A stretch of DNA of 39,376 bases from a virus: IMG/VR virus record IMGVR_UViG_3300014911_000015, positions 1-39,376 of that record; one strand, 5' to 3'. How positions within the stretch are numbered: position 1 is the stretch's first letter; each line of letters opens with the position of its first letter. Shown piece after piece: positions 1 through 39,376 of this stretch. The position numbers and the translations under genes are program-made. The notes below the pieces were generated by a model. The model was not told the origin of the DNA and did no database searches. It was given only the letters and a program-made list of their open reading frames with translations.

Positions 1-632
1 AGCACCAGCACGTTGTCGTTTTGGACCGTGGTGCTGCCGATTGTGATGCCCTTGCCGGATGCAGTGCCGGCTCCGAGAGGCAGATCAGCCCCGCTCGTCG
101 TCAGCTTCATCATCGACACCGAAGCATCATTGTCCGCATCTGCTGGACCAAGAAATTCCATGGCGTCGTAAGCCCCGGAGTCATTGTTGAGAACGATCTT
201 GGACGAGCCGGGAGTTGAGGTTGGAAACCCAAACCAAATTTGGGCTTCTGAGAGCTTATTCATTCCCGCTACTATCGTACTGTTTACACGGACAGTCTGT
301 ACAAAGTCACTGTATCCATTTGCAAACGTAACTTTGTTTTGCCCATTGTTTCGATAAACAATAGAACCACTTCCATAGTCACTCTGATACAGCCCCGTGT
401 CATCGTCGTTGTTGATGAGCAATACCGGATGGTAGTGCTCACCCGACGCTGTGCATTTCAGACTCCCCGAAAACTCCATGTTCCCTGTCGACCCTGGAGC
501 CGCCGTGCCGACGCCGAGGCTGTTGACCTGGCTATCTATATTCAGCGTGTACTGGCCACTCCAGCCGACGATGAACAGCATCCCCACGATCAGGAAGCCC
601 AGCAATCCCTGCAAAGCCTTCTCGTTGCGCAT
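1..632 (-). CDS. Membrane-anchored fibre-like protein (partial, runs off the left edge)
   Basis: The reading frame starts at ATG 632 and stays open to the window edge (about 210 codons), so the C-terminus is missing. Residues about 7-24 form one hydrophobic helix (GLLGFLIVGMLFIVGW) that can serve as a membrane anchor or uncleaved signal. The rest is Ser/Thr/Gly/Asn-rich and looks beta-structured, with a segment near residues 45-60 (GTAAPGSTGNMEFSG) like those opening many tail-fibre modules. A GGAGG sits 7-8 nt upstream, and the start lies 2 nt after the stop of the preceding gene. It is the last visible gene of the leftward virion operon, a usual place for fibres or host-contact proteins. 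The fibre role is inferred from composition and position only; the N-terminal membrane helix is odd for a virion fibre. Confidence 0.6.
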   Translation of the reverse strand, partial: MRNEKALQGLLGFLIVGMLFIVGWSGQYTLNIDSQVNSLGVGTAAPGSTGNMEFSGSLKCTASGEHYHPVLLINNDDDTGLYQSDYGSGSIVYRNNGQNKVTFANGYSDFVQTVRVNSTIVAGMNKLSEAQIWFGFPTSTPGSSKIVLNNDSGAYDAMEFLGPADADNDASVSMMKLTTSGADLPLGAGTASGKGITIGSTTVQNDNVLV

Positions 633-634
633 GG

Positions 635-1177
635 TCAGTACCTCCAGATCTCCAGGCCCTCGATCGAATAGGTCCTGTTGCTGCCGTCGTTCGGGCATTT
701 CAGGCGGATATACTTGCAAGGTGGCAGCGATACTACCCACACCGCTTCCCAATCGGCCGTGACGTTCTTCGTGATGGACGGCGACACTGCGTAGAAATTG
801 GTGCCGTCTCGGCTCACCTCAATCTCAAGGTCCACATCCACCACGCCACCGGCATCGGTCACGTTCACCTTGATGTAGACGGCGTGGTACTCGCTGCCCT
901 CCTGGAATTGTCGAAGGTGTCCTGATGTCGATACCTCGTTCCAGCCGCCGCCTACCTGGATCGGATCGCTGTAGGTGGTGGTGGTGCTCACATCGATCGA
1001 ATTGGTGGCGGTAATGTTGGCGCCGCCGTACTCGCCGATCACGCAATCGAACTTCTGTCGGATCGTGCCGGGCTGCTTGGCGTCAGCTGGAGCGCCACCG
1101 ATTATCGCCAAGACCGCCAGAAAGACCACGAGCACGAAAAGCGTCGTGAGCGTTCCTTCTTCCAGTTTTCGCCGCAT
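635..1177 (-). CDS. Signal-anchored beta-rich protein of unknown function
   Basis: A 180-residue protein from ATG 1177, preceded by GAGGGA; the frame can be extended upstream, but that part is arginine-rich and overlaps the neighbouring gene. Residues about 9-30 (TLTTLFVLVVFLAVLAII) form a hydrophobic helix after a basic N-terminus, followed by a small-residue stretch (GGAPADAKQ) resembling a signal peptidase site. The remainder is predicted beta-rich, with a late segment (TADWEAVWVVSLPPCKYIRLKC) that resembles carbohydrate-binding or discoidin-type folds, but I cannot assign a family. It sits between a zinc-ribbon gene and another N-terminally anchored protein. It could be a surface-displayed or secreted accessory protein expressed with the virion genes, or a virion decoration. 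Function unknown. Confidence 0.7.
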   Translation of the reverse strand: MRRKLEEGTLTTLFVLVVFLAVLAIIGGAPADAKQPGTIRQKFDCVIGEYGGANITATNSIDVSTTTTYSDPIQVGGGWNEVSTSGHLRQFQEGSEYHAVYIKVNVTDAGGVVDVDLEIEVSRDGTNFYAVSPSITKNVTADWEAVWVVSLPPCKYIRLKCPNDGSNRTYSIEGLEIWRY

Positions 1178-1196
1178 GCCGTCCCTCTTCCTTTCG

Positions 1197-1472
1197 TCAA
1201 ACCTTGTCCATGCCGGATTCGATCTCCTTGATGTGCTGTTTGGCGATCCGGATCCCAAGCCTGCCAAGCATCTTGCGGTAACAGTCACGACAGCCGTAGC
1301 CCGGGCCGGCAATGATCAGGAATTTGTCGTACACCTTGCCGCACAAGGGGCAGACCTTGCGCAACACGTGCGGCCGCTGCTTCTCCCGGTAGAACTCGAA
1401 GGTCACCGTTTCCTTCTCGATCATGCCGGCCTTTACGCCCTCTTCCAGGGCATCCTTGCTCCACTTACTCAT
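1197..1472 (-). CDS. Small zinc-ribbon protein
   Basis: A 91-residue protein starting at ATG 1472, overlapping the stop of the upstream gene by 8 nt, which fixes the start better than the longer arginine-rich extension. It carries two Cys pairs, CPLC at residues 41-44 and CRDC about 20 residues later, the layout of a treble-clef or zinc-ribbon fold. The C-terminal part is basic and helical (RKMLGRLGIRIAKQHIKEIES). Small zinc ribbons are common in phage genomes and may bind nucleic acid or protein; its place inside the virion operon gives no more specific hint. Confidence 0.7.
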   Translation of the reverse strand: MSKWSKDALEEGVKAGMIEKETVTFEFYREKQRPHVLRKVCPLCGKVYDKFLIIAGPGYGCRDCYRKMLGRLGIRIAKQHIKEIESGMDKV

Positions 1473-1695
1473 CCGCCTTCGCCTCCTTCTTCCCGACAGC
1501 AAGCGCTCGACCAACATCCACAGCCGCCTCGCCGCCGATGTACGCAGCCACCGCAGGCCACGTTGTTTCCAGGATCTTGCAAACATCTCCCACCTTCGTT
1601 CCCGCCAGCGTCAACGCTACGCCGGCGCCCACGTACAGCGCCACGATCAGAAATTTGCGGCTGGCGAACTTCAGGAGAAATTCTTTCCAGGTCAC
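1465..1695 (-). CDS. Small single-helix membrane protein (holin-like candidate)
   Basis: A 76-residue protein with GTG start at 1695, overlapping the stop of the giant virion gene as GTGA, and a good ribosome site (GAGAGGAG, 8 nt upstream). Residues about 14-32 (RKFLIVALYVGAGVALTLAG) form a transmembrane helix; a second, weaker hydrophobic stretch with AAYIGGEAAVDV follows, then a charged lysine-rich tail. Many phages have small proteins of this shape (helix, then a YIxGE-type segment) annotated as holin-like. The lysis peptidase, however, lies 20 kb away beside another holin-like gene, so this one may instead be a pinholin, antiholin or virion-linked membrane protein. Confidence 0.65.
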   Translation of the reverse strand: MTWKEFLLKFASRKFLIVALYVGAGVALTLAGTKVGDVCKILETTWPAVAAYIGGEAAVDVGRALAVGKKEAKADE

Positions 1696-4600
1696 CGGCT
1701 CAACTCCTCTCCACGGGATCGCACATCCCGGATCACGTCCCACAAGGTGCGGCCGCTGGGCAGCTTGATCTGCTGCCGGAATATGTCGCGCGCCTCCCTG
1801 AGTTTCAGACGATACCAGTCTTGCGGCAATTCCTGCCGCAGGGTCCGTCCTGAGAACCAGGGAGCCTCGGGATATTCGCGGTAGAACGCCCGAATCTTCC
1901 CAAGGGCGCTTGCGCGTTTGGTCAGGGTCTTGGGTAGGGTCCGCATGAAGCGCAGGCTCTTGTCCGCAAGGTTTATCCGATAGAACGTGCCCAACTGGCG
2001 GGCGAGATCCCGCCATTCAGGCTCGTAGCGCACCGCTGCCGGGTGGAACTTCTCGAAGAACTTCTGGATCCTGACGGTCGGCAGGGCCTCCGTGAGGCCA
2101 TACTGTGCCTTCGTGATGTACCAGCCGAATAGACTGGTCCGGCGTGCCTCGATCGCCTCGTCCAGGAGGGTGTCGATCATCTCTTCCTCGTCCAGCTTCT
2201 TCCATCGCTTCAAGTCTGTGTTCGTGATGTACTCCACGGTCTTCTGAAGCAGCGGAAAACCCGCGTGGCCGATCTCTTCCCTGACGAGATCCTTGAGCGT
2301 CTTGTAGTTGGTCGTGTAGGCCGCTCTGTCTTCGAGGAAAGCCCAGGACAGACTGCGAAGGGCGGCATACGGCCATTGTAGAACTTGCAGGAATGACGCA
2401 GCTTCGCCAACATCCACGAAATCGGGCATGACTTGCCGGATGATCCGGCCGGAGTATTTCTGTCGGCTCAACCGTTGAGTCATGCCGAGCGGCAACGCCA
2501 TTTGCAGGTGCGCGCCCGTCAACTGGCTGTTGAACAGCGCCCAGTATACTTCGGGCGCGTAGGATGGAGCGTGTCCGTCTTCGTCCTTCTCGCTCACCTG
2601 TGCGCCGATCTTGCCGGCCTGTGTGAGCCGATGGATCGTTCGCAGGTAGAAGTCAGGGTTCTCCCACACCCGCCGCCACGTCCGGCCGAAATTGTAGATC
2701 CGGAACGTGGTGAACGGGAAGAGTCGTTTTAGTGCCTCTGTCACGCCCTGGGTTCCGAAGCGACCCTCGAGCGATTCGGGCACACCGATCGGATATCCAC
2801 CGAACAGCGGCAGTTCCACGGTCTCCTTGAAGGTCGGCCGTATCTCGGCCGCCTCGCCGCCGCTGGTGGTCTTCACCACTTTCTCGCCGGTAAATTTGAA
2901 GGTCCTGGCTGGCCGGCGGTAGTTGATGAATGCGTCGTCGACCCACTTCAGGGCTTCGTGCGGCGTCATCTGCATTGTCTCGATGGCGTGGAAGAATGCC
3001 GCCTTCCGTGCGCCTGCCTCGACCCATTGTGCGACCCGGCTCATCAGGTCGACGCCAACCAGCTTGTCTACGCCGGCCCACAGGCGGTTCCAGAGTTCAC
3101 CTGTCGCCACCTCCGTGTTCTCCAGGAAGGTTGCAAGATCGAACTGCTTCAACTCGCCCGTCGCCTCACCACCCAAGATGTCCTTGGCCGTCTCGACAAG
3201 GGCCTTGTATGTCAGGGGGCGGCGCAGCTTCAGTTGTTTGACGTATTCGGTCAAACCGTGGGCCGCGGCTTTGGGCGTGGGTCTCCAATGGCTCTGAAGG
3301 CCGAACCGCTGTAGCTCATTGGCCGCCATGTGCTCGAATAGTTTGTTGATGTCCTTCCATCGCAGGTACGCCATCAGCTTCCGGCGCTGATGGCCCGCCC
3401 CCACGACAGCCGACACCGGGACGTCCTTGCCGGCGTCGAGATCCCACAGTTTCCGTTCCTTGGTGCCGGAAACGGCGGTCCATTCGTCGTCCGGCAGCTT
3501 CGACAGATACTCCCGGATGAACGGTGCGTCCAGGTAGCTGTCCAGCGGAACGGCGAGCCTGAAGCCTTCGAGGGTCGGTCTCAGCGTCGTGTCCAGTTCA
3601 CCCTTCGCCAGCCGGTCAATCAGACTCGTAATCGGCTTGCTGGCCGTCCAGTCTCCGGCCAGATCCATCAACGCCGCCGCTTCGCCGCGCACGATGTTTT
3701 CTTGGCTCACGCCCAGCGACGCCAGCATCAGCCGGTTGTCGATGTAGTTGTGGATGTGGCTCTTGGCACTGAACGGCGTCATGTACAGGTATTCTCGCGA
3801 TTTGCCGTGGAAGAACTTGTACAGCCCCCGCAGCGCCTTACCCGTCATGTCGGTGAGCCTGCGGGCTACGGCCGGCAGGACGTAGCCCGGCAGGTTCATG
3901 GCGGCCTCTGTCAGTCGGCGGTCGATCTCTTCGCCCAGCGAGTAGAACGACAGACCTGGCTTCGGCTGGGTGGCAATCTGCAGGATCATCCTGCCAAGCG
4001 GGTCCGCCTCATTCACCTGAATGTCTTTCATTGTGTCGAGAGGCATCACCGTCCAGCGGTCGCCGGTCTCCAACACCTCACCGGGTGTCGCCGCCATGCT
4101 GGTTGGCCGAACGACGTGATCGAGCAGAGGATCCTTGGCGAACTGCCGCACGAGGTCCTGGAAAGCCTGGCCTGCGACCCTAGCCCCTAGCGCCTTTTCA
4201 TATTGCTGGATGGCCAGAACGGGGTTTTCCTCGTAGAAGTTCCACGGATTATCCGGCCAGTCCCAACCAGCCACTTCCGGCGCCCTGCCAGCGTTGACCG
4301 CATCGTTCTTGGCTCCCACGGGAAGTCCTCGGAATACCTCCCGGCCCCGCTCGATCTGCGACACTGGCGAGCCGTAGACGCTTGTCTCTGCGATCTTGGT
4401 GGTCAGATAGAGATCCAGCTTGTTGTGTAGCTCGGGATCCAGAATGATCTCGTCGTAGTCCTTCTCGATCAGGGCCTCGTAGGTCTCCAGACGGCGGGCG
4501 AGGATCTCCTGTGCTTTCTCGGTCCACGCCTCCGGGGTCAGGCGCAGAAACTCGTCGTAGTCCAGTTCGCCGATCAGACCTGTAAAATCGGCGTCTTTGG

Positions 4601-7600
4601 CAGCCTGGTAGTCGCCCTCAGCCATGGCAGCTTCGATCTTCAGCCACGTCTCGCCAAGCTGCTTCGACTTCAGATATTCGACATCTCGCCGGAGAGCCTG
4701 CCGCATCGCGGTCACGCCCTCTTTCGAGATGATGTGTGGGAAATATCCCAGGATCGTATCCTCCATCGGCAGAGGGGCGCCGAAATCCTCAGCCGTGACC
4801 TTCAATTCGCCGAACCGCTTTGCGAACGCCCTGGATAGCTCCCCCGCAGGCCCGGGCAATTCGGTCGTCCTTACCAGACCATCGGGGTCAGCCAGCCAGC
4901 TACCGAAGCCTAACCGGTACAGTCGGTGCAAGCGGCGCATGTAGTCGATCCGCAACATCTCGGCCAGTTGCGTCCGCTTTTCCCGAAGCTGCTTCACCCG
5001 CCCCTCGTACTGTTTCACCACGCGCTTCCGGGTGGGCTTGTCCAACTTCCGGGCCTTCTTGGCCAACTTCTCGACGGCCTCAAGTTCCTCCTGGACCACG
5101 TCGTACTCGCTCAAACGGTCGAAAAACTCGTTTGCCTCCTCCAAACCCGCAACCTTGCCGACGTGGTGCTTGGTTGCCGACCAGGCCGTGGCTGGATCCA
5201 GACCGCCCTGAATCAGCCGATCGGCCGTCTGGACAGCGACCTTCTGAACTTCTTCGGGCTGCGCGGCCAGCCACATCTGCCACATCGCCGCCCGGGTCTT
5301 GGTCGTCAGGAAGGGCTCGCCGAATACCTTTTCCATCGCTGTCAGTGTGTCGGCATGGAGGCCTTTGAACAATTCAAGCGCCTCCGGATTGGCCCGCAGA
5401 TATGCCGGCAGGTGGGCCTTCGCCGCCGGCCAAGCCGATACCAAGTGCTGGATCGCCAGAGTGTCGTCGCCCTCGCGCCAGATATCGAAGATCGTATCGA
5501 GAACCGCAGTCGGCATGTCCTTGGCCAGCACGGTGAATTCAGGGCCGATCTGCTCTTGATCGATAAGATTTATCAGTGTTTGTTTCGCACCGTTTTTCCG
5601 CCAATGGACGTAATAAAGCGGACCTCGGTGCGGATCATGGATTATCCCGTGACGCAGTTCGGGAGGAACGGCGTCCGGATGGCTGACGGCATTAAGGTCG
5701 ATGACATATTCTTGCTCCATTTCCCGCAGCAATGCTTCAAGGCGATCAGCAGGCATTCCGAGCTCCTGCTGTAGCAACGGGATGGGCACCAAGGGGATTT
5801 GCCTCTCTGCCTGCAGGCGTTCATAGGCAGCCTTGACCGCCTTGTAGTCTTCTATCTTTCGGCCGGATGCCGGCTTTGTGGCGGATGTCGGGACAGCTTG
5901 CCCTTGATTGATGAGATCCATCAACGCTTGATCTGCGCCCCTTTTTCGCCAGTGGACATAATAGAGGGGTCCCCGATGAGGATCTTGAATTACGCCGTGA
6001 CGCAGTTCGGGTGGCACGATATCGACGTGGCTGACAGGCTGCAAGTCGATGACGTAATCCGCCTCCATTTGGCGCAGCAACGCCTCGAACTGGTCGGCAG
6101 GCACCTTGTCGCCCAGCGCTCGTTGAAGAAGCGGGATGGGGACCAGCGTATTTTGTCGCCCCTGCCGCAACTGCTCGTAAGCCTCCTTGACTTCTCTGTA
6201 CTCCTGCGCCTTCTGTGCCGTCTGAGCGAGCGCTTGAAGCTTGCTCAGTTTTGCCGCGCCAGCTTCTACGGCGGCCCTACGACCAGCCTCAAGTACTTCG
6301 GGCGAGGTGTCGGTCTTAGTGGTGGCGAGGATCCTGGTGTGCAGGTCGTCGCTCAAAGGCGGTTCCTCGATCTCGAACGGGTCCGCCTCGGCCGATTTGA
6401 CGATTTCCTCGGCCTGCTTGGCGATCTGTTCCGCTACGCCCTGCTGGTCGCGCAGCCGATATTCGCCCCGGACCTTCTTGACTTCACGCCCGCCGGCGGC
6501 CATTGCGGCCTCAGCGCGCTTGATTTGTTCGAGATGCTTCTGAACAGTGTCGAGGTCGGCCTCGGTCTCGCGGACCTTCCCGGCAATCTCCTTGGCGAAC
6601 TCCCGGATCTCGACGAACTTGCGAAACTGCTCTTGCTCGGCTGGCGAGCCGTTCTTCAGCGCCGTCAGGGTCGCCTCCATTTCGACGAGGCTTTCGCTCA
6701 GGTCGCCGGTCAAATAGTCCGTGAGATCGGCTGCGTAGCGAGCCAGCGCGCCCTGGGGATCAGCCTCGATAATGCCGGCGATCTGCGCTGCCCTCTCGGC
6801 GGCCTTCTCAAGATCCGGCATCGTCTCGAACGGCTTTCGAAGCTCGATATGGTCTCTGACGACATCGAGGACCCTGGCCGGGTTCTCGTAGTTATCCACA
6901 ATCGCATCCAGCAAAGGCTCGACGTCCTGCATCCACTGGTTCGTGCGAAGCTCCAGAACCAGGCGAAGGTGCTCGGGGTACTGATCGACCAGATGGTAAG
7001 CCTCTTCCCAAGCCTTGCGCATCAGTTTTGCCCGTTCCGGGGCGAACTCGATGACGTGGTGCAGGAGGCGGGCTAATCCACCCAAGTATTCTTGTGGCGT
7101 TAACCCTACACCGGGAAGGTAGTACTGCGGCATCAAAGCTCTAGGTCCAGTCTTTACGAGCGCTGTCAATGCGGCATCAACCTCGGGGACCTCCCAGACA
7201 CCCGCTTCGTTGAGGGTGGCACCACGTTCTACCCGATCCAACCATTCGGTCAATTCATCAACTGGAATCTCGATATTCTTGATTGGTGGACGGGCGCCAA
7301 GATGCCGCTCGAAGGCCGCGCGGAACGAGTTCCAGCGTTCCTTGAGGCCTGCGCGGCTCCATCGAGTGACCGCTCTATGAACACCGCCGGCGAAACGGGT
7401 GTAGATACCGCCTGTGCGCTCGAACTCGACCACATCCTTACCGGCAGCCTTGGCCGCTTCGGCCGCCCGTCGCAGAAACGCGATTCCCTGCTTGCCGGTG
7501 GCCTTGACGAAGCGGGCGGCATGTGCCGTGCCTTTGGCTAAGGCACGAATCGGCGCTTGGGGCGCCAACTTCACAGCCAGCACCGCGCCGAGGACTTCAC

Positions 7601-8603
7601 GCGGCAGAGGGCCAATCTTTTCCCGCATGCCGGTAGGTGTCATCTCCCGAACCAATCGCGCCCGTTCGTTGTGGTACGCCCGGGTAATTGCGGCTCGCTC
7701 GGGATCCAGGAGGCTGATTAGCCATGCCTGCGGATCATAAGGCATTTCCGCTTTCGCTTGAATGGCGTTCGAGATCCACAGATCCTTCGGGATGCCGAGA
7801 TGGGCCAAGACGTCCGACCAGTGGTAGAATTTCCCCGGCTCTCGCCAGATCAATCCCTGCAGCAAGGACGATACTCCGGTCGTCAGGGCGCCCTGAAGCG
7901 TCCCCACGACGCGTTCGACTGCACCCCCTACATCTACCCCTTTTTCCTTGGCCGACGCGCCTGTGGCCCGCTCACGGGCCTTCTCGGCTTGCTGCCGCTC
8001 GATGGTCTCCCCCGACCCTTTGATCGCGCCAACAATAAACCCTGCCGGCGCCTCGAAGAGTGCGTAGGAAAGTCGGCTGAGACCAGATAGAAGGGCGCCG
8101 CCAGCATAGCCCGGGGCAGCAAGCATCGTCCGTCTTGCAGCCTCTTCCAGGGTGGCGGCAGCAAACTTGCCGGCGAACGAAGTCCCGACAGCCGTCCTGA
8201 TGGCTGGACCACCTACCAGTCGCATCCCGGCGTCGACTGCGCTCTCGTGCAACCGATGCACGTAGTTCATCGTGCTGGTGGGTAGTTTCTTCAGCCGCTC
8301 CCAACCCTTGCTGAATATCTGGTAGACCGTTCCGCCGGTCCTATCGAGGTATTCCTTATGTGCGGCGTCGAGAGCTTCGATCTCGTCGGCGAGTAGCTCG
8401 TCCCGCGTCTTCTGCTCGAAGGTCCGGCGGTCTACATCCTGCGGATACGGCTCGATCAGGCCGCGCTTCTGGATTTCTGCCATCACAGGATCCACCTGTG
8501 CAGGCGGCGCCCCGGGAAGGTCGGCCACGGGCTGTTTGTCGGGCGCGAAGGACGGCAACAGATCTGTGCGCAGGTTTTCGCTCGTCTGGCTTCCGTCAGC
8601 CAT
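1692..8603 (-). CDS. Giant internal virion / DNA-ejection protein with duplicated winged-helix-like domain
   Basis: A 2303-residue protein from ATG 8603 (GGAGGGG 5 nt upstream), overlapping the preceding gene by 8 nt. Size, Ala/Glu/Arg-rich helical composition and position after the tail genes match the large internal proteins that podovirus-like particles inject with the DNA. I find no convincing lysozyme, transglycosylase or polymerase motif. Residues 801-902 and 918-1020 are a tandem duplication: each has a lead helix, LVPIPLL, an LLRxMExxYVIDL helix-strand, VSHxDxVP and a terminal RGPLYYVHWRK hairpin, the layout expected of a winged helix. The same domain ends the first rightward gene (25455-26075). 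Before it (about 620-800) is a Glu/Lys-rich coiled-coil stretch; the C-terminal third has aromatic, Arg-rich helices (FPFTTFRIYNFGRTWRRVW). The ejection role is inferred. Confidence 0.85.
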   Translation of the reverse strand: MADGSQTSENLRTDLLPSFAPDKQPVADLPGAPPAQVDPVMAEIQKRGLIEPYPQDVDRRTFEQKTRDELLADEIEALDAAHKEYLDRTGGTVYQIFSKGWERLKKLPTSTMNYVHRLHESAVDAGMRLVGGPAIRTAVGTSFAGKFAAATLEEAARRTMLAAPGYAGGALLSGLSRLSYALFEAPAGFIVGAIKGSGETIERQQAEKARERATGASAKEKGVDVGGAVERVVGTLQGALTTGVSSLLQGLIWREPGKFYHWSDVLAHLGIPKDLWISNAIQAKAEMPYDPQAWLISLLDPERAAITRAYHNERARLVREMTPTGMREKIGPLPREVLGAVLAVKLAPQAPIRALAKGTAHAARFVKATGKQGIAFLRRAAEAAKAAGKDVVEFERTGGIYTRFAGGVHRAVTRWSRAGLKERWNSFRAAFERHLGARPPIKNIEIPVDELTEWLDRVERGATLNEAGVWEVPEVDAALTALVKTGPRALMPQYYLPGVGLTPQEYLGGLARLLHHVIEFAPERAKLMRKAWEEAYHLVDQYPEHLRLVLELRTNQWMQDVEPLLDAIVDNYENPARVLDVVRDHIELRKPFETMPDLEKAAERAAQIAGIIEADPQGALARYAADLTDYLTGDLSESLVEMEATLTALKNGSPAEQEQFRKFVEIREFAKEIAGKVRETEADLDTVQKHLEQIKRAEAAMAAGGREVKKVRGEYRLRDQQGVAEQIAKQAEEIVKSAEADPFEIEEPPLSDDLHTRILATTKTDTSPEVLEAGRRAAVEAGAAKLSKLQALAQTAQKAQEYREVKEAYEQLRQGRQNTLVPIPLLQRALGDKVPADQFEALLRQMEADYVIDLQPVSHVDIVPPELRHGVIQDPHRGPLYYVHWRKRGADQALMDLINQGQAVPTSATKPASGRKIEDYKAVKAAYERLQAERQIPLVPIPLLQQELGMPADRLEALLREMEQEYVIDLNAVSHPDAVPPELRHGIIHDPHRGPLYYVHWRKNGAKQTLINLIDQEQIGPEFTVLAKDMPTAVLDTIFDIWREGDDTLAIQHLVSAWPAAKAHLPAYLRANPEALELFKGLHADTLTAMEKVFGEPFLTTKTRAAMWQMWLAAQPEEVQKVAVQTADRLIQGGLDPATAWSATKHHVGKVAGLEEANEFFDRLSEYDVVQEELEAVEKLAKKARKLDKPTRKRVVKQYEGRVKQLREKRTQLAEMLRIDYMRRLHRLYRLGFGSWLADPDGLVRTTELPGPAGELSRAFAKRFGELKVTAEDFGAPLPMEDTILGYFPHIISKEGVTAMRQALRRDVEYLKSKQLGETWLKIEAAMAEGDYQAAKDADFTGLIGELDYDEFLRLTPEAWTEKAQEILARRLETYEALIEKDYDEIILDPELHNKLDLYLTTKIAETSVYGSPVSQIERGREVFRGLPVGAKNDAVNAGRAPEVAGWDWPDNPWNFYEENPVLAIQQYEKALGARVAGQAFQDLVRQFAKDPLLDHVVRPTSMAATPGEVLETGDRWTVMPLDTMKDIQVNEADPLGRMILQIATQPKPGLSFYSLGEEIDRRLTEAAMNLPGYVLPAVARRLTDMTGKALRGLYKFFHGKSREYLYMTPFSAKSHIHNYIDNRLMLASLGVSQENIVRGEAAALMDLAGDWTASKPITSLIDRLAKGELDTTLRPTLEGFRLAVPLDSYLDAPFIREYLSKLPDDEWTAVSGTKERKLWDLDAGKDVPVSAVVGAGHQRRKLMAYLRWKDINKLFEHMAANELQRFGLQSHWRPTPKAAAHGLTEYVKQLKLRRPLTYKALVETAKDILGGEATGELKQFDLATFLENTEVATGELWNRLWAGVDKLVGVDLMSRVAQWVEAGARKAAFFHAIETMQMTPHEALKWVDDAFINYRRPARTFKFTGEKVVKTTSGGEAAEIRPTFKETVELPLFGGYPIGVPESLEGRFGTQGVTEALKRLFPFTTFRIYNFGRTWRRVWENPDFYLRTIHRLTQAGKIGAQVSEKDEDGHAPSYAPEVYWALFNSQLTGAHLQMALPLGMTQRLSRQKYSGRIIRQVMPDFVDVGEAASFLQVLQWPYAALRSLSWAFLEDRAAYTTNYKTLKDLVREEIGHAGFPLLQKTVEYITNTDLKRWKKLDEEEMIDTLLDEAIEARRTSLFGWYITKAQYGLTEALPTVRIQKFFEKFHPAAVRYEPEWRDLARQLGTFYRINLADKSLRFMRTLPKTLTKRASALGKIRAFYREYPEAPWFSGRTLRQELPQDWYRLKLREARDIFRQQIKLPSGRTLWDVIRDVRSRGEELSR

Positions 8604-10326
8604 TCGGCCCCTCCCGCATTGGCATCTGTTCCGCCGGGCCGATACCGCTCGTCATCGGCACTGGCAGCGGTCCCTGGGCAGGCCATTCCCCAGCGACGCG
8701 TCCTTGCCTACCCGCGCCGGCCTCGGCCTCGAAGATGCCACGTTCGGTGTCCGCAAATCGACCCTCCCTGGCCAGCCTGCGGCCGATCTGCAGGGCATAG
8801 AACTGATCGATCCAATTCTGAACACCGACAGCCTTCGACCCCAAGGCGGCGAAATGGTAGCTGGTAAGCTGATCACCAAAGATCGCCTGGGCACCCGAGA
8901 TCAACCGCTCCGTGAAGATCCGGCGCACCTTGTTTGGATCGGTCCGGAGAGCCAAATCGAACCAGCTTTCTCGCTTGAGTGATTGCAGTGTGGCTTTGCC
9001 CAAATCGCGCAAAACCTGAACGACAGGCTTACCCGGCGCTGCAATGCTGGAATAGGCCGGAGACAGGGGGCTTCTCGGGGGCCGAAACCTTTGTGGCCTG
9101 AGATATGCCACGGGATCGAAGACATTCCGGGCTACAAATTGCACGGCGTCCACGATTTTCTGGCTCTCGGCAGCCAATTGCCCGATCTCGGAGAAGTAGC
9201 CGGCGATCAGGTTTTTGGCTTGCTCTGGCTCCATACCGCCCTTCACCAGATTTTGCAGAAGCTCGCTACGTTTGTCGACCAATTCCGCCTGCTTCTGGCG
9301 CAGTAAGGCGATTTGGGCCTGTGCGCGCATCGCACGTTGAACCGCCTCGGCGGCGTTGTTGTAGCCTCGAAGCCTGGCGGCGTCATCGATAGATCCGGTC
9401 ATCAGGCTCATCATGTTCAGGGTCGTCAGGTTCGAGTCGTTGACGATCTTTTCGAGGCCCTTGGCTTGATGCTCCAGGGCGGCCACAGCCTCCTTGGTCT
9501 GGTCGGCGACACCCTGAAGCCACATCTTGATCGTGTCGAATGCCAACCGCTGGCGGGCGACAGTGTTCGGGAAGTCGCCCGAACCAAGCTGCTGAACCGC
9601 CGATGTGGCCTTTTCGGTGAATGCCTCCGTGCTTTCGGCCATGTGGGCTATTATGGCTGGCACCGCCCCCTTGGCGGTCTGCTCGACAGGCTTCTTCTCA
9701 ACCTCCTTGAGCGCCTTCCTGGCGAGGCTCTTCTCGACCGAGAACAAGCCGAGTGTGTGAGCCATCACGCGGCGGGCCAGGACGGATGCGCCCGGATCTC
9801 CGAGGTTGGCGAGGCGCTCTATCCCTTGGGTGAACGAAGCGAATGCCTTGGCAGTCTCAGTCTGGCTTTGTCGATCAGCCTCACCAGCCTTCCGCAACGC
9901 CTCTTTTTCGGCGATGCCGAGGCGACGCGCCTCGTTGGCCAGCGCCATTCTGCGCCAGAAGTTGTCCCATTCCATTTTCTCGCGTTCGAGTTTCGTCTGC
10001 TCTTCGCGATAAGCCTTGAGCGCTTGCGCTTGCTGCTCTTGAACACCCAGGAGACCCTTTTGGTATTTCTCTGTTGCGGCTTGCGTCTGTTCGGACACGG
10101 CGACACGACGCTCTTCAAGGCCGACCTTTTTCTGCTGTAATTCGCGAGAAGCCCGGGCCTCTTCTTTCTGCGCCTGCAATTGCGCCCAGCCCTGCTGGAT
10201 CTTCTCGGCTTCCAGCGCCAAGCGCATCTCGCTCAATTCGGCCGCTCGTTCGGCCGCCTTTGCGGCCTGCTGCTCCCGAAACCACGCTGTCCAACCGGAG
10301 GCCCAATCGGCAAACGCATCACTCAT
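8596..10326 (-). CDS. Coiled-coil internal virion protein (ejection-type)
   Basis: A 576-residue protein from ATG 10326, with AGGAGG 8 nt upstream. The first ~170 residues are a long Ala/Glu/Gln/Lys-rich coiled coil (for example LEAEKIQQGWAQLQAQKEE); the middle is helical, and the C-terminal ~150 residues are Pro/Arg/Gly-richer, ending in PMREGPNG. It lies between the basic 282-residue protein and the giant protein, in the place where short-tailed phages encode two or three ejection proteins. No catalytic motif was recognised. The ejection-protein assignment rests on position, helical composition and neighbours. Confidence 0.75.
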   Translation of the reverse strand: MSDAFADWASGWTAWFREQQAAKAAERAAELSEMRLALEAEKIQQGWAQLQAQKEEARASRELQQKKVGLEERRVAVSEQTQAATEKYQKGLLGVQEQQAQALKAYREEQTKLEREKMEWDNFWRRMALANEARRLGIAEKEALRKAGEADRQSQTETAKAFASFTQGIERLANLGDPGASVLARRVMAHTLGLFSVEKSLARKALKEVEKKPVEQTAKGAVPAIIAHMAESTEAFTEKATSAVQQLGSGDFPNTVARQRLAFDTIKMWLQGVADQTKEAVAALEHQAKGLEKIVNDSNLTTLNMMSLMTGSIDDAARLRGYNNAAEAVQRAMRAQAQIALLRQKQAELVDKRSELLQNLVKGGMEPEQAKNLIAGYFSEIGQLAAESQKIVDAVQFVARNVFDPVAYLRPQRFRPPRSPLSPAYSSIAAPGKPVVQVLRDLGKATLQSLKRESWFDLALRTDPNKVRRIFTERLISGAQAIFGDQLTSYHFAALGSKAVGVQNWIDQFYALQIGRRLAREGRFADTERGIFEAEAGAGRQGRVAGEWPAQGPLPVPMTSGIGPAEQMPMREGPNG

Positions 10327-10330
10327 ACGA

Positions 10331-11179
10331 TCAGCCTCCTAACGGCATCAAGCCAAATTGACTCAGGCCGGCACTGAACATCCCGCCCGGTTGCGGCAAT
10401 TGATAATTGGGAATCGCCATCCGGTTCATCATGGCCACCCTGGATCCCGTCTGCCAACGGGGCTGCCTGCGGCCGAAGGCCCCGCCCAACCCTCCGCCGA
10501 GGGTTGTGGCGACGAACTGGCCGAACTGCGCACGCCTCGCCCGATCCGCCTCGTATTGGGCTTGCGCAAGCTGCGTCATTCGGGGCGTGAGTGAAATACC
10601 CTGCTGGAGAAGTTGCATCATACCGGCCTGCATCCGAGCGTTGTGTTCGGCTTCGAGCCCCGCCAAACCCCGGGCGAGCTCCGATGATCTCAAGACGCCC
10701 CGCGAAGCGAGTTCCGCGCGCATCCGTTCCTTGCTGCGCTCCAGCAATGCCTCGTTTGCCTGGCGCCATTGCTGCATGTGTCGCTGTTGCTGCTGCTGGA
10801 AACCAGCCAGATAATCACCACCAAAGGGTTTTGGCCCCATTTTCGGTCCCCATCTACGGGTGATGAAGCTTCCAAGGCCATGCATCAGGGCCTGCTGCCA
10901 GAAACTGCCACCACCCCAACCGCCACCCCAACCCTGCGGAGCCATCAAGCCGGCCGGCCCCATCGGCCCGCCCCTACGACCGCCACCAAAGAGACCGCCC
11001 AATCCGCGGCCCAGCCAACGGCCGAAGCGGCCAAGGCTGCCAAGACCCCCGGTAAGCAGAAACGGCGCTGCAAACGGTACGATCCGTCGCAGACCACGCC
11101 CAAGGCTGCGGCCAAAACGCTTGATGCCGCGCCCGAGTCTTCGGAAACCCCGGCGCAGCTTCTTAAAGAAACCCATCAT
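10331..11179 (-). CDS. Basic Gly/Arg-rich internal virion protein
   Basis: A 282-residue protein starting at ATG 11179 behind AGGAGAAG. The N-terminal 30 residues are strongly cationic with phenylalanines every three to four positions (MMGFFKKLRRGFRRLGRGIK), an amphipathic, membrane- or DNA-binding pattern. A glycine-rich stretch follows (residues about 44-95), then a Gln-rich helical segment (FQQQQQRHMQQWRQANEALL) and a helical C-terminal half. Small proteins with a Gly/Ala-rich hydrophobic part next to larger coiled-coil proteins are typical of ejection-protein sets in podoviruses. No enzyme motif is visible. Confidence 0.7.
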   Translation of the reverse strand: MMGFFKKLRRGFRRLGRGIKRFGRSLGRGLRRIVPFAAPFLLTGGLGSLGRFGRWLGRGLGGLFGGGRRGGPMGPAGLMAPQGWGGGWGGGSFWQQALMHGLGSFITRRWGPKMGPKPFGGDYLAGFQQQQQRHMQQWRQANEALLERSKERMRAELASRGVLRSSELARGLAGLEAEHNARMQAGMMQLLQQGISLTPRMTQLAQAQYEADRARRAQFGQFVATTLGGGLGGAFGRRQPRWQTGSRVAMMNRMAIPNYQLPQPGGMFSAGLSQFGLMPLGG

Positions 11180-11185
11180 CTTCTC

Positions 11186-11989
11186 CTATCCCGCAGGCAG
11201 GAACGGATCGACCCAGCCGACGCTCCATAGCTGGACGGCGACCCCTCCTGGCGTGTATGTCCCTGCGGTGACGCGTGCGTATACGCCAACCTGGCCGGAA
11301 CCGTCGGCCGCGCAAACCGCGAACTCGAATTGTCTTTCGCTACTGCCCGCATCTGCCCAGAAGCGTAGCGCAGATGCGGTTGTGCCGCTGCCTGCCGCTG
11401 TCGTGTAGAGGGAAAACATCCCCTCGACCGCAGAGGTTGAATCTAGTCGGATTTCTTGCTCGAACAGGCCGAGCATATTCGGTGGGACCAGAGTTCCGCA
11501 GGGACCGGGGCCTACCGGCAAACCTCCCCATGTACCGCTGAGAACGATGTCCCTCCAATAAAACCGCCGGCCGGCCTGGTCGAACGATACGAGGTTCGAC
11601 GAATTGTTGTTCCGCACCGCCCCGAGGTACACCCAATCCTCGGTCGGATGCCGCCCGGTACCGCCGGCGTCGGGCGCCGTCGTGTCGAATATCGCCTCCC
11701 ACCTTTCGGGATTCGTCTTGTGAGGGCGAGCGTAGACGTAATACCACGTATCGGCGGCTTCGCTTACCCCGTCCACCATGTCGGTTCCCATGGTGATGGT
11801 CAGGTCGTCGAGATTTCTGCGCAGGCCACCCGGGAACCAGATGTCGCCGCTCTTGATCTTGAGGTTCGCCGCGTCCACGTACTCCAGCCGACAACCCGCC
11901 CTCTGGCCGTGCAAGAACACATTGACCTTCCGCTCCCACACGGACAGAAAGGCATACAGGTCGTGGCTGTCAGCTTTCGGATGCAACAT
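11186..11989 (-). CDS. Tail fibre or receptor-binding-type protein
   Basis: A 267-residue, beta-rich protein from ATG 11989, overlapping the upstream tail gene by 20 nt. The N-terminus (KADSHDLYAFLSVWERKVN) may attach it to the tail; next comes a stretch typical of fibre shaft or appendage proteins (LKIKSGDIWFPGGLRRNLDDL, and ADTWYYVYARP), and a C-terminal Ser/Thr/Gly-rich domain with repeated aromatic strands. The pattern of 'WYYVYA' followed by 'DWVYLGAVRNN' is common in phage fibre-like proteins. Position right after the tail hub gene supports an external tail role. Family assignment is by resemblance only. Confidence 0.6.
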   Translation of the reverse strand: MLHPKADSHDLYAFLSVWERKVNVFLHGQRAGCRLEYVDAANLKIKSGDIWFPGGLRRNLDDLTITMGTDMVDGVSEAADTWYYVYARPHKTNPERWEAIFDTTAPDAGGTGRHPTEDWVYLGAVRNNNSSNLVSFDQAGRRFYWRDIVLSGTWGGLPVGPGPCGTLVPPNMLGLFEQEIRLDSTSAVEGMFSLYTTAAGSGTTASALRFWADAGSSERQFEFAVCAADGSGQVGVYARVTAGTYTPGGVAVQLWSVGWVDPFLPAG

Positions 11990-14165
11990 AGACGAATTCC
12001 TCGGTGAACAGTTCTAACTCGACGTCCTCGATCGCCACCATTTCGGACGACAGTTCGTTGTACGAGCCGTCCATCCGCTGCTGGCGGGATACTCCGACCG
12101 TCGCCTCCTCGATTCGCGGCACTTTAGGGATGGGCATTCGGTAGCGCCGGCGCTCGTCCAAGTCGCCCTTGTCATCCGTGTAGATCTCGGTCTCGTAGGC
12201 CAGCATCCGGTGGGGCCGCGCCTGTCGTCTACGCCGACCGGAACGGTGGCGAACCTCGTACCACCAATTGATCTTGCCTTCGACCGTGCTGTCGCCGTAA
12301 TTGGCGAACCCCCGGAATTTGTCGAAGTAGACGATGAACGGATCGACGGTGGCGGAAACCTCGATTCCCCAATAGATGCGATAAATCTTGGTGAGATCGA
12401 CTGTGGTCGGCGGGTCCAGAAAAATTCGGTTCCGCCCAACATGAAGTGCTCCGTAGGCACTGTTCTGTGTTTCGTTGTCGGTGAGATCGTTCCAATAGAG
12501 AGCGAAACGCAGCTTTGCCGCGTCTATTGCCTTGCCGCGATACGGGACGATCGTCACCCAGGTTTCAAAGCCATCTGTATAGGCGGACAAGTTGTTAGCT
12601 TTTGTGCCCATAAAGCGGAGCCACCCCGTGCCGGCCGCGCCAGAATGAACGAAGCCCAAGCCAGCAGCGCCCTCTTTTTGCGAGGCGACATCGTCCAGAA
12701 CATCCCCTTGCGTATTGCCGGCGAGGGATAATTGTGATCGATCACCGAATCGAAAGATGATGCTCGTCGTCTCACTCTTGCGCTGCCCCGCCACGAGCCT
12801 CGACCTCGTTATCCGGAAAGGTTTCTGGCCGGGCAAGATCACTTTTCGGGTCTTCACGGCCCAATTGTGGCTGACAGCGTTATCTTCGACAGGTTTTCGC
12901 CAGAACACATACGGGTGGCGATTGGTACCTGCGCCAAGTCCCTCGAAAGTATCCCAGGCGAGAATGGCGGGCACATTGCCCCCTGAGGCGCTGCCATCGG
13001 GCGGGAGAATCGCCGGCACTGGCGTCAACTGGAACTCTGGATCATGACGAGAATAAATATCGAAGTAAGCTGTCCAGAATTCGCGTTTCGTGTCGAATAG
13101 TAACCCTCGAATCGGGCGTTCAGTCAAGTTCATGGCACTCATGCTTATGTTTGTGGGTAGCAATAAGTAATGTCCGAAATGAGTTGCGACGCCATATAGG
13201 GCTAATCGATATTCATGTGCTTCCAGAGACAAATATTCAGTCTTTGCGAGATTCTGAATTAAATCGGGCGGAATGTGTGGTGCCGCATTTTGAATTTGCA
13301 AGCCCGAAAGAATCTTGAGCGCACCGTCGGAGCCGAGGAAGCAGATGAGCGGGCTACCCCATAGCCGTTGGATCGTCCCGGGCATTTCGCAGCCAATCTT
13401 GTCGCTCAGCAACTGAACCGAGATACCAGAACTCGGGGTATTCCTGACTAACCAAATAGACGCCTGCTTGAAGACAAGCAGCAAGTCGTCCGCCAGCCGA
13501 TGCAGGCCCGTGATGCGCTCGCCAGGGTCGCCGATTTCGTAGCTGTAATAGTCCATTACGCTCGGGTCGTCCTGCTTACTGACATAGAGTGTGCTGTCAC
13601 TCCGGATGAAGGACCAAAAATGACTCTGATGGTAAGCGACACCGAGCATATTTGTGAACGACGAATCGACGACGGCGATAGTGTTCGTAGCAGGATTGTA
13701 GGTGTAGACGCCATCCGTAAATGAGCCTATGACAATCACCGCCGACGAGCCATGGATACCTGCCGTCGCCGGCCATTGAGTAATATCTCTCCACCAGGCA
13801 GGATACCCCCTGGCGGTATTGGCGGTCCTGAGCGAGGCATGCCGAAGCTGAACGATATAGGCCTGACCATCGACGAGGGCCACAAAGTGCGCGTAGACGA
13901 TGCTGGCAGTGTTTTTATATAAGCCGATATAGCGGATGGCGTCGATCTTGGCATCTGGCGCCCCTGTGCCGCCACCAGTCGGGGCTAAATCGCTCCAAGA
14001 GATGGTATCCTGGTACTGTACCGGATCCGGGATAGTCCACAGCGCACCTTCGCGCGGAAAGACATTCAACAGATAGGGCGAGGCGCCAGGGGGCAGGTAG
14101 CGTGCATCACGGTCCAGCACCATGCCCTTGCTGAATCCGCCTTGTGTCCACGCAAACCTGCCCAC
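11970..14165 (-). CDS. Tail hub / stabilisation-type protein, beta-propeller-like
   Basis: A 731-residue protein with GTG start at 14165; the upstream GGGGTG is only a modest ribosome site. The N-terminus (FAWTQGGFSKGMVLDRDARYLPPGASPYLLNVFPREG) has the 'GG...N...LPxGA...NV...EG' pattern seen at the start of podovirus tail-tube or packaged-DNA-stabilisation proteins. The following ~350 residues are rich in short beta strands with repeated VxFxxSD-, WSFIRSDSTLYVSK- and WLVRNT-like blades, suggesting a beta propeller; the C-terminal part contains FRFGDRSQLSLAG and a basic GRRRRQARPHR segment. Its length and place between the connectors and the fibre fit a P22 gp10 / T7 gp12-type hub. The named function is inference. 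Confidence 0.65.
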   Translation of the reverse strand: MGRFAWTQGGFSKGMVLDRDARYLPPGASPYLLNVFPREGALWTIPDPVQYQDTISWSDLAPTGGGTGAPDAKIDAIRYIGLYKNTASIVYAHFVALVDGQAYIVQLRHASLRTANTARGYPAWWRDITQWPATAGIHGSSAVIVIGSFTDGVYTYNPATNTIAVVDSSFTNMLGVAYHQSHFWSFIRSDSTLYVSKQDDPSVMDYYSYEIGDPGERITGLHRLADDLLLVFKQASIWLVRNTPSSGISVQLLSDKIGCEMPGTIQRLWGSPLICFLGSDGALKILSGLQIQNAAPHIPPDLIQNLAKTEYLSLEAHEYRLALYGVATHFGHYLLLPTNISMSAMNLTERPIRGLLFDTKREFWTAYFDIYSRHDPEFQLTPVPAILPPDGSASGGNVPAILAWDTFEGLGAGTNRHPYVFWRKPVEDNAVSHNWAVKTRKVILPGQKPFRITRSRLVAGQRKSETTSIIFRFGDRSQLSLAGNTQGDVLDDVASQKEGAAGLGFVHSGAAGTGWLRFMGTKANNLSAYTDGFETWVTIVPYRGKAIDAAKLRFALYWNDLTDNETQNSAYGALHVGRNRIFLDPPTTVDLTKIYRIYWGIEVSATVDPFIVYFDKFRGFANYGDSTVEGKINWWYEVRHRSGRRRRQARPHRMLAYETEIYTDDKGDLDERRRYRMPIPKVPRIEEATVGVSRQQRMDGSYNELSSEMVAIEDVELELFTEEFVYVASES

Positions 14166-14185
14166 CCGTCACCCCGTTTCGCATC

Positions 14186-14821
14186 TCAGACGCCGGCGGC
14201 CTTGAGCCTGCTGCGGATTACGGCCGCGTTCGCCCTGGCCGGCACATTGATCCCCTTGGCCTTGGCCAGCGTCCTCAGTTCGTCCAGGCCGAGGTTGTCG
14301 AGTCCCGCCGACTCGGCCTTCACGACCACGGCTTCCTCGGCCGCCGCCTCCTCGATGGCCACCTTCTCGGTCGGAAGAGTGGCAACCATCCGGGCCTCGA
14401 CCACTTTGTCCGGTTCGGGTTGGATCTTGGCCGGCTTGCCGTCGACCTTGATACCGATGGCTGCCCCGGCCTGCTTGGTGGTGCCGGCGACCATTTCGAT
14501 CTCGAGGGCCGGCGCGAACTCGTGCACGATAACCTTGGCGCGCCCGGTGATAGGATCGCGCTTCTGCTCCTCGAGCCTACGACGGCACTTCCTCTGGACG
14601 AACAGCGCCCGACCCCGATCCGTCGCCCATCTCTCGCCCGGCTTGATCTCGTGCTCGTCGCCGTCGAACCAGAACCGATAGACGGCATTCTTCCAGTCGC
14701 CTTCGATCGGCTGACCGGTTTTCTCGTCTTTCGGCCACGTCGATTGATCGGCCGGATCCCAAGCCTTTTCGGGGTCGCCGGTGTGAATGAGATACACCGG
14801 CTGCTCGTTCACATGCTTCAT
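14186..14821 (-). CDS. Virion-module protein with C-terminal SAP/HeH-like helix-extended-helix
   Basis: A 211-residue protein from ATG 14821 with a strong GAGGAGGG 9 nt upstream. The N-terminal half is polar and aromatic (YRFWFDGDEHEIKPGERWATD), the middle is Glu/Ala/Val-rich, and the last ~35 residues (LDELRTLAKAKGINVPARAN) match the small SAP/HeH-type helix-extended-helix motif that ends in RSRLKAAG. Such motifs bind DNA or act as small docking modules and are seen at the ends of several phage head-neck and accessory proteins. It lies between the connector-like gene and the tail hub gene. Specific role unknown. Confidence 0.7.
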   Translation of the reverse strand: MKHVNEQPVYLIHTGDPEKAWDPADQSTWPKDEKTGQPIEGDWKNAVYRFWFDGDEHEIKPGERWATDRGRALFVQRKCRRRLEEQKRDPITGRAKVIVHEFAPALEIEMVAGTTKQAGAAIGIKVDGKPAKIQPEPDKVVEARMVATLPTEKVAIEEAAAEEAVVVKAESAGLDNLGLDELRTLAKAKGINVPARANAAVIRSRLKAAGV

Positions 14822-14836
14822 TGTCTCTGTCCCTCC

Positions 14837-15703
14837 TCACATCAGATCCTGCAATATCGCCGGGGCCAAATGACCCGCGATATCAGGATGATATGCTGCC
14901 CTGAAATCCAGTTCGGCCCGCTGCAAGGCGTAATGCCAGTTCTCGGGCACGTTGCCCTCCAGGCGCCGAAGCCTGATGGCGGCATCGATCACGATCAAAT
15001 CCCGCGCCTCTTCCGGCGCCCATTCGGGCTCGACACACCAAAACACATCATCGGCCGCCGTGCCCGTCGCCCACACCAGAGTGGTCCCGTCGTAGCTCGT
15101 CACCAGGCCGCGCTTCCAGGTCGAGATGTCCGGCTGCCCATTCACAATTTGGATGCTCTCGACGTAATTTGCGGCCGTCGAATAATACCCCGAGGTCCGG
15201 TTCGCCCAGAACGGCACTGTGGCCTGATACGTGCCCGTCACGGTCCCGCGCTTGCCAATGATGCGACGAGGTCCTTCGAGATAGAATACCTTGGCGGTTC
15301 CGGCCGAATCCGGGAACGTGAACCCGATCTTGATCGTGCCGTCCACTTCGCGGATCCAGGCCACTTGCTGGCCCCGGTCGTAGAAATCCCGCTCCTGGTG
15401 GTAGGGCACGACAGGGATGCGATTCCGGCTCTCGTCGTAGACCGCTACGAGGCCGGCAAAACGATCCTGCGCGGTCAGCGCCGTCTCGGTCGTGCTTCCC
15501 GGCGTGATGTCCTCGGTCTTGGTCCATCGCGAGCCGTGAGCACCGATGAAACGTCTCCAGAGACGTCTGATGGTGGCGTCCAACTCCCTGACGATCGCCT
15601 CTTCCGTCACAGAGAACGAATCGGCGGTCGACTCCTGTGACCATTCCAGTTCGCCCATGAAGTCTTTGAGGCCCTGGACCAACTCGACCGGCCGAAGGTT
15701 CAC
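14837..15703 (-). CDS. Head-tail connector/adaptor-like protein
   Basis: A 288-residue protein with GTG start at 15703, sharing GTGA with the stop of the upstream gene and preceded by AGGGAAG. It begins with helices (VELVQGLKDFMGELEW), has a beta-rich middle (FYDRGQQVAWIREVDGTIKI), and ends in helices with EEARDLIVIDAAIRLRRLEG and FRAAYHPDIAGHLAP. The closing pattern, a conserved acidic-aromatic helix that counts residues of a capped bundle, is familiar from phage adaptor proteins that dock below the portal. Position after the capsid gene and before the tail hub supports this. I assign it by layout and pattern, not by a named family. Confidence 0.6.
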   Translation of the reverse strand: MNLRPVELVQGLKDFMGELEWSQESTADSFSVTEEAIVRELDATIRRLWRRFIGAHGSRWTKTEDITPGSTTETALTAQDRFAGLVAVYDESRNRIPVVPYHQERDFYDRGQQVAWIREVDGTIKIGFTFPDSAGTAKVFYLEGPRRIIGKRGTVTGTYQATVPFWANRTSGYYSTAANYVESIQIVNGQPDISTWKRGLVTSYDGTTLVWATGTAADDVFWCVEPEWAPEEARDLIVIDAAIRLRRLEGNVPENWHYALQRAELDFRAAYHPDIAGHLAPAILQDLM

Positions 15704-16203
15704 CGCCGTCTTCCCTTCCGCCCCGGGCCGAACCCATGCGTATACCTCGGGTTCAGCGGCTCAGTACCTCGTAGCATGTGGGGCACGTAGAAACGGGTGT
15801 CCCTGACGAGATCTCTTGCCAGTTCTCGGCTGCGCTTCTGCGCCCGTTCTTCGGCGCGGCAAGCCTTGTGGTAGTCGTCGATCGCGGCTCGTACCGGATC
15901 CTGAAGGTCGCCGCGGCCGCCGATCTTGGCTCGCTGCAAGATGCGGATCAATTCTTCTGTGGGCTCCCTGTGCCACGGACAGATGTAGATCCAGCGCCCC
16001 GTGTGCCGGCCTTTCTGCAGCACCGCCCAGCAATGCCTGAAGTTGTCCCAGACAATCTTGAGCGTGCAGTCGGGAAAGGCGCGACGAAGGCGCCGCACTA
16101 CCGACCCAGGGCAACGTCGGTTGCCTTCACCGAATAGCAGATGACGGAGCCCTAGAAAGCTCGCCACGTCTGCACCCGGCTGAATATTGATTGCGACCTG
16201 CAT
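15700..16203 (-). CDS. Conserved-type virion-module protein of unknown function
   Basis: A 167-residue protein from ATG 16203; no clear ribosome site is visible upstream, so the start is less certain. Features are a short N-terminal beta segment (MQVAINIQPG), an aromatic/Cys-containing middle (TLKIVWDNFRHCWAVLQ, then WIYICPWHREPTEELIRILQ), a Lys/Arg/Glu-rich helix (EERAQKRSRELARDLVRDTRF) and an arginine-rich end. It shares GTGA with the connector-like gene downstream, so the two are probably translationally coupled. Its place directly after the capsid gene suggests a head completion or neck role, but I recognise no family. Confidence 0.65.
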   Translation of the reverse strand: MQVAINIQPGADVASFLGLRHLLFGEGNRRCPGSVVRRLRRAFPDCTLKIVWDNFRHCWAVLQKGRHTGRWIYICPWHREPTEELIRILQRAKIGGRGDLQDPVRAAIDDYHKACRAEERAQKRSRELARDLVRDTRFYVPHMLRGTEPLNPRYTHGFGPGRKGRRR

Positions 16204-16359
16204 GGCGATTCATCGCGGGGGCCTCTTCCGGGCGGCCAACTCCTTCCGAGGCCCCCTCTGTGCTGCGGTCTCACCCCTTCCAGCAATTGACCATCAATTG
16301 GCCCCGGCCGCATTGGTAGCGGCCCGAGGCCCGACGGATCAATCACCCGTCAATCGAGG
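16204..16359 (-). promoter_or_regulatory. 156-nt spacer after the capsid gene with a 9-bp GC-rich hairpin
   Basis: This is the longest gap inside the virion operon. It contains a perfect 9-bp inverted repeat, GGGGGCCTC at 16217-16225 and GAGGCCCCC at 16248-16256, with a 22-nt loop, and a small CAATTG repeat pair at 16285-16301. No T-run follows the hairpin in the leftward direction, so it is not a standard intrinsic terminator. A leaky terminator or RNA-processing/stabilising hairpin after the capsid gene would help make capsid mRNA more abundant than downstream messages; that is inference. No credible ORF lies here. Confidence 0.5.
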
Positions 16360-17610
16360 CTACCTGTGCTCGATGAAGCCAGGCGCCGTGTAGTTCAGGT
16401 CGTCGATGCGGCACTGCTTCATGGGGTTGCGGCAAACGAGGTTGCCGTAAGTCCTGATAACTCCTTCGACAGCGTCCTTGTCGGCGACGCGGGAGAGGAT
16501 ACGACCGTCGTCGTCCATCCACGAGACGATGCCGTCACCCGCGTAGTAGTAGGTGATCACGCTCGTGTCGAGCGCGAAAACCCTGTGAATCGGGCAGTCG
16601 AGATCCAGCTTGATCGGGACGCCCATGTAGGAGGCCTGCGCCGGATTGTAGCCGCCCGAATACACCGGGGTCTCGTTCGGCCTGACCAGGAAAGACCGAT
16701 CGGCCGAAATCAGCGATTCGGCGTAGGTCCTCCACATGCTCGGGTGCATGAGAAGGAGATCGATCCTGGCACCCGCACGCTCGTAAGGCTGCATCACGGC
16801 CTGAGCGAGCAGGCTTTCGGTCAGGTCGCGACCGGTCCCGCTGTTGCCCAGCACGAGGGCCTGAACCTGCTCGTAAGTCGAGCGCGACAGGTTTTGGAAC
16901 GTCGAGACGATCGTGCCGTCGTCCACGATACCCAAGAGGCCCATCGGCTCTTTGTCCTTCGAGTCCTCGAGATAGATCCAGGCGTTGTCGTCGACCGTTA
17001 CGTTTTGCGACATCGTGATCTGGGTCGTCGAATCGACCGACGCGATCGATTCGGAGTCCAGGTTGTTCGATGCTCCGCCGGCCGTGTCGATGATCATGCC
17101 CTTGGCCAGGAAGCGCGTGCCCACGGCGTTCTGGCCATAGCCGGTCACACCGTCCACCGTCACGGTCGTATCGCTTGATACATCACCGTTCACCTGGGCG
17201 AGCTTCCCGGTGCCATCGCCCCAGAGGATGCGATTCAGGTTGACCCGGAAGCTCTCGACCATGTCGGTCATGGCTTCCTGCATGGCGTTTACGAGCGAAC
17301 CCAGGCCTTGGCCGATCGCCTTGGCGACACCCGTCACTGCGAATCGCCCATAAACGTACTTCGCCATCACCTCGAACTGCAGGTAGTCGGCAGTCTGCGC
17401 CGTCGGCAGCGTACCACCCTCTGCTCGGGCACCGATACCCTGGTTGCGGTCAGTCTTCAGCGCCATGATCTGCTTTCGGCCGGTGTACTTGCCGGGCCTG
17501 GCGCCGAACAGCGAGAGGATCCCCGTCTCGTCCATCAGGAGCTTCTCGATCTCCGGGAGGACGACGTCTTTCAATACTTCGTCGAGGACGGATAGCGTGA
17601 AGTTGGCCAT
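16360..17610 (-). CDS. Major capsid protein
   Basis: A 416-residue protein from ATG 17610. The N-terminal helix (FTLSVLDEVLKDVVLPEIEKLL) followed by a beta segment with an RNQGIGARAEGGTLP loop and YVYGRFAVTG is typical of HK97-fold capsid proteins of phages with a separate scaffold gene. A second typical feature is the late segment DLLLMHPSMWRTYAESL ... NPAQASYMGVPIKLDLDCP, the conserved 'hinge plus G-x-P-I' pattern of the P-domain end. Gene order (portal, scaffold-like, capsid) also supports it. The start context is weak (AAAGGCGG region), which is surprising for such an abundant protein. Confidence 0.88.
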   Translation of the reverse strand: MANFTLSVLDEVLKDVVLPEIEKLLMDETGILSLFGARPGKYTGRKQIMALKTDRNQGIGARAEGGTLPTAQTADYLQFEVMAKYVYGRFAVTGVAKAIGQGLGSLVNAMQEAMTDMVESFRVNLNRILWGDGTGKLAQVNGDVSSDTTVTVDGVTGYGQNAVGTRFLAKGMIIDTAGGASNNLDSESIASVDSTTQITMSQNVTVDDNAWIYLEDSKDKEPMGLLGIVDDGTIVSTFQNLSRSTYEQVQALVLGNSGTGRDLTESLLAQAVMQPYERAGARIDLLLMHPSMWRTYAESLISADRSFLVRPNETPVYSGGYNPAQASYMGVPIKLDLDCPIHRVFALDTSVITYYYAGDGIVSWMDDDGRILSRVADKDAVEGVIRTYGNLVCRNPMKQCRIDDLNYTAPGFIEHR

Positions 17611-17637
17611 CCGCCATCACCGCCTTTCCATGCGCCG

Positions 17638-18600
17638 CTATCCTTCGCCTCGGCTCTTGATGAGCTTCAGCGCCGCCTGGGCCAGTTTGGCGCGGCCTGT
17701 CTCGGACAACAGTGCCGAGCGTTCCTTCTGGCCGCCGGGAGAATAGACGGCTTTTTCGGTGGATGCGGCCCTCGTGGCCACGGCTCGTTGCCGGCCGGCT
17801 GCGGCCTCCTTAGCCTGCCGAATGGCCAGCGCGAAGGCACTCTCGACTGTCGACCGCTTCATGGCGCGAACCGCCTTGGCCGATTCTCTGGCGTAGACGT
17901 CGAACGGTTGGCGGCCTCTGTCGACGAGGGCGCGGCCGACCACGTCGTAGAATTCCGCGCCCGGATGTCGCTTGATGGCCTCTTCGACCATCCGCTTCAC
18001 CTCGGCGTCCTCTTCTGCTTGTGCCTGCGCCTGCATGGCCATCATCGCCTGCTGGCTCGCCTGCTGTGCCGCAAACGCCTTCTCCTGACTCTTGACCGCG
18101 ATCGTTTCGAGCGCAGCGGCGAATTCATCGCCGTAGTTGCTGCGCACGGCCTCGATCTTGGCCTTGATCTCAGGGTCCAGGGCTTGCGGCCGGGCCTGGG
18201 GAGTCAGCTCGGCACCGACGGACGGGTCGAAGCCTTGTCCGTCGTTCGTCAACGGGACGCCCTCTCCCGAAAGCATCCCGCGCAATTGCGCTCTCAGTTC
18301 CTCGTTCTCCCGCTCCAGCGCCTCCAGCTTCTGATCGATCGTCGCGAGCCAGGGGTCTTGAGCGTCGTCTTTTTCGCCGCCCTCTTCCTCCGGGAAGAGT
18401 TCCTTCATCACGGCCGTATATTCGGGCGGCAAATCCTCTTTTTGCGAAGAGGCATCAGTCGCCTGCTGCTCGTCGCCGCCCCCGGCGTCTGCCTGCGCCT
18501 GCTGCTCCTCTTTCGGGGGCGCCTGCTGCTCTTCGCCGCTTGCCTTCTCCAACATTTCCGTGGCGGCCTTCGTCGCCTCCGGACTCAACATCATCGGCAT
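17638..18600 (-). CDS. Scaffold-like capsid assembly protein
   Basis: A 320-residue acidic, Gln/Glu/Ala-rich protein from ATG 18600. Residues 1-75 are low-complexity (EEQQAPPKEEQQAQADAGGG), followed by a short coiled coil (DQKLEALERENEELRAQLRG), a long helical Gln/Ala stretch (QQASQQAMMAMQAQAQAEED) and a basic C-terminus with KSRGEG. An acidic N-terminus, coiled-coil middle and basic C-terminal helix, encoded between portal and capsid genes, is the classic arrangement of a phage scaffold protein, in which the basic end contacts the capsid protein. No protease motif is visible. Confidence 0.75.
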   Translation of the reverse strand: MPMMLSPEATKAATEMLEKASGEEQQAPPKEEQQAQADAGGGDEQQATDASSQKEDLPPEYTAVMKELFPEEEGGEKDDAQDPWLATIDQKLEALERENEELRAQLRGMLSGEGVPLTNDGQGFDPSVGAELTPQARPQALDPEIKAKIEAVRSNYGDEFAAALETIAVKSQEKAFAAQQASQQAMMAMQAQAQAEEDAEVKRMVEEAIKRHPGAEFYDVVGRALVDRGRQPFDVYARESAKAVRAMKRSTVESAFALAIRQAKEAAAGRQRAVATRAASTEKAVYSPGGQKERSALLSETGRAKLAQAALKLIKSRGEG

Positions 18601-18624
18601 TTCTCAGTCATCCCCTTCCTATCG

Positions 18625-20709
18625 CTACGAACCGGCCTGCCTGCCGGCGGGCGTCATCACCCGCTGGATTGTACCCGGCGCCGCCAAGGTGTCCCCTCCG
18701 GAAATATCGGCGAACTCTCGACGGAGGAAGTCTTGGTGCGCTTGGCAATGCTGCTCGAAAATCTCGCGAACAGCCTGGTCCAACTCGAACCATTCCGGCC
18801 GGTTCCTGATGCGATTGTGCAGCTTCAAATGATACCAGTGGTCGTTCTGCTCGCCCGGCAACAGAGGTATGCCCTGACGCAGCATCAGGCGATGCTCCCA
18901 CCGGACCAATCGTTCCGTGATTCTGTTGTCCTCGTTCGCCTCTTCGGGCAGGGCGAACTCGGCTAAATGCTTGAAGTCGGCCTGGTTGATGGCTCCCATT
19001 TGGGCCAATTCGGCCAACATCTGAAGGCGCAGGCTGCGGCTCTTCGGCGCAGCCGATCCTGCCGTCGCCTTCACGTCCACCGAGCCTTGCAGGTCGGCAG
19101 CGGTGAACAGGATGATCTCGTCTTCCATGTCCTGCCCCGAGCACCGGATGATCCGCGGCACCGCATAGAACTCCTGGGCCAATCGGAGCACGTGCTGACA
19201 GACCCGCTCGTAACCCGCCTCGATTGCCACGAACATCGGAAAGAAGAGGCTGTGGCTCTGTTCCATCATGTGCGACAACATCGTGCCGGACCGGGCGCCT
19301 GGCGGGTTGAGGCCGCGCAGGATGTCCGTCATGCCCGAAATCTGATCGATGTACTGCGTCAGCATCGTGATGATGCCCGTCACCCACGACGGCATCGGGG
19401 GCGGCACCATGAATTCGGGTTTGCCGGCCTGCTGGAGTATCGGGTCGTACTCCAGAACCTGAACCTCGTCATTCCCGAGGCTCCTCATCTCGATGTTCGC
19501 GTTACGACTGATGAGGACCTTGGGGCGGCCAAGGATATTCGCGTCGTCGATCCAGCTACTGATGCGCTTGTCGATGGCCCGATTGGCCATCCGCAGCATC
19601 CGAAGCGTCGTCATGCCGTACGGCGAGCCTGAAACCGGGATGCACTTGAACCACGTGAACGGCAGGGTGTTGCCGTACGGGTTCCGGGTCTCGATCTCCT
19701 TCGTCGGGCGGCTCTTCCCCGAGAACACAATATACCGACCCTCGGGATACTTGATGCTGGGCCGCTCGAAATACTCTCTGATGAAGACGTAACTGTCCTC
19801 GAACCAACCGCCGCCCGATTGCGCCATCAGATGCCACGGGTGGGCGTGCGCCATGATGTCGGCGTAATTCAGATCCTGGTCCGGTTCGAGGTCCGGCAGG
19901 TTGAAGCGCAACCGGGCTAATTCCACGTGCCAGACCCGGCCGAACATCGCCCAGAAAGCTTCGTGGGGATCCTCTTGGCTGGCGTCCCAGCGCATCGAGA
20001 AGATATCGCCGACATCCAGCCGGATCCGGCCCTCGTGCATCTGCCAGAATCGTGGCCGCCCGGTCTCATCGGTGGCGAAGACGGGATTGCCCTCTTCGTC
20101 CTCCTCACCCGTGAACTCGGGAATCACCAGCGGTTCGCCGGCGCTTGGATCGTAGTACGGGTACAAAACCCCGATTCCCGTCAATTCCGTCGCCTGGGCC
20201 AACCTTTCCCGCACCAGAGCAAATTCGTGACTTTCGGTGAACTCGCGCAATAGATACTTCGCGACCCGGGCGGCCGCCTTGTCCCGCTCGTTGTAGGTCG
20301 TCGGCTCGGCCGAGACATTCGGCACCGCTTTCGTCCGCATCGAGACCAAATCCCGAATCACCCGGTTGGCGATGTTCAGCACGTGTTTCTGCGTCTTGCT
20401 CTGGCTCGGGATCCTGACCGAGAGATTGTTGGTGGACGTGTGGACGAGGGTGCTGCGCTGCGTGAAGTGGTAGCCCTTGAAGAACTCGATATTCACCACG
20501 GCTTCAAGCATCGCCTGCAAGTGCCCTGGCGGCGGGTTCTCCCAGCGCTTGGCGCACAGGTCCTCGTCCGACAATTCCGTCGAGTATCGACGTTGCACCA
20601 GCGGCCGCCGGCCTTCGGCCGGGTGGGCCGAGGGTATCACTTGGCGCATCGCACGCTGGATCATGCCGATCGGCGTCCAGGCCCGCAATCTGTCACCGAG
20701 GCCCACCAT
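18625..20709 (-). CDS. Portal protein (podovirus-type)
   Basis: A 694-residue protein. I choose ATG 20709, which shares TGATG with the upstream stop; a TTG at 20712 is the only earlier start. Typical portal features are the N-terminal wing helices with AMLEAVVNIEFFKGYHF, the YWP-like aromatic patches (VLYPYYDPSAGEPLVIPEF), the TLPFTWFKCIPVSGSPYGM segment, the long stem-forming stretch after VTGIITMLTQYIDQISGMTD, and a C-terminal Gln/His-rich helical barrel (EQHCQAHQDFLRREFADISGG). The length is in the usual range for portals of short-tailed phages and larger than HK97-type portals. The position between terminase/lysis genes and the scaffold supports the call. Confidence 0.88.
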   Translation of the reverse strand: MVGLGDRLRAWTPIGMIQRAMRQVIPSAHPAEGRRPLVQRRYSTELSDEDLCAKRWENPPPGHLQAMLEAVVNIEFFKGYHFTQRSTLVHTSTNNLSVRIPSQSKTQKHVLNIANRVIRDLVSMRTKAVPNVSAEPTTYNERDKAAARVAKYLLREFTESHEFALVRERLAQATELTGIGVLYPYYDPSAGEPLVIPEFTGEEDEEGNPVFATDETGRPRFWQMHEGRIRLDVGDIFSMRWDASQEDPHEAFWAMFGRVWHVELARLRFNLPDLEPDQDLNYADIMAHAHPWHLMAQSGGGWFEDSYVFIREYFERPSIKYPEGRYIVFSGKSRPTKEIETRNPYGNTLPFTWFKCIPVSGSPYGMTTLRMLRMANRAIDKRISSWIDDANILGRPKVLISRNANIEMRSLGNDEVQVLEYDPILQQAGKPEFMVPPPMPSWVTGIITMLTQYIDQISGMTDILRGLNPPGARSGTMLSHMMEQSHSLFFPMFVAIEAGYERVCQHVLRLAQEFYAVPRIIRCSGQDMEDEIILFTAADLQGSVDVKATAGSAAPKSRSLRLQMLAELAQMGAINQADFKHLAEFALPEEANEDNRITERLVRWEHRLMLRQGIPLLPGEQNDHWYHLKLHNRIRNRPEWFELDQAVREIFEQHCQAHQDFLRREFADISGGDTLAAPGTIQRVMTPAGRQAGS

Positions 20710-21044
20710 CAATACGCGCTCCCATCATCGACGTAGCCGAAAGCGCCCTCCGGCTCTACCGGGGCGCCTTCGTCGTCTATACCGAGCTCGGAACGGAGCT
20801 GTTTCTGCATCTTTCGGGCCTCTTCACTCAGCCCTCCGGGCATCTCCAGGGAAGGGTACTCTGCGGCTTGGCGCGGCGCCGATTCCGTCGAACCACCCGA
20901 CTTCCGTTGATACCGCCCGGCGCCGGTCACCGCGCCCATGTACAGCTTTAGCACGTAGACCAGCGCGGCGGCCAGTGCGATTTGAACCGCTCCGCTCACG
21001 GCCACGGCCACCAGCAGGACGAAAACCGGATCAGACGTATTCAC
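20709..21044 (-). CDS. Small single-pass membrane protein
   Basis: A 111-residue protein with GTG start at 21044, overlapping the peptidase gene by 14 nt. Residues about 7-33 (VFVLLVAVAVSGAVQIALAA) form a transmembrane helix, then comes a Ser/Gly/Gln-rich linker and an acidic C-terminus (SELGIDDEGAPVEPEGAFGY). Neighbours are the peptidase on one side and the portal on the other. A single N-terminal helix with a soluble tail, beside lysis genes, could be a spanin-like or second holin component, but I see no lipobox and no family match, so the role is open. Confidence 0.65.
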   Translation of the reverse strand: MNTSDPVFVLLVAVAVSGAVQIALAAALVYVLKLYMGAVTGAGRYQRKSGGSTESAPRQAAEYPSLEMPGGLSEEARKMQKQLRSELGIDDEGAPVEPEGAFGYVDDGSAY

Positions 21045-21474
21045 GTAGCGCCTTCTCCCACGATATTCTCTGCCGGCCCCTGTATCCCCAGCGGGCCCGC
21101 TTGCGCCTCACGTCGAGATGAACCCCCCACGGGTAAACGCCGATTCCGCCTTCACGGAATTCCGCTACCGCCTCGGCGGCCTGAGCGAGCCCCGACGGAC
21201 TCACTTCGTCGCTGTGAAGGTCTATCGCCTCACCCCAGAGATGCCTGCTTCTAGGCGAGGCTCCGACTATCGTGTTGTTGTGCAACGTGCAGCGGTAACC
21301 CGAATTGACCACCAACGGAGTTCCTGCCGGCAAGATATCGAGCACCAAACGGCAATAGGCGACCACAAGCCGCGGCGATACCATCATGTAATCGCAGCCG
21401 CATCGGCATCGGAAATCCCACCAAGGAAAAACCTCGGCCATCACACGACTGAATACTTCATGCTCCGTCTTCAT
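21031..21474 (-). CDS. M15-type zinc peptidase (endolysin-like, D-Ala-D-Ala carboxypeptidase fold)
   Basis: A 147-residue protein from ATG 21474, sharing TGATG with the holin-like gene; the longer upstream extension of the frame is low-complexity and overlaps that gene. It carries the M15_3 pattern: SGYRC at 58-62, then SRHLWGEAIDLH with zinc ligands His78 and Asp85, and VHLDV with His119. These match peptidases that cleave peptidoglycan stem peptides. It is probably the lysis enzyme, placed directly after a holin-like gene. There is no signal peptide, so it depends on a holin for export. A peculiarity is the cysteine-rich start (FRCRCGCDYM), which may add metal or disulfide stability. Confidence 0.88.
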   Translation of the reverse strand: MKTEHEVFSRVMAEVFPWWDFRCRCGCDYMMVSPRLVVAYCRLVLDILPAGTPLVVNSGYRCTLHNNTIVGASPRSRHLWGEAIDLHSDEVSPSGLAQAAEAVAEFREGGIGVYPWGVHLDVRRKRARWGYRGRQRISWEKALREYV

Positions 21475-21788
21475 CAGAGCACCCCCAGCCGCCTCAGTGC
21501 CACCAGAAGCCCCAGAAGCGGCACCACCACCTTCGCCACGTCCAGCCACCCTAGCGCACGAGACGCCCTCGTGGCAAGGGCGTCCTTGTTCTGCAGGGCA
21601 AGCTTGCGTATTTCGTTCCGGTCGTTGCTTGCAGCCTGCAGCTTGGCGGCGCATCGTGTCTCGCAGGCTTCTCGCTCCATCCGAGCCGCCTCGATCTTGG
21701 CGGACAAGCCACCGATCTCGTGCTTCACCTCGCCGATCTGGTCCTTGATCTCGAGGACCGCTTGGAAGATCTCCTGGCTCGACGCCAA
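21474..21788 (-). CDS. Coiled-coil, C-terminally anchored holin-like protein (XhlA-type)
   Basis: About 104 residues. The frame has TTG starts at 21794 and 21788; AGGAGGG lies too close to the first, so 21788 is preferred. Layout: an N-terminal amphipathic helical region (FQAVLEIKDQIGEVKHEIGG), a charged coiled coil with CETRC, and a C-terminal hydrophobic helix (VAKVVVPLLGLLVALRR). This is the layout of XhlA/haemolysin-type holins, which are a coiled coil plus a C-terminal membrane helix. Its stop overlaps the start of the M15 peptidase, giving a lysis cassette. The exact holin family is inferred from layout. Confidence 0.75.
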   Translation of the reverse strand: MASSQEIFQAVLEIKDQIGEVKHEIGGLSAKIEAARMEREACETRCAAKLQAASNDRNEIRKLALQNKDALATRASRALGWLDVAKVVVPLLGLLVALRRLGVL

Positions 21789-21853
21789 TGCCAACCCTCC
21801 TGAATCTTCGATCCTCTGTTACTATCAGTATACTCGGTTTCGGTGTGATAAAT

Positions 21854-23482
21854 CTACCCTTCCACGCCGAACCACTCTCCCAGGGCGGCGATCATCGCGC
21901 TCTGGCGAAAAGCCTTGCGCTTGTCGGCCTCGATTCGGCGCTGCCAATGCTCCCGAATCACCTGTTCGCGCGTCTTCGTCTGTCTCTCGTCGCTCTTGAT
22001 GTCCTCCAGGCGCCGAATCGGCGTGAAAATCTGGTTCGCTTGCGCCAAAGCGTCGGGAAAATCGTCGTAATCGCTGCCCGGATATCCCTCCAACTGCGCC
22101 ACCGCGATCTGCATGGACTCGTCATCGCGATATTCGCTGTTGAAAAACACCCCATTCGCGTCGAACCGGGGTTTCAGCCCCAGAATCCGGGCCATTTTGG
22201 CCTTCTGCGGCCCCCGCGGCAATGCATGAACCGGGAAGAAACGGTCATTTTCGAGCATGATCCGGTTCAACTCGGAGGCGATCATCGTCTGGAAGCCGAA
22301 CGCCTCCACCACCACGCCTACGAAGTAACTCCTGTAGCCCTTGTACTCGAACCGCGGCAGCCACGAATCGACTGTTCGGATAGCCATGTCGAACAGCATC
22401 CTCGGCGTGTAGGCCGCCCGCTGGCGCTTCATGTATACTTCACACACGAACAGCAGATGCCGCGACCTCGCGTGCGCCACGACCACGATCGCCGTGTAAT
22501 CCGCCCGCTTGTTCACCGAGTCGTTCGGGTCGCACAGCACGGCCAACTGATAGTCATCTGGCGGCATCTGTTTCGGTTCCCGCCACAGGATGTTCGGAAA
22601 CGGTCGCTCCTCGTCCTCGATCGGGTCGTTCAGGTAGTTGCAGGCGAACAGCCGGGCCCCCAACTGCGCCCGCTTCTGCCGCAGGACCTCGTGGCTCAGA
22701 ATCGTCGGGAAATTCAGCTTTCCGTTCTTGTCGTACGCGCGCTTCTCCAGCACCGTGAACCCGAAGGCCCGCCGGTGCTGCTTGATGTACCCGTACAGGT
22801 CGTACTTGTGCCACCGGGTCCCGACCACCGCCCCCACACCACCAGGATCCATCAAGGGCAGCGCGTCCCGGAATCTCGCCAGCGTCGTCAGTCTCTCGGC
22901 CTCCGAGTCCACCAGCCGAGGATCCACCGGGTCGTCGAAGATGATCCAGTCGAAGTGCATCCCCGTCGGGATGTTCGTCAGCCCGCAGACCGAAATCGTC
23001 GGCTCCTTGCGGTACTTCTTCCGGCTCGAGACACAGATCTGCGTCGCCGTCCAGGGCCACCCCTTCGGCACGTCGCATAACGGCCGGCCCTTGACGCCTG
23101 TGAAGAGGCGGTAAAACAGGCTCGTCTCGTTCGTCAGATGCCCCTTGATTTCCGCCAAGTAGTTCTTCGCCCGCTCCTGCGAGTAGCAGACGATCAGCCC
23201 CCGACTGTCGCCCCAGAGGTTCGTCGGGTCTGTCGCGTCCCGCGCGATCCTCCACAGCGGATACCCGATACTGCACGTGGTGGACTTGAACGTTCCCCGA
23301 GGCCAGAGCGTCATCAGCCACCGGTCGGGCTTCAACCCCATCAATTCGTCGCACATCCGCCGGTGGACCTCCGGCACATACCGGTCGTACCCCAGGACGA
23401 ACTTCAGCAACACGTAGAGGTCCTCCCGGGCCAACAGCCTCAGGTCTTCAAGGGTCAACGGCTTACCGCTGCCGCCGGCCAC
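21854..23482 (-). CDS. terL: Terminase large subunit
   Basis: About 542 residues; two adjacent GTG codons (23485 and 23482) can start it, and AAGGGAG is better spaced for the second. The ATPase has a Walker A-like WPRGTFKST near residues 60-68, a motif block GLIVCYSQERAKNYL, Walker B IIFDDP near 180-185 and the coupling-type segment VGTRWHKYDLYG. The RNase H-like nuclease domain begins with LAVLCDPNDSVNKRADY and ends with YPGSDYDDFPDALAQA, the typical late acidic motif. It cuts and pumps phage DNA into the head through the portal. The gene starts inside the upstream 58-residue ORF. Confidence 0.93.
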   Translation of the reverse strand: MAGGSGKPLTLEDLRLLAREDLYVLLKFVLGYDRYVPEVHRRMCDELMGLKPDRWLMTLWPRGTFKSTTCSIGYPLWRIARDATDPTNLWGDSRGLIVCYSQERAKNYLAEIKGHLTNETSLFYRLFTGVKGRPLCDVPKGWPWTATQICVSSRKKYRKEPTISVCGLTNIPTGMHFDWIIFDDPVDPRLVDSEAERLTTLARFRDALPLMDPGGVGAVVGTRWHKYDLYGYIKQHRRAFGFTVLEKRAYDKNGKLNFPTILSHEVLRQKRAQLGARLFACNYLNDPIEDEERPFPNILWREPKQMPPDDYQLAVLCDPNDSVNKRADYTAIVVVAHARSRHLLFVCEVYMKRQRAAYTPRMLFDMAIRTVDSWLPRFEYKGYRSYFVGVVVEAFGFQTMIASELNRIMLENDRFFPVHALPRGPQKAKMARILGLKPRFDANGVFFNSEYRDDESMQIAVAQLEGYPGSDYDDFPDALAQANQIFTPIRRLEDIKSDERQTKTREQVIREHWQRRIEADKRKAFRQSAMIAALGEWFGVEG

Positions 23483-23639
23483 CACCGCTCCCTTTCCGCC
23501 GGCGCCTCGCCTTCGACGCCATGATCGCCCTGTGCTGCGCCAACGCCCCCGCCCTCGTCCCGTGCCGGCCGAGCACCTTGCCCTTGTCGGGCCCGTGACA
23601 GTGCACCACCACCCAATACCGCCCCTGCCGCACGATCAT
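23463..23639 (-). CDS. 58-residue basic protein between the terminase genes
   Basis: A short ORF of 58 codons. ATG 23639 shares ATGA with the stop of the small-terminase-like gene and is preceded by GAGGACGA; its stop (TAA 23465-23463) lies inside the large terminase gene. The translation starts MIVRQGRYWVVVHCHGPDKG and continues to a KARRRRKGSGGGRR tail, a short beta-hairpin followed by a strongly basic end. Coupled overlaps on both sides and sensible composition argue that it is real. It could be a small DNA- or RNA-binding protein. Function unknown. Confidence 0.65.
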   Translation of the reverse strand: MIVRQGRYWVVVHCHGPDKGKVLGRHGTRAGALAQHRAIMASKARRRRKGSGGGRRQR

Positions 23640-24160
23640 TCGTCCTCGTCCCCCTCTTCATCATCGCCGAACCGACCACTCTCACGCGCCAGCTTCTCCG
23701 CGACCTTCGCCGTCGACTTCAGCCGGTCCAGCGTCGCCGACAACTCCGACGCGTCCAACTGCGGCACCGGAACCGGCACCTCCGTCTTCTCCCCCTCCTG
23801 CATCACGACCTTCGTCGCCCGGATCTGCGGCGTCATCACGCTCAACAGCGTGTTCAGTTCCTTGAACGCCCTCAATCGCGTGCGGTTGTCCGGCCTCAAC
23901 CCCCCGTACTTCGACGGGTATTCCGCGTTCAGCAGCCCCACCAGCGTATCCACCAGCTTCTCTGGCGGCAGCTTCTTCTCTATCTGCTCCAGCACGCGAA
24001 GCTTGTAATCCTCGAGCCGGTTCGCCAGCGCCAGACTGCCGGTAGTATTCACCTGTTCCACCCGCGCGCTCGCCAGCGCCACGTCCCTCGTCCCCACGGC
24101 CGGGTTCTGCGGCGCCAGTCGCCCCCTCACGTCGTCGCCCGTGACACACCTCAACGGCAA
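23636..24160 (-). CDS. terS: Probable small terminase subunit
   Basis: About 174 residues; the first start is TTG at 24160, with GGAGG close upstream; a second TTG at 24154 and a GTG at 24130 are alternatives. The protein is helical, with a central region (LEDYKLRVLEQIEKKLPPEK) and a PQIRATKVVMQEG-type segment, then a coiled-coil stretch and a strongly acidic C-terminus (FGDDEEGDEDE). First gene of the leftward operon and two genes before terL is the classic place for terS. I recognise no specific helix-turn-helix, so the call is mainly positional. Confidence 0.55.
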   Translation of the reverse strand: MPLRCVTGDDVRGRLAPQNPAVGTRDVALASARVEQVNTTGSLALANRLEDYKLRVLEQIEKKLPPEKLVDTLVGLLNAEYPSKYGGLRPDNRTRLRAFKELNTLLSVMTPQIRATKVVMQEGEKTEVPVPVPQLDASELSATLDRLKSTAKVAEKLARESGRFGDDEEGDEDE

Positions 24161-24273
24161 CCACCTCCAATTGAAACCTACGCCCTCGACGCCGGTCGCG
24201 TCAACTCGTGCCCCACTTCAAGGCATAGGCTACCCTTTGCACTGCAACACGCGTCGCCCGCGCGTGTAAATAG

Positions 24274-24308
24274 AAAAAGGCGACCTCCTGAACCCCAGAG
24301 AGGCCGCC
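24274..24308 (-). terminator. Intrinsic terminator in the leader of the virion operon
   Basis: Read leftward, a 9-bp stem (arms at 24308-24300 and 24287-24279, GGCGGCCTC against GAGGTCGCC with one G-T pair) closes a 12-nt loop and is followed at once by TTTTT. This is a textbook rho-independent terminator. It lies between the leftward promoter (24338-24366) and the first gene (24160), so most transcripts would stop after about 55-60 nt unless terminated less efficiently or antiterminated. That suggests late-gene control by antitermination or attenuation. Confidence 0.7.
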
Positions 24309-24337
24309 ACAGACACAGGAGCGTGAGCGACTCGGCC

Positions 24338-24366
24338 AGCCTACACCAAGCCCGCCCCCTTGTCAA
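24338..24366 (-). promoter_or_regulatory. Sigma-70-type promoter for the leftward virion operon
   Basis: On the minus strand a perfect TTGACA (24366-24361) is followed 17 nt later by TAGGCT (24343-24338), which matches TATAAT at only three positions. Expected start of transcription is near 24331. The -35 is perfect and the spacing ideal in an otherwise GC-rich region, so I consider it real although the -10 is weak. It would drive the terS-to-fibre operon through the terminator at 24274-24308. Confidence 0.5.
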
Positions 24367-24389
24367 CGACGCCGCCCGTGCGCTATCCT
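24360..24389 (+). promoter_or_regulatory. Possible rightward sigma-70 promoter, back to back with the leftward one
   Basis: TTGTCA (24360-24365; 5 of 6 matches) is followed after 18 nt by TATCCT (24384-24389; 4 of 6). Its -35 overlaps the leftward -35, because TTGTCAA read in reverse is TTGACAA. If active it would transcribe the structured non-coding region toward the early genes. The evidence is only the match and spacing. Confidence 0.3.
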
Positions 24390-24684
24390 TTAAGCAAGGG
24401 CTGGCGGGCAAAACTCACCGTTCCCCCAGGTAGAAGCCCCGAGCGGCCGATCATGCTCCTCTCCGGCCGCTTCGAGGCGCCTCCTTCCGTCAGTGAGCCG
24501 CCCACCGGCCCAAGACCCCCGGTCAGGCAGTCCGTCCAGCCAACCAGCCAGGCCGGGGGTCGATCTTCGTTTCGGGGCGCAAGCGCACGGAGTGGCCTCA
24601 GCGAGGCGTGGCGCAGGATTTCGAGACGGGCCAGGACGAGGCGAAAATCGGGCGATGGTGGGAGAAATTTGCGAGGGGGGTCTT

Positions 24685-24743
24685 GCGCCTACAGGTATGG
24701 AACGCCAGGGAACCCACGGCCCTGGCGTCCATACCCTGGGCGC
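24685..24743. repeat. 59-nt long hairpin
   Basis: The arms 24694-24710 and 24720-24735 pair over 16 bp with one bulged A around a 9-nt loop; flanking CAG/CTG and GCGCC/GGCGC extend it to about 23 pairs. No T-run follows on either strand, so it is not a simple terminator. It lies in non-coding sequence. Confidence 0.75.
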
Positions 24744-24907
24744 GTTGCGTAGGAGATCGCCCCCCATCCCACGACTCTGCTCACCGATACCACCGACTCC
24801 AGTGCCTCGCCACGCCCGACTCGCTGCCTCGCGTGAATGCGCCTCTTTGCCGCTCCTAGACTGCGGTCGCGCCCGCCTAAGCCCGCCTTTGCGCGGGTTC
24901 ACTCTAG

Positions 24908-24971
24908 GCGATTTACAAGGGGCTCCTAAGAGAGTACTACGTACTCTCTATAGAGCCCCGTAGTAAATCGC
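24908..24971. repeat. 64-nt near-palindrome
   Basis: Three nested perfect arms: GCGATTTAC/GTAAATCGC (24908-24916 with 24963-24971), GGGGCTC/GAGCCCC (24919-24925 with 24953-24959) and AGAGAGTAC/GTACTCTCT (24929-24937 with 24941-24949), with internal loops of 2-3 nt and a TAC tip. It could fold as RNA or extrude as a cruciform. Confidence 0.85.
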
Positions 24972-25069
24972 GCAGATTTCCTCCCACTCGCACGCGCGCA
25001 TTTCGGGCCGGACTACGCTCCTGGAGCCGCTTACAGCGTTTGCCACGCGTGCGCTCGTGACCGGCGTTT

Positions 25070-25295
25070 CGGGACACGCTGTCCCATTTGTGCGATACGT
25101 GTGCCTCTGTGGCGCTCCTGGTGCCGCATGCGAGTGTTTTTCGGTTGCGTCCTGAGGCATGGCTCGCCCGACTCAAGCGCCACTCGCACCAGCCAGACTC
25201 ACTACCGCGACAGACTGTCGTGGCTCTCGGCCGCTGTGCACCGATCGGGTCACTCTGACCCAGCCAGAGTGCACCGGTCGGGACGCTGTGTCCCA
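25070..25295. promoter_or_regulatory. Array of short palindromes upstream of the sigma-54 promoter (possible enhancer sites)
   Basis: Three 17-bp dyads have the same outer frame CGGG...CCCA: CGGGACACGCTGTCCCA (25070-25086), CGGGTCACTCTGACCCA (25246-25262) and CGGGACGCTGTGTCCCA (25279-25295). A related 13-bp dyad, CGACAGACTGTCG, is at 25208-25220. The two right-hand dyads sit in direct repeats that start GTGCACCG. They lie about 105-330 bp upstream of the predicted sigma-54 start, where activator proteins of that system usually bind. They could equally be RNA hairpins; the compensating base changes fit both ideas. Confidence 0.5.
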
Positions 25296-25373
25296 CCAGC
25301 GACCACCAGGCAGGAGTGGCCGAACTCGCTGCGAGCGGCTCCTGGTGCGGCCTTGAGGCCTTTCGGCGCGACA

Positions 25374-25390
25374 TTGGCACGAGGCTTGCA
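25374..25390 (+). promoter_or_regulatory. Sigma-54 (RpoN) promoter
   Basis: TTGGCACGAGGCTTGCA matches the sigma-54 consensus YTGGCACGRNNNTTGCW at every defined base, with correct -24 GG / -12 GC spacing. Predicted start is near 25401, 54 nt before the ATG of the first rightward gene. The leader then holds a GGCCCC-agt-GGGGCC hairpin (25422-25436) and a strong ribosome site. Such promoters need an ATP-hydrolysing activator, probably host-encoded. Confidence 0.7.
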
Positions 25391-25454
25391 CTATGTTTCG
25401 GCGGCTGTACGGACACTCACTGGCCCCAGTGGGGCCCTGACGGGAGGAGAGACT

Positions 25455-26075
25455 ATGAGGGCGTTGACGAATCTCGGGAGACTTGCGCAGAAGTATCCGA
25501 CCATCTTCCCTATCCCAGGCGGCGTCATCAGGCAAGAACGGGAGCGGCGGTGGCTTCTTGACTGGGACGGTCATAGCTACACATTTGACGCCCGTCCTAC
25601 GCACGCTGTTATCGCAACAAGGAGCCGCAAAGTAGAACTGCTCGCAATCCGCCTCTACGACGATAAACTGCGAGACGAGACATGGACTGCTGTAGGCTGG
25701 CATCGGCGCCAGCCCGAGTATGTTGTCATCAATGCGTACGGTGCAGCCGGAAGAGCCCTCTACGGCCGCGTCAAAGACGAAGAGCGGTCCGAAGAAGAAG
25801 AAATAGATGCCAGAAAACTCATGGCCGAGACATACGAGCGCATCAACGCAGAGCGCAACTGCAGGAATCTCGTGCCGATCCCGCTTCTGAAACGGGCGCT
25901 TGCCTCCAGCTTGCCTCCCGGAGCGATAAATGACTTGTTGCGGGAGATGGAGTTGGACTACGTCATCGATCTCCAGCCGGTGAGTCATCCCGACGCGGTT
26001 CCGGCAGAGGACAGGCGGCTGGGAATATCGGATCCCTACAGGGGACTCCTGTATTACGTCTACTGGAGAGAGTGA
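25455..26075 (+). CDS. First early gene: protein with C-terminal winged-helix-like domain shared with the giant virion protein
   Basis: A 206-residue protein from ATG 25455 behind GGAGGAGAG; the frame extends further upstream, but that part crosses the sigma-54 promoter and is not coding. Residues 1-105 form an alpha/beta domain of unknown family (WLLDWDGHSYTFDARPTHAV, then WTAVGWHRRQPEYVVINAYG), followed by an acidic linker (KDEERSEEEEIDAR). Residues about 122-206 are the same domain as residues 801-902 and 918-1020 of the giant ejected protein; in my hand alignment 43 of 67 positions match the first copy from LVPIPLL to YYVxWR. The fold looks like a winged helix, so a DNA-binding or regulatory role is plausible. 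It is the likely first product of the sigma-54 promoter. Confidence 0.85.
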   Translation: MRALTNLGRLAQKYPTIFPIPGGVIRQERERRWLLDWDGHSYTFDARPTHAVIATRSRKVELLAIRLYDDKLRDETWTAVGWHRRQPEYVVINAYGAAGRALYGRVKDEERSEEEEIDARKLMAETYERINAERNCRNLVPIPLLKRALASSLPPGAINDLLREMELDYVIDLQPVSHPDAVPAEDRRLGISDPYRGLLYYVYWRE

Positions 26076-26217
26076 GCGAATGCCCCGTCCTGGGGCCGCA
26101 GCCAGGGCGGGGCAGATCGGGACTGCGGCACGCCCCGTCGAGAGGGGATCGAGACTGCCCGCCCGGGTGAGGCGGGCCGCGGGCCGACCGCGTAGTGCCG
26201 GCGGAGAGGAGGCTGCG
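26076..26217 (+). promoter_or_regulatory. 142-nt spacer with a 12-bp hairpin after the stop and a second hairpin
   Basis: Six nt after the stop, GCCCCGTCCTGG (26082-26093) pairs with CCAGGGCGGGGC (26102-26113) over 12 bp with one G-U. A CCCC/GGGG mini-stem and a perfect GCCCGCC-7 nt-GGCGGGC hairpin (26157-26177) follow, then GGAGAGGAGG. The layout is like the two spacers downstream, but the stems are arranged differently. Confidence 0.6.
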
Positions 26218-26706
26218 ATGAGCAGCAAGAAGTGGACCAAGGCGATTAAGGTCAAGGACACTCGTAGCGGGTGCCCTGTTTTTGTCGTCCCCAACCCCTT
26301 CGCGGGTGGGGATCTGGACTGGGGCCGCCGCCCAGCGGTTCCCGCCCTGATAGTCAGGGGCGGGTGGCCTCTGACCGCGATCCGCCGGGCCTACGACGCC
26401 CGGCGCGAGGCGGAGCGCCACGGGCAAGACGGCCCAGCCGCCGCCAGCCGGGCCTGGGAGCGAGCCCGGGCCCGCGCAGCGGCCCGGGACAGGGCCCGCG
26501 CCCGGGCGTACGACCTGGGCGTGCGGGCGGTGGGAGCCGCTCGCCGGGCGGCCCGCCGTATCGGCGGGTCAGCACTGACCCAGGCCGCGACTCGGGGCAG
26601 GATCATCATGGCGATCCGTGCCAAGGTCGCGCCTGAGGCCCTGATCGGATTCGAGGAGGCCGTCCGGGACGCGTACCCGGCATGGCGGCCTGGGAAGGAG
26701 GCGTGA
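26218..26706 (+). CDS. Arg/Ala-rich protein, paralogue 1
   Basis: A 162-residue protein from ATG 26218 behind GGAGAGGAGG; the longer upstream frame runs through hairpin sequence. The middle is a helical, strongly basic segment with the string IRRAYDARREAERHGQDG followed by SRAWERARARAAARDRARAR. This region matches the next gene (VVRRAWASRLAAEHHGQNG ... AEKAIARARAN), so the two are paralogues. The N-terminus (KVKDTRSGCPVFVVPNPFAG) differs. A nucleic-acid-binding role is possible from charge alone. The same structured element follows both genes 5 nt after their stops. Function unknown. Confidence 0.75.
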   Translation: MSSKKWTKAIKVKDTRSGCPVFVVPNPFAGGDLDWGRRPAVPALIVRGGWPLTAIRRAYDARREAERHGQDGPAAASRAWERARARAAARDRARARAYDLGVRAVGAARRAARRIGGSALTQAATRGRIIMAIRAKVAPEALIGFEEAVRDAYPAWRPGKEA

Positions 26707-26711
26707 TCTCC

Positions 26712-26787
26712 GCCCTCCCGGACGGGAGGGCACCCCGCCGTGCGGGCCACCTTGGCGTGGTGGCGGGGCTCCCCGGAGGTACCGGGG
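26712..26787 (+). ncRNA. Three-hairpin structured element, copy A
   Basis: Starts 5 nt after the stop of paralogue 1. Stem 1 GCCCTCCCG/CGGGAGGGC (26712-26720 with 26723-26731); a single A; stem 2 CCCCGCC/GGCGGGG (26733-26739 with 26762-26768) enclosing CCTTGGCGTGG; a CT linker; stem 3 CCCCGG/CCGGGG (26771-26776 with 26782-26787); then TCTAAGA. Copy B repeats the plan with different stem sequences. It may act as 3' end, processing or regulatory RNA. Confidence 0.65.
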
Positions 26788-26840
26788 TCTAAGAGCCCGC
26801 GGGTGGCCGCTCCCCATAGAGCGGCGGAGAGGAGCAAGCG

Positions 26841-27350
26841 ATGGACCGCACAAGAGAAGGAATCTACCTCGGCGAGAGCCAAGGACTGAAGGTGTACCTG
26901 TTCCAAGACCCGACGTATCTCCACGGATCAAGACGGTTTTGGTCCGACTTGGGCCGCTACCCCGAATATCACGACGGCCCCGTGCACGGGTGGGTAATCG
27001 GCGTCGAGGGTTATTCCCTCAACGTCGTCCGTCGGGCCTGGGCCTCTCGTCTGGCGGCTGAGCACCACGGCCAGAACGGCGTCGAGGCCGCAGAGAAGGC
27101 CATTGCACGCGCCCGCGCCAATCACTCCCGGTGGTACCACCGATGCTGCCGGGAGGCAAGATGGGGGTACAAGGTCGCCCAAGCAGCGGCCCAAGCATAC
27201 GTCCGTCAGGAGCGGACGAATGACTACCGGTCGTGGCCCGGAAAAACCGCGTATCGCCTCATGAAAACTGAGGCGGCGAGAAAAGCGTACGAGGAGGTGA
27301 TCTCCAAAAAAATCGAGCTCGAAAGGCTGCGCCAGAAGGCACGGCCGTAG
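26841..27350 (+). CDS. Basic helical protein, paralogue 2
   Basis: A 169-residue protein from ATG 26841 behind GGAGAGGAGC. The N-terminal ~60 residues look beta-rich and aromatic (GLKVYLFQDPTYLHGSRRFW, then PVHGWVIGVEGYSLNVV). The central helix with RRAWASRLAAEHHGQNG matches the preceding gene; the C-terminus is Lys/Arg/Glu-rich (AYEEVISKKIELERLRQKAR). Since the two genes share a central segment and an identically placed 3' hairpin element, they look like a duplicated gene-plus-element cassette. Function unknown. Confidence 0.78.
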   Translation: MDRTREGIYLGESQGLKVYLFQDPTYLHGSRRFWSDLGRYPEYHDGPVHGWVIGVEGYSLNVVRRAWASRLAAEHHGQNGVEAAEKAIARARANHSRWYHRCCREARWGYKVAQAAAQAYVRQERTNDYRSWPGKTAYRLMKTEAARKAYEEVISKKIELERLRQKARP

Positions 27351-27355
27351 CCCTC

Positions 27356-27428
27356 GCCCCCTCGTGGGGGCACCCGGGCGCGCCAGGCGCCTTGACGTGG
27401 CGCCCGGGCTCCGGCCCTAGCGGGCCGG
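27356..27428 (+). ncRNA. Three-hairpin structured element, copy B
   Basis: Starts 5 nt after the stop of paralogue 2. Stem 1 GCCCCC/GGGGGC with loop TCGT (27356-27371); single A; stem 2 CCCGGGCGC/GCGCCCGGG (27373-27381 with 27400-27408) enclosing CCTTGACGTGG; CT linker; stem 3 CCGGCCC/GGGCCGG with loop TAGC (27411-27428); then TCCAAGA. Linkers and loop core are the same as in copy A while the stems differ but stay paired. Confidence 0.65.
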
Positions 27429-27594
27429 TCCAAGACCTGGCGACGAACGCCCCGCCTGCGCGGCGGGGAGCCGGCGGGCCGGCATAGGCCCGCGCGCCCG
27501 GCCCGTGCCGGGAGCCTGCCCCGAGAGGGGCGGCCCTCGGTACGGGCCGTTTTGTTTTGCCCGCCGAACGGCGGGCGGGAGAGAGGAGCGACGC
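27429..27594 (+). promoter_or_regulatory. Further hairpins before the zinc-ribbon gene
   Basis: The spacer continues with CCCCGCC/GGCGGGG, CCGGC/GCCGG-type and GCCCC/GGGGC stems and ends in a perfect GCCCGCC-gaac-GGCGGGC hairpin (27559-27576), 4 nt before the ribosome site GAGAGGAGC (27581-27589). No ORF is credible here. Confidence 0.55.
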
Positions 27595-27786
27595 ATGCGA
27601 GCCTACGACTACGACGCCGTGGTGTATGACGGGGCGGTGTACTGCCTCGACTGCCTGCCGGTCGAGGTGGAGCACCCGGATGTCAGGCCGATATTCGCCA
27701 CGGACGAGTGGGAATACCGCCCGTGCTGCGACCGGTGCGGGCGCGAGGTGGAGTGCGTCACCGTGATCGGAGAGGAGCAGTCATGA
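27595..27786 (+). CDS. Small zinc-ribbon protein
   Basis: A 63-residue protein from ATG 27595 behind GAGAGGAGC. It has two Cys knuckles, CLDC at about residues 18-21 and CCDRC about 25 residues later (YRPCCDRCGREVEC), fitting a zinc ribbon; the N-terminus (RAYDYDAVVYDGAVYC) is a short beta segment. Its stop overlaps the start of the next gene as ATGA, so the two are coupled. Likely a small phage regulatory or accessory protein. Confidence 0.75.
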   Translation: MRAYDYDAVVYDGAVYCLDCLPVEVEHPDVRPIFATDEWEYRPCCDRCGREVECVTVIGEEQS

Positions 27787-27983
27787 CCTACCATACCCCC
27801 ACGACGGACCGACTGACCCGCCTGGCCCGGCGGCTGGGACTCGACGCGACCGTGATCCGGTCGGACCGTGACATGTCTGGCCGATATCTACTCTACGCTG
27901 GATCCCTGCCGCTGACCCCGCTGGGCTGGTCGCGGCAGGAGGCGGCAGAGACGCTGCGCCGGCTGGCGGCCGAGCGCGAGTGA
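27783..27983 (+). CDS. Small hypothetical protein
   Basis: A 66-residue protein from ATG 27783, overlapping the preceding stop (ATGA) and preceded by GGAGAGGAGC. It contains a DRLTRLARRLGLDATVIRSD helix-strand, a short beta hairpin (GRYLLYAGSLPLTPLGWSR) and a closing helix (QEAAETLRRLAAERE). A 'GWS..EA...L' ending is common in small phage proteins of unknown function. No family assigned. Confidence 0.7.
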   Translation: MTYHTPTTDRLTRLARRLGLDATVIRSDRDMSGRYLLYAGSLPLTPLGWSRQEAAETLRRLAAERE

Positions 27984-28061
27984 TGCCCCATGGCCGCCTA
28001 TAGGCCGCGCTATGGCCCCGCAAGCCGTAGCGTGGGCTATACGAGACGCAAGAACTGGAAC

Positions 28062-28079
28062 GCCCGGTGCTGCCCGGGC
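28062..28079 (+). promoter_or_regulatory. Hairpin directly before a ribosome site
   Basis: GCCCGG (28062-28067) and CCGGGC (28074-28079) form a 6-bp stem five nt before GAGAGGAGC of the 280-residue gene. It parallels the hairpins before the genes at 27595 and 29920. Confidence 0.45.
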
Positions 28080-28100
28080 AAGACGAGAGGAGCGACAGAG

Positions 28101-28943
28101 ATGGAACAGGTATGGATCGACGTGATGGGCCGCATAGCCCCCGAGGATGTGTATGAATACGCCCGTCGGGCCGGCGAGACCATTGGCGAATACGTTGCCC
28201 GCCGGGCCAGTCTCGCCGGCCGAACGGATGCGATCCCGGCGCTGATCGCCGAGGTGGAGCGCGCAGGCCGCACCCACTACGTCGTCGAGATCGACGGCAC
28301 GTGGGGCGGTGAGGAGATCCTGCGCGCCGACAGCCTCGACGACGCGGTGCGCCAGGCCGAGGAATGGGCGCAGGACGGCGAATGGGACCGGCGTGTCGTC
28401 GTCTCAGTCTGGGTCGCCCGCCTGGACGCCTACGACCGGATGCGCCGGTCGGACGACATCACCCACGAGACCCTGGTCAACGAGAGCCTGGGGCGCTGGA
28501 TCGACGTTGAGGTCGGTCCGGAGCCCGAGGTGCCCCCGTGCACGGACGGCCGGGAGCACGACTGGTGCGCGCCCTACGAGGTCGTCGGCGGGATCAGGGA
28601 GAATCCCGGCGTGTGGGGCATCGGCGCCGGCGTGGTGCTTCGCCGCGTGTGCCGGCACTGCGGCCGGTACCGGGTGACCGAGAGCCAGCCCGGGTGCTCG
28701 GAGAAGGTGGAGTACAAAGAGCCCGACGAGCGCTCGCGGGCGTGGGTTGAGGCCAGCGTCCTGCGTCGGTACGAGATCCACAGTCGACACTCCGGCGCGT
28801 ACCTCGGCACCTACGAGGGTGCCACCCCCGAGGACGCCGTTGAGGCTCTGGCCCGCGACGCGGGCTACGACTCGGCCACCGACATGGACGCCAGGACGGG
28901 GCAGTCCTGGCGGAACGAGCTCGTGGTCGAGGAGGTGGAATAG
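28101..28943 (+). CDS. Multi-domain early protein with zinc-binding motif
   Basis: A 280-residue protein from ATG 28101 behind GAGAGGAGC; the upstream in-frame extension reads through a hairpin and is excluded. Residues about 55-110 are an alpha/beta domain. Residues 147-187 hold a likely zinc site: Cys147, His153, Cys156, and CRHC at 184-187, around a GGIRENPGVWGIGAGVV stretch. I have seen this 'EHDW ... VGG..ENPGV.G.G.GV ... C..CG' pattern in phage-related sequences but know no named function. The C-terminus (YEIHSRHSGAYLGTYEGATP, then EDAVEALARDAGY) is a small alpha-beta module frequent in accessory phage genes. Probably an early accessory protein. Confidence 0.75.
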   Translation: MEQVWIDVMGRIAPEDVYEYARRAGETIGEYVARRASLAGRTDAIPALIAEVERAGRTHYVVEIDGTWGGEEILRADSLDDAVRQAEEWAQDGEWDRRVVVSVWVARLDAYDRMRRSDDITHETLVNESLGRWIDVEVGPEPEVPPCTDGREHDWCAPYEVVGGIRENPGVWGIGAGVVLRRVCRHCGRYRVTESQPGCSEKVEYKEPDERSRAWVEASVLRRYEIHSRHSGAYLGTYEGATPEDAVEALARDAGYDSATDMDARTGQSWRNELVVEEVE

Positions 28944-29023
28944 ACCACGAGCCGAAACGCCCTCGTCGTCCGGTGGGAATGGCCTCCCGTCGCTGATGAG
29001 GCAGGCCACAGAAAGGAGTGGAA

Positions 29024-29869
29024 ATGGAGCTTACGAATTTGACCCCCCACGAGATCGTCGTCGTCGGCCACGACGGCCGACATCTATTGACCCTGCCGCC
29101 GTCCGGGACGGTGGCCCGGGTGGCAACGACCGAAGAGTCCTTGCCCTCCCTCGCGGTGGACGATCAGGAAATCCCGGTCGTCCGTCCGACGATGGGCGAC
29201 GTCGAGGGCCTGCCGGAGCCGCAGGACGACGTGATCTATGTCGTCTCGCGGCTAGTCGCCGAGGCGGCGCCGCGCATTCGCCGGGATCTCGTGTGTCCCG
29301 GCCCCCTCGTCCGCGACGACGCCGGCCGGCCGATCGGGTGCCGCGGCCTGTCGTACGTCGGTCGTGGCACTGGCCCGGTCGCCGGCCGGGTGGGTCCGGT
29401 GCCGGAGGTGGTCATCCAGTCGGCCACCTCCACCAACGGGCGGTGGGGGCTGGATCTCGTAGCCCCGGAGGGGACTGAGCTCCCCGCCGAGGGCCGGTTG
29501 GAAGACCTCGGCAAAAAGGCCGGCCGGCGAGTGTTTCGCCATATTCCCGCTGAGACGGGCGTGTGGACCATCTTTGCGGGCGACGCGGAGGTGGTGGAGG
29601 GCACGCCGGCCACGGTGGCCGTGCAGATGGGACTCCAGTCCTATCGCGTGGCCACCATCCTCCGCGTTAGGCCCGGGGGGGTCTGGAGGAGCTTCGGCTA
29701 CAAGCGCCGGGGCTCCTGGTACCACATGCTGACCCCGGACGGGCGCGTGGAGGAGGTGCCTGCGCACGTCATCGCGCGTGCGATGGCGCGGCCGGAGGCG
29801 TGCCCAGAACCGCCAGAACCGGAGGAAAACGTGATGGCCGACGCGCTCAGGCGCGCGGGCCTGATCTGA
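29024..29869 (+). CDS. Conserved-type phage protein with an added C-terminal domain
   Basis: A 281-residue protein; ATG 29024 is preferred over GTG 29018, because AGGAG is 5 nt before the ATG. Residues 1-110 have the pattern LTPHEIVVV ... LPPSGTVARV ... EGLPEPQDDVIYVVSRLVAEA ... RRDLVCPGPLVRDDAGRPIG CRGLS, which I recognise from small phage and bacterial proteins of unknown function that normally end there. Here about 170 more residues follow, with a beta-rich part (GVWTIFAGDAEVVEGTPATV) and a segment RVATILRVRPGGVWRSFGYK that reads like a separate domain. The fusion is notable. Confidence 0.75.
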   Translation: MELTNLTPHEIVVVGHDGRHLLTLPPSGTVARVATTEESLPSLAVDDQEIPVVRPTMGDVEGLPEPQDDVIYVVSRLVAEAAPRIRRDLVCPGPLVRDDAGRPIGCRGLSYVGRGTGPVAGRVGPVPEVVIQSATSTNGRWGLDLVAPEGTELPAEGRLEDLGKKAGRRVFRHIPAETGVWTIFAGDAEVVEGTPATVAVQMGLQSYRVATILRVRPGGVWRSFGYKRRGSWYHMLTPDGRVEEVPAHVIARAMARPEACPEPPEPEENVMADALRRAGLI

Positions 29870-29883
29870 CCCCCCGACCGACT

Positions 29884-29904
29884 GCCGCCCTGTGCCGGGG
29901 CGGC
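29884..29904 (+). promoter_or_regulatory. Hairpin directly before a ribosome site
   Basis: GCCGCCC-7 nt-GGGCGGC (29884-29904) is a perfect 7-bp stem; GGAGAGGAGC starts 2 nt later, followed by ATG 29920. Confidence 0.45.
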
Positions 29905-29919
29905 TGGAGAGGAGCGACG

Positions 29920-30789
29920 ATGTCCACGATTTACATACCCTATGGCTCTTTCGCCGAAGGCGACAGCCATGACCAGGATTACTTGGCTATCGAGGCAGAC
30001 GAGGCTATGCTCTCTCGCATTCGGAGGTCCGTTTTGCGGGAAGTCTACAGAGCGGATATCGTCCGCATCAACGATTGGCCGTTTGGGCCGATTGCTGCCG
30101 AGTGCGTGGCCCAGACGATGCCAGAACTTGCCGAGATACTCCCGTCTCTGCGGGTTCCGCGGAACACCTTACTGAAGGCGGTTCGCGAGAATACGATCGA
30201 GAGATGTGGGCAATGCTTCTTCGAGGCGTTCCACATCCGGAAGGCGTATTTCGCTGCGCTTCAGTTGCTCGCGCTGGAGCGCGATGGCGTGTTCTGCTGG
30301 TCGAAATACAGCCTAGAGCGATATTTCAAAGATCGTCCCATGTGGCCCCTTCGCAGGGTCGACTATTCCCAACCCCAAGATATTCGGGAGGCAATGCGTC
30401 TTGTGGCTGCCGCGTTTAGAGAAACGTCGGCGTGCCAGCCCGGAATGATGGGGCAGGAATTTCTGGACGGTACATTTGTGGTCCAGAAGTACTGGCGGGG
30501 GCAAGACTTGCGCGGATTGGATGTTGATGGCTTGGAGTTCCGTTTTTGTGATGGTGGTAGTTGGACCACCGTCTCTGTTGGGCATGGCGTTTTAATCCGC
30601 GAGAGTGGAGAGATTATGCTGGTAGCGGAACAGTCCGGATGCAGCGTGTCGTACACAGTGGGTGCGGCGGACGACGAGCTCGCGGAAAGGATTGTTACGG
30701 CCCTACGGGATGTGCCACCTCGGTACCTCGCAGCGCAAGACGACGAGCTGGAGGCGGAGGACTTGTGGGGCTGGGGAAGCGGCCTATGA
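29920..30789 (+). CDS. Hypothetical early protein, lower GC than neighbours
   Basis: A 289-residue protein from ATG 29920 behind GGAGAGGAGC; the longer frame upstream includes the hairpin and overlaps the previous gene. It is mostly helical in the first 150 residues (EADEAMLSRIRRSVLREVYR, then VPRNTLLKAVRENTIERCGQ) and beta-rich later (DGLEFRFCDGGSWTTVSVGH), ending in an acidic Trp/Gly tail (EAEDLWGWGSGL). Its base composition is visibly less GC-rich than the surrounding genes, which suggests a separate origin. No family recognised. Confidence 0.75.
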   Translation: MSTIYIPYGSFAEGDSHDQDYLAIEADEAMLSRIRRSVLREVYRADIVRINDWPFGPIAAECVAQTMPELAEILPSLRVPRNTLLKAVRENTIERCGQCFFEAFHIRKAYFAALQLLALERDGVFCWSKYSLERYFKDRPMWPLRRVDYSQPQDIREAMRLVAAAFRETSACQPGMMGQEFLDGTFVVQKYWRGQDLRGLDVDGLEFRFCDGGSWTTVSVGHGVLIRESGEIMLVAEQSGCSVSYTVGAADDELAERIVTALRDVPPRYLAAQDDELEAEDLWGWGSGL

Positions 30790-30822
30790 CGAACTAGAGG
30801 AGTAATGCAGAGGGGAGGCGAA

Positions 30823-31101
30823 ATGATCTCTGTCTGCGCCATTTGCGGTACGATCTACCGTTACCGGCCCGACCAAGCCCGCGGCGTCTCCCACGGCGTG
30901 TGCTCGGAGGCCTGCGCCCGCGCCTGGGAAGCTGAGGAGGACTGGATCTCGGACGACCACGACAGTGCTGGCGACACGCTCGCCATGGCCATCGCCCGGG
31001 TGCTGGCCGATGAGCGCTCGGGCCGGCCGCCGCGTGGGATCCCCCTCGACCAGCTCATCAGAGAGCTAGGAATGGAGGGGGAGACCGACGCGGAAAACTA
31101 A
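30823..31101 (+). CDS. Small Cys-pair (zinc-binding) protein
   Basis: About 92 residues from ATG 30823, which has GGGGAGG 4 nt upstream; ATG 30805 is also in frame but its GAGGAG is too close. Motif CAICGTIY ... CSEACARAWE is a C-x2-C/C-x3-C zinc site at the N-terminus; the C-terminus is acidic and helical (DQLIRELGMEGETDAEN). Probably a small early regulator or adaptor. Confidence 0.7.
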   Translation: MISVCAICGTIYRYRPDQARGVSHGVCSEACARAWEAEEDWISDDHDSAGDTLAMAIARVLADERSGRPPRGIPLDQLIRELGMEGETDAEN

Positions 31102-31155
31102 ACGCGCGCACGCGCGCAGCCCCCCTTTACCCCCACGCGAAGGAGGTGGAGCATA

Positions 31156-31410
31156 ATGCAACATATCGCTGGACTTCGGGGTGGCCTGCCGTCAGGCTGG
31201 CACGTGGTGCACGACCCGAAACGAGGTTGGGCCGCTATTCGGTTCTGGTGGCAGGGCTCCCCGCCCCAATTGTGGGCAGAGGATGTCAAGGGCCACATCT
31301 GCTACGGATACGGTGCTCTGTCGATCGGCCGCTGGACTTCCAGATCGGCCGCATACCGTGACCTGCAGGCAGCCCGCCGAAAAACCGCTATTCGGGGCAA
31401 CCAAGCCTGA
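31156..31410 (+). CDS. Small hypothetical protein, aromatic
   Basis: An 84-residue protein from ATG 31156 with AGGAGG 9 nt upstream. The sequence has a Trp/Gly/His-rich beta pattern (SGWHVVHDPKRGWAAIRFWW) and ends in a basic helix (SAAYRDLQAARRKTAIRGNQ). It is the last gene before the second rightward promoter. Function unknown. Confidence 0.65.
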   Translation: MQHIAGLRGGLPSGWHVVHDPKRGWAAIRFWWQGSPPQLWAEDVKGHICYGYGALSIGRWTSRSAAYRDLQAARRKTAIRGNQA

Positions 31411-31425
31411 ATAGCGCAAACCGGC

Positions 31426-31454
31426 TTGACTATTCCGGCCGAATCTGCCACAAT
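31426..31454 (+). promoter_or_regulatory. Sigma-70 promoter for the recombination/replication genes
   Basis: TTGACT (31426-31431, 5 of 6) and CACAAT (31449-31454, 4 of 6) are separated by exactly 17 nt, and the segment is clearly AT-richer than its surroundings. Expected start of transcription is near 31461, about 30 nt before ATG 31492. It is placed right after the accessory genes and before zinc-ribbon, yqaJ and recT. Confidence 0.65.
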
Positions 31455-31491
31455 AGAATCGGCTGGAGACGGAAGGAGAAGTGGACCACCT

Positions 31492-31758
31492 ATGCCCTCC
31501 CAACGTTTCTGTGTCCGCAGGCTGGACGCCGTCGTGTGTCCGGAATGCGGCGAACCAGGTAACCTCGTATGGCGTCGGTTGCCTGGCGAGGGCCTTCACG
31601 TCGCAATCTGTCCCTCCTGCCAGGCTGTGCACGTGGCCGACGGCCCGTTCGACCTGAGCCTGCCACCGCAGGCACCAGACATGCCGGCAGAGATTCGACA
31701 CGGAGTCTTTATTGTCCAGACGGTGGCGGAATCGAAATGGAAGGAGTGTCGCAAGTGA
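31492..31758 (+). CDS. Zinc-ribbon protein upstream of the exonuclease
   Basis: An 88-residue protein from ATG 31492. The ribosome site AAGGAG is about 13 nt upstream, so translation start is not ideal, but no better in-frame start exists. It contains two Cys knuckles, CPEC and CPSC, about 25 residues apart, a zinc ribbon; the C-terminus (MPAEIRHGVFIVQTVAESKW) is beta-helical. It overlaps the next gene by GTGA, so is coupled to the exonuclease. Small zinc ribbons near recombination genes are common but unassigned. Confidence 0.7.
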   Translation: MPSQRFCVRRLDAVVCPECGEPGNLVWRRLPGEGLHVAICPSCQAVHVADGPFDLSLPPQAPDMPAEIRHGVFIVQTVAESKWKECRK

Positions 31759-32696
31759 GCAACAAGCCGTACAACGTGCTGTGCCCTGCCGACGATCGGC
31801 GGGCATGGCTGGAAGCCCGACGCGGCGGTATCGGCGCAAGCGATATCGGCGCCATCATGGGCCTCAATCCGTGGAAGGACAGTCTCGCCGTCTACGCCGA
31901 CAAGCTCGGTCTCGGCGAGGAGGAGTCGTCCGAGGCCGCACAGTTGGGTCTCGCCCTCGAACCGGCCATCGTCCAACTGTTGATCTCTGATCAACAATTC
32001 AAGGGCGAGTTCGGCGAGATGAAACCCCAACGTGAGCAACGCCTGCTCGCCAGCCGCAAACACTCATACCTCCGGTGCACCCTCGACTACCGGGTACGGC
32101 CCAAGGGTGGCGGCAAACCTCTGGTGGTCGAATGCAAGCGAACTTCGCTCACCCGCTCGTATGACGAAGGCCCGCCGAAGCACGTGTGGGCGCAAGCCCA
32201 GCAGCAGATGCTCGTAACTGGCGAGGATCGGATCGTTCTAGCCGTGCTCCTGCCAGCCGCCTTCCGGTGGATGGTGGTGGAGCGAGACGAGGCCTTCATT
32301 CGGCAAACCCTGATCCCGGTCGCCGCCGACTTCTGGCGTCGGGTGGAGCAGCAGGACCCGCCGCCGATCAAGGACTATTATCTGCCGGCGGTGCAGCGGG
32401 CCATCCAGCGAATCTATCCCGAGGCCAAGGCGGGCAAGGCCATCGAGGTCGACGACCCCTGTTTCGCCGAGATGTGGCGGCGACTGGAGGATATCGCCGA
32501 GACGAAACGAGAACTGGAGCAGGACGAGGCCGCCATACGCGCGCAGATCCAAGCGGCCATGGGCGACGCCGAGCGGATGATCCTGCCCGGCGGACTCTCG
32601 TTTTCGTGGAAGACGCAGAGGCGCCCTGTCTACGAGCGTGGTCCTCAGAAGGGCGAGACGGTATATCGCGTATTCAGACGCCATCGCATCAAGTGA
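31755..32696 (+). CDS. YqaJ-type phage exonuclease (PD-(D/E)xK)
   Basis: A 313-residue protein; GTG 31755 has AAGGAG 8 nt upstream and overlaps the preceding stop, better than ATG 31737. Family marks: GGIGASDIGAIMGLNPWKD at about 24-42, GLALEP with Glu69, the catalytic Asp111 in CTLDYRV and the VVECK pair (Glu126, Lys128). It is a lambda-exonuclease/YqaJ-fold 5'-3' nuclease that produces single-stranded tails for the annealing protein. recT follows 13 nt later, which makes a two-gene recombination system. The C-terminal helical part (ETKRELEQDEAAIRAQIQAA) is a usual extension of this family. Confidence 0.9.
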   Translation: MSNKPYNVLCPADDRRAWLEARRGGIGASDIGAIMGLNPWKDSLAVYADKLGLGEEESSEAAQLGLALEPAIVQLLISDQQFKGEFGEMKPQREQRLLASRKHSYLRCTLDYRVRPKGGGKPLVVECKRTSLTRSYDEGPPKHVWAQAQQQMLVTGEDRIVLAVLLPAAFRWMVVERDEAFIRQTLIPVAADFWRRVEQQDPPPIKDYYLPAVQRAIQRIYPEAKAGKAIEVDDPCFAEMWRRLEDIAETKRELEQDEAAIRAQIQAAMGDAERMILPGGLSFSWKTQRRPVYERGPQKGETVYRVFRRHRIK

Positions 32697-32709
32697 AAGG
32701 AGTTACCAC

Positions 32710-33777
32710 GTGGCGAAAGCACTCACAATCCAACAGAAGGCGCTCACACTGCGCCAAACCCTCGAACAGCGCAAGGCCGAACTGGCCGCCGCGTTGCCGC
32801 AACACGTCAACGTGGAACGCGTCATGCGTTCCGCGTTGACGGAGCTGAGCCGCAACCCGAAGCTGCTCGACTGCACGCCAGCAAGCTTCTACCTCGCGGT
32901 CATGGAGGCGGCCCAATTGGGATTGTACTTCGGGGTCCAGGGGCTCGCATATCTGATCCCATTCAAGGACAAGCGATCAGGTAAGACGCTCTGCCAATTC
33001 GTGCCGGGCTATGTCGGCCTGAAACACCTGGCCGAACAGAGCGACCGGGTCCTCGTGGTGGAGGCCCGAACCGTGTACGAGCGGGACCACCTCGAACTGG
33101 AGTACGGCCTGCAGGCCAAGCTGGTCCATCGGCCCTATCTCCAGGGTGACCGGGGTAGCCTGGTCGGTGCCTACGCCATCGGCCTCCTGCGGGACGGCCC
33201 CAAGACGTTCGTGTACCTGACCCGGGCCGAGATCGAGCAACACCGGGCCCGTTCCAGAGCGGCCAATTCCGGCCCGTGGGTCACCGACTATGACGCGATG
33301 GCCCGAAAGACCGCAATTCGGGTACTTTGCAAGATCCTACCCACAAGCACGGATGACAGGTTGCAGCGGGCCCTCGCCGCCGACGAAGAACACGCCGGCC
33401 CGATAGATGTGACGCCTGCGAAACACGACGCGTCTCAGTATTGGCAGCCGGCGTCCGTCACCGAGGTCCTGGACGTGCCGGCAGAACCCAACAGCCCTCA
33501 GCGCCCCGTAGACGCACGATCTCATTTCGACCCTAGTGGTGATATAGGGTCGACGTCGAAAACGCGAAGACGGGCATCCTCGAAAGCGAGACGGAAAAAA
33601 TCACCGCCGGCAGAACCCCCGAAACCCGAAGCCACGCCGGAGCCTGAAACGTCTATCGTAGACATAGAAGGCGGCGAGCCGGCGCCGGCCGAGGCGACCG
33701 ACAAACCAGAATCACCGACTCCGGCCGACGACGAACCGCCGTGGTTCGAGGGTGTCGAAGGGGGCAGTGACGAATGA
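32710..33777 (+). CDS. recT: RecT-family single-strand annealing protein
   Basis: A 355-residue protein with GTG start at 32710 and AAAGGAG 7 nt upstream. Core marks are helices with VMRSALTELSRNPKLLDCTP, MEAAQLGLYFGVQGLAYLIP, CQFVPGYVGLKHLAEQ and the closing MARKTAIRVLCKILP. It anneals single strands made by the YqaJ exonuclease during replication, recombination or repair. Unlike most RecT proteins it has a long Pro/Glu/Lys-rich tail (about 85 residues) ending PADDEPPWFEGVEGG; the DDEPPWF segment resembles the acidic tip of SSB proteins, which contacts partner proteins. The next gene overlaps by ATGA. Confidence 0.9.
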   Translation: MAKALTIQQKALTLRQTLEQRKAELAAALPQHVNVERVMRSALTELSRNPKLLDCTPASFYLAVMEAAQLGLYFGVQGLAYLIPFKDKRSGKTLCQFVPGYVGLKHLAEQSDRVLVVEARTVYERDHLELEYGLQAKLVHRPYLQGDRGSLVGAYAIGLLRDGPKTFVYLTRAEIEQHRARSRAANSGPWVTDYDAMARKTAIRVLCKILPTSTDDRLQRALAADEEHAGPIDVTPAKHDASQYWQPASVTEVLDVPAEPNSPQRPVDARSHFDPSGDIGSTSKTRRRASSKARRKKSPPAEPPKPEATPEPETSIVDIEGGEPAPAEATDKPESPTPADDEPPWFEGVEGGSDE

Positions 33778-33986
33778 GCAGGCCTGCCCGCAGTCTGAGC
33801 AGCGCCATCGTCCAGGCCGAGTCGCCCGAGGCCGCCGAAGAGATGCTTCTGCGATATGGGTTTCGGGCGACCGGCCCGCGGGAAAACGACTGGCTGGAGA
33901 AGACGATACGCGGGCGGACGTATAGATTGACGCGCCGCCATTTACGGAACCTCTGGACACGAGGGCAGCGGCGCAAGAGTACTTGA
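33774..33986 (+). CDS. Small basic protein, coupled to recT
   Basis: A 70-residue protein from ATG 33774, overlapping the recT stop (ATGA). N-terminal helix with Ser/Ala/Glu (SLSSAIVQAESPEAAEEMLL), then a short beta segment and an Arg-rich end (KTIRGRTYRLTRRHLRNLWT). The small 'RTYRLTRRHLRNL' ending is seen in several uncharacterised phage recombination-module proteins. No function assigned. Confidence 0.7.
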   Translation: MSRPARSLSSAIVQAESPEAAEEMLLRYGFRATGPRENDWLEKTIRGRTYRLTRRHLRNLWTRGQRRKST

Positions 33987-34150
33987 TTCGTCAACGACGA
34001 GAGGCTAGACTTGTGGCGGGAGTCGGGAACGTCTGGGGAACTACGGTCAAATTCCCACCTGAGACAGCTTTCCCTCTCCCCGGCCTGCGCTGGCCCGACC
34101 GGCTTGCCGTAGGCCGCCCAGACCCGGTGTAGGCCGGGGAGGAGGTTTCT
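33987..34150 (+). promoter_or_regulatory. 164-nt spacer with a 9-bp inverted repeat before the initiator gene
   Basis: CCCCGGCCT (34078-34086) and AGGCCGGGG (34131-34139) pair perfectly and enclose a GGCC/GGCC pair and a CGGC-tt-GCCG hairpin. The 3' arm runs into the AGGAGG ribosome site of the initiator, so folding could block translation. Further upstream a GGGAA/TTCCC mini-hairpin lies at about 34056-34074. No ORF seen. Confidence 0.5.
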
Positions 34151-35095
34151 ATGTCGAAGAGTCGTGACTGGCGCTGGTTTCGCCTCTACACCGAATGGAT
34201 GGAAGACCCCAAGATCCAACAGCTTCCCGAACGCGATCAACGTAGGCACGTAATGTTGATGTGCATGGCGGCGAAGGGGTTGTTGCCAGCCGACGACAAA
34301 ACGATCGCGTTTTGCCTGAGAATCACGCCAAAAAGTTGGCAAACGACGGCGAAACGATTGCGATCGGCCGGCCTTTTAACCGAAAACAACTCGTTGCCGA
34401 CGTGGGAATCGCGACAATTTTCGAGCGACCACTCTGGCGCAGATCGAATGCGGAAGCTGCGTTCGAGACTGAAGGGCGAAAAATGCGCCGTCACTGTGAC
34501 GTCACAAAATTGTCACCGTGACGTCACAGTGACGGCGCAGAAACAGAATCAGATACAGAGACAGAATCAGAAACAGAATCATGTACATAGTTCCAATGAC
34601 AGTATGTTACAGAGCAGACAAGTACAGAGTAATACTATATCTTGTCGACTTTCGCCGACCTCACGGTCGGCAGGCCCAAGTCTCGACGACGCGCGTCAAG
34701 TGATAGACGCGTGGAATCAAGTAGCCAAAACGCACGGCTACAAGCAATCGCGTGGCTTGAAGGGGGCTCTCCGGAAGGTACAAGCCCGCCTGCGAGATCC
34801 GGATTTCCGCGACCACTGGCAGGAGGCCACAACTCGCCTCCTGGAGAAAGGACCTCACCCCCACCTTGCAGGCAACAACGACCGGAATTGGATCGCCGAC
34901 CTCGAGTGGTTTCTGACTCACAAGGCCCTCCGGAAGATTTTGGACGGCTCCTGGGACAAGCCGGCCGCCAAACGCCCGAAGAATCGTGGCACCCAGACCG
35001 GTCTGCCGACCGTCCAGGAGATCGAGGCGGATCTGGCCGAATGGGAGCGGCAGGAGAAACAGCGACGTCTATTCCGGACGAAAGGGGACGAATAG
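34151..35095 (+). CDS. Replication initiator (O/DnaD-like) with an origin in its middle
   Basis: A 314-residue protein from ATG 34151 behind AGGAGG. Residues 1-90 look like the winged-helix start of phage replication initiators (WRWFRLYTEWMEDPKIQQLP, then LPADDKTIAFCLRI and TTAKRLRSAGLL). Residues about 112-165 are low-complexity Gln/Asn/Val/Thr because the DNA there is a repeat cluster. The C-terminal part (DDARQVIDAWNQVAKTHGYK, then WIADLEWFLTHKALRKILDG) resembles the helical ends of initiators such as lambda O and DnaD-type proteins, which load the helicase. The helicase gene follows directly, a classic initiator-helicase pair. The call is based on layout and partner gene. Confidence 0.75.
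   Translation: MSKSRDWRWFRLYTEWMEDPKIQQLPERDQRRHVMLMCMAAKGLLPADDKTIAFCLRITPKSWQTTAKRLRSAGLLTENNSLPTWESRQFSSDHSGADRMRKLRSRLKGEKCAVTVTSQNCHRDVTVTAQKQNQIQRQNQKQNHVHSSNDSMLQSRQVQSNTISCRLSPTSRSAGPSLDDARQVIDAWNQVAKTHGYKQSRGLKGALRKVQARLRDPDFRDHWQEATTRLLEKGPHPHLAGNNDRNWIADLEWFLTHKALRKILDGSWDKPAAKRPKNRGTQTGLPTVQEIEADLAEWERQEKQRRLFRTKGDE
34485..34642 (+). other. Candidate origin of replication inside the initiator gene
   Basis: Two perfect inverted 21-bp arms (34485-34505 and 34518-34538) flank a 12-nt spacer; in total seven GTCAC/GTGAC pentamers occur within about 55 bp. From 34539 the sequence turns AT-rich for about 100 bp and has three copies of ACAGAATCA (34543, 34561, 34573) before TAATACTATAT. 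Iterons followed by an AT-rich region, inside the initiator gene and next to the helicase gene, is the arrangement of the lambda origin within gene O. Confidence 0.7.
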
Positions 35096-36442
35096 ATGTC
35101 GAGCCTGCCTATCACGAACGAGCGCCTGCTAATGGGGGATCTTGCCCTTGAGCGGGGTATGCTTTGCTTGGCTTTCACCCATTCCGACCATCCGTCAGTC
35201 CGAGAAGCGCTCGCCTCTCTTCGTGAACGCGAGTTTCTCGGTACCGCGCACCGCGCGATCTATCGGGCGATCACCGAAATCCTGAAGACTGGGGAACGCC
35301 CCGACCTAAACCTGGTTCGGGCCCGGATCGAGCCGCAAATGTTGCCGGCGCTGGTGGATGTCGTCAACGAATTCCCGCGCCCCGACCTAGCACAGACTTA
35401 CGCCAACGAACTCCGGGCGCTTACTGGCGCTAGGCAGGCCATCCGGGCCTGCCGGCGAGCGGCCGACTCACTGAACGACGATCCGACGAACCTGCAGCAC
35501 TTACAGGATCTACGAGACCAGATCGACAAAATCTCTTCATCCTCGACGGCCGAACCTACAATCGACGATCTCTACGAGGCTGATATTCGATATGGCCAGG
35601 AATTGCGGGCCCGGGTCAAGCAAGGGGGCCTGGTAGGAGTTCCTACGGGCTTCCAAGGGTTGGATGCCGTCTTCGGCGGTTGGCAGGTTGGGCTGCATAT
35701 CATCGCCGGCGCCCGGTCGATGGGGAAGTCCTCGATGGCGACGACTTGCCTAATTGCCGCCACCAGCGCCGGCAAGCGAGTGCGCTTCATTTCGCTGGAT
35801 ATGATGCCATTCTTCGTGCAGATTCGGGTGGCGTCCCACATCTGGCGGGTGCCCTTGGTAGTCTACGCCACGGGCCGGCAGGACGACGAGCAGCAGGCGC
35901 TCCTTGAGAGAACCCAGGCGAGACTGTTGGCGGCCGGCGTGTATTTCGACTCTCGATCGCGCGATGTCGGGTCGGTGATTCGAAATGCCCTGGCCAGCGC
36001 CAGCCAGTGGGATCTGTTGATTCTCGATCATCTTCAGGCGGTTCGGCCGAGCAGCAAGACGCGCAGCGTCTATGAACGCGTGACGGCTCTGGCCTACGGC
36101 CTGAAGGCGTTGGCGCTTGAAACAGGTAAACCTGTGATTGCCCTCTGCCAGGTGCCCAAGCGGGCAATCGGCGAGGGCGAGAAAGAGGATGGCGAGCCCA
36201 CCGTCAGGCCGCCGTCCCTGAACGACCTGAAGGGCAGTGGTGACATCGCGGACGCGGCGTTGACGGTGACATTTCCATACCGGCCCCACGCCGGCGCCTA
36301 CGGGGGAAGTGTAGACCCAAAGGCGAGGTTGATCGTGGGGAAGAACCAGAACGGACCATGCGGCGAGATCGTCGTTCGCTGGAACGCGCGGCTCGCCAAA
36401 TTTGAGGAACTGGCGGAAGGAGGCAACGAAGATGACCGATGA
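35096..36442 (+). CDS. dnaB: DnaB-type replicative helicase
   Basis: A 448-residue protein from ATG 35096, directly after the initiator stop (TAG/ATG). N-terminal domain residues 1-110 match DnaB-N (EREFLGTAHRAIYRAITEIL). The RecA-like motor begins at about 180 (VGVPTGFQGLDAVFGGWQVG), with Walker A AGARSMGKSS at 204-213, FISLDM as the H1a-type segment and Walker B LLILDH at 307-312, followed by the LCQVPKRA and LNDLKGSGDIADAA segments typical of DnaB H4. It unwinds DNA at the fork; the initiator is the likely loader. The Walker A reads ARSMGKSS where DnaB usually has ARPSMGKT, one residue shorter. Confidence 0.92.
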   Translation: MSSLPITNERLLMGDLALERGMLCLAFTHSDHPSVREALASLREREFLGTAHRAIYRAITEILKTGERPDLNLVRARIEPQMLPALVDVVNEFPRPDLAQTYANELRALTGARQAIRACRRAADSLNDDPTNLQHLQDLRDQIDKISSSSTAEPTIDDLYEADIRYGQELRARVKQGGLVGVPTGFQGLDAVFGGWQVGLHIIAGARSMGKSSMATTCLIAATSAGKRVRFISLDMMPFFVQIRVASHIWRVPLVVYATGRQDDEQQALLERTQARLLAAGVYFDSRSRDVGSVIRNALASASQWDLLILDHLQAVRPSSKTRSVYERVTALAYGLKALALETGKPVIALCQVPKRAIGEGEKEDGEPTVRPPSLNDLKGSGDIADAALTVTFPYRPHAGAYGGSVDPKARLIVGKNQNGPCGEIVVRWNARLAKFEELAEGGNEDDR

Positions 36443-36602
36443 GCAGAAAGCACGCCTGCGCGACGAGTATTGGCGCGCGGCTGCGGTGCTGGCCGGACAT
36501 CCGCAGAATTTCAAAGACATCGCGACCGCCCGAGCAACGATGCGGCGAATCGCCCGCGAGATCGAGAGGGGCCTGAACGACGATGATACCCGTCACGATT
36601 GA
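36432..36602 (+). CDS. Small helical protein
   Basis: A 56-residue protein from ATG 36432 (GAAGGAGGC 7 nt upstream), overlapping the helicase stop by 11 nt. It is a helical hairpin (EQKARLRDEYWRAAAVLAGH, then ATARATMRRIAREIERGL) with an acidic end. Many phage small proteins look like this; no family assigned. Confidence 0.65.
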   Translation: MTDEQKARLRDEYWRAAAVLAGHPQNFKDIATARATMRRIAREIERGLNDDDTRHD

Positions 36603-36957
36603 CGTCAGAGGGCGGAAGCATTCATTCCGCGTGTGGCGAGTCGATCGGCTGAACATCGTGGTCGAGAAGTGGGGCGAATTCACCGACCCGAAGACCAAGG
36701 CTGTCCGGAAGGGATGGAAGCGGCTGGGATATTACGGGACCCTCGGATCGGCGTTGACCGCCCTGAGACGAGAATTCGAGGCAGAACTGGCCGGGGACGG
36801 CGAACTGCATCGGCTGGATGAATTGCTCAGGATATTCCAAGGGCTCCAGGACCAATTGCTCGAGATCAAACGGTTCGGTGGCGCCAAGCTGGGGGAAGGG
36901 AGGCGACGTGTTCGGACGAAAGTCAAACGAGACGCCGCACCGCGTTTATCCGCCTGA
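36583..36957 (+). CDS. Small phage protein of a common unassigned type
   Basis: A 124-residue protein from ATG 36583, overlapping the previous gene by 20 nt. The pattern WRVDRLNIVVEKWGEF ... GWKRLGYYGTLGSALTALRR occurs in many phage proteins near replication genes; a Lys/Arg-rich tail follows (LGEGRRRVRTKVKRDAAPRL). It may bind nucleic acid. Function unknown. Confidence 0.7.
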   Translation: MIPVTIDVRGRKHSFRVWRVDRLNIVVEKWGEFTDPKTKAVRKGWKRLGYYGTLGSALTALRREFEAELAGDGELHRLDELLRIFQGLQDQLLEIKRFGGAKLGEGRRRVRTKVKRDAAPRLSA

Positions 36958-37189
36958 GTGCTGCAAACGGACGTGGGCGAAATGGGGCGGCGCGGATGAC
37001 GACCTGATCGCCTTCCGTTGTGGCAAATGCGGCCGGCGCTGGTGGCGGGACGAGGTCGGCCGATGGAAATGCGAGAGGAGAAGCGATGACGGCGAACAGA
37101 AGGGAGTTAATAGGTCTTCTGGGGCGCGAAAGGCTCGACATCCAAGACTTTGGGCGGATGTGCGAACTGATTGGGAATCTGCTTACTAG
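36908..37189 (+). CDS. Zinc-ribbon-like protein (C-terminal end uncertain)
   Basis: Start GTG 36908 with GGGAGG 4-5 nt upstream. It contains PECCKRTW and FRCGKCGRRWWRDEVGRWKC, a likely zinc ribbon. The frame runs to 37189, about 100 nt past the next gene's start, and the last ~35 residues look non-coding in composition. Either the overlap is real or there is an error or ribosomal event in the sequence; about the first 58 residues are the convincing part. Confidence 0.5.
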   Translation: MFGRKSNETPHRVYPPECCKRTWAKWGGADDDLIAFRCGKCGRRWWRDEVGRWKCERRSDDGEQKGVNRSSGARKARHPRLWADVRTDWESAY

Positions 37190-37544
37190 TTGCGAGGCTA
37201 GATTCGCGGAATTGCCTGATATCGCTCTGGACAAGGCGAATGACATATTGGCCATGGCAGAAACGCTTGCCGAACGAGTGCTGGAAACACACCGGGCACT
37301 GGAGCGACGGGAGATAGCGCTGGTGGAGTCCATCGAAGGCGCGGCTTCCAGGCTCAGGGACGCCGAACACCGCCTTCGGGAGGCTCTCGGCCGCCTGAAT
37401 GACGTCGGGTGGCAAGCGGAGCGCCTACGCCAACTTTTTGTCATTGCCGAATCCCTGAGCCACCTACCGGATGGACAGTGGCAGCGACTCCTGGATCTTG
37501 CCCGGGCGCTCCGGCCGGTGGCGCGGGAGGAACGGGATGAGTGA
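37086..37544 (+). CDS. Coiled-coil protein of unknown function
   Basis: A 152-residue protein from ATG 37086 behind GAGAGGAGAAG. Nearly all helical; the middle is a heptad-rich coiled coil (LAERVLETHRALERREIALV, then RLRDAEHRLREALGRLNDVG). No motif for an enzyme. It overlaps the next gene by 8 nt. Perhaps a structural or regulatory accessory protein. Confidence 0.7.
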   Translation: MTANRRELIGLLGRERLDIQDFGRMCELIGNLLTSCEARFAELPDIALDKANDILAMAETLAERVLETHRALERREIALVESIEGAASRLRDAEHRLREALGRLNDVGWQAERLRQLFVIAESLSHLPDGQWQRLLDLARALRPVAREERDE

Positions 37545-37758
37545 CACGAGCGAACTGCGCCTCGCCGTCACGTGGTGGGCACGATATTCGGAGGACCGAC
37601 TGGCGCGGTTCCAGTGGTACGTGGACCATGCGGGCGTCTGGCGTCTGAGCGTCGCCAGTAATCGCCGGCAGATACTCGGGCCGCCTAGCAAGGACGCGGG
37701 CGAGGCTCTGGTGGCCGCGTGGAAGGAGTGGGAGCGGAAGCAAGGATGGCGACGTTAA
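37537..37758 (+). CDS. Small phage protein
   Basis: A 73-residue protein from ATG 37537, overlapping the preceding stop by 8 nt, with GGAGGAACGGG upstream. The pattern is Trp-rich with beta strands (RFQWYVDHAGVWRLSVASNR) and a closing helix (GEALVAAWKEWERKQGWRR). Likely a small single-domain accessory protein. Confidence 0.65.
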   Translation: MSDTSELRLAVTWWARYSEDRLARFQWYVDHAGVWRLSVASNRRQILGPPSKDAGEALVAAWKEWERKQGWRR

Positions 37759-37815
37759 TTGCGCAGAATTGCGAACCGCTCCAGGAGCAGGAAAGAAGGG
37801 CGGGACGAGTGAGAT

Positions 37816-38031
37816 ATGAGCGGGAAATGCGAGGGAAATGAAGTGACCCAATGGCCTCGCAAGACCCGAGACTGGGTCGGCAAACAATTTCGGAACAAGC
37901 ATACTGGCCGCCTAGTGACTGTGTGGTCGGCGTACTTCCGATGGGTTACGTTCGGTGAGTTTCGCAATCTATCACATCGGTGGACGTGGCAGGAATTCAA
38001 GAAGCATCACGAGCCGATCAGGGAGGCGTAA
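37816..38031 (+). CDS. Small basic aromatic protein
   Basis: A 71-residue protein from ATG 37816; a GTG at 37843 is another start. Sequence around residues 20-70 (KQFRNKHTGRLVTVWSAYFR, then WVTFGEFRNLSHRWTWQEFK) resembles small SH3-like beta folds found in phage early regions. Its stop overlaps the next start (TAATG). Confidence 0.62.
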   Translation: MSGKCEGNEVTQWPRKTRDWVGKQFRNKHTGRLVTVWSAYFRWVTFGEFRNLSHRWTWQEFKKHHEPIREA

Positions 38032-38342
38032 TGGATAAGCCCACGAAGGAAATCGCCATTCGCGCCTTCTGGCGCCGGTGCCCATCGCTGGACGCGCTTG
38101 AGCACGAGGACGTGGAGGCGCTCGTGAAGGCCCTCGACGCCGCCCACGCAGTGCTGACCGATTTCGGCATCCCTATGTACGTCGAGGGTACGGAAGGACG
38201 CACGGCGCTGTCGCTTGCCGCCCGAATCGCGGATCTGGCCGAGCGGTCGGGCTGGCAGGGAATGCGGCTGGACGATACCGAACTGCGGCGGGTTGGGCTG
38301 CTGGCCGAAGGGCGGCAACGGGCCGAGAGGAGCGGGAAGTAA
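38031..38342 (+). CDS. Small hypothetical protein
   Basis: A 103-residue protein from ATG 38031, sharing TAATG with the previous stop. Helical with KEIAIRAFWRRCPSLDALEH and a central DAAHAVLTDFGIP, then a helical end (SLAARIADLAERSGWQGMRL). Acidic-to-basic balance is normal. Function unknown. The next gene overlaps by the same TAATG arrangement. Confidence 0.68.
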   Translation: MDKPTKEIAIRAFWRRCPSLDALEHEDVEALVKALDAAHAVLTDFGIPMYVEGTEGRTALSLAARIADLAERSGWQGMRLDDTELRRVGLLAEGRQRAERSGK

Positions 38343-38614
38343 TGTCATCGTCGCATGAATGTCTCCTGTGTGAAAAACCCGGGGTTGTTGTGCTTGCGTT
38401 CTGCGACGCGCATGCCACTAAGGTGCTTAAGGAGATACGATCAGTTTTGTCCGAGGCGGGCTATGAAGATTCTTGGGGCCTAGACCCGGAACTACCCCGG
38501 TATGCGATTGAGGCACTGGACTGGCTCGACGATTTTCGCTCCTGGCTGGAGCGACAATCCCCCCGGGGGAGGGAACGGTGTGAAGGATGCCGGAATGGAC
38601 TGGACCAATCGTGA
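38342..38614 (+). CDS. Small Cys/His-motif protein
   Basis: A 90-residue protein from ATG 38342 (TAATG overlap). It begins with CLLCEKPGVVVLAFCDAHAT, a C-x2-C ... C-x2-H zinc knuckle, followed by a helical, acidic part and a second Cys pair near the end (CEGC). Likely a small metal-binding accessory protein. Confidence 0.68.
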   Translation: MSSSHECLLCEKPGVVVLAFCDAHATKVLKEIRSVLSEAGYEDSWGLDPELPRYAIEALDWLDDFRSWLERQSPRGRERCEGCRNGLDQS

Positions 38615-38804
38615 TATCGATGGCCTGGAGACCCAAGGCAGGGATGCGGTTGAAGCGCTGGCCGACGGCCTGCGTGAGGCAATAGCCAGGATTGAGGAAC
38701 TTGAAGAGCGAATTGGGGCGCTGGAGGAAGAGCGAGAAGAATTTCTGACGCGCATCAAGGAGCTTGAGGCGGAAGGAGGCGCTGGTGGCGCGCAACCCGA
38801 GTGA
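38580..38804 (+). CDS. Small coiled-coil protein
   Basis: A 74-residue protein with GTG start at 38580 (GGGAGGG 6 nt upstream; ATG 38595 is another choice). The C-terminal two thirds are a strong heptad coiled coil (ARIEELEERIGALEEEREEF, then LTRIKELEAEGGAGG). It overlaps its neighbours by 35 and 20 nt. Function unknown. Confidence 0.65.
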   Translation: MKDAGMDWTNRDIDGLETQGRDAVEALADGLREAIARIEELEERIGALEEEREEFLTRIKELEAEGGAGGAQPE

Positions 38805-39057
38805 CTGGTGGGATGTGTCCTGGAACCCGATCCGTGGGTGCACGCCGGTATCGCCCGGCTGCGATCACTACTGGGCGCAGGCGATGCTGAGGCGGTTCCC
38901 CTGGGTGATCGCCGGGCCGGAGACGGGACCAGGTGCCAGGCCGTGCGAACCAAAGTGGATCGAGGATCTGGCCGAACAGTGCCAAAAGGCCGGGGTGCCC
39001 TTCTGGGACAAGCGCAAGGAGGGGTGGATAAGACGCGAGAGACCGAAGGGATGGTGA
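38785..39057 (+). CDS. Miniature Gp37/Gp68 (DUF5131)-like protein, internally deleted
   Basis: A 90-residue protein from GTG 38785 with AGGAGG 5 nt upstream. The N-terminus (WNPIRGCTPVSPGCDHYWAQ) matches the start of phage Gp37/Gp68 proteins (PF07505/DUF5131), which carry a Cys-rich motif like that of radical-SAM-type clusters. Right after LRRF comes the family's C-terminal end (PWVIAGPETGPGARPCEPKW, then ...QCQKAGVPFW). A full-size member is about 230-250 residues, so the central ~140 residues are missing, in frame. In addition the third cysteine of the N-terminal C-x6-C-x2-C motif is replaced (CDHYW where CDNCY is usual). Confidence 0.8.
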   Translation: MARNPSDWWDVSWNPIRGCTPVSPGCDHYWAQAMLRRFPWVIAGPETGPGARPCEPKWIEDLAEQCQKAGVPFWDKRKEGWIRRERPKGW

Positions 39058-39061
39058 ACAC

Positions 39062-39376
39062 ATGATGGTGACGAATGATCTGATGCCTGCACGCCTGGCC
39101 CTTTACCAGGGTTTCAAGCTTCTTGATGCTGGATGCCCGGTTTCAGGCGACCTGATCGATGCCGTCCTGCCACTGGCTGCAGCGGAACAACCAAAGCTGT
39201 GGGCGCCGATCGAACAGCCTCAGCACGGAGTACCCTGGGAATTCTTGCTGCGGGTAAAGAACCCAGTCGCTCTTGTGAGCTGGGCACGTGTTTTCATTCT
39301 TCGAGCTGGAGCCATGACCGCCCTGCTTCGGATGGTGGGTTTCGATCGGCGAATCAGGTACGAGTGGACGCTTGGC
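39062..39376 (+). CDS. Partial gene at the right edge
   Basis: The frame starts at ATG 39062, 4 nt after the previous stop, and is open to the window end (105 codons). The visible N-terminus (MMVTNDLMPARLALYQGFKL) is helical, followed by GDLIDAVLPLAAAEQ and an aromatic stretch (GVPWEFLLRVKNPVALVSWA). No ribosome site is obvious. No family recognised. Confidence 0.5.
   Translation, partial: MMVTNDLMPARLALYQGFKLLDAGCPVSGDLIDAVLPLAAAEQPKLWAPIEQPQHGVPWEFLLRVKNPVALVSWARVFILRAGAMTALLRMVGFDRRIRYEWTLG

Follow-up and report, generated by a model that had tools for sequence, protein, structure and literature searches.

Large, elaborately folded RNAs are encoded by some phages, for example GOLLD and ROOL (PMC12286853). 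Both form cages whose purpose is unexplained, that of ROOL being a homo-oligomeric nanocage, and few kinds of such RNAs are known. Phage ICP1, which lacks tRNAs, has a gap of about 1 kb without ORFs and an abundant RNA of about 800 nt (PMC7567579). In phage K the long intergenic RNAs lnc001 and lnc002 are approximately 0.6–1.2 kb in size (PMC9241854). Furthermore, putRNA of HK022 is a folded RNA in the early phage transcript that acts on polymerase (PMC9378689).

Here we analyzed a region of similar kind (positions 24390–25373) in the virus record IMGVR_UViG_3300014911_000015. The full record of 39,376 bases, in the following called the window, is of the linear type in IMG/VR terms, i.e. without end repeats. 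As in large phage non-coding RNAs in general, a long stretch without ORFs (a gap of 1300 nt) and folding well beyond chance were found. By kind the region stands with the large phage RNAs, by family with none of them. It is in the size class of GOLLD and ROOL but matches neither covariance model, and GOLLD is usually located near tRNA genes, whereas a tRNA/tmRNA search of this 39 kb record, which may be incomplete, found none. With the ICP1 RNA it has in common the ORF-less gap of about 1 kb, a position not beside tRNA genes and the lack of a named RNA family. The ICP1 RNA differs in that it was shown by RNA-seq and that its ORF-less stretch is AT-rich. The RNAs of phage K are likewise long and intergenic, but they lie next to tRNA genes and were seen by RNA-seq. 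HK022 putRNA is a short cis element that offers a possible working mode for the region.

Genomic setting

The phage bearing the region is podovirus-like and uncharacterised. Its capsid protein shared at best about 30% identity with any match, and its nearest RecT proteins were those of Geobacillus phages (43% identity). The genes to the left of approximately 24.15 kb are read leftward and comprise the terminase large subunit, an M15-type endolysin, a P22-like portal, the major head protein and others. To the right of 25.45 kb the genes are read rightward and include YqaJ, RecT, an O-like/DnaD-like initiator and DnaB. The leftward operon with terminase, portal and capsid is the late one and the rightward genes are the early ones. 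Between them a gap of 1300 nt (24155–25454) is found, compared to 246 nt for the next-longest intergenic gap among the genes listed, and the analyzed region is the core of this gap. The cumulative GC skew turns at the same place. The first late gene takes the place of the terminase small subunit, judged by position only, and no function was assigned to the first early gene (206 aa).

The sequence-only reading of this DNA had found no credible protein gene in the region, and our analysis agrees. Codon log-odds were below zero for each of the nine gap ORFs examined (-0.10 to -0.33 per codon), and none of them had a match in Pfam or PHROGs. Among the accepted genes 23 of 24 scored positive (0.09 to 0.48), with the exception of the endolysin (-0.06). 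A protein gene within 24390–25373 is thus ruled out by codon scores and family searches.

Promoters and terminator at the left edge

Promoter-like sites were ranked by scoring the plus and the minus strand of the whole contig in a weighted sigma-70 search. In reading the result, ranks count for more than scores. At the left edge of the region two divergent sites, which the sequence-only reading had not described, overlap back to back (24338–24389) and have a common -35 stretch, TTGTCAA (Table 1). The leftward site is the sole exact TTGACA-N17-TANNNT of the contig. Transcription from the rightward site would start at about 24396, two bases ahead of the foot of domain D1.

Some 25–60 nt beyond the leftward promoter an intrinsic terminator is located, in which the GC-rich stem is directly followed by a T run (fold z -4.0 on the minus strand). 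A promoter and a strong terminator in front of the late genes suggest late control by antitermination. In lambda an antiterminator lets late transcription pass the terminator, and pR'-tR' has the same arrangement of a promoter and then a strong intrinsic terminator within some 60 nt before the late genes. However, a Q-like antiterminator was not identified in the contig, and the likeness concerns the left edge and not the structured region. At the right end of the region the terminator scan of the contig found no plus-strand terminator. A weak promoter-like site (25368–25397, rank 181) is present there, so the first early gene could have its own start.

Table 1. Features of the gap and its flanking genes (z values as plus/minus strand unless stated otherwise)
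Feature	Position	Strand	Remarks
First late gene	23636..24154	-	codon log-odds +0.41 (23636–24160); no family match
Intrinsic terminator	24268..24308	-	9-bp GC-rich stem, inner hairpin, then TTTTTCTATTT; rank 2 among terminator-like sites of the contig
Promoter-like site toward late genes	24338..24366	-	TTGACA-17-TAGGCT; rank 3 in the contig
Promoter-like site into the region	24360..24389	+	TTGTCA-18-TATCCT; rank 2 among sigma-70-like sites of the contig
D1, long hairpin	24398..24511	+	z -4.2/-5.2; P>0.9 helices on both strands
D2, hairpin with 11-bp stem	24514..24561	+	z -5.1/-4.7
D3, imperfect rod of 300 nt, tip 24711–24719	24575..24874	+	z -5.0/-5.1; chain of P>0.9 helices
D4, hairpin of 9 + 7 + 9 bp, small internal loops	24903..24977	+	z -9.7/-8.9
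D5, branched, long-range closing helices	25003..25371	+	z -2.9/-1.5 (24981–25373)
18-nt hairpin TCGGGWCACNCTGWCCCA, three copies in D5	25069–25086, 25245–25262, 25278–25295	+	
Unstructured linker with ribosome-binding site GGGAGGAG (25442–25449)	25374..25454	+	z +1.0 (25374–25460)
First early gene	25455..26075	+	codon log-odds +0.19; no family match

Folding of the region

The folding z compares the RNA folding energy with that of dinucleotide-shuffled sequence, separately for each strand. For 24390–25373 the folding energy was -494 kcal/mol on the plus and -513 on the minus strand (z -7.9 and -7.2). For 24396–25373 the energies were -493.5 and -510.7 compared to shuffle means of -421.8 and -447.3 (z -8.0 and -6.9), and none of 100 shuffles folded as well. 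The region had been described before as heavily structured, with folding against shuffled sequence proposed as a check, and the excess turned out to be real on both strands. Nine coding controls of equal length from the same phage ranged from z +0.1 to -4.6. With the best hairpin (24900–24980) removed, z was still -5.2 on the plus and -5.0 on the minus strand, so the folding signal is spread along the region. In windows of 500 nt along the contig the region was among the strongest; 34391–34890 was stronger, and several windows in 26.4–29.9 kb reached -4 to -5. With windows of 120 nt D4 and the D3 tip alone showed a strong excess, hence much of the structure is long-range. The same test gave z -2.9/-2.2 for the ORF-less stretch of ICP1, the source of that phage's top transcript by abundance, which is non-coding; this is only slightly better than shuffles. 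Strong folding is therefore neither required for a functional RNA nor proof of one.

Five domains were set by confident helices (P>0.9 pairing) and domain folding. The largest element is the rod D3, not noticed in the sequence-only reading, in which many short helices lie in register. D4 corresponds to the 64-nt hairpin reported there. D5 is the weakest domain and weakly better than chance. Among its three 18-nt hairpins, an A-T pair of copy 1 is replaced by T-A in copy 2, which keeps the pairing; as the single paired change among the repeats it is suggestive and no more. The hairpin pattern was absent elsewhere in the contig (up to 3 mismatches), and as many copies occurred in 1 of 100 shuffles.

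The helices named in the sequence-only reading, CCTAGA (24855) with TCTAGG (24903), CGCACGCG (24989) with CGCGTGCG (25046) and TGCGAGTG (25129) with CACTCGCA (25181), are all present. Only the last of them was confident, and this in the minus-strand fold alone, so the three are predicted to be alternatives as much as members of one fold.

The folding excess was almost the same on both strands, and single mismatches within helices showed no bias (G-T versus A-C, 4 versus 5); neither strand is thus marked. In D1 and D5 more confident helices were found on the minus than on the plus strand.

Search for relatives and known RNA families

With the Rfam covariance models no match reached its gathering score. 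Five chance-level matches lay far below these scores, and neither GOLLD nor ROOL matched even at E values up to 10, in line with the earlier remark that the region is unlike both. DNA homologues of the region were not found in phages, plasmids and fetched loci, and models built from D1 and D4 matched this record only. No close kin of the phage was found in IMG/VR with the terminase, capsid, portal and first-gene proteins, nor in GTDB genomes with the capsid. Alignable relatives were at most 31% identical and their DNA was without similarity to the region, while relatives of RecT (35–47%) have only recombination genes in common with the phage. Very near records may be absent from the searched sets, so the lack of kin is no biological evidence.

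Five distant relatives (L009, L091, L135, L140 and L142) contained windows with z below -6. In L091 these overlap several ORFs and apparent short genes with inverted repeats. A common structured block upstream of the terminase was looked for in the distant relatives and rejected, since none resembles the region. A type-P5 twister ribozyme was found on the minus strand of one distantly related phage contig (L140:3343–3402).

Possible roles of the region

The region is a real feature, and a new large phage RNA, or a leader, is a plausible reading of it. We tentatively favour, at a little short of an even chance, a long structured RNA or early-operon leader made from the rightward promoter, because position, promoter, folding and the open ribosome-binding site agree. 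In its favour, the region is non-coding, shows excess folding over its full length and well beyond the coding controls and the ICP1 stretch, follows a promoter of rank 2, is followed by an unstructured linker and carries repeat hairpins with a paired swap; the RNAs of ICP1 and phage K are precedents. Against it, the strands fold alike, the DNA and protein searches gave no homologue, the right end has no plus-strand terminator, other spacers are hairpin-dense and D5 is weak. The large structured RNA suggested by the sequence-only reading is thus supported, short of proof, by the excess folding, by long-range helices nested in one another and by one of the top promoters of the contig ahead of the first helix. 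We infer that the region is transcribed, with plus as the working strand, and that its fold is important at the RNA level.

In the proposed mechanism an RNA of about 1 kb would be read rightward from the promoter at 24360–24389, starting at about 24396, and would fold into two hairpin domains, the 300-nt rod, a 75-nt hairpin and the branched domain. It could go on to form the early-operon leader, or be cut or terminated as a separate RNA before the ribosome-binding site at 25442. The likeliest role would be that the nascent RNA controls early transcription, or that it is a free phage RNA, as the abundant RNAs of ICP1 and phage K may be; a leader might, again by analogy, act on polymerase as HK022 put RNA does. 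That the phage makes an ornate RNA of approximately 980 nt at the switch between early and late operons, forming a new class with no sequence relation to GOLLD, ROOL or OLE, we consider unlikely. A further large phage RNA, belonging to no described family and located where early and late control meet, not beside tRNA genes, would widen the set and could be compared with the known ones to learn how such RNAs work. If the region turns out to be a leader, folded RNA of a kilobase in front of the early genes would still be unusual as a means of control.

Alternatively, the gap may be an ordinary, hairpin-rich spacer which carries promoters and a terminator and has no function that needs the whole fold. 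Other spacers are hairpin-dense as well (26707–26840, z -2.1/-3.1; 27351–27596, z -5.6/-4.9) and 26.4–29.9 kb folds well even inside genes, so the GC-rich build of the genome may give part of the excess. The near-equal folding of both strands and the lack of any homologue in DNA and protein searches, from which very near records may be absent, fit such a spacer too. It is nevertheless an unlikely reading, if one to be reckoned with, given a length of 1.3 kb compared to at most 246 nt for other gaps, the nested long-range rod D3 and a folding signal that persists without D4. An RNA of the minus strand, which would start near 25.4 kb, run leftward through the region and end at the terminator 24308–24268, is highly doubtful. 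It would make use of the strong minus-strand terminator at the left end, the minus-strand fold nearly equals the plus-strand fold, and the more confident helices of D1 and D5 are on its side. However, no good minus-strand promoter lies near the right end: the sites of rank 3, 23 and 29 all belong to the left edge, and the best of the remaining ones in the gap has rank 58 (24929), while the adjacent leftward promoter accounts for the terminator equally well.

It is also distinctly unlikely that the hairpins and repeats act as DNA, for instance with D4 serving in replication or with terminase acting at the three 18-nt hairpins. The region adjoins the terminase genes, both strands fold alike and the cumulative GC skew turns here, but this turn is expected anyway from the change of gene direction, and long-range rods form in single strands only. 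The core of the D4 hairpin at 24919–24959, AGAGAGTAC-N3-GTACTCTCT, was found in seven IMG/VR stretches. Three of these are inside initiator genes (L174:10636–10656, L177:11006–11026 and L178:3442–3462), once identical over 20 nt including the loop (L177). According to PHROGs the L174 gene is O-like/DnaD-like and the L177 gene encodes a replication initiation protein. As L174 and L178 are near-identical relatives, the matches represent just two unrelated lineages, and they were spotted after the fact. Furthermore, the core is non-coding here and encodes ESTxYSL in the initiator genes, so the shared stretch may reflect the coded peptide. The other four matches lie outside recognised initiator genes and are mostly terminator-like, from AT-rich phages. 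The likeness is thus a lead to a possible DNA role, not evidence of one. D4 itself had only partial matches among annotated phages, in three Klebsiella giant-phage records, and none among plasmids, and a longer D4 pattern was not found in GTDB genomes.

A better candidate for the origin is located in the O-like/DnaD-like gene (34151–35095). At 34484–34590 it carries a perfect 22-nt inverted repeat, its arms 12 nt apart, and after it short repeats (CAGAAACAGAATCAGATACAGAG...), within the strongest folding window of the contig (34391–34890, z -8.5/-11.9), and is a candidate lambda-like replication origin. Origins of the O-gene type combine a hairpin and short repeats within the initiator gene, while D4 is intergenic and about 9 kb off. 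The replication site suggested by the sequence-only reading is weakened by this candidate at 34.5 kb, and the hairpin at 24919–24959 keeps the idea alive. A hairpin end of the protelomerase type was dropped, since the palindrome of D4 is interrupted and a non-exhaustive look at the genes with matches revealed no protelomerase. As to the packaging site, which the sequence-only reading also named, the contig continues without a break through the region, a slight argument against a fixed DNA end at this place.

Other features of the contig

The 246-nt spacer 27351–27596 (z -5.6) consists of several near-perfect GC-rich hairpins and contains the terminator-like site that ranks first in the contig (plus strand, 27550). 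The top sigma-70-like site, TTGACT-17-CACAAT (31426–31454), is located in the spacer ahead of the YqaJ/RecT genes. Within the leftward gene of 2303 aa a direct repeat of 205 nt with 72% identity was found at 5551–6103.

Follow-up and report, generated by a model that had tools for sequence, protein, structure and literature searches.

The 39,376-base viral record analyzed here in its entirety (the window) encodes the same winged-helix domain in two separate genes, once at the C-terminal end of the 206-residue product of the first rightward gene and twice in tandem within a 2303-residue giant protein of the leftward virion gene block, and this domain belongs to a family whose bacterial members are, in most of the loci collected, encoded directly upstream of a P-loop ATPase. 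We tentatively favor, at somewhat less than an even chance, the reading that it serves as an adaptor, carried both by a protein that enters with the DNA and by one made early, through which the phage acts on a single host target, most likely a complex of the ATPase type, which it would bind as a decoy or hijack. The coordinates of the relevant features are given in Table 1.

Table 1. Positions of the domain copies, the genes that carry them, and neighboring features in the window.
Feature	Position	Strand	Remark
Gene of 206-aa first rightward protein (P0001)	25455..26075	+	ORF and translation
N-terminal part of early protein, residues 1-112	25455..25790	+
Winged-helix copy E, early-protein residues 116-206	25800..26072	+
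Nested inverted repeats in divergent non-coding region, candidate binding site or hairpin	24903..24976	.	inner palindrome 24919-24959
Two 27-nt direct repeats (81%), candidate operator	25236..25295	.	~160-220 bp 5' of early gene
Gene of 2303-aa giant late protein (P0002)	1692..8603	-	ORF
Winged-helix copy G1 in giant, about residues 795-886	5946..6221	-
Winged-helix copy G2 in giant, about residues 916-1002	5598..5858	-
576-aa coiled-coil-like late protein preceding giant	8596..10326	-
Major capsid protein	16360..17610	-	PHROG 14242, E = 4e-38
Portal protein	18625..20712	-	PHROG 156, E = 8e-30
Large terminase	21854..23485	-	PHROG 38, E = 3e-70

By BLASTP, residues 125-206 of the early protein match residues 807-887 of the giant with 47 of 82 positions identical (57%, E = 6e-25), and residues 116-206 match residues 916-1003 with 49 of 91 identical (54%, E = 8e-24). 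A Smith-Waterman score of 228 compares with a mean of 42 and a maximum of 59 in 200 shuffles, and chance similarity was ruled out by these E-values together with the shuffle test. The proposal made in an earlier note on this DNA, that about 85 residues are shared and occur twice in tandem in the giant, was thereby borne out, the shared stretch being of ~85-90 residues and falling at ~801-890 and ~918-1007 of the giant, and its hand count of 43 identical residues among 67 of the core, between the early copy and the first giant copy, proved exact; the domain itself starts upstream of that core, at about residue 116 of the early protein, and includes a long helix there. The record contains exactly three copies (E, G1, and G2), and no fourth was found in it even with the wider family profile. 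G1 and G2 share 51 of 65 core residues and are closer to each other than either is to E. The phylogeny that the earlier note had proposed, here a 60-sequence tree including 57 relatives, placed the window copies in one clade (support 98/96), in which G1 is sister to G2 (100/95).

At fourfold-degenerate sites in identical codon boxes, the copies agree in 33-45% of cases, against a random expectation of 32-41% derived from the codon usage of the phage genome, while protein identity among the three is 56-73%. Because the fourfold sites are near-random while the protein sequence is kept, the duplications look old and the protein sequences of all three copies look to be held by purifying selection; a recent duplication is ruled out by the same sites. 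Invariant residues are concentrated in strand β3 (7 of 9), the β1-α2 segment (8 of 11), β2 (5 of 8), and the wing (12 of 21), compared with 5 of 13 in the recognition helix and 3 of 20 in helix 1. Since the wing and strand residues are conserved despite near-random fourfold sites, a common binding surface seems to have been retained by the three copies.

The gene of the 206-residue protein is the first ORF beyond a non-coding divergent region of ~1.2 kb, is preceded by a ribosome-binding-like sequence, GGGAGGAG, at 25442-25449, 5 nt upstream of its ATG, and precedes genes for YqaJ, RecT, and DnaB in the same orientation. Judging from this gene order, it is probably an early gene; no sigma-70-like promoter adjoining it was found. 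The near-perfect palindrome inside the inverted repeats of the divergent region could be a hairpin, an origin, or an operator. Residues 1-112 of the early protein are without relatives in searches of libraries and sequence collections and appear β-rich in what is a low-confidence model only, and AF2 prediction of the single full-length protein was uninformative (pLDDT 37).

The giant is the penultimate ORF in the leftward virion gene block, a position at the end of the block that is matched by the layout in ctLwi270, and on the basis of this order it is probably packaged and acts as an ejected or internal virion protein. Searches of curated libraries recognized no other domain in it, enzymatic domains included. 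The phage has no close relatives, as a whole or through its proteins, in IMG/VR, GTDB genomes, or phage and plasmid collections; its capsid, portal, or terminase is shared with distant phages only, such as ctLwi270, from which the winged-helix domain is absent, and ANMV-1. The terminase finds its best named match (29% identity) in ANMV-1, a virus of uncultured methane-oxidizing archaea, whereas an M15 peptidase encoded at 21031-21654 suggests a bacterial host.

Neither the domain nor the two proteins that carry it gave a significant match in Pfam, PHROGs, PADLOC, NCBIfam, or PDB sequence searches. AF2 prediction of the early copy with 13 sequences, on the other hand, yielded a confident model (pLDDT 89.6, pTM 0.79) with the order α1-β1-α2-α3-β2-wing-β3 that defines the winged helix-turn-helix superfamily, in agreement with the winged-helix-like fold suspected earlier. 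On this predicted structure, the domain is a winged helix of an uncurated family. An identity with LPD15 (PF18828), raised by a weak match in one bacterial protein, was rejected by direct search, which gave no match in the window and a best E of 0.6 elsewhere.

The bacterial side of the family, together with the Thermobispora and IMG/VR copies described below, was opened with a composite bait modeled on a Planctomycetota motif rather than taken from a database record; all statistics were computed on retrieved sequences, and no conclusion depends on the bait. When the profile of the window copies was compared by hhalign with one of ten bacterial relatives, the profile-profile match scored 99.0% (E = 4e-18) over 83 columns spanning the whole domain, while twelve column-shuffled controls all remained below 0.5%. 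Many of the bacterial relatives were retrieved with profiles containing the window copies, and two checks consequently matter: the search in the reverse direction, from the ATPase, which is described below, and a profile built from the three window copies alone, which recovered bacterial copies at 4e-13 to 9e-11 among 421 ORFs. Genome searches detected the domain in 22 of the 392 genomes covered from the Gemmata phylum and in 15 of the 200 covered from a second phylum; further baits used against IMG/VR returned nothing.

In bacteria the domain forms the C-terminal part of proteins of 200-600 residues, and in 33 of 45 distinct loci, from two phyla, the domain protein is encoded directly upstream of a homologous P-loop ATPase on the same strand, the two genes usually overlapping or lying within ~150 nt of each other. 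The reverse search, which started from the ATPase, found the domain directly upstream in 10 of 12 loci, and these 10 include three that had not been chosen through the domain. The ATPase is assigned to AAA_16/AAA_22 by Pfam, with BrxC_BrxD above the cut-off in one case, and some of these proteins also contain a fused HerA or FtsK module. The next gene in Gemmata encodes a PD-(D/E)XK-HerA protein as judged by profile, and that in Zavarzinella as judged by like sequence and position, so that ATPase, HerA/FtsK, nuclease, and winged helix come together in one locus of the Gemmata/Zavarzinella type, and partly in fused forms. The remaining 12 of the 45 loci are without the ATPase, and many others have only the two-gene pair, without a neighboring HerA or nuclease. 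This conserved two-gene operon may be a defense module in its own right, an anti-phage role being assigned to it by resemblance. At one locus (L139), the protein encoded upstream of the ATPase has a C-terminal domain of different appearance (VFISHVWRNL...FKRHLAEANRMGLLSLSRADLV), and in some operons this domain may take the place of the winged helix. The winged-helix and ATPase pair also occurs in a genome record titled Dichelobacter nodosus (L014 and L081, from the cave MAG SulCav) with a Planctomycetota-like sequence; its label may be doubtful, or the pair may have been transferred. None of the seven phage, viral-contig, or phage-plasmid records searched encodes a cognate ATPase, the window has none, and the two-gene system as such is absent from the phage.

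The domain also occurs in other phages. The one strong match among viral models, G9BWI1 (Foldseek E = 1e-4, TM 0.86), would correspond to ORF078 of the Planktothrix phage PaV-LD, as pointed to by its length of 492 residues and a weak tblastn match, and this identification was checked by sequence profile, which located two tandem copies (best 1.7e-12) in ORF078, a gene of the virion (head-tail) cluster. The gene that follows it, ORF079 (8400-10175 of the PaV-LD record), lies within the same cluster, contains two ADP-ribosyltransferase-like stretches and may encode an injected effector. Further copies are carried by a MuF head protein (L035) and a helicase protein (L032) on IMG/VR contigs, and three are present in a 3842-residue protein of Thermobispora encoded between portal and prohead protease genes. 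The Thermobispora plasmid (NZ_CP039125.1) is phage-plasmid-like, with portal, prohead protease, and capsid genes, and the domain-bearing region of the 3842-residue protein is present in it twice, at ~18.5-20.7 kb and 126.7-128.9 kb. The phage copies are thus borne by proteins that enter, or might enter, the cell with the DNA, namely the MuF protein, ORF078, the Thermobispora giant, and the giant of the window. Within this sample, only the phage studied here has the domain in two separate genes, the other phage records having one such protein each. The earlier note had allowed that the domain might turn out to be a generic repeat in unrelated structural proteins, and this is partly the case, because it is a general module of bacterial and several unrelated phage proteins; sharing of the domain is therefore no proof by itself of a private link between the early protein and the giant.

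What the three copies bind can be considered from the surface of the predicted fold. The earlier note had named a DNA site and the host polymerase as possible targets. In a DNA-binding role, the copies in the giant would hold or steer the incoming genome, while the early copy would bind operators at 24.2-25.45 kb and regulate early transcription or replication. The fold itself, the repeats, both inverted and direct, that precede the early gene, the XRE- or MarR-like N-termini to which bacterial copies are fused, and matches in the PDB, mostly to MarR- and PadR-like winged helices and other DNA-binding regulators, would suit such a role. These structural matches are, however, weak, none having E < 0.001, and the chemistry of the surface differs from the basic or polar recognition helix of sequence-specific DNA binders: helix 3 has a net charge of -2 in all three copies, the wing is acidic, and the whole domain has a net charge of -1 to -3. 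Given this acidic recognition helix, whose conservation falls short of that in the wing and sheet, sequence-specific DNA reading is disfavored and protein binding is favored; the idea of a DNA site is weakened accordingly, and we regard the DNA-binding role as a somewhat unlikely one. For the host polymerase no support was found.

Protein binding could also take place within the virion. The copies in the giant might pack or oligomerize in the head as a module of assembly or self-association, and the early protein would then be a chaperone, a regulator, or an assembly partner. The tandem arrangement and the occurrence of the domain on structural proteins of phages, such as the MuF protein, ORF078, and the Thermobispora giant beside the portal, are consistent with this, but the domain is present also in the helicase protein and in many bacterial proteins that have no virion to build, and the third copy is encoded among the replication-side genes rather than in the late block, which makes an assembly module rather improbable. 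We consider still less probable a neutral history, an ordinary duplication in which a promiscuous bacterial domain entered the phage a single time and was then moved about in its genome, the copies diverging to unrelated roles. A widespread and mobile domain, with an early copy more distant than the tandem copies are from each other, would be expected from such a history, but the retention of the same wing and strand residues in all three copies at near-random fourfold sites argues against it.

The favored reading, an adaptor directed at one host target, has a precedent in phage T4, whose Alt is an injected head protein with relatives, ModA and ModB, that are early products, the proteins acting successively on host targets (PMC2988021, PMC5512222). 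As in T4, one domain family is found here in two proteins of one phage; the T4 domain, however, is an ADP-ribosyltransferase enzyme with known targets and that of the window a non-catalytic winged helix, and injection and early synthesis are known for T4, while packaging and timing are read from gene order for the window phage. PaV-LD ORF078 resembles the giant in its two tandem copies and its location in a virion gene cluster and is the closest viral structural match to the domain, but PaV-LD belongs to a different phage group and its genome has no second gene for the domain. The giant is also comparable with T7-type ejection proteins (gp14/15/16), which are likewise large late products, encoded where the structural block of a short-tailed phage ends, although no sequence similarity to them and no transglycosylase domain were found. 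Polyvalent proteins (Iyer et al. 2017) are likewise giant, are multidomain, are encoded with virion genes, and are predicted to be injected, with solo versions of their domains elsewhere; they combine two or more domains that differ in activity; the giant lies in the late block, and no other domain was recognized in it. The winged helix matches neither of the LPDs tried: LPD15 gave no match and LPD38 only a sub-threshold one in the neighboring 576-residue protein (9163-9336, E = 0.004, below the cut-off).

The bacterial ATPase partnership suggests what the phage domain may bind. HerA/FtsK capture systems are composed of an Orc/Cdc6 ATPase, a REase, HerA/FtsK, and a wHTH protein, often a fast-evolving multi-wHTH protein (PMC10853773), and BREX-related capture systems are their relatives (PMC12839542); the anti-invader role of both is a prediction in those papers. 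The bacterial loci of the domain resemble them in having an AAA+ ATPase, some together with HerA/FtsK and PD-(D/E)XK, a likeness in make-up rather than gene by gene, while the phage has the winged helix only. Under the adaptor reading, the face formed by wing and sheet would be the surface by which the domain binds a single host target, the ejected giant would engage that target at once after entry, and the early protein would keep the same target engaged later, as ModA and ModB do after Alt. The likeliest target would be a host complex with the type of ATPase that partners the domain in bacteria, and its binding might serve as a decoy or a hijack. The earlier suggestion that the two proteins share a target is thus plausible, given the conservation at the protein level with near-random fourfold sites, the recurrence of relatives on phage entry or virion proteins, and the T4 precedent; a point against it is that the pairing of early protein and giant is known from one genome, for which no close relatives were found.

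A stricter version of the decoy, which we consider unlikely, is that the domain would act by itself as a stand-alone mimic of the wHTH subunit of an AAA+ anti-invader complex, two copies being delivered and the third resynthesized so that the complex would be occupied both ahead of early infection and in its course. The proteins of the PaV-LD, MuF, and phage-plasmid types would then use the same trick. With an identity to bacterial copies of at most ~28%, the phage copies are not obvious mimics of any one particular subunit, which counts against the favored reading as well. In either form, decoy or adaptor, an AAA+ ATPase complex is a more specific and testable idea than the DNA site or polymerase proposed before.

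These findings link a domain of phage entry and early proteins with the subunit that accompanies the ATPase in a widespread bacterial module of two genes, and, as far as the present searches reach, the two had not been joined before. To our knowledge, there is no known inhibitor of defense of the HerA/FtsK-capture-like type. If the phage copies bind the ATPase, the arrangement would constitute a two-stage counter-defense and provide a handle on that type of defense. Even if they do not, the study defines an uncurated winged-helix family that has a testable partner.
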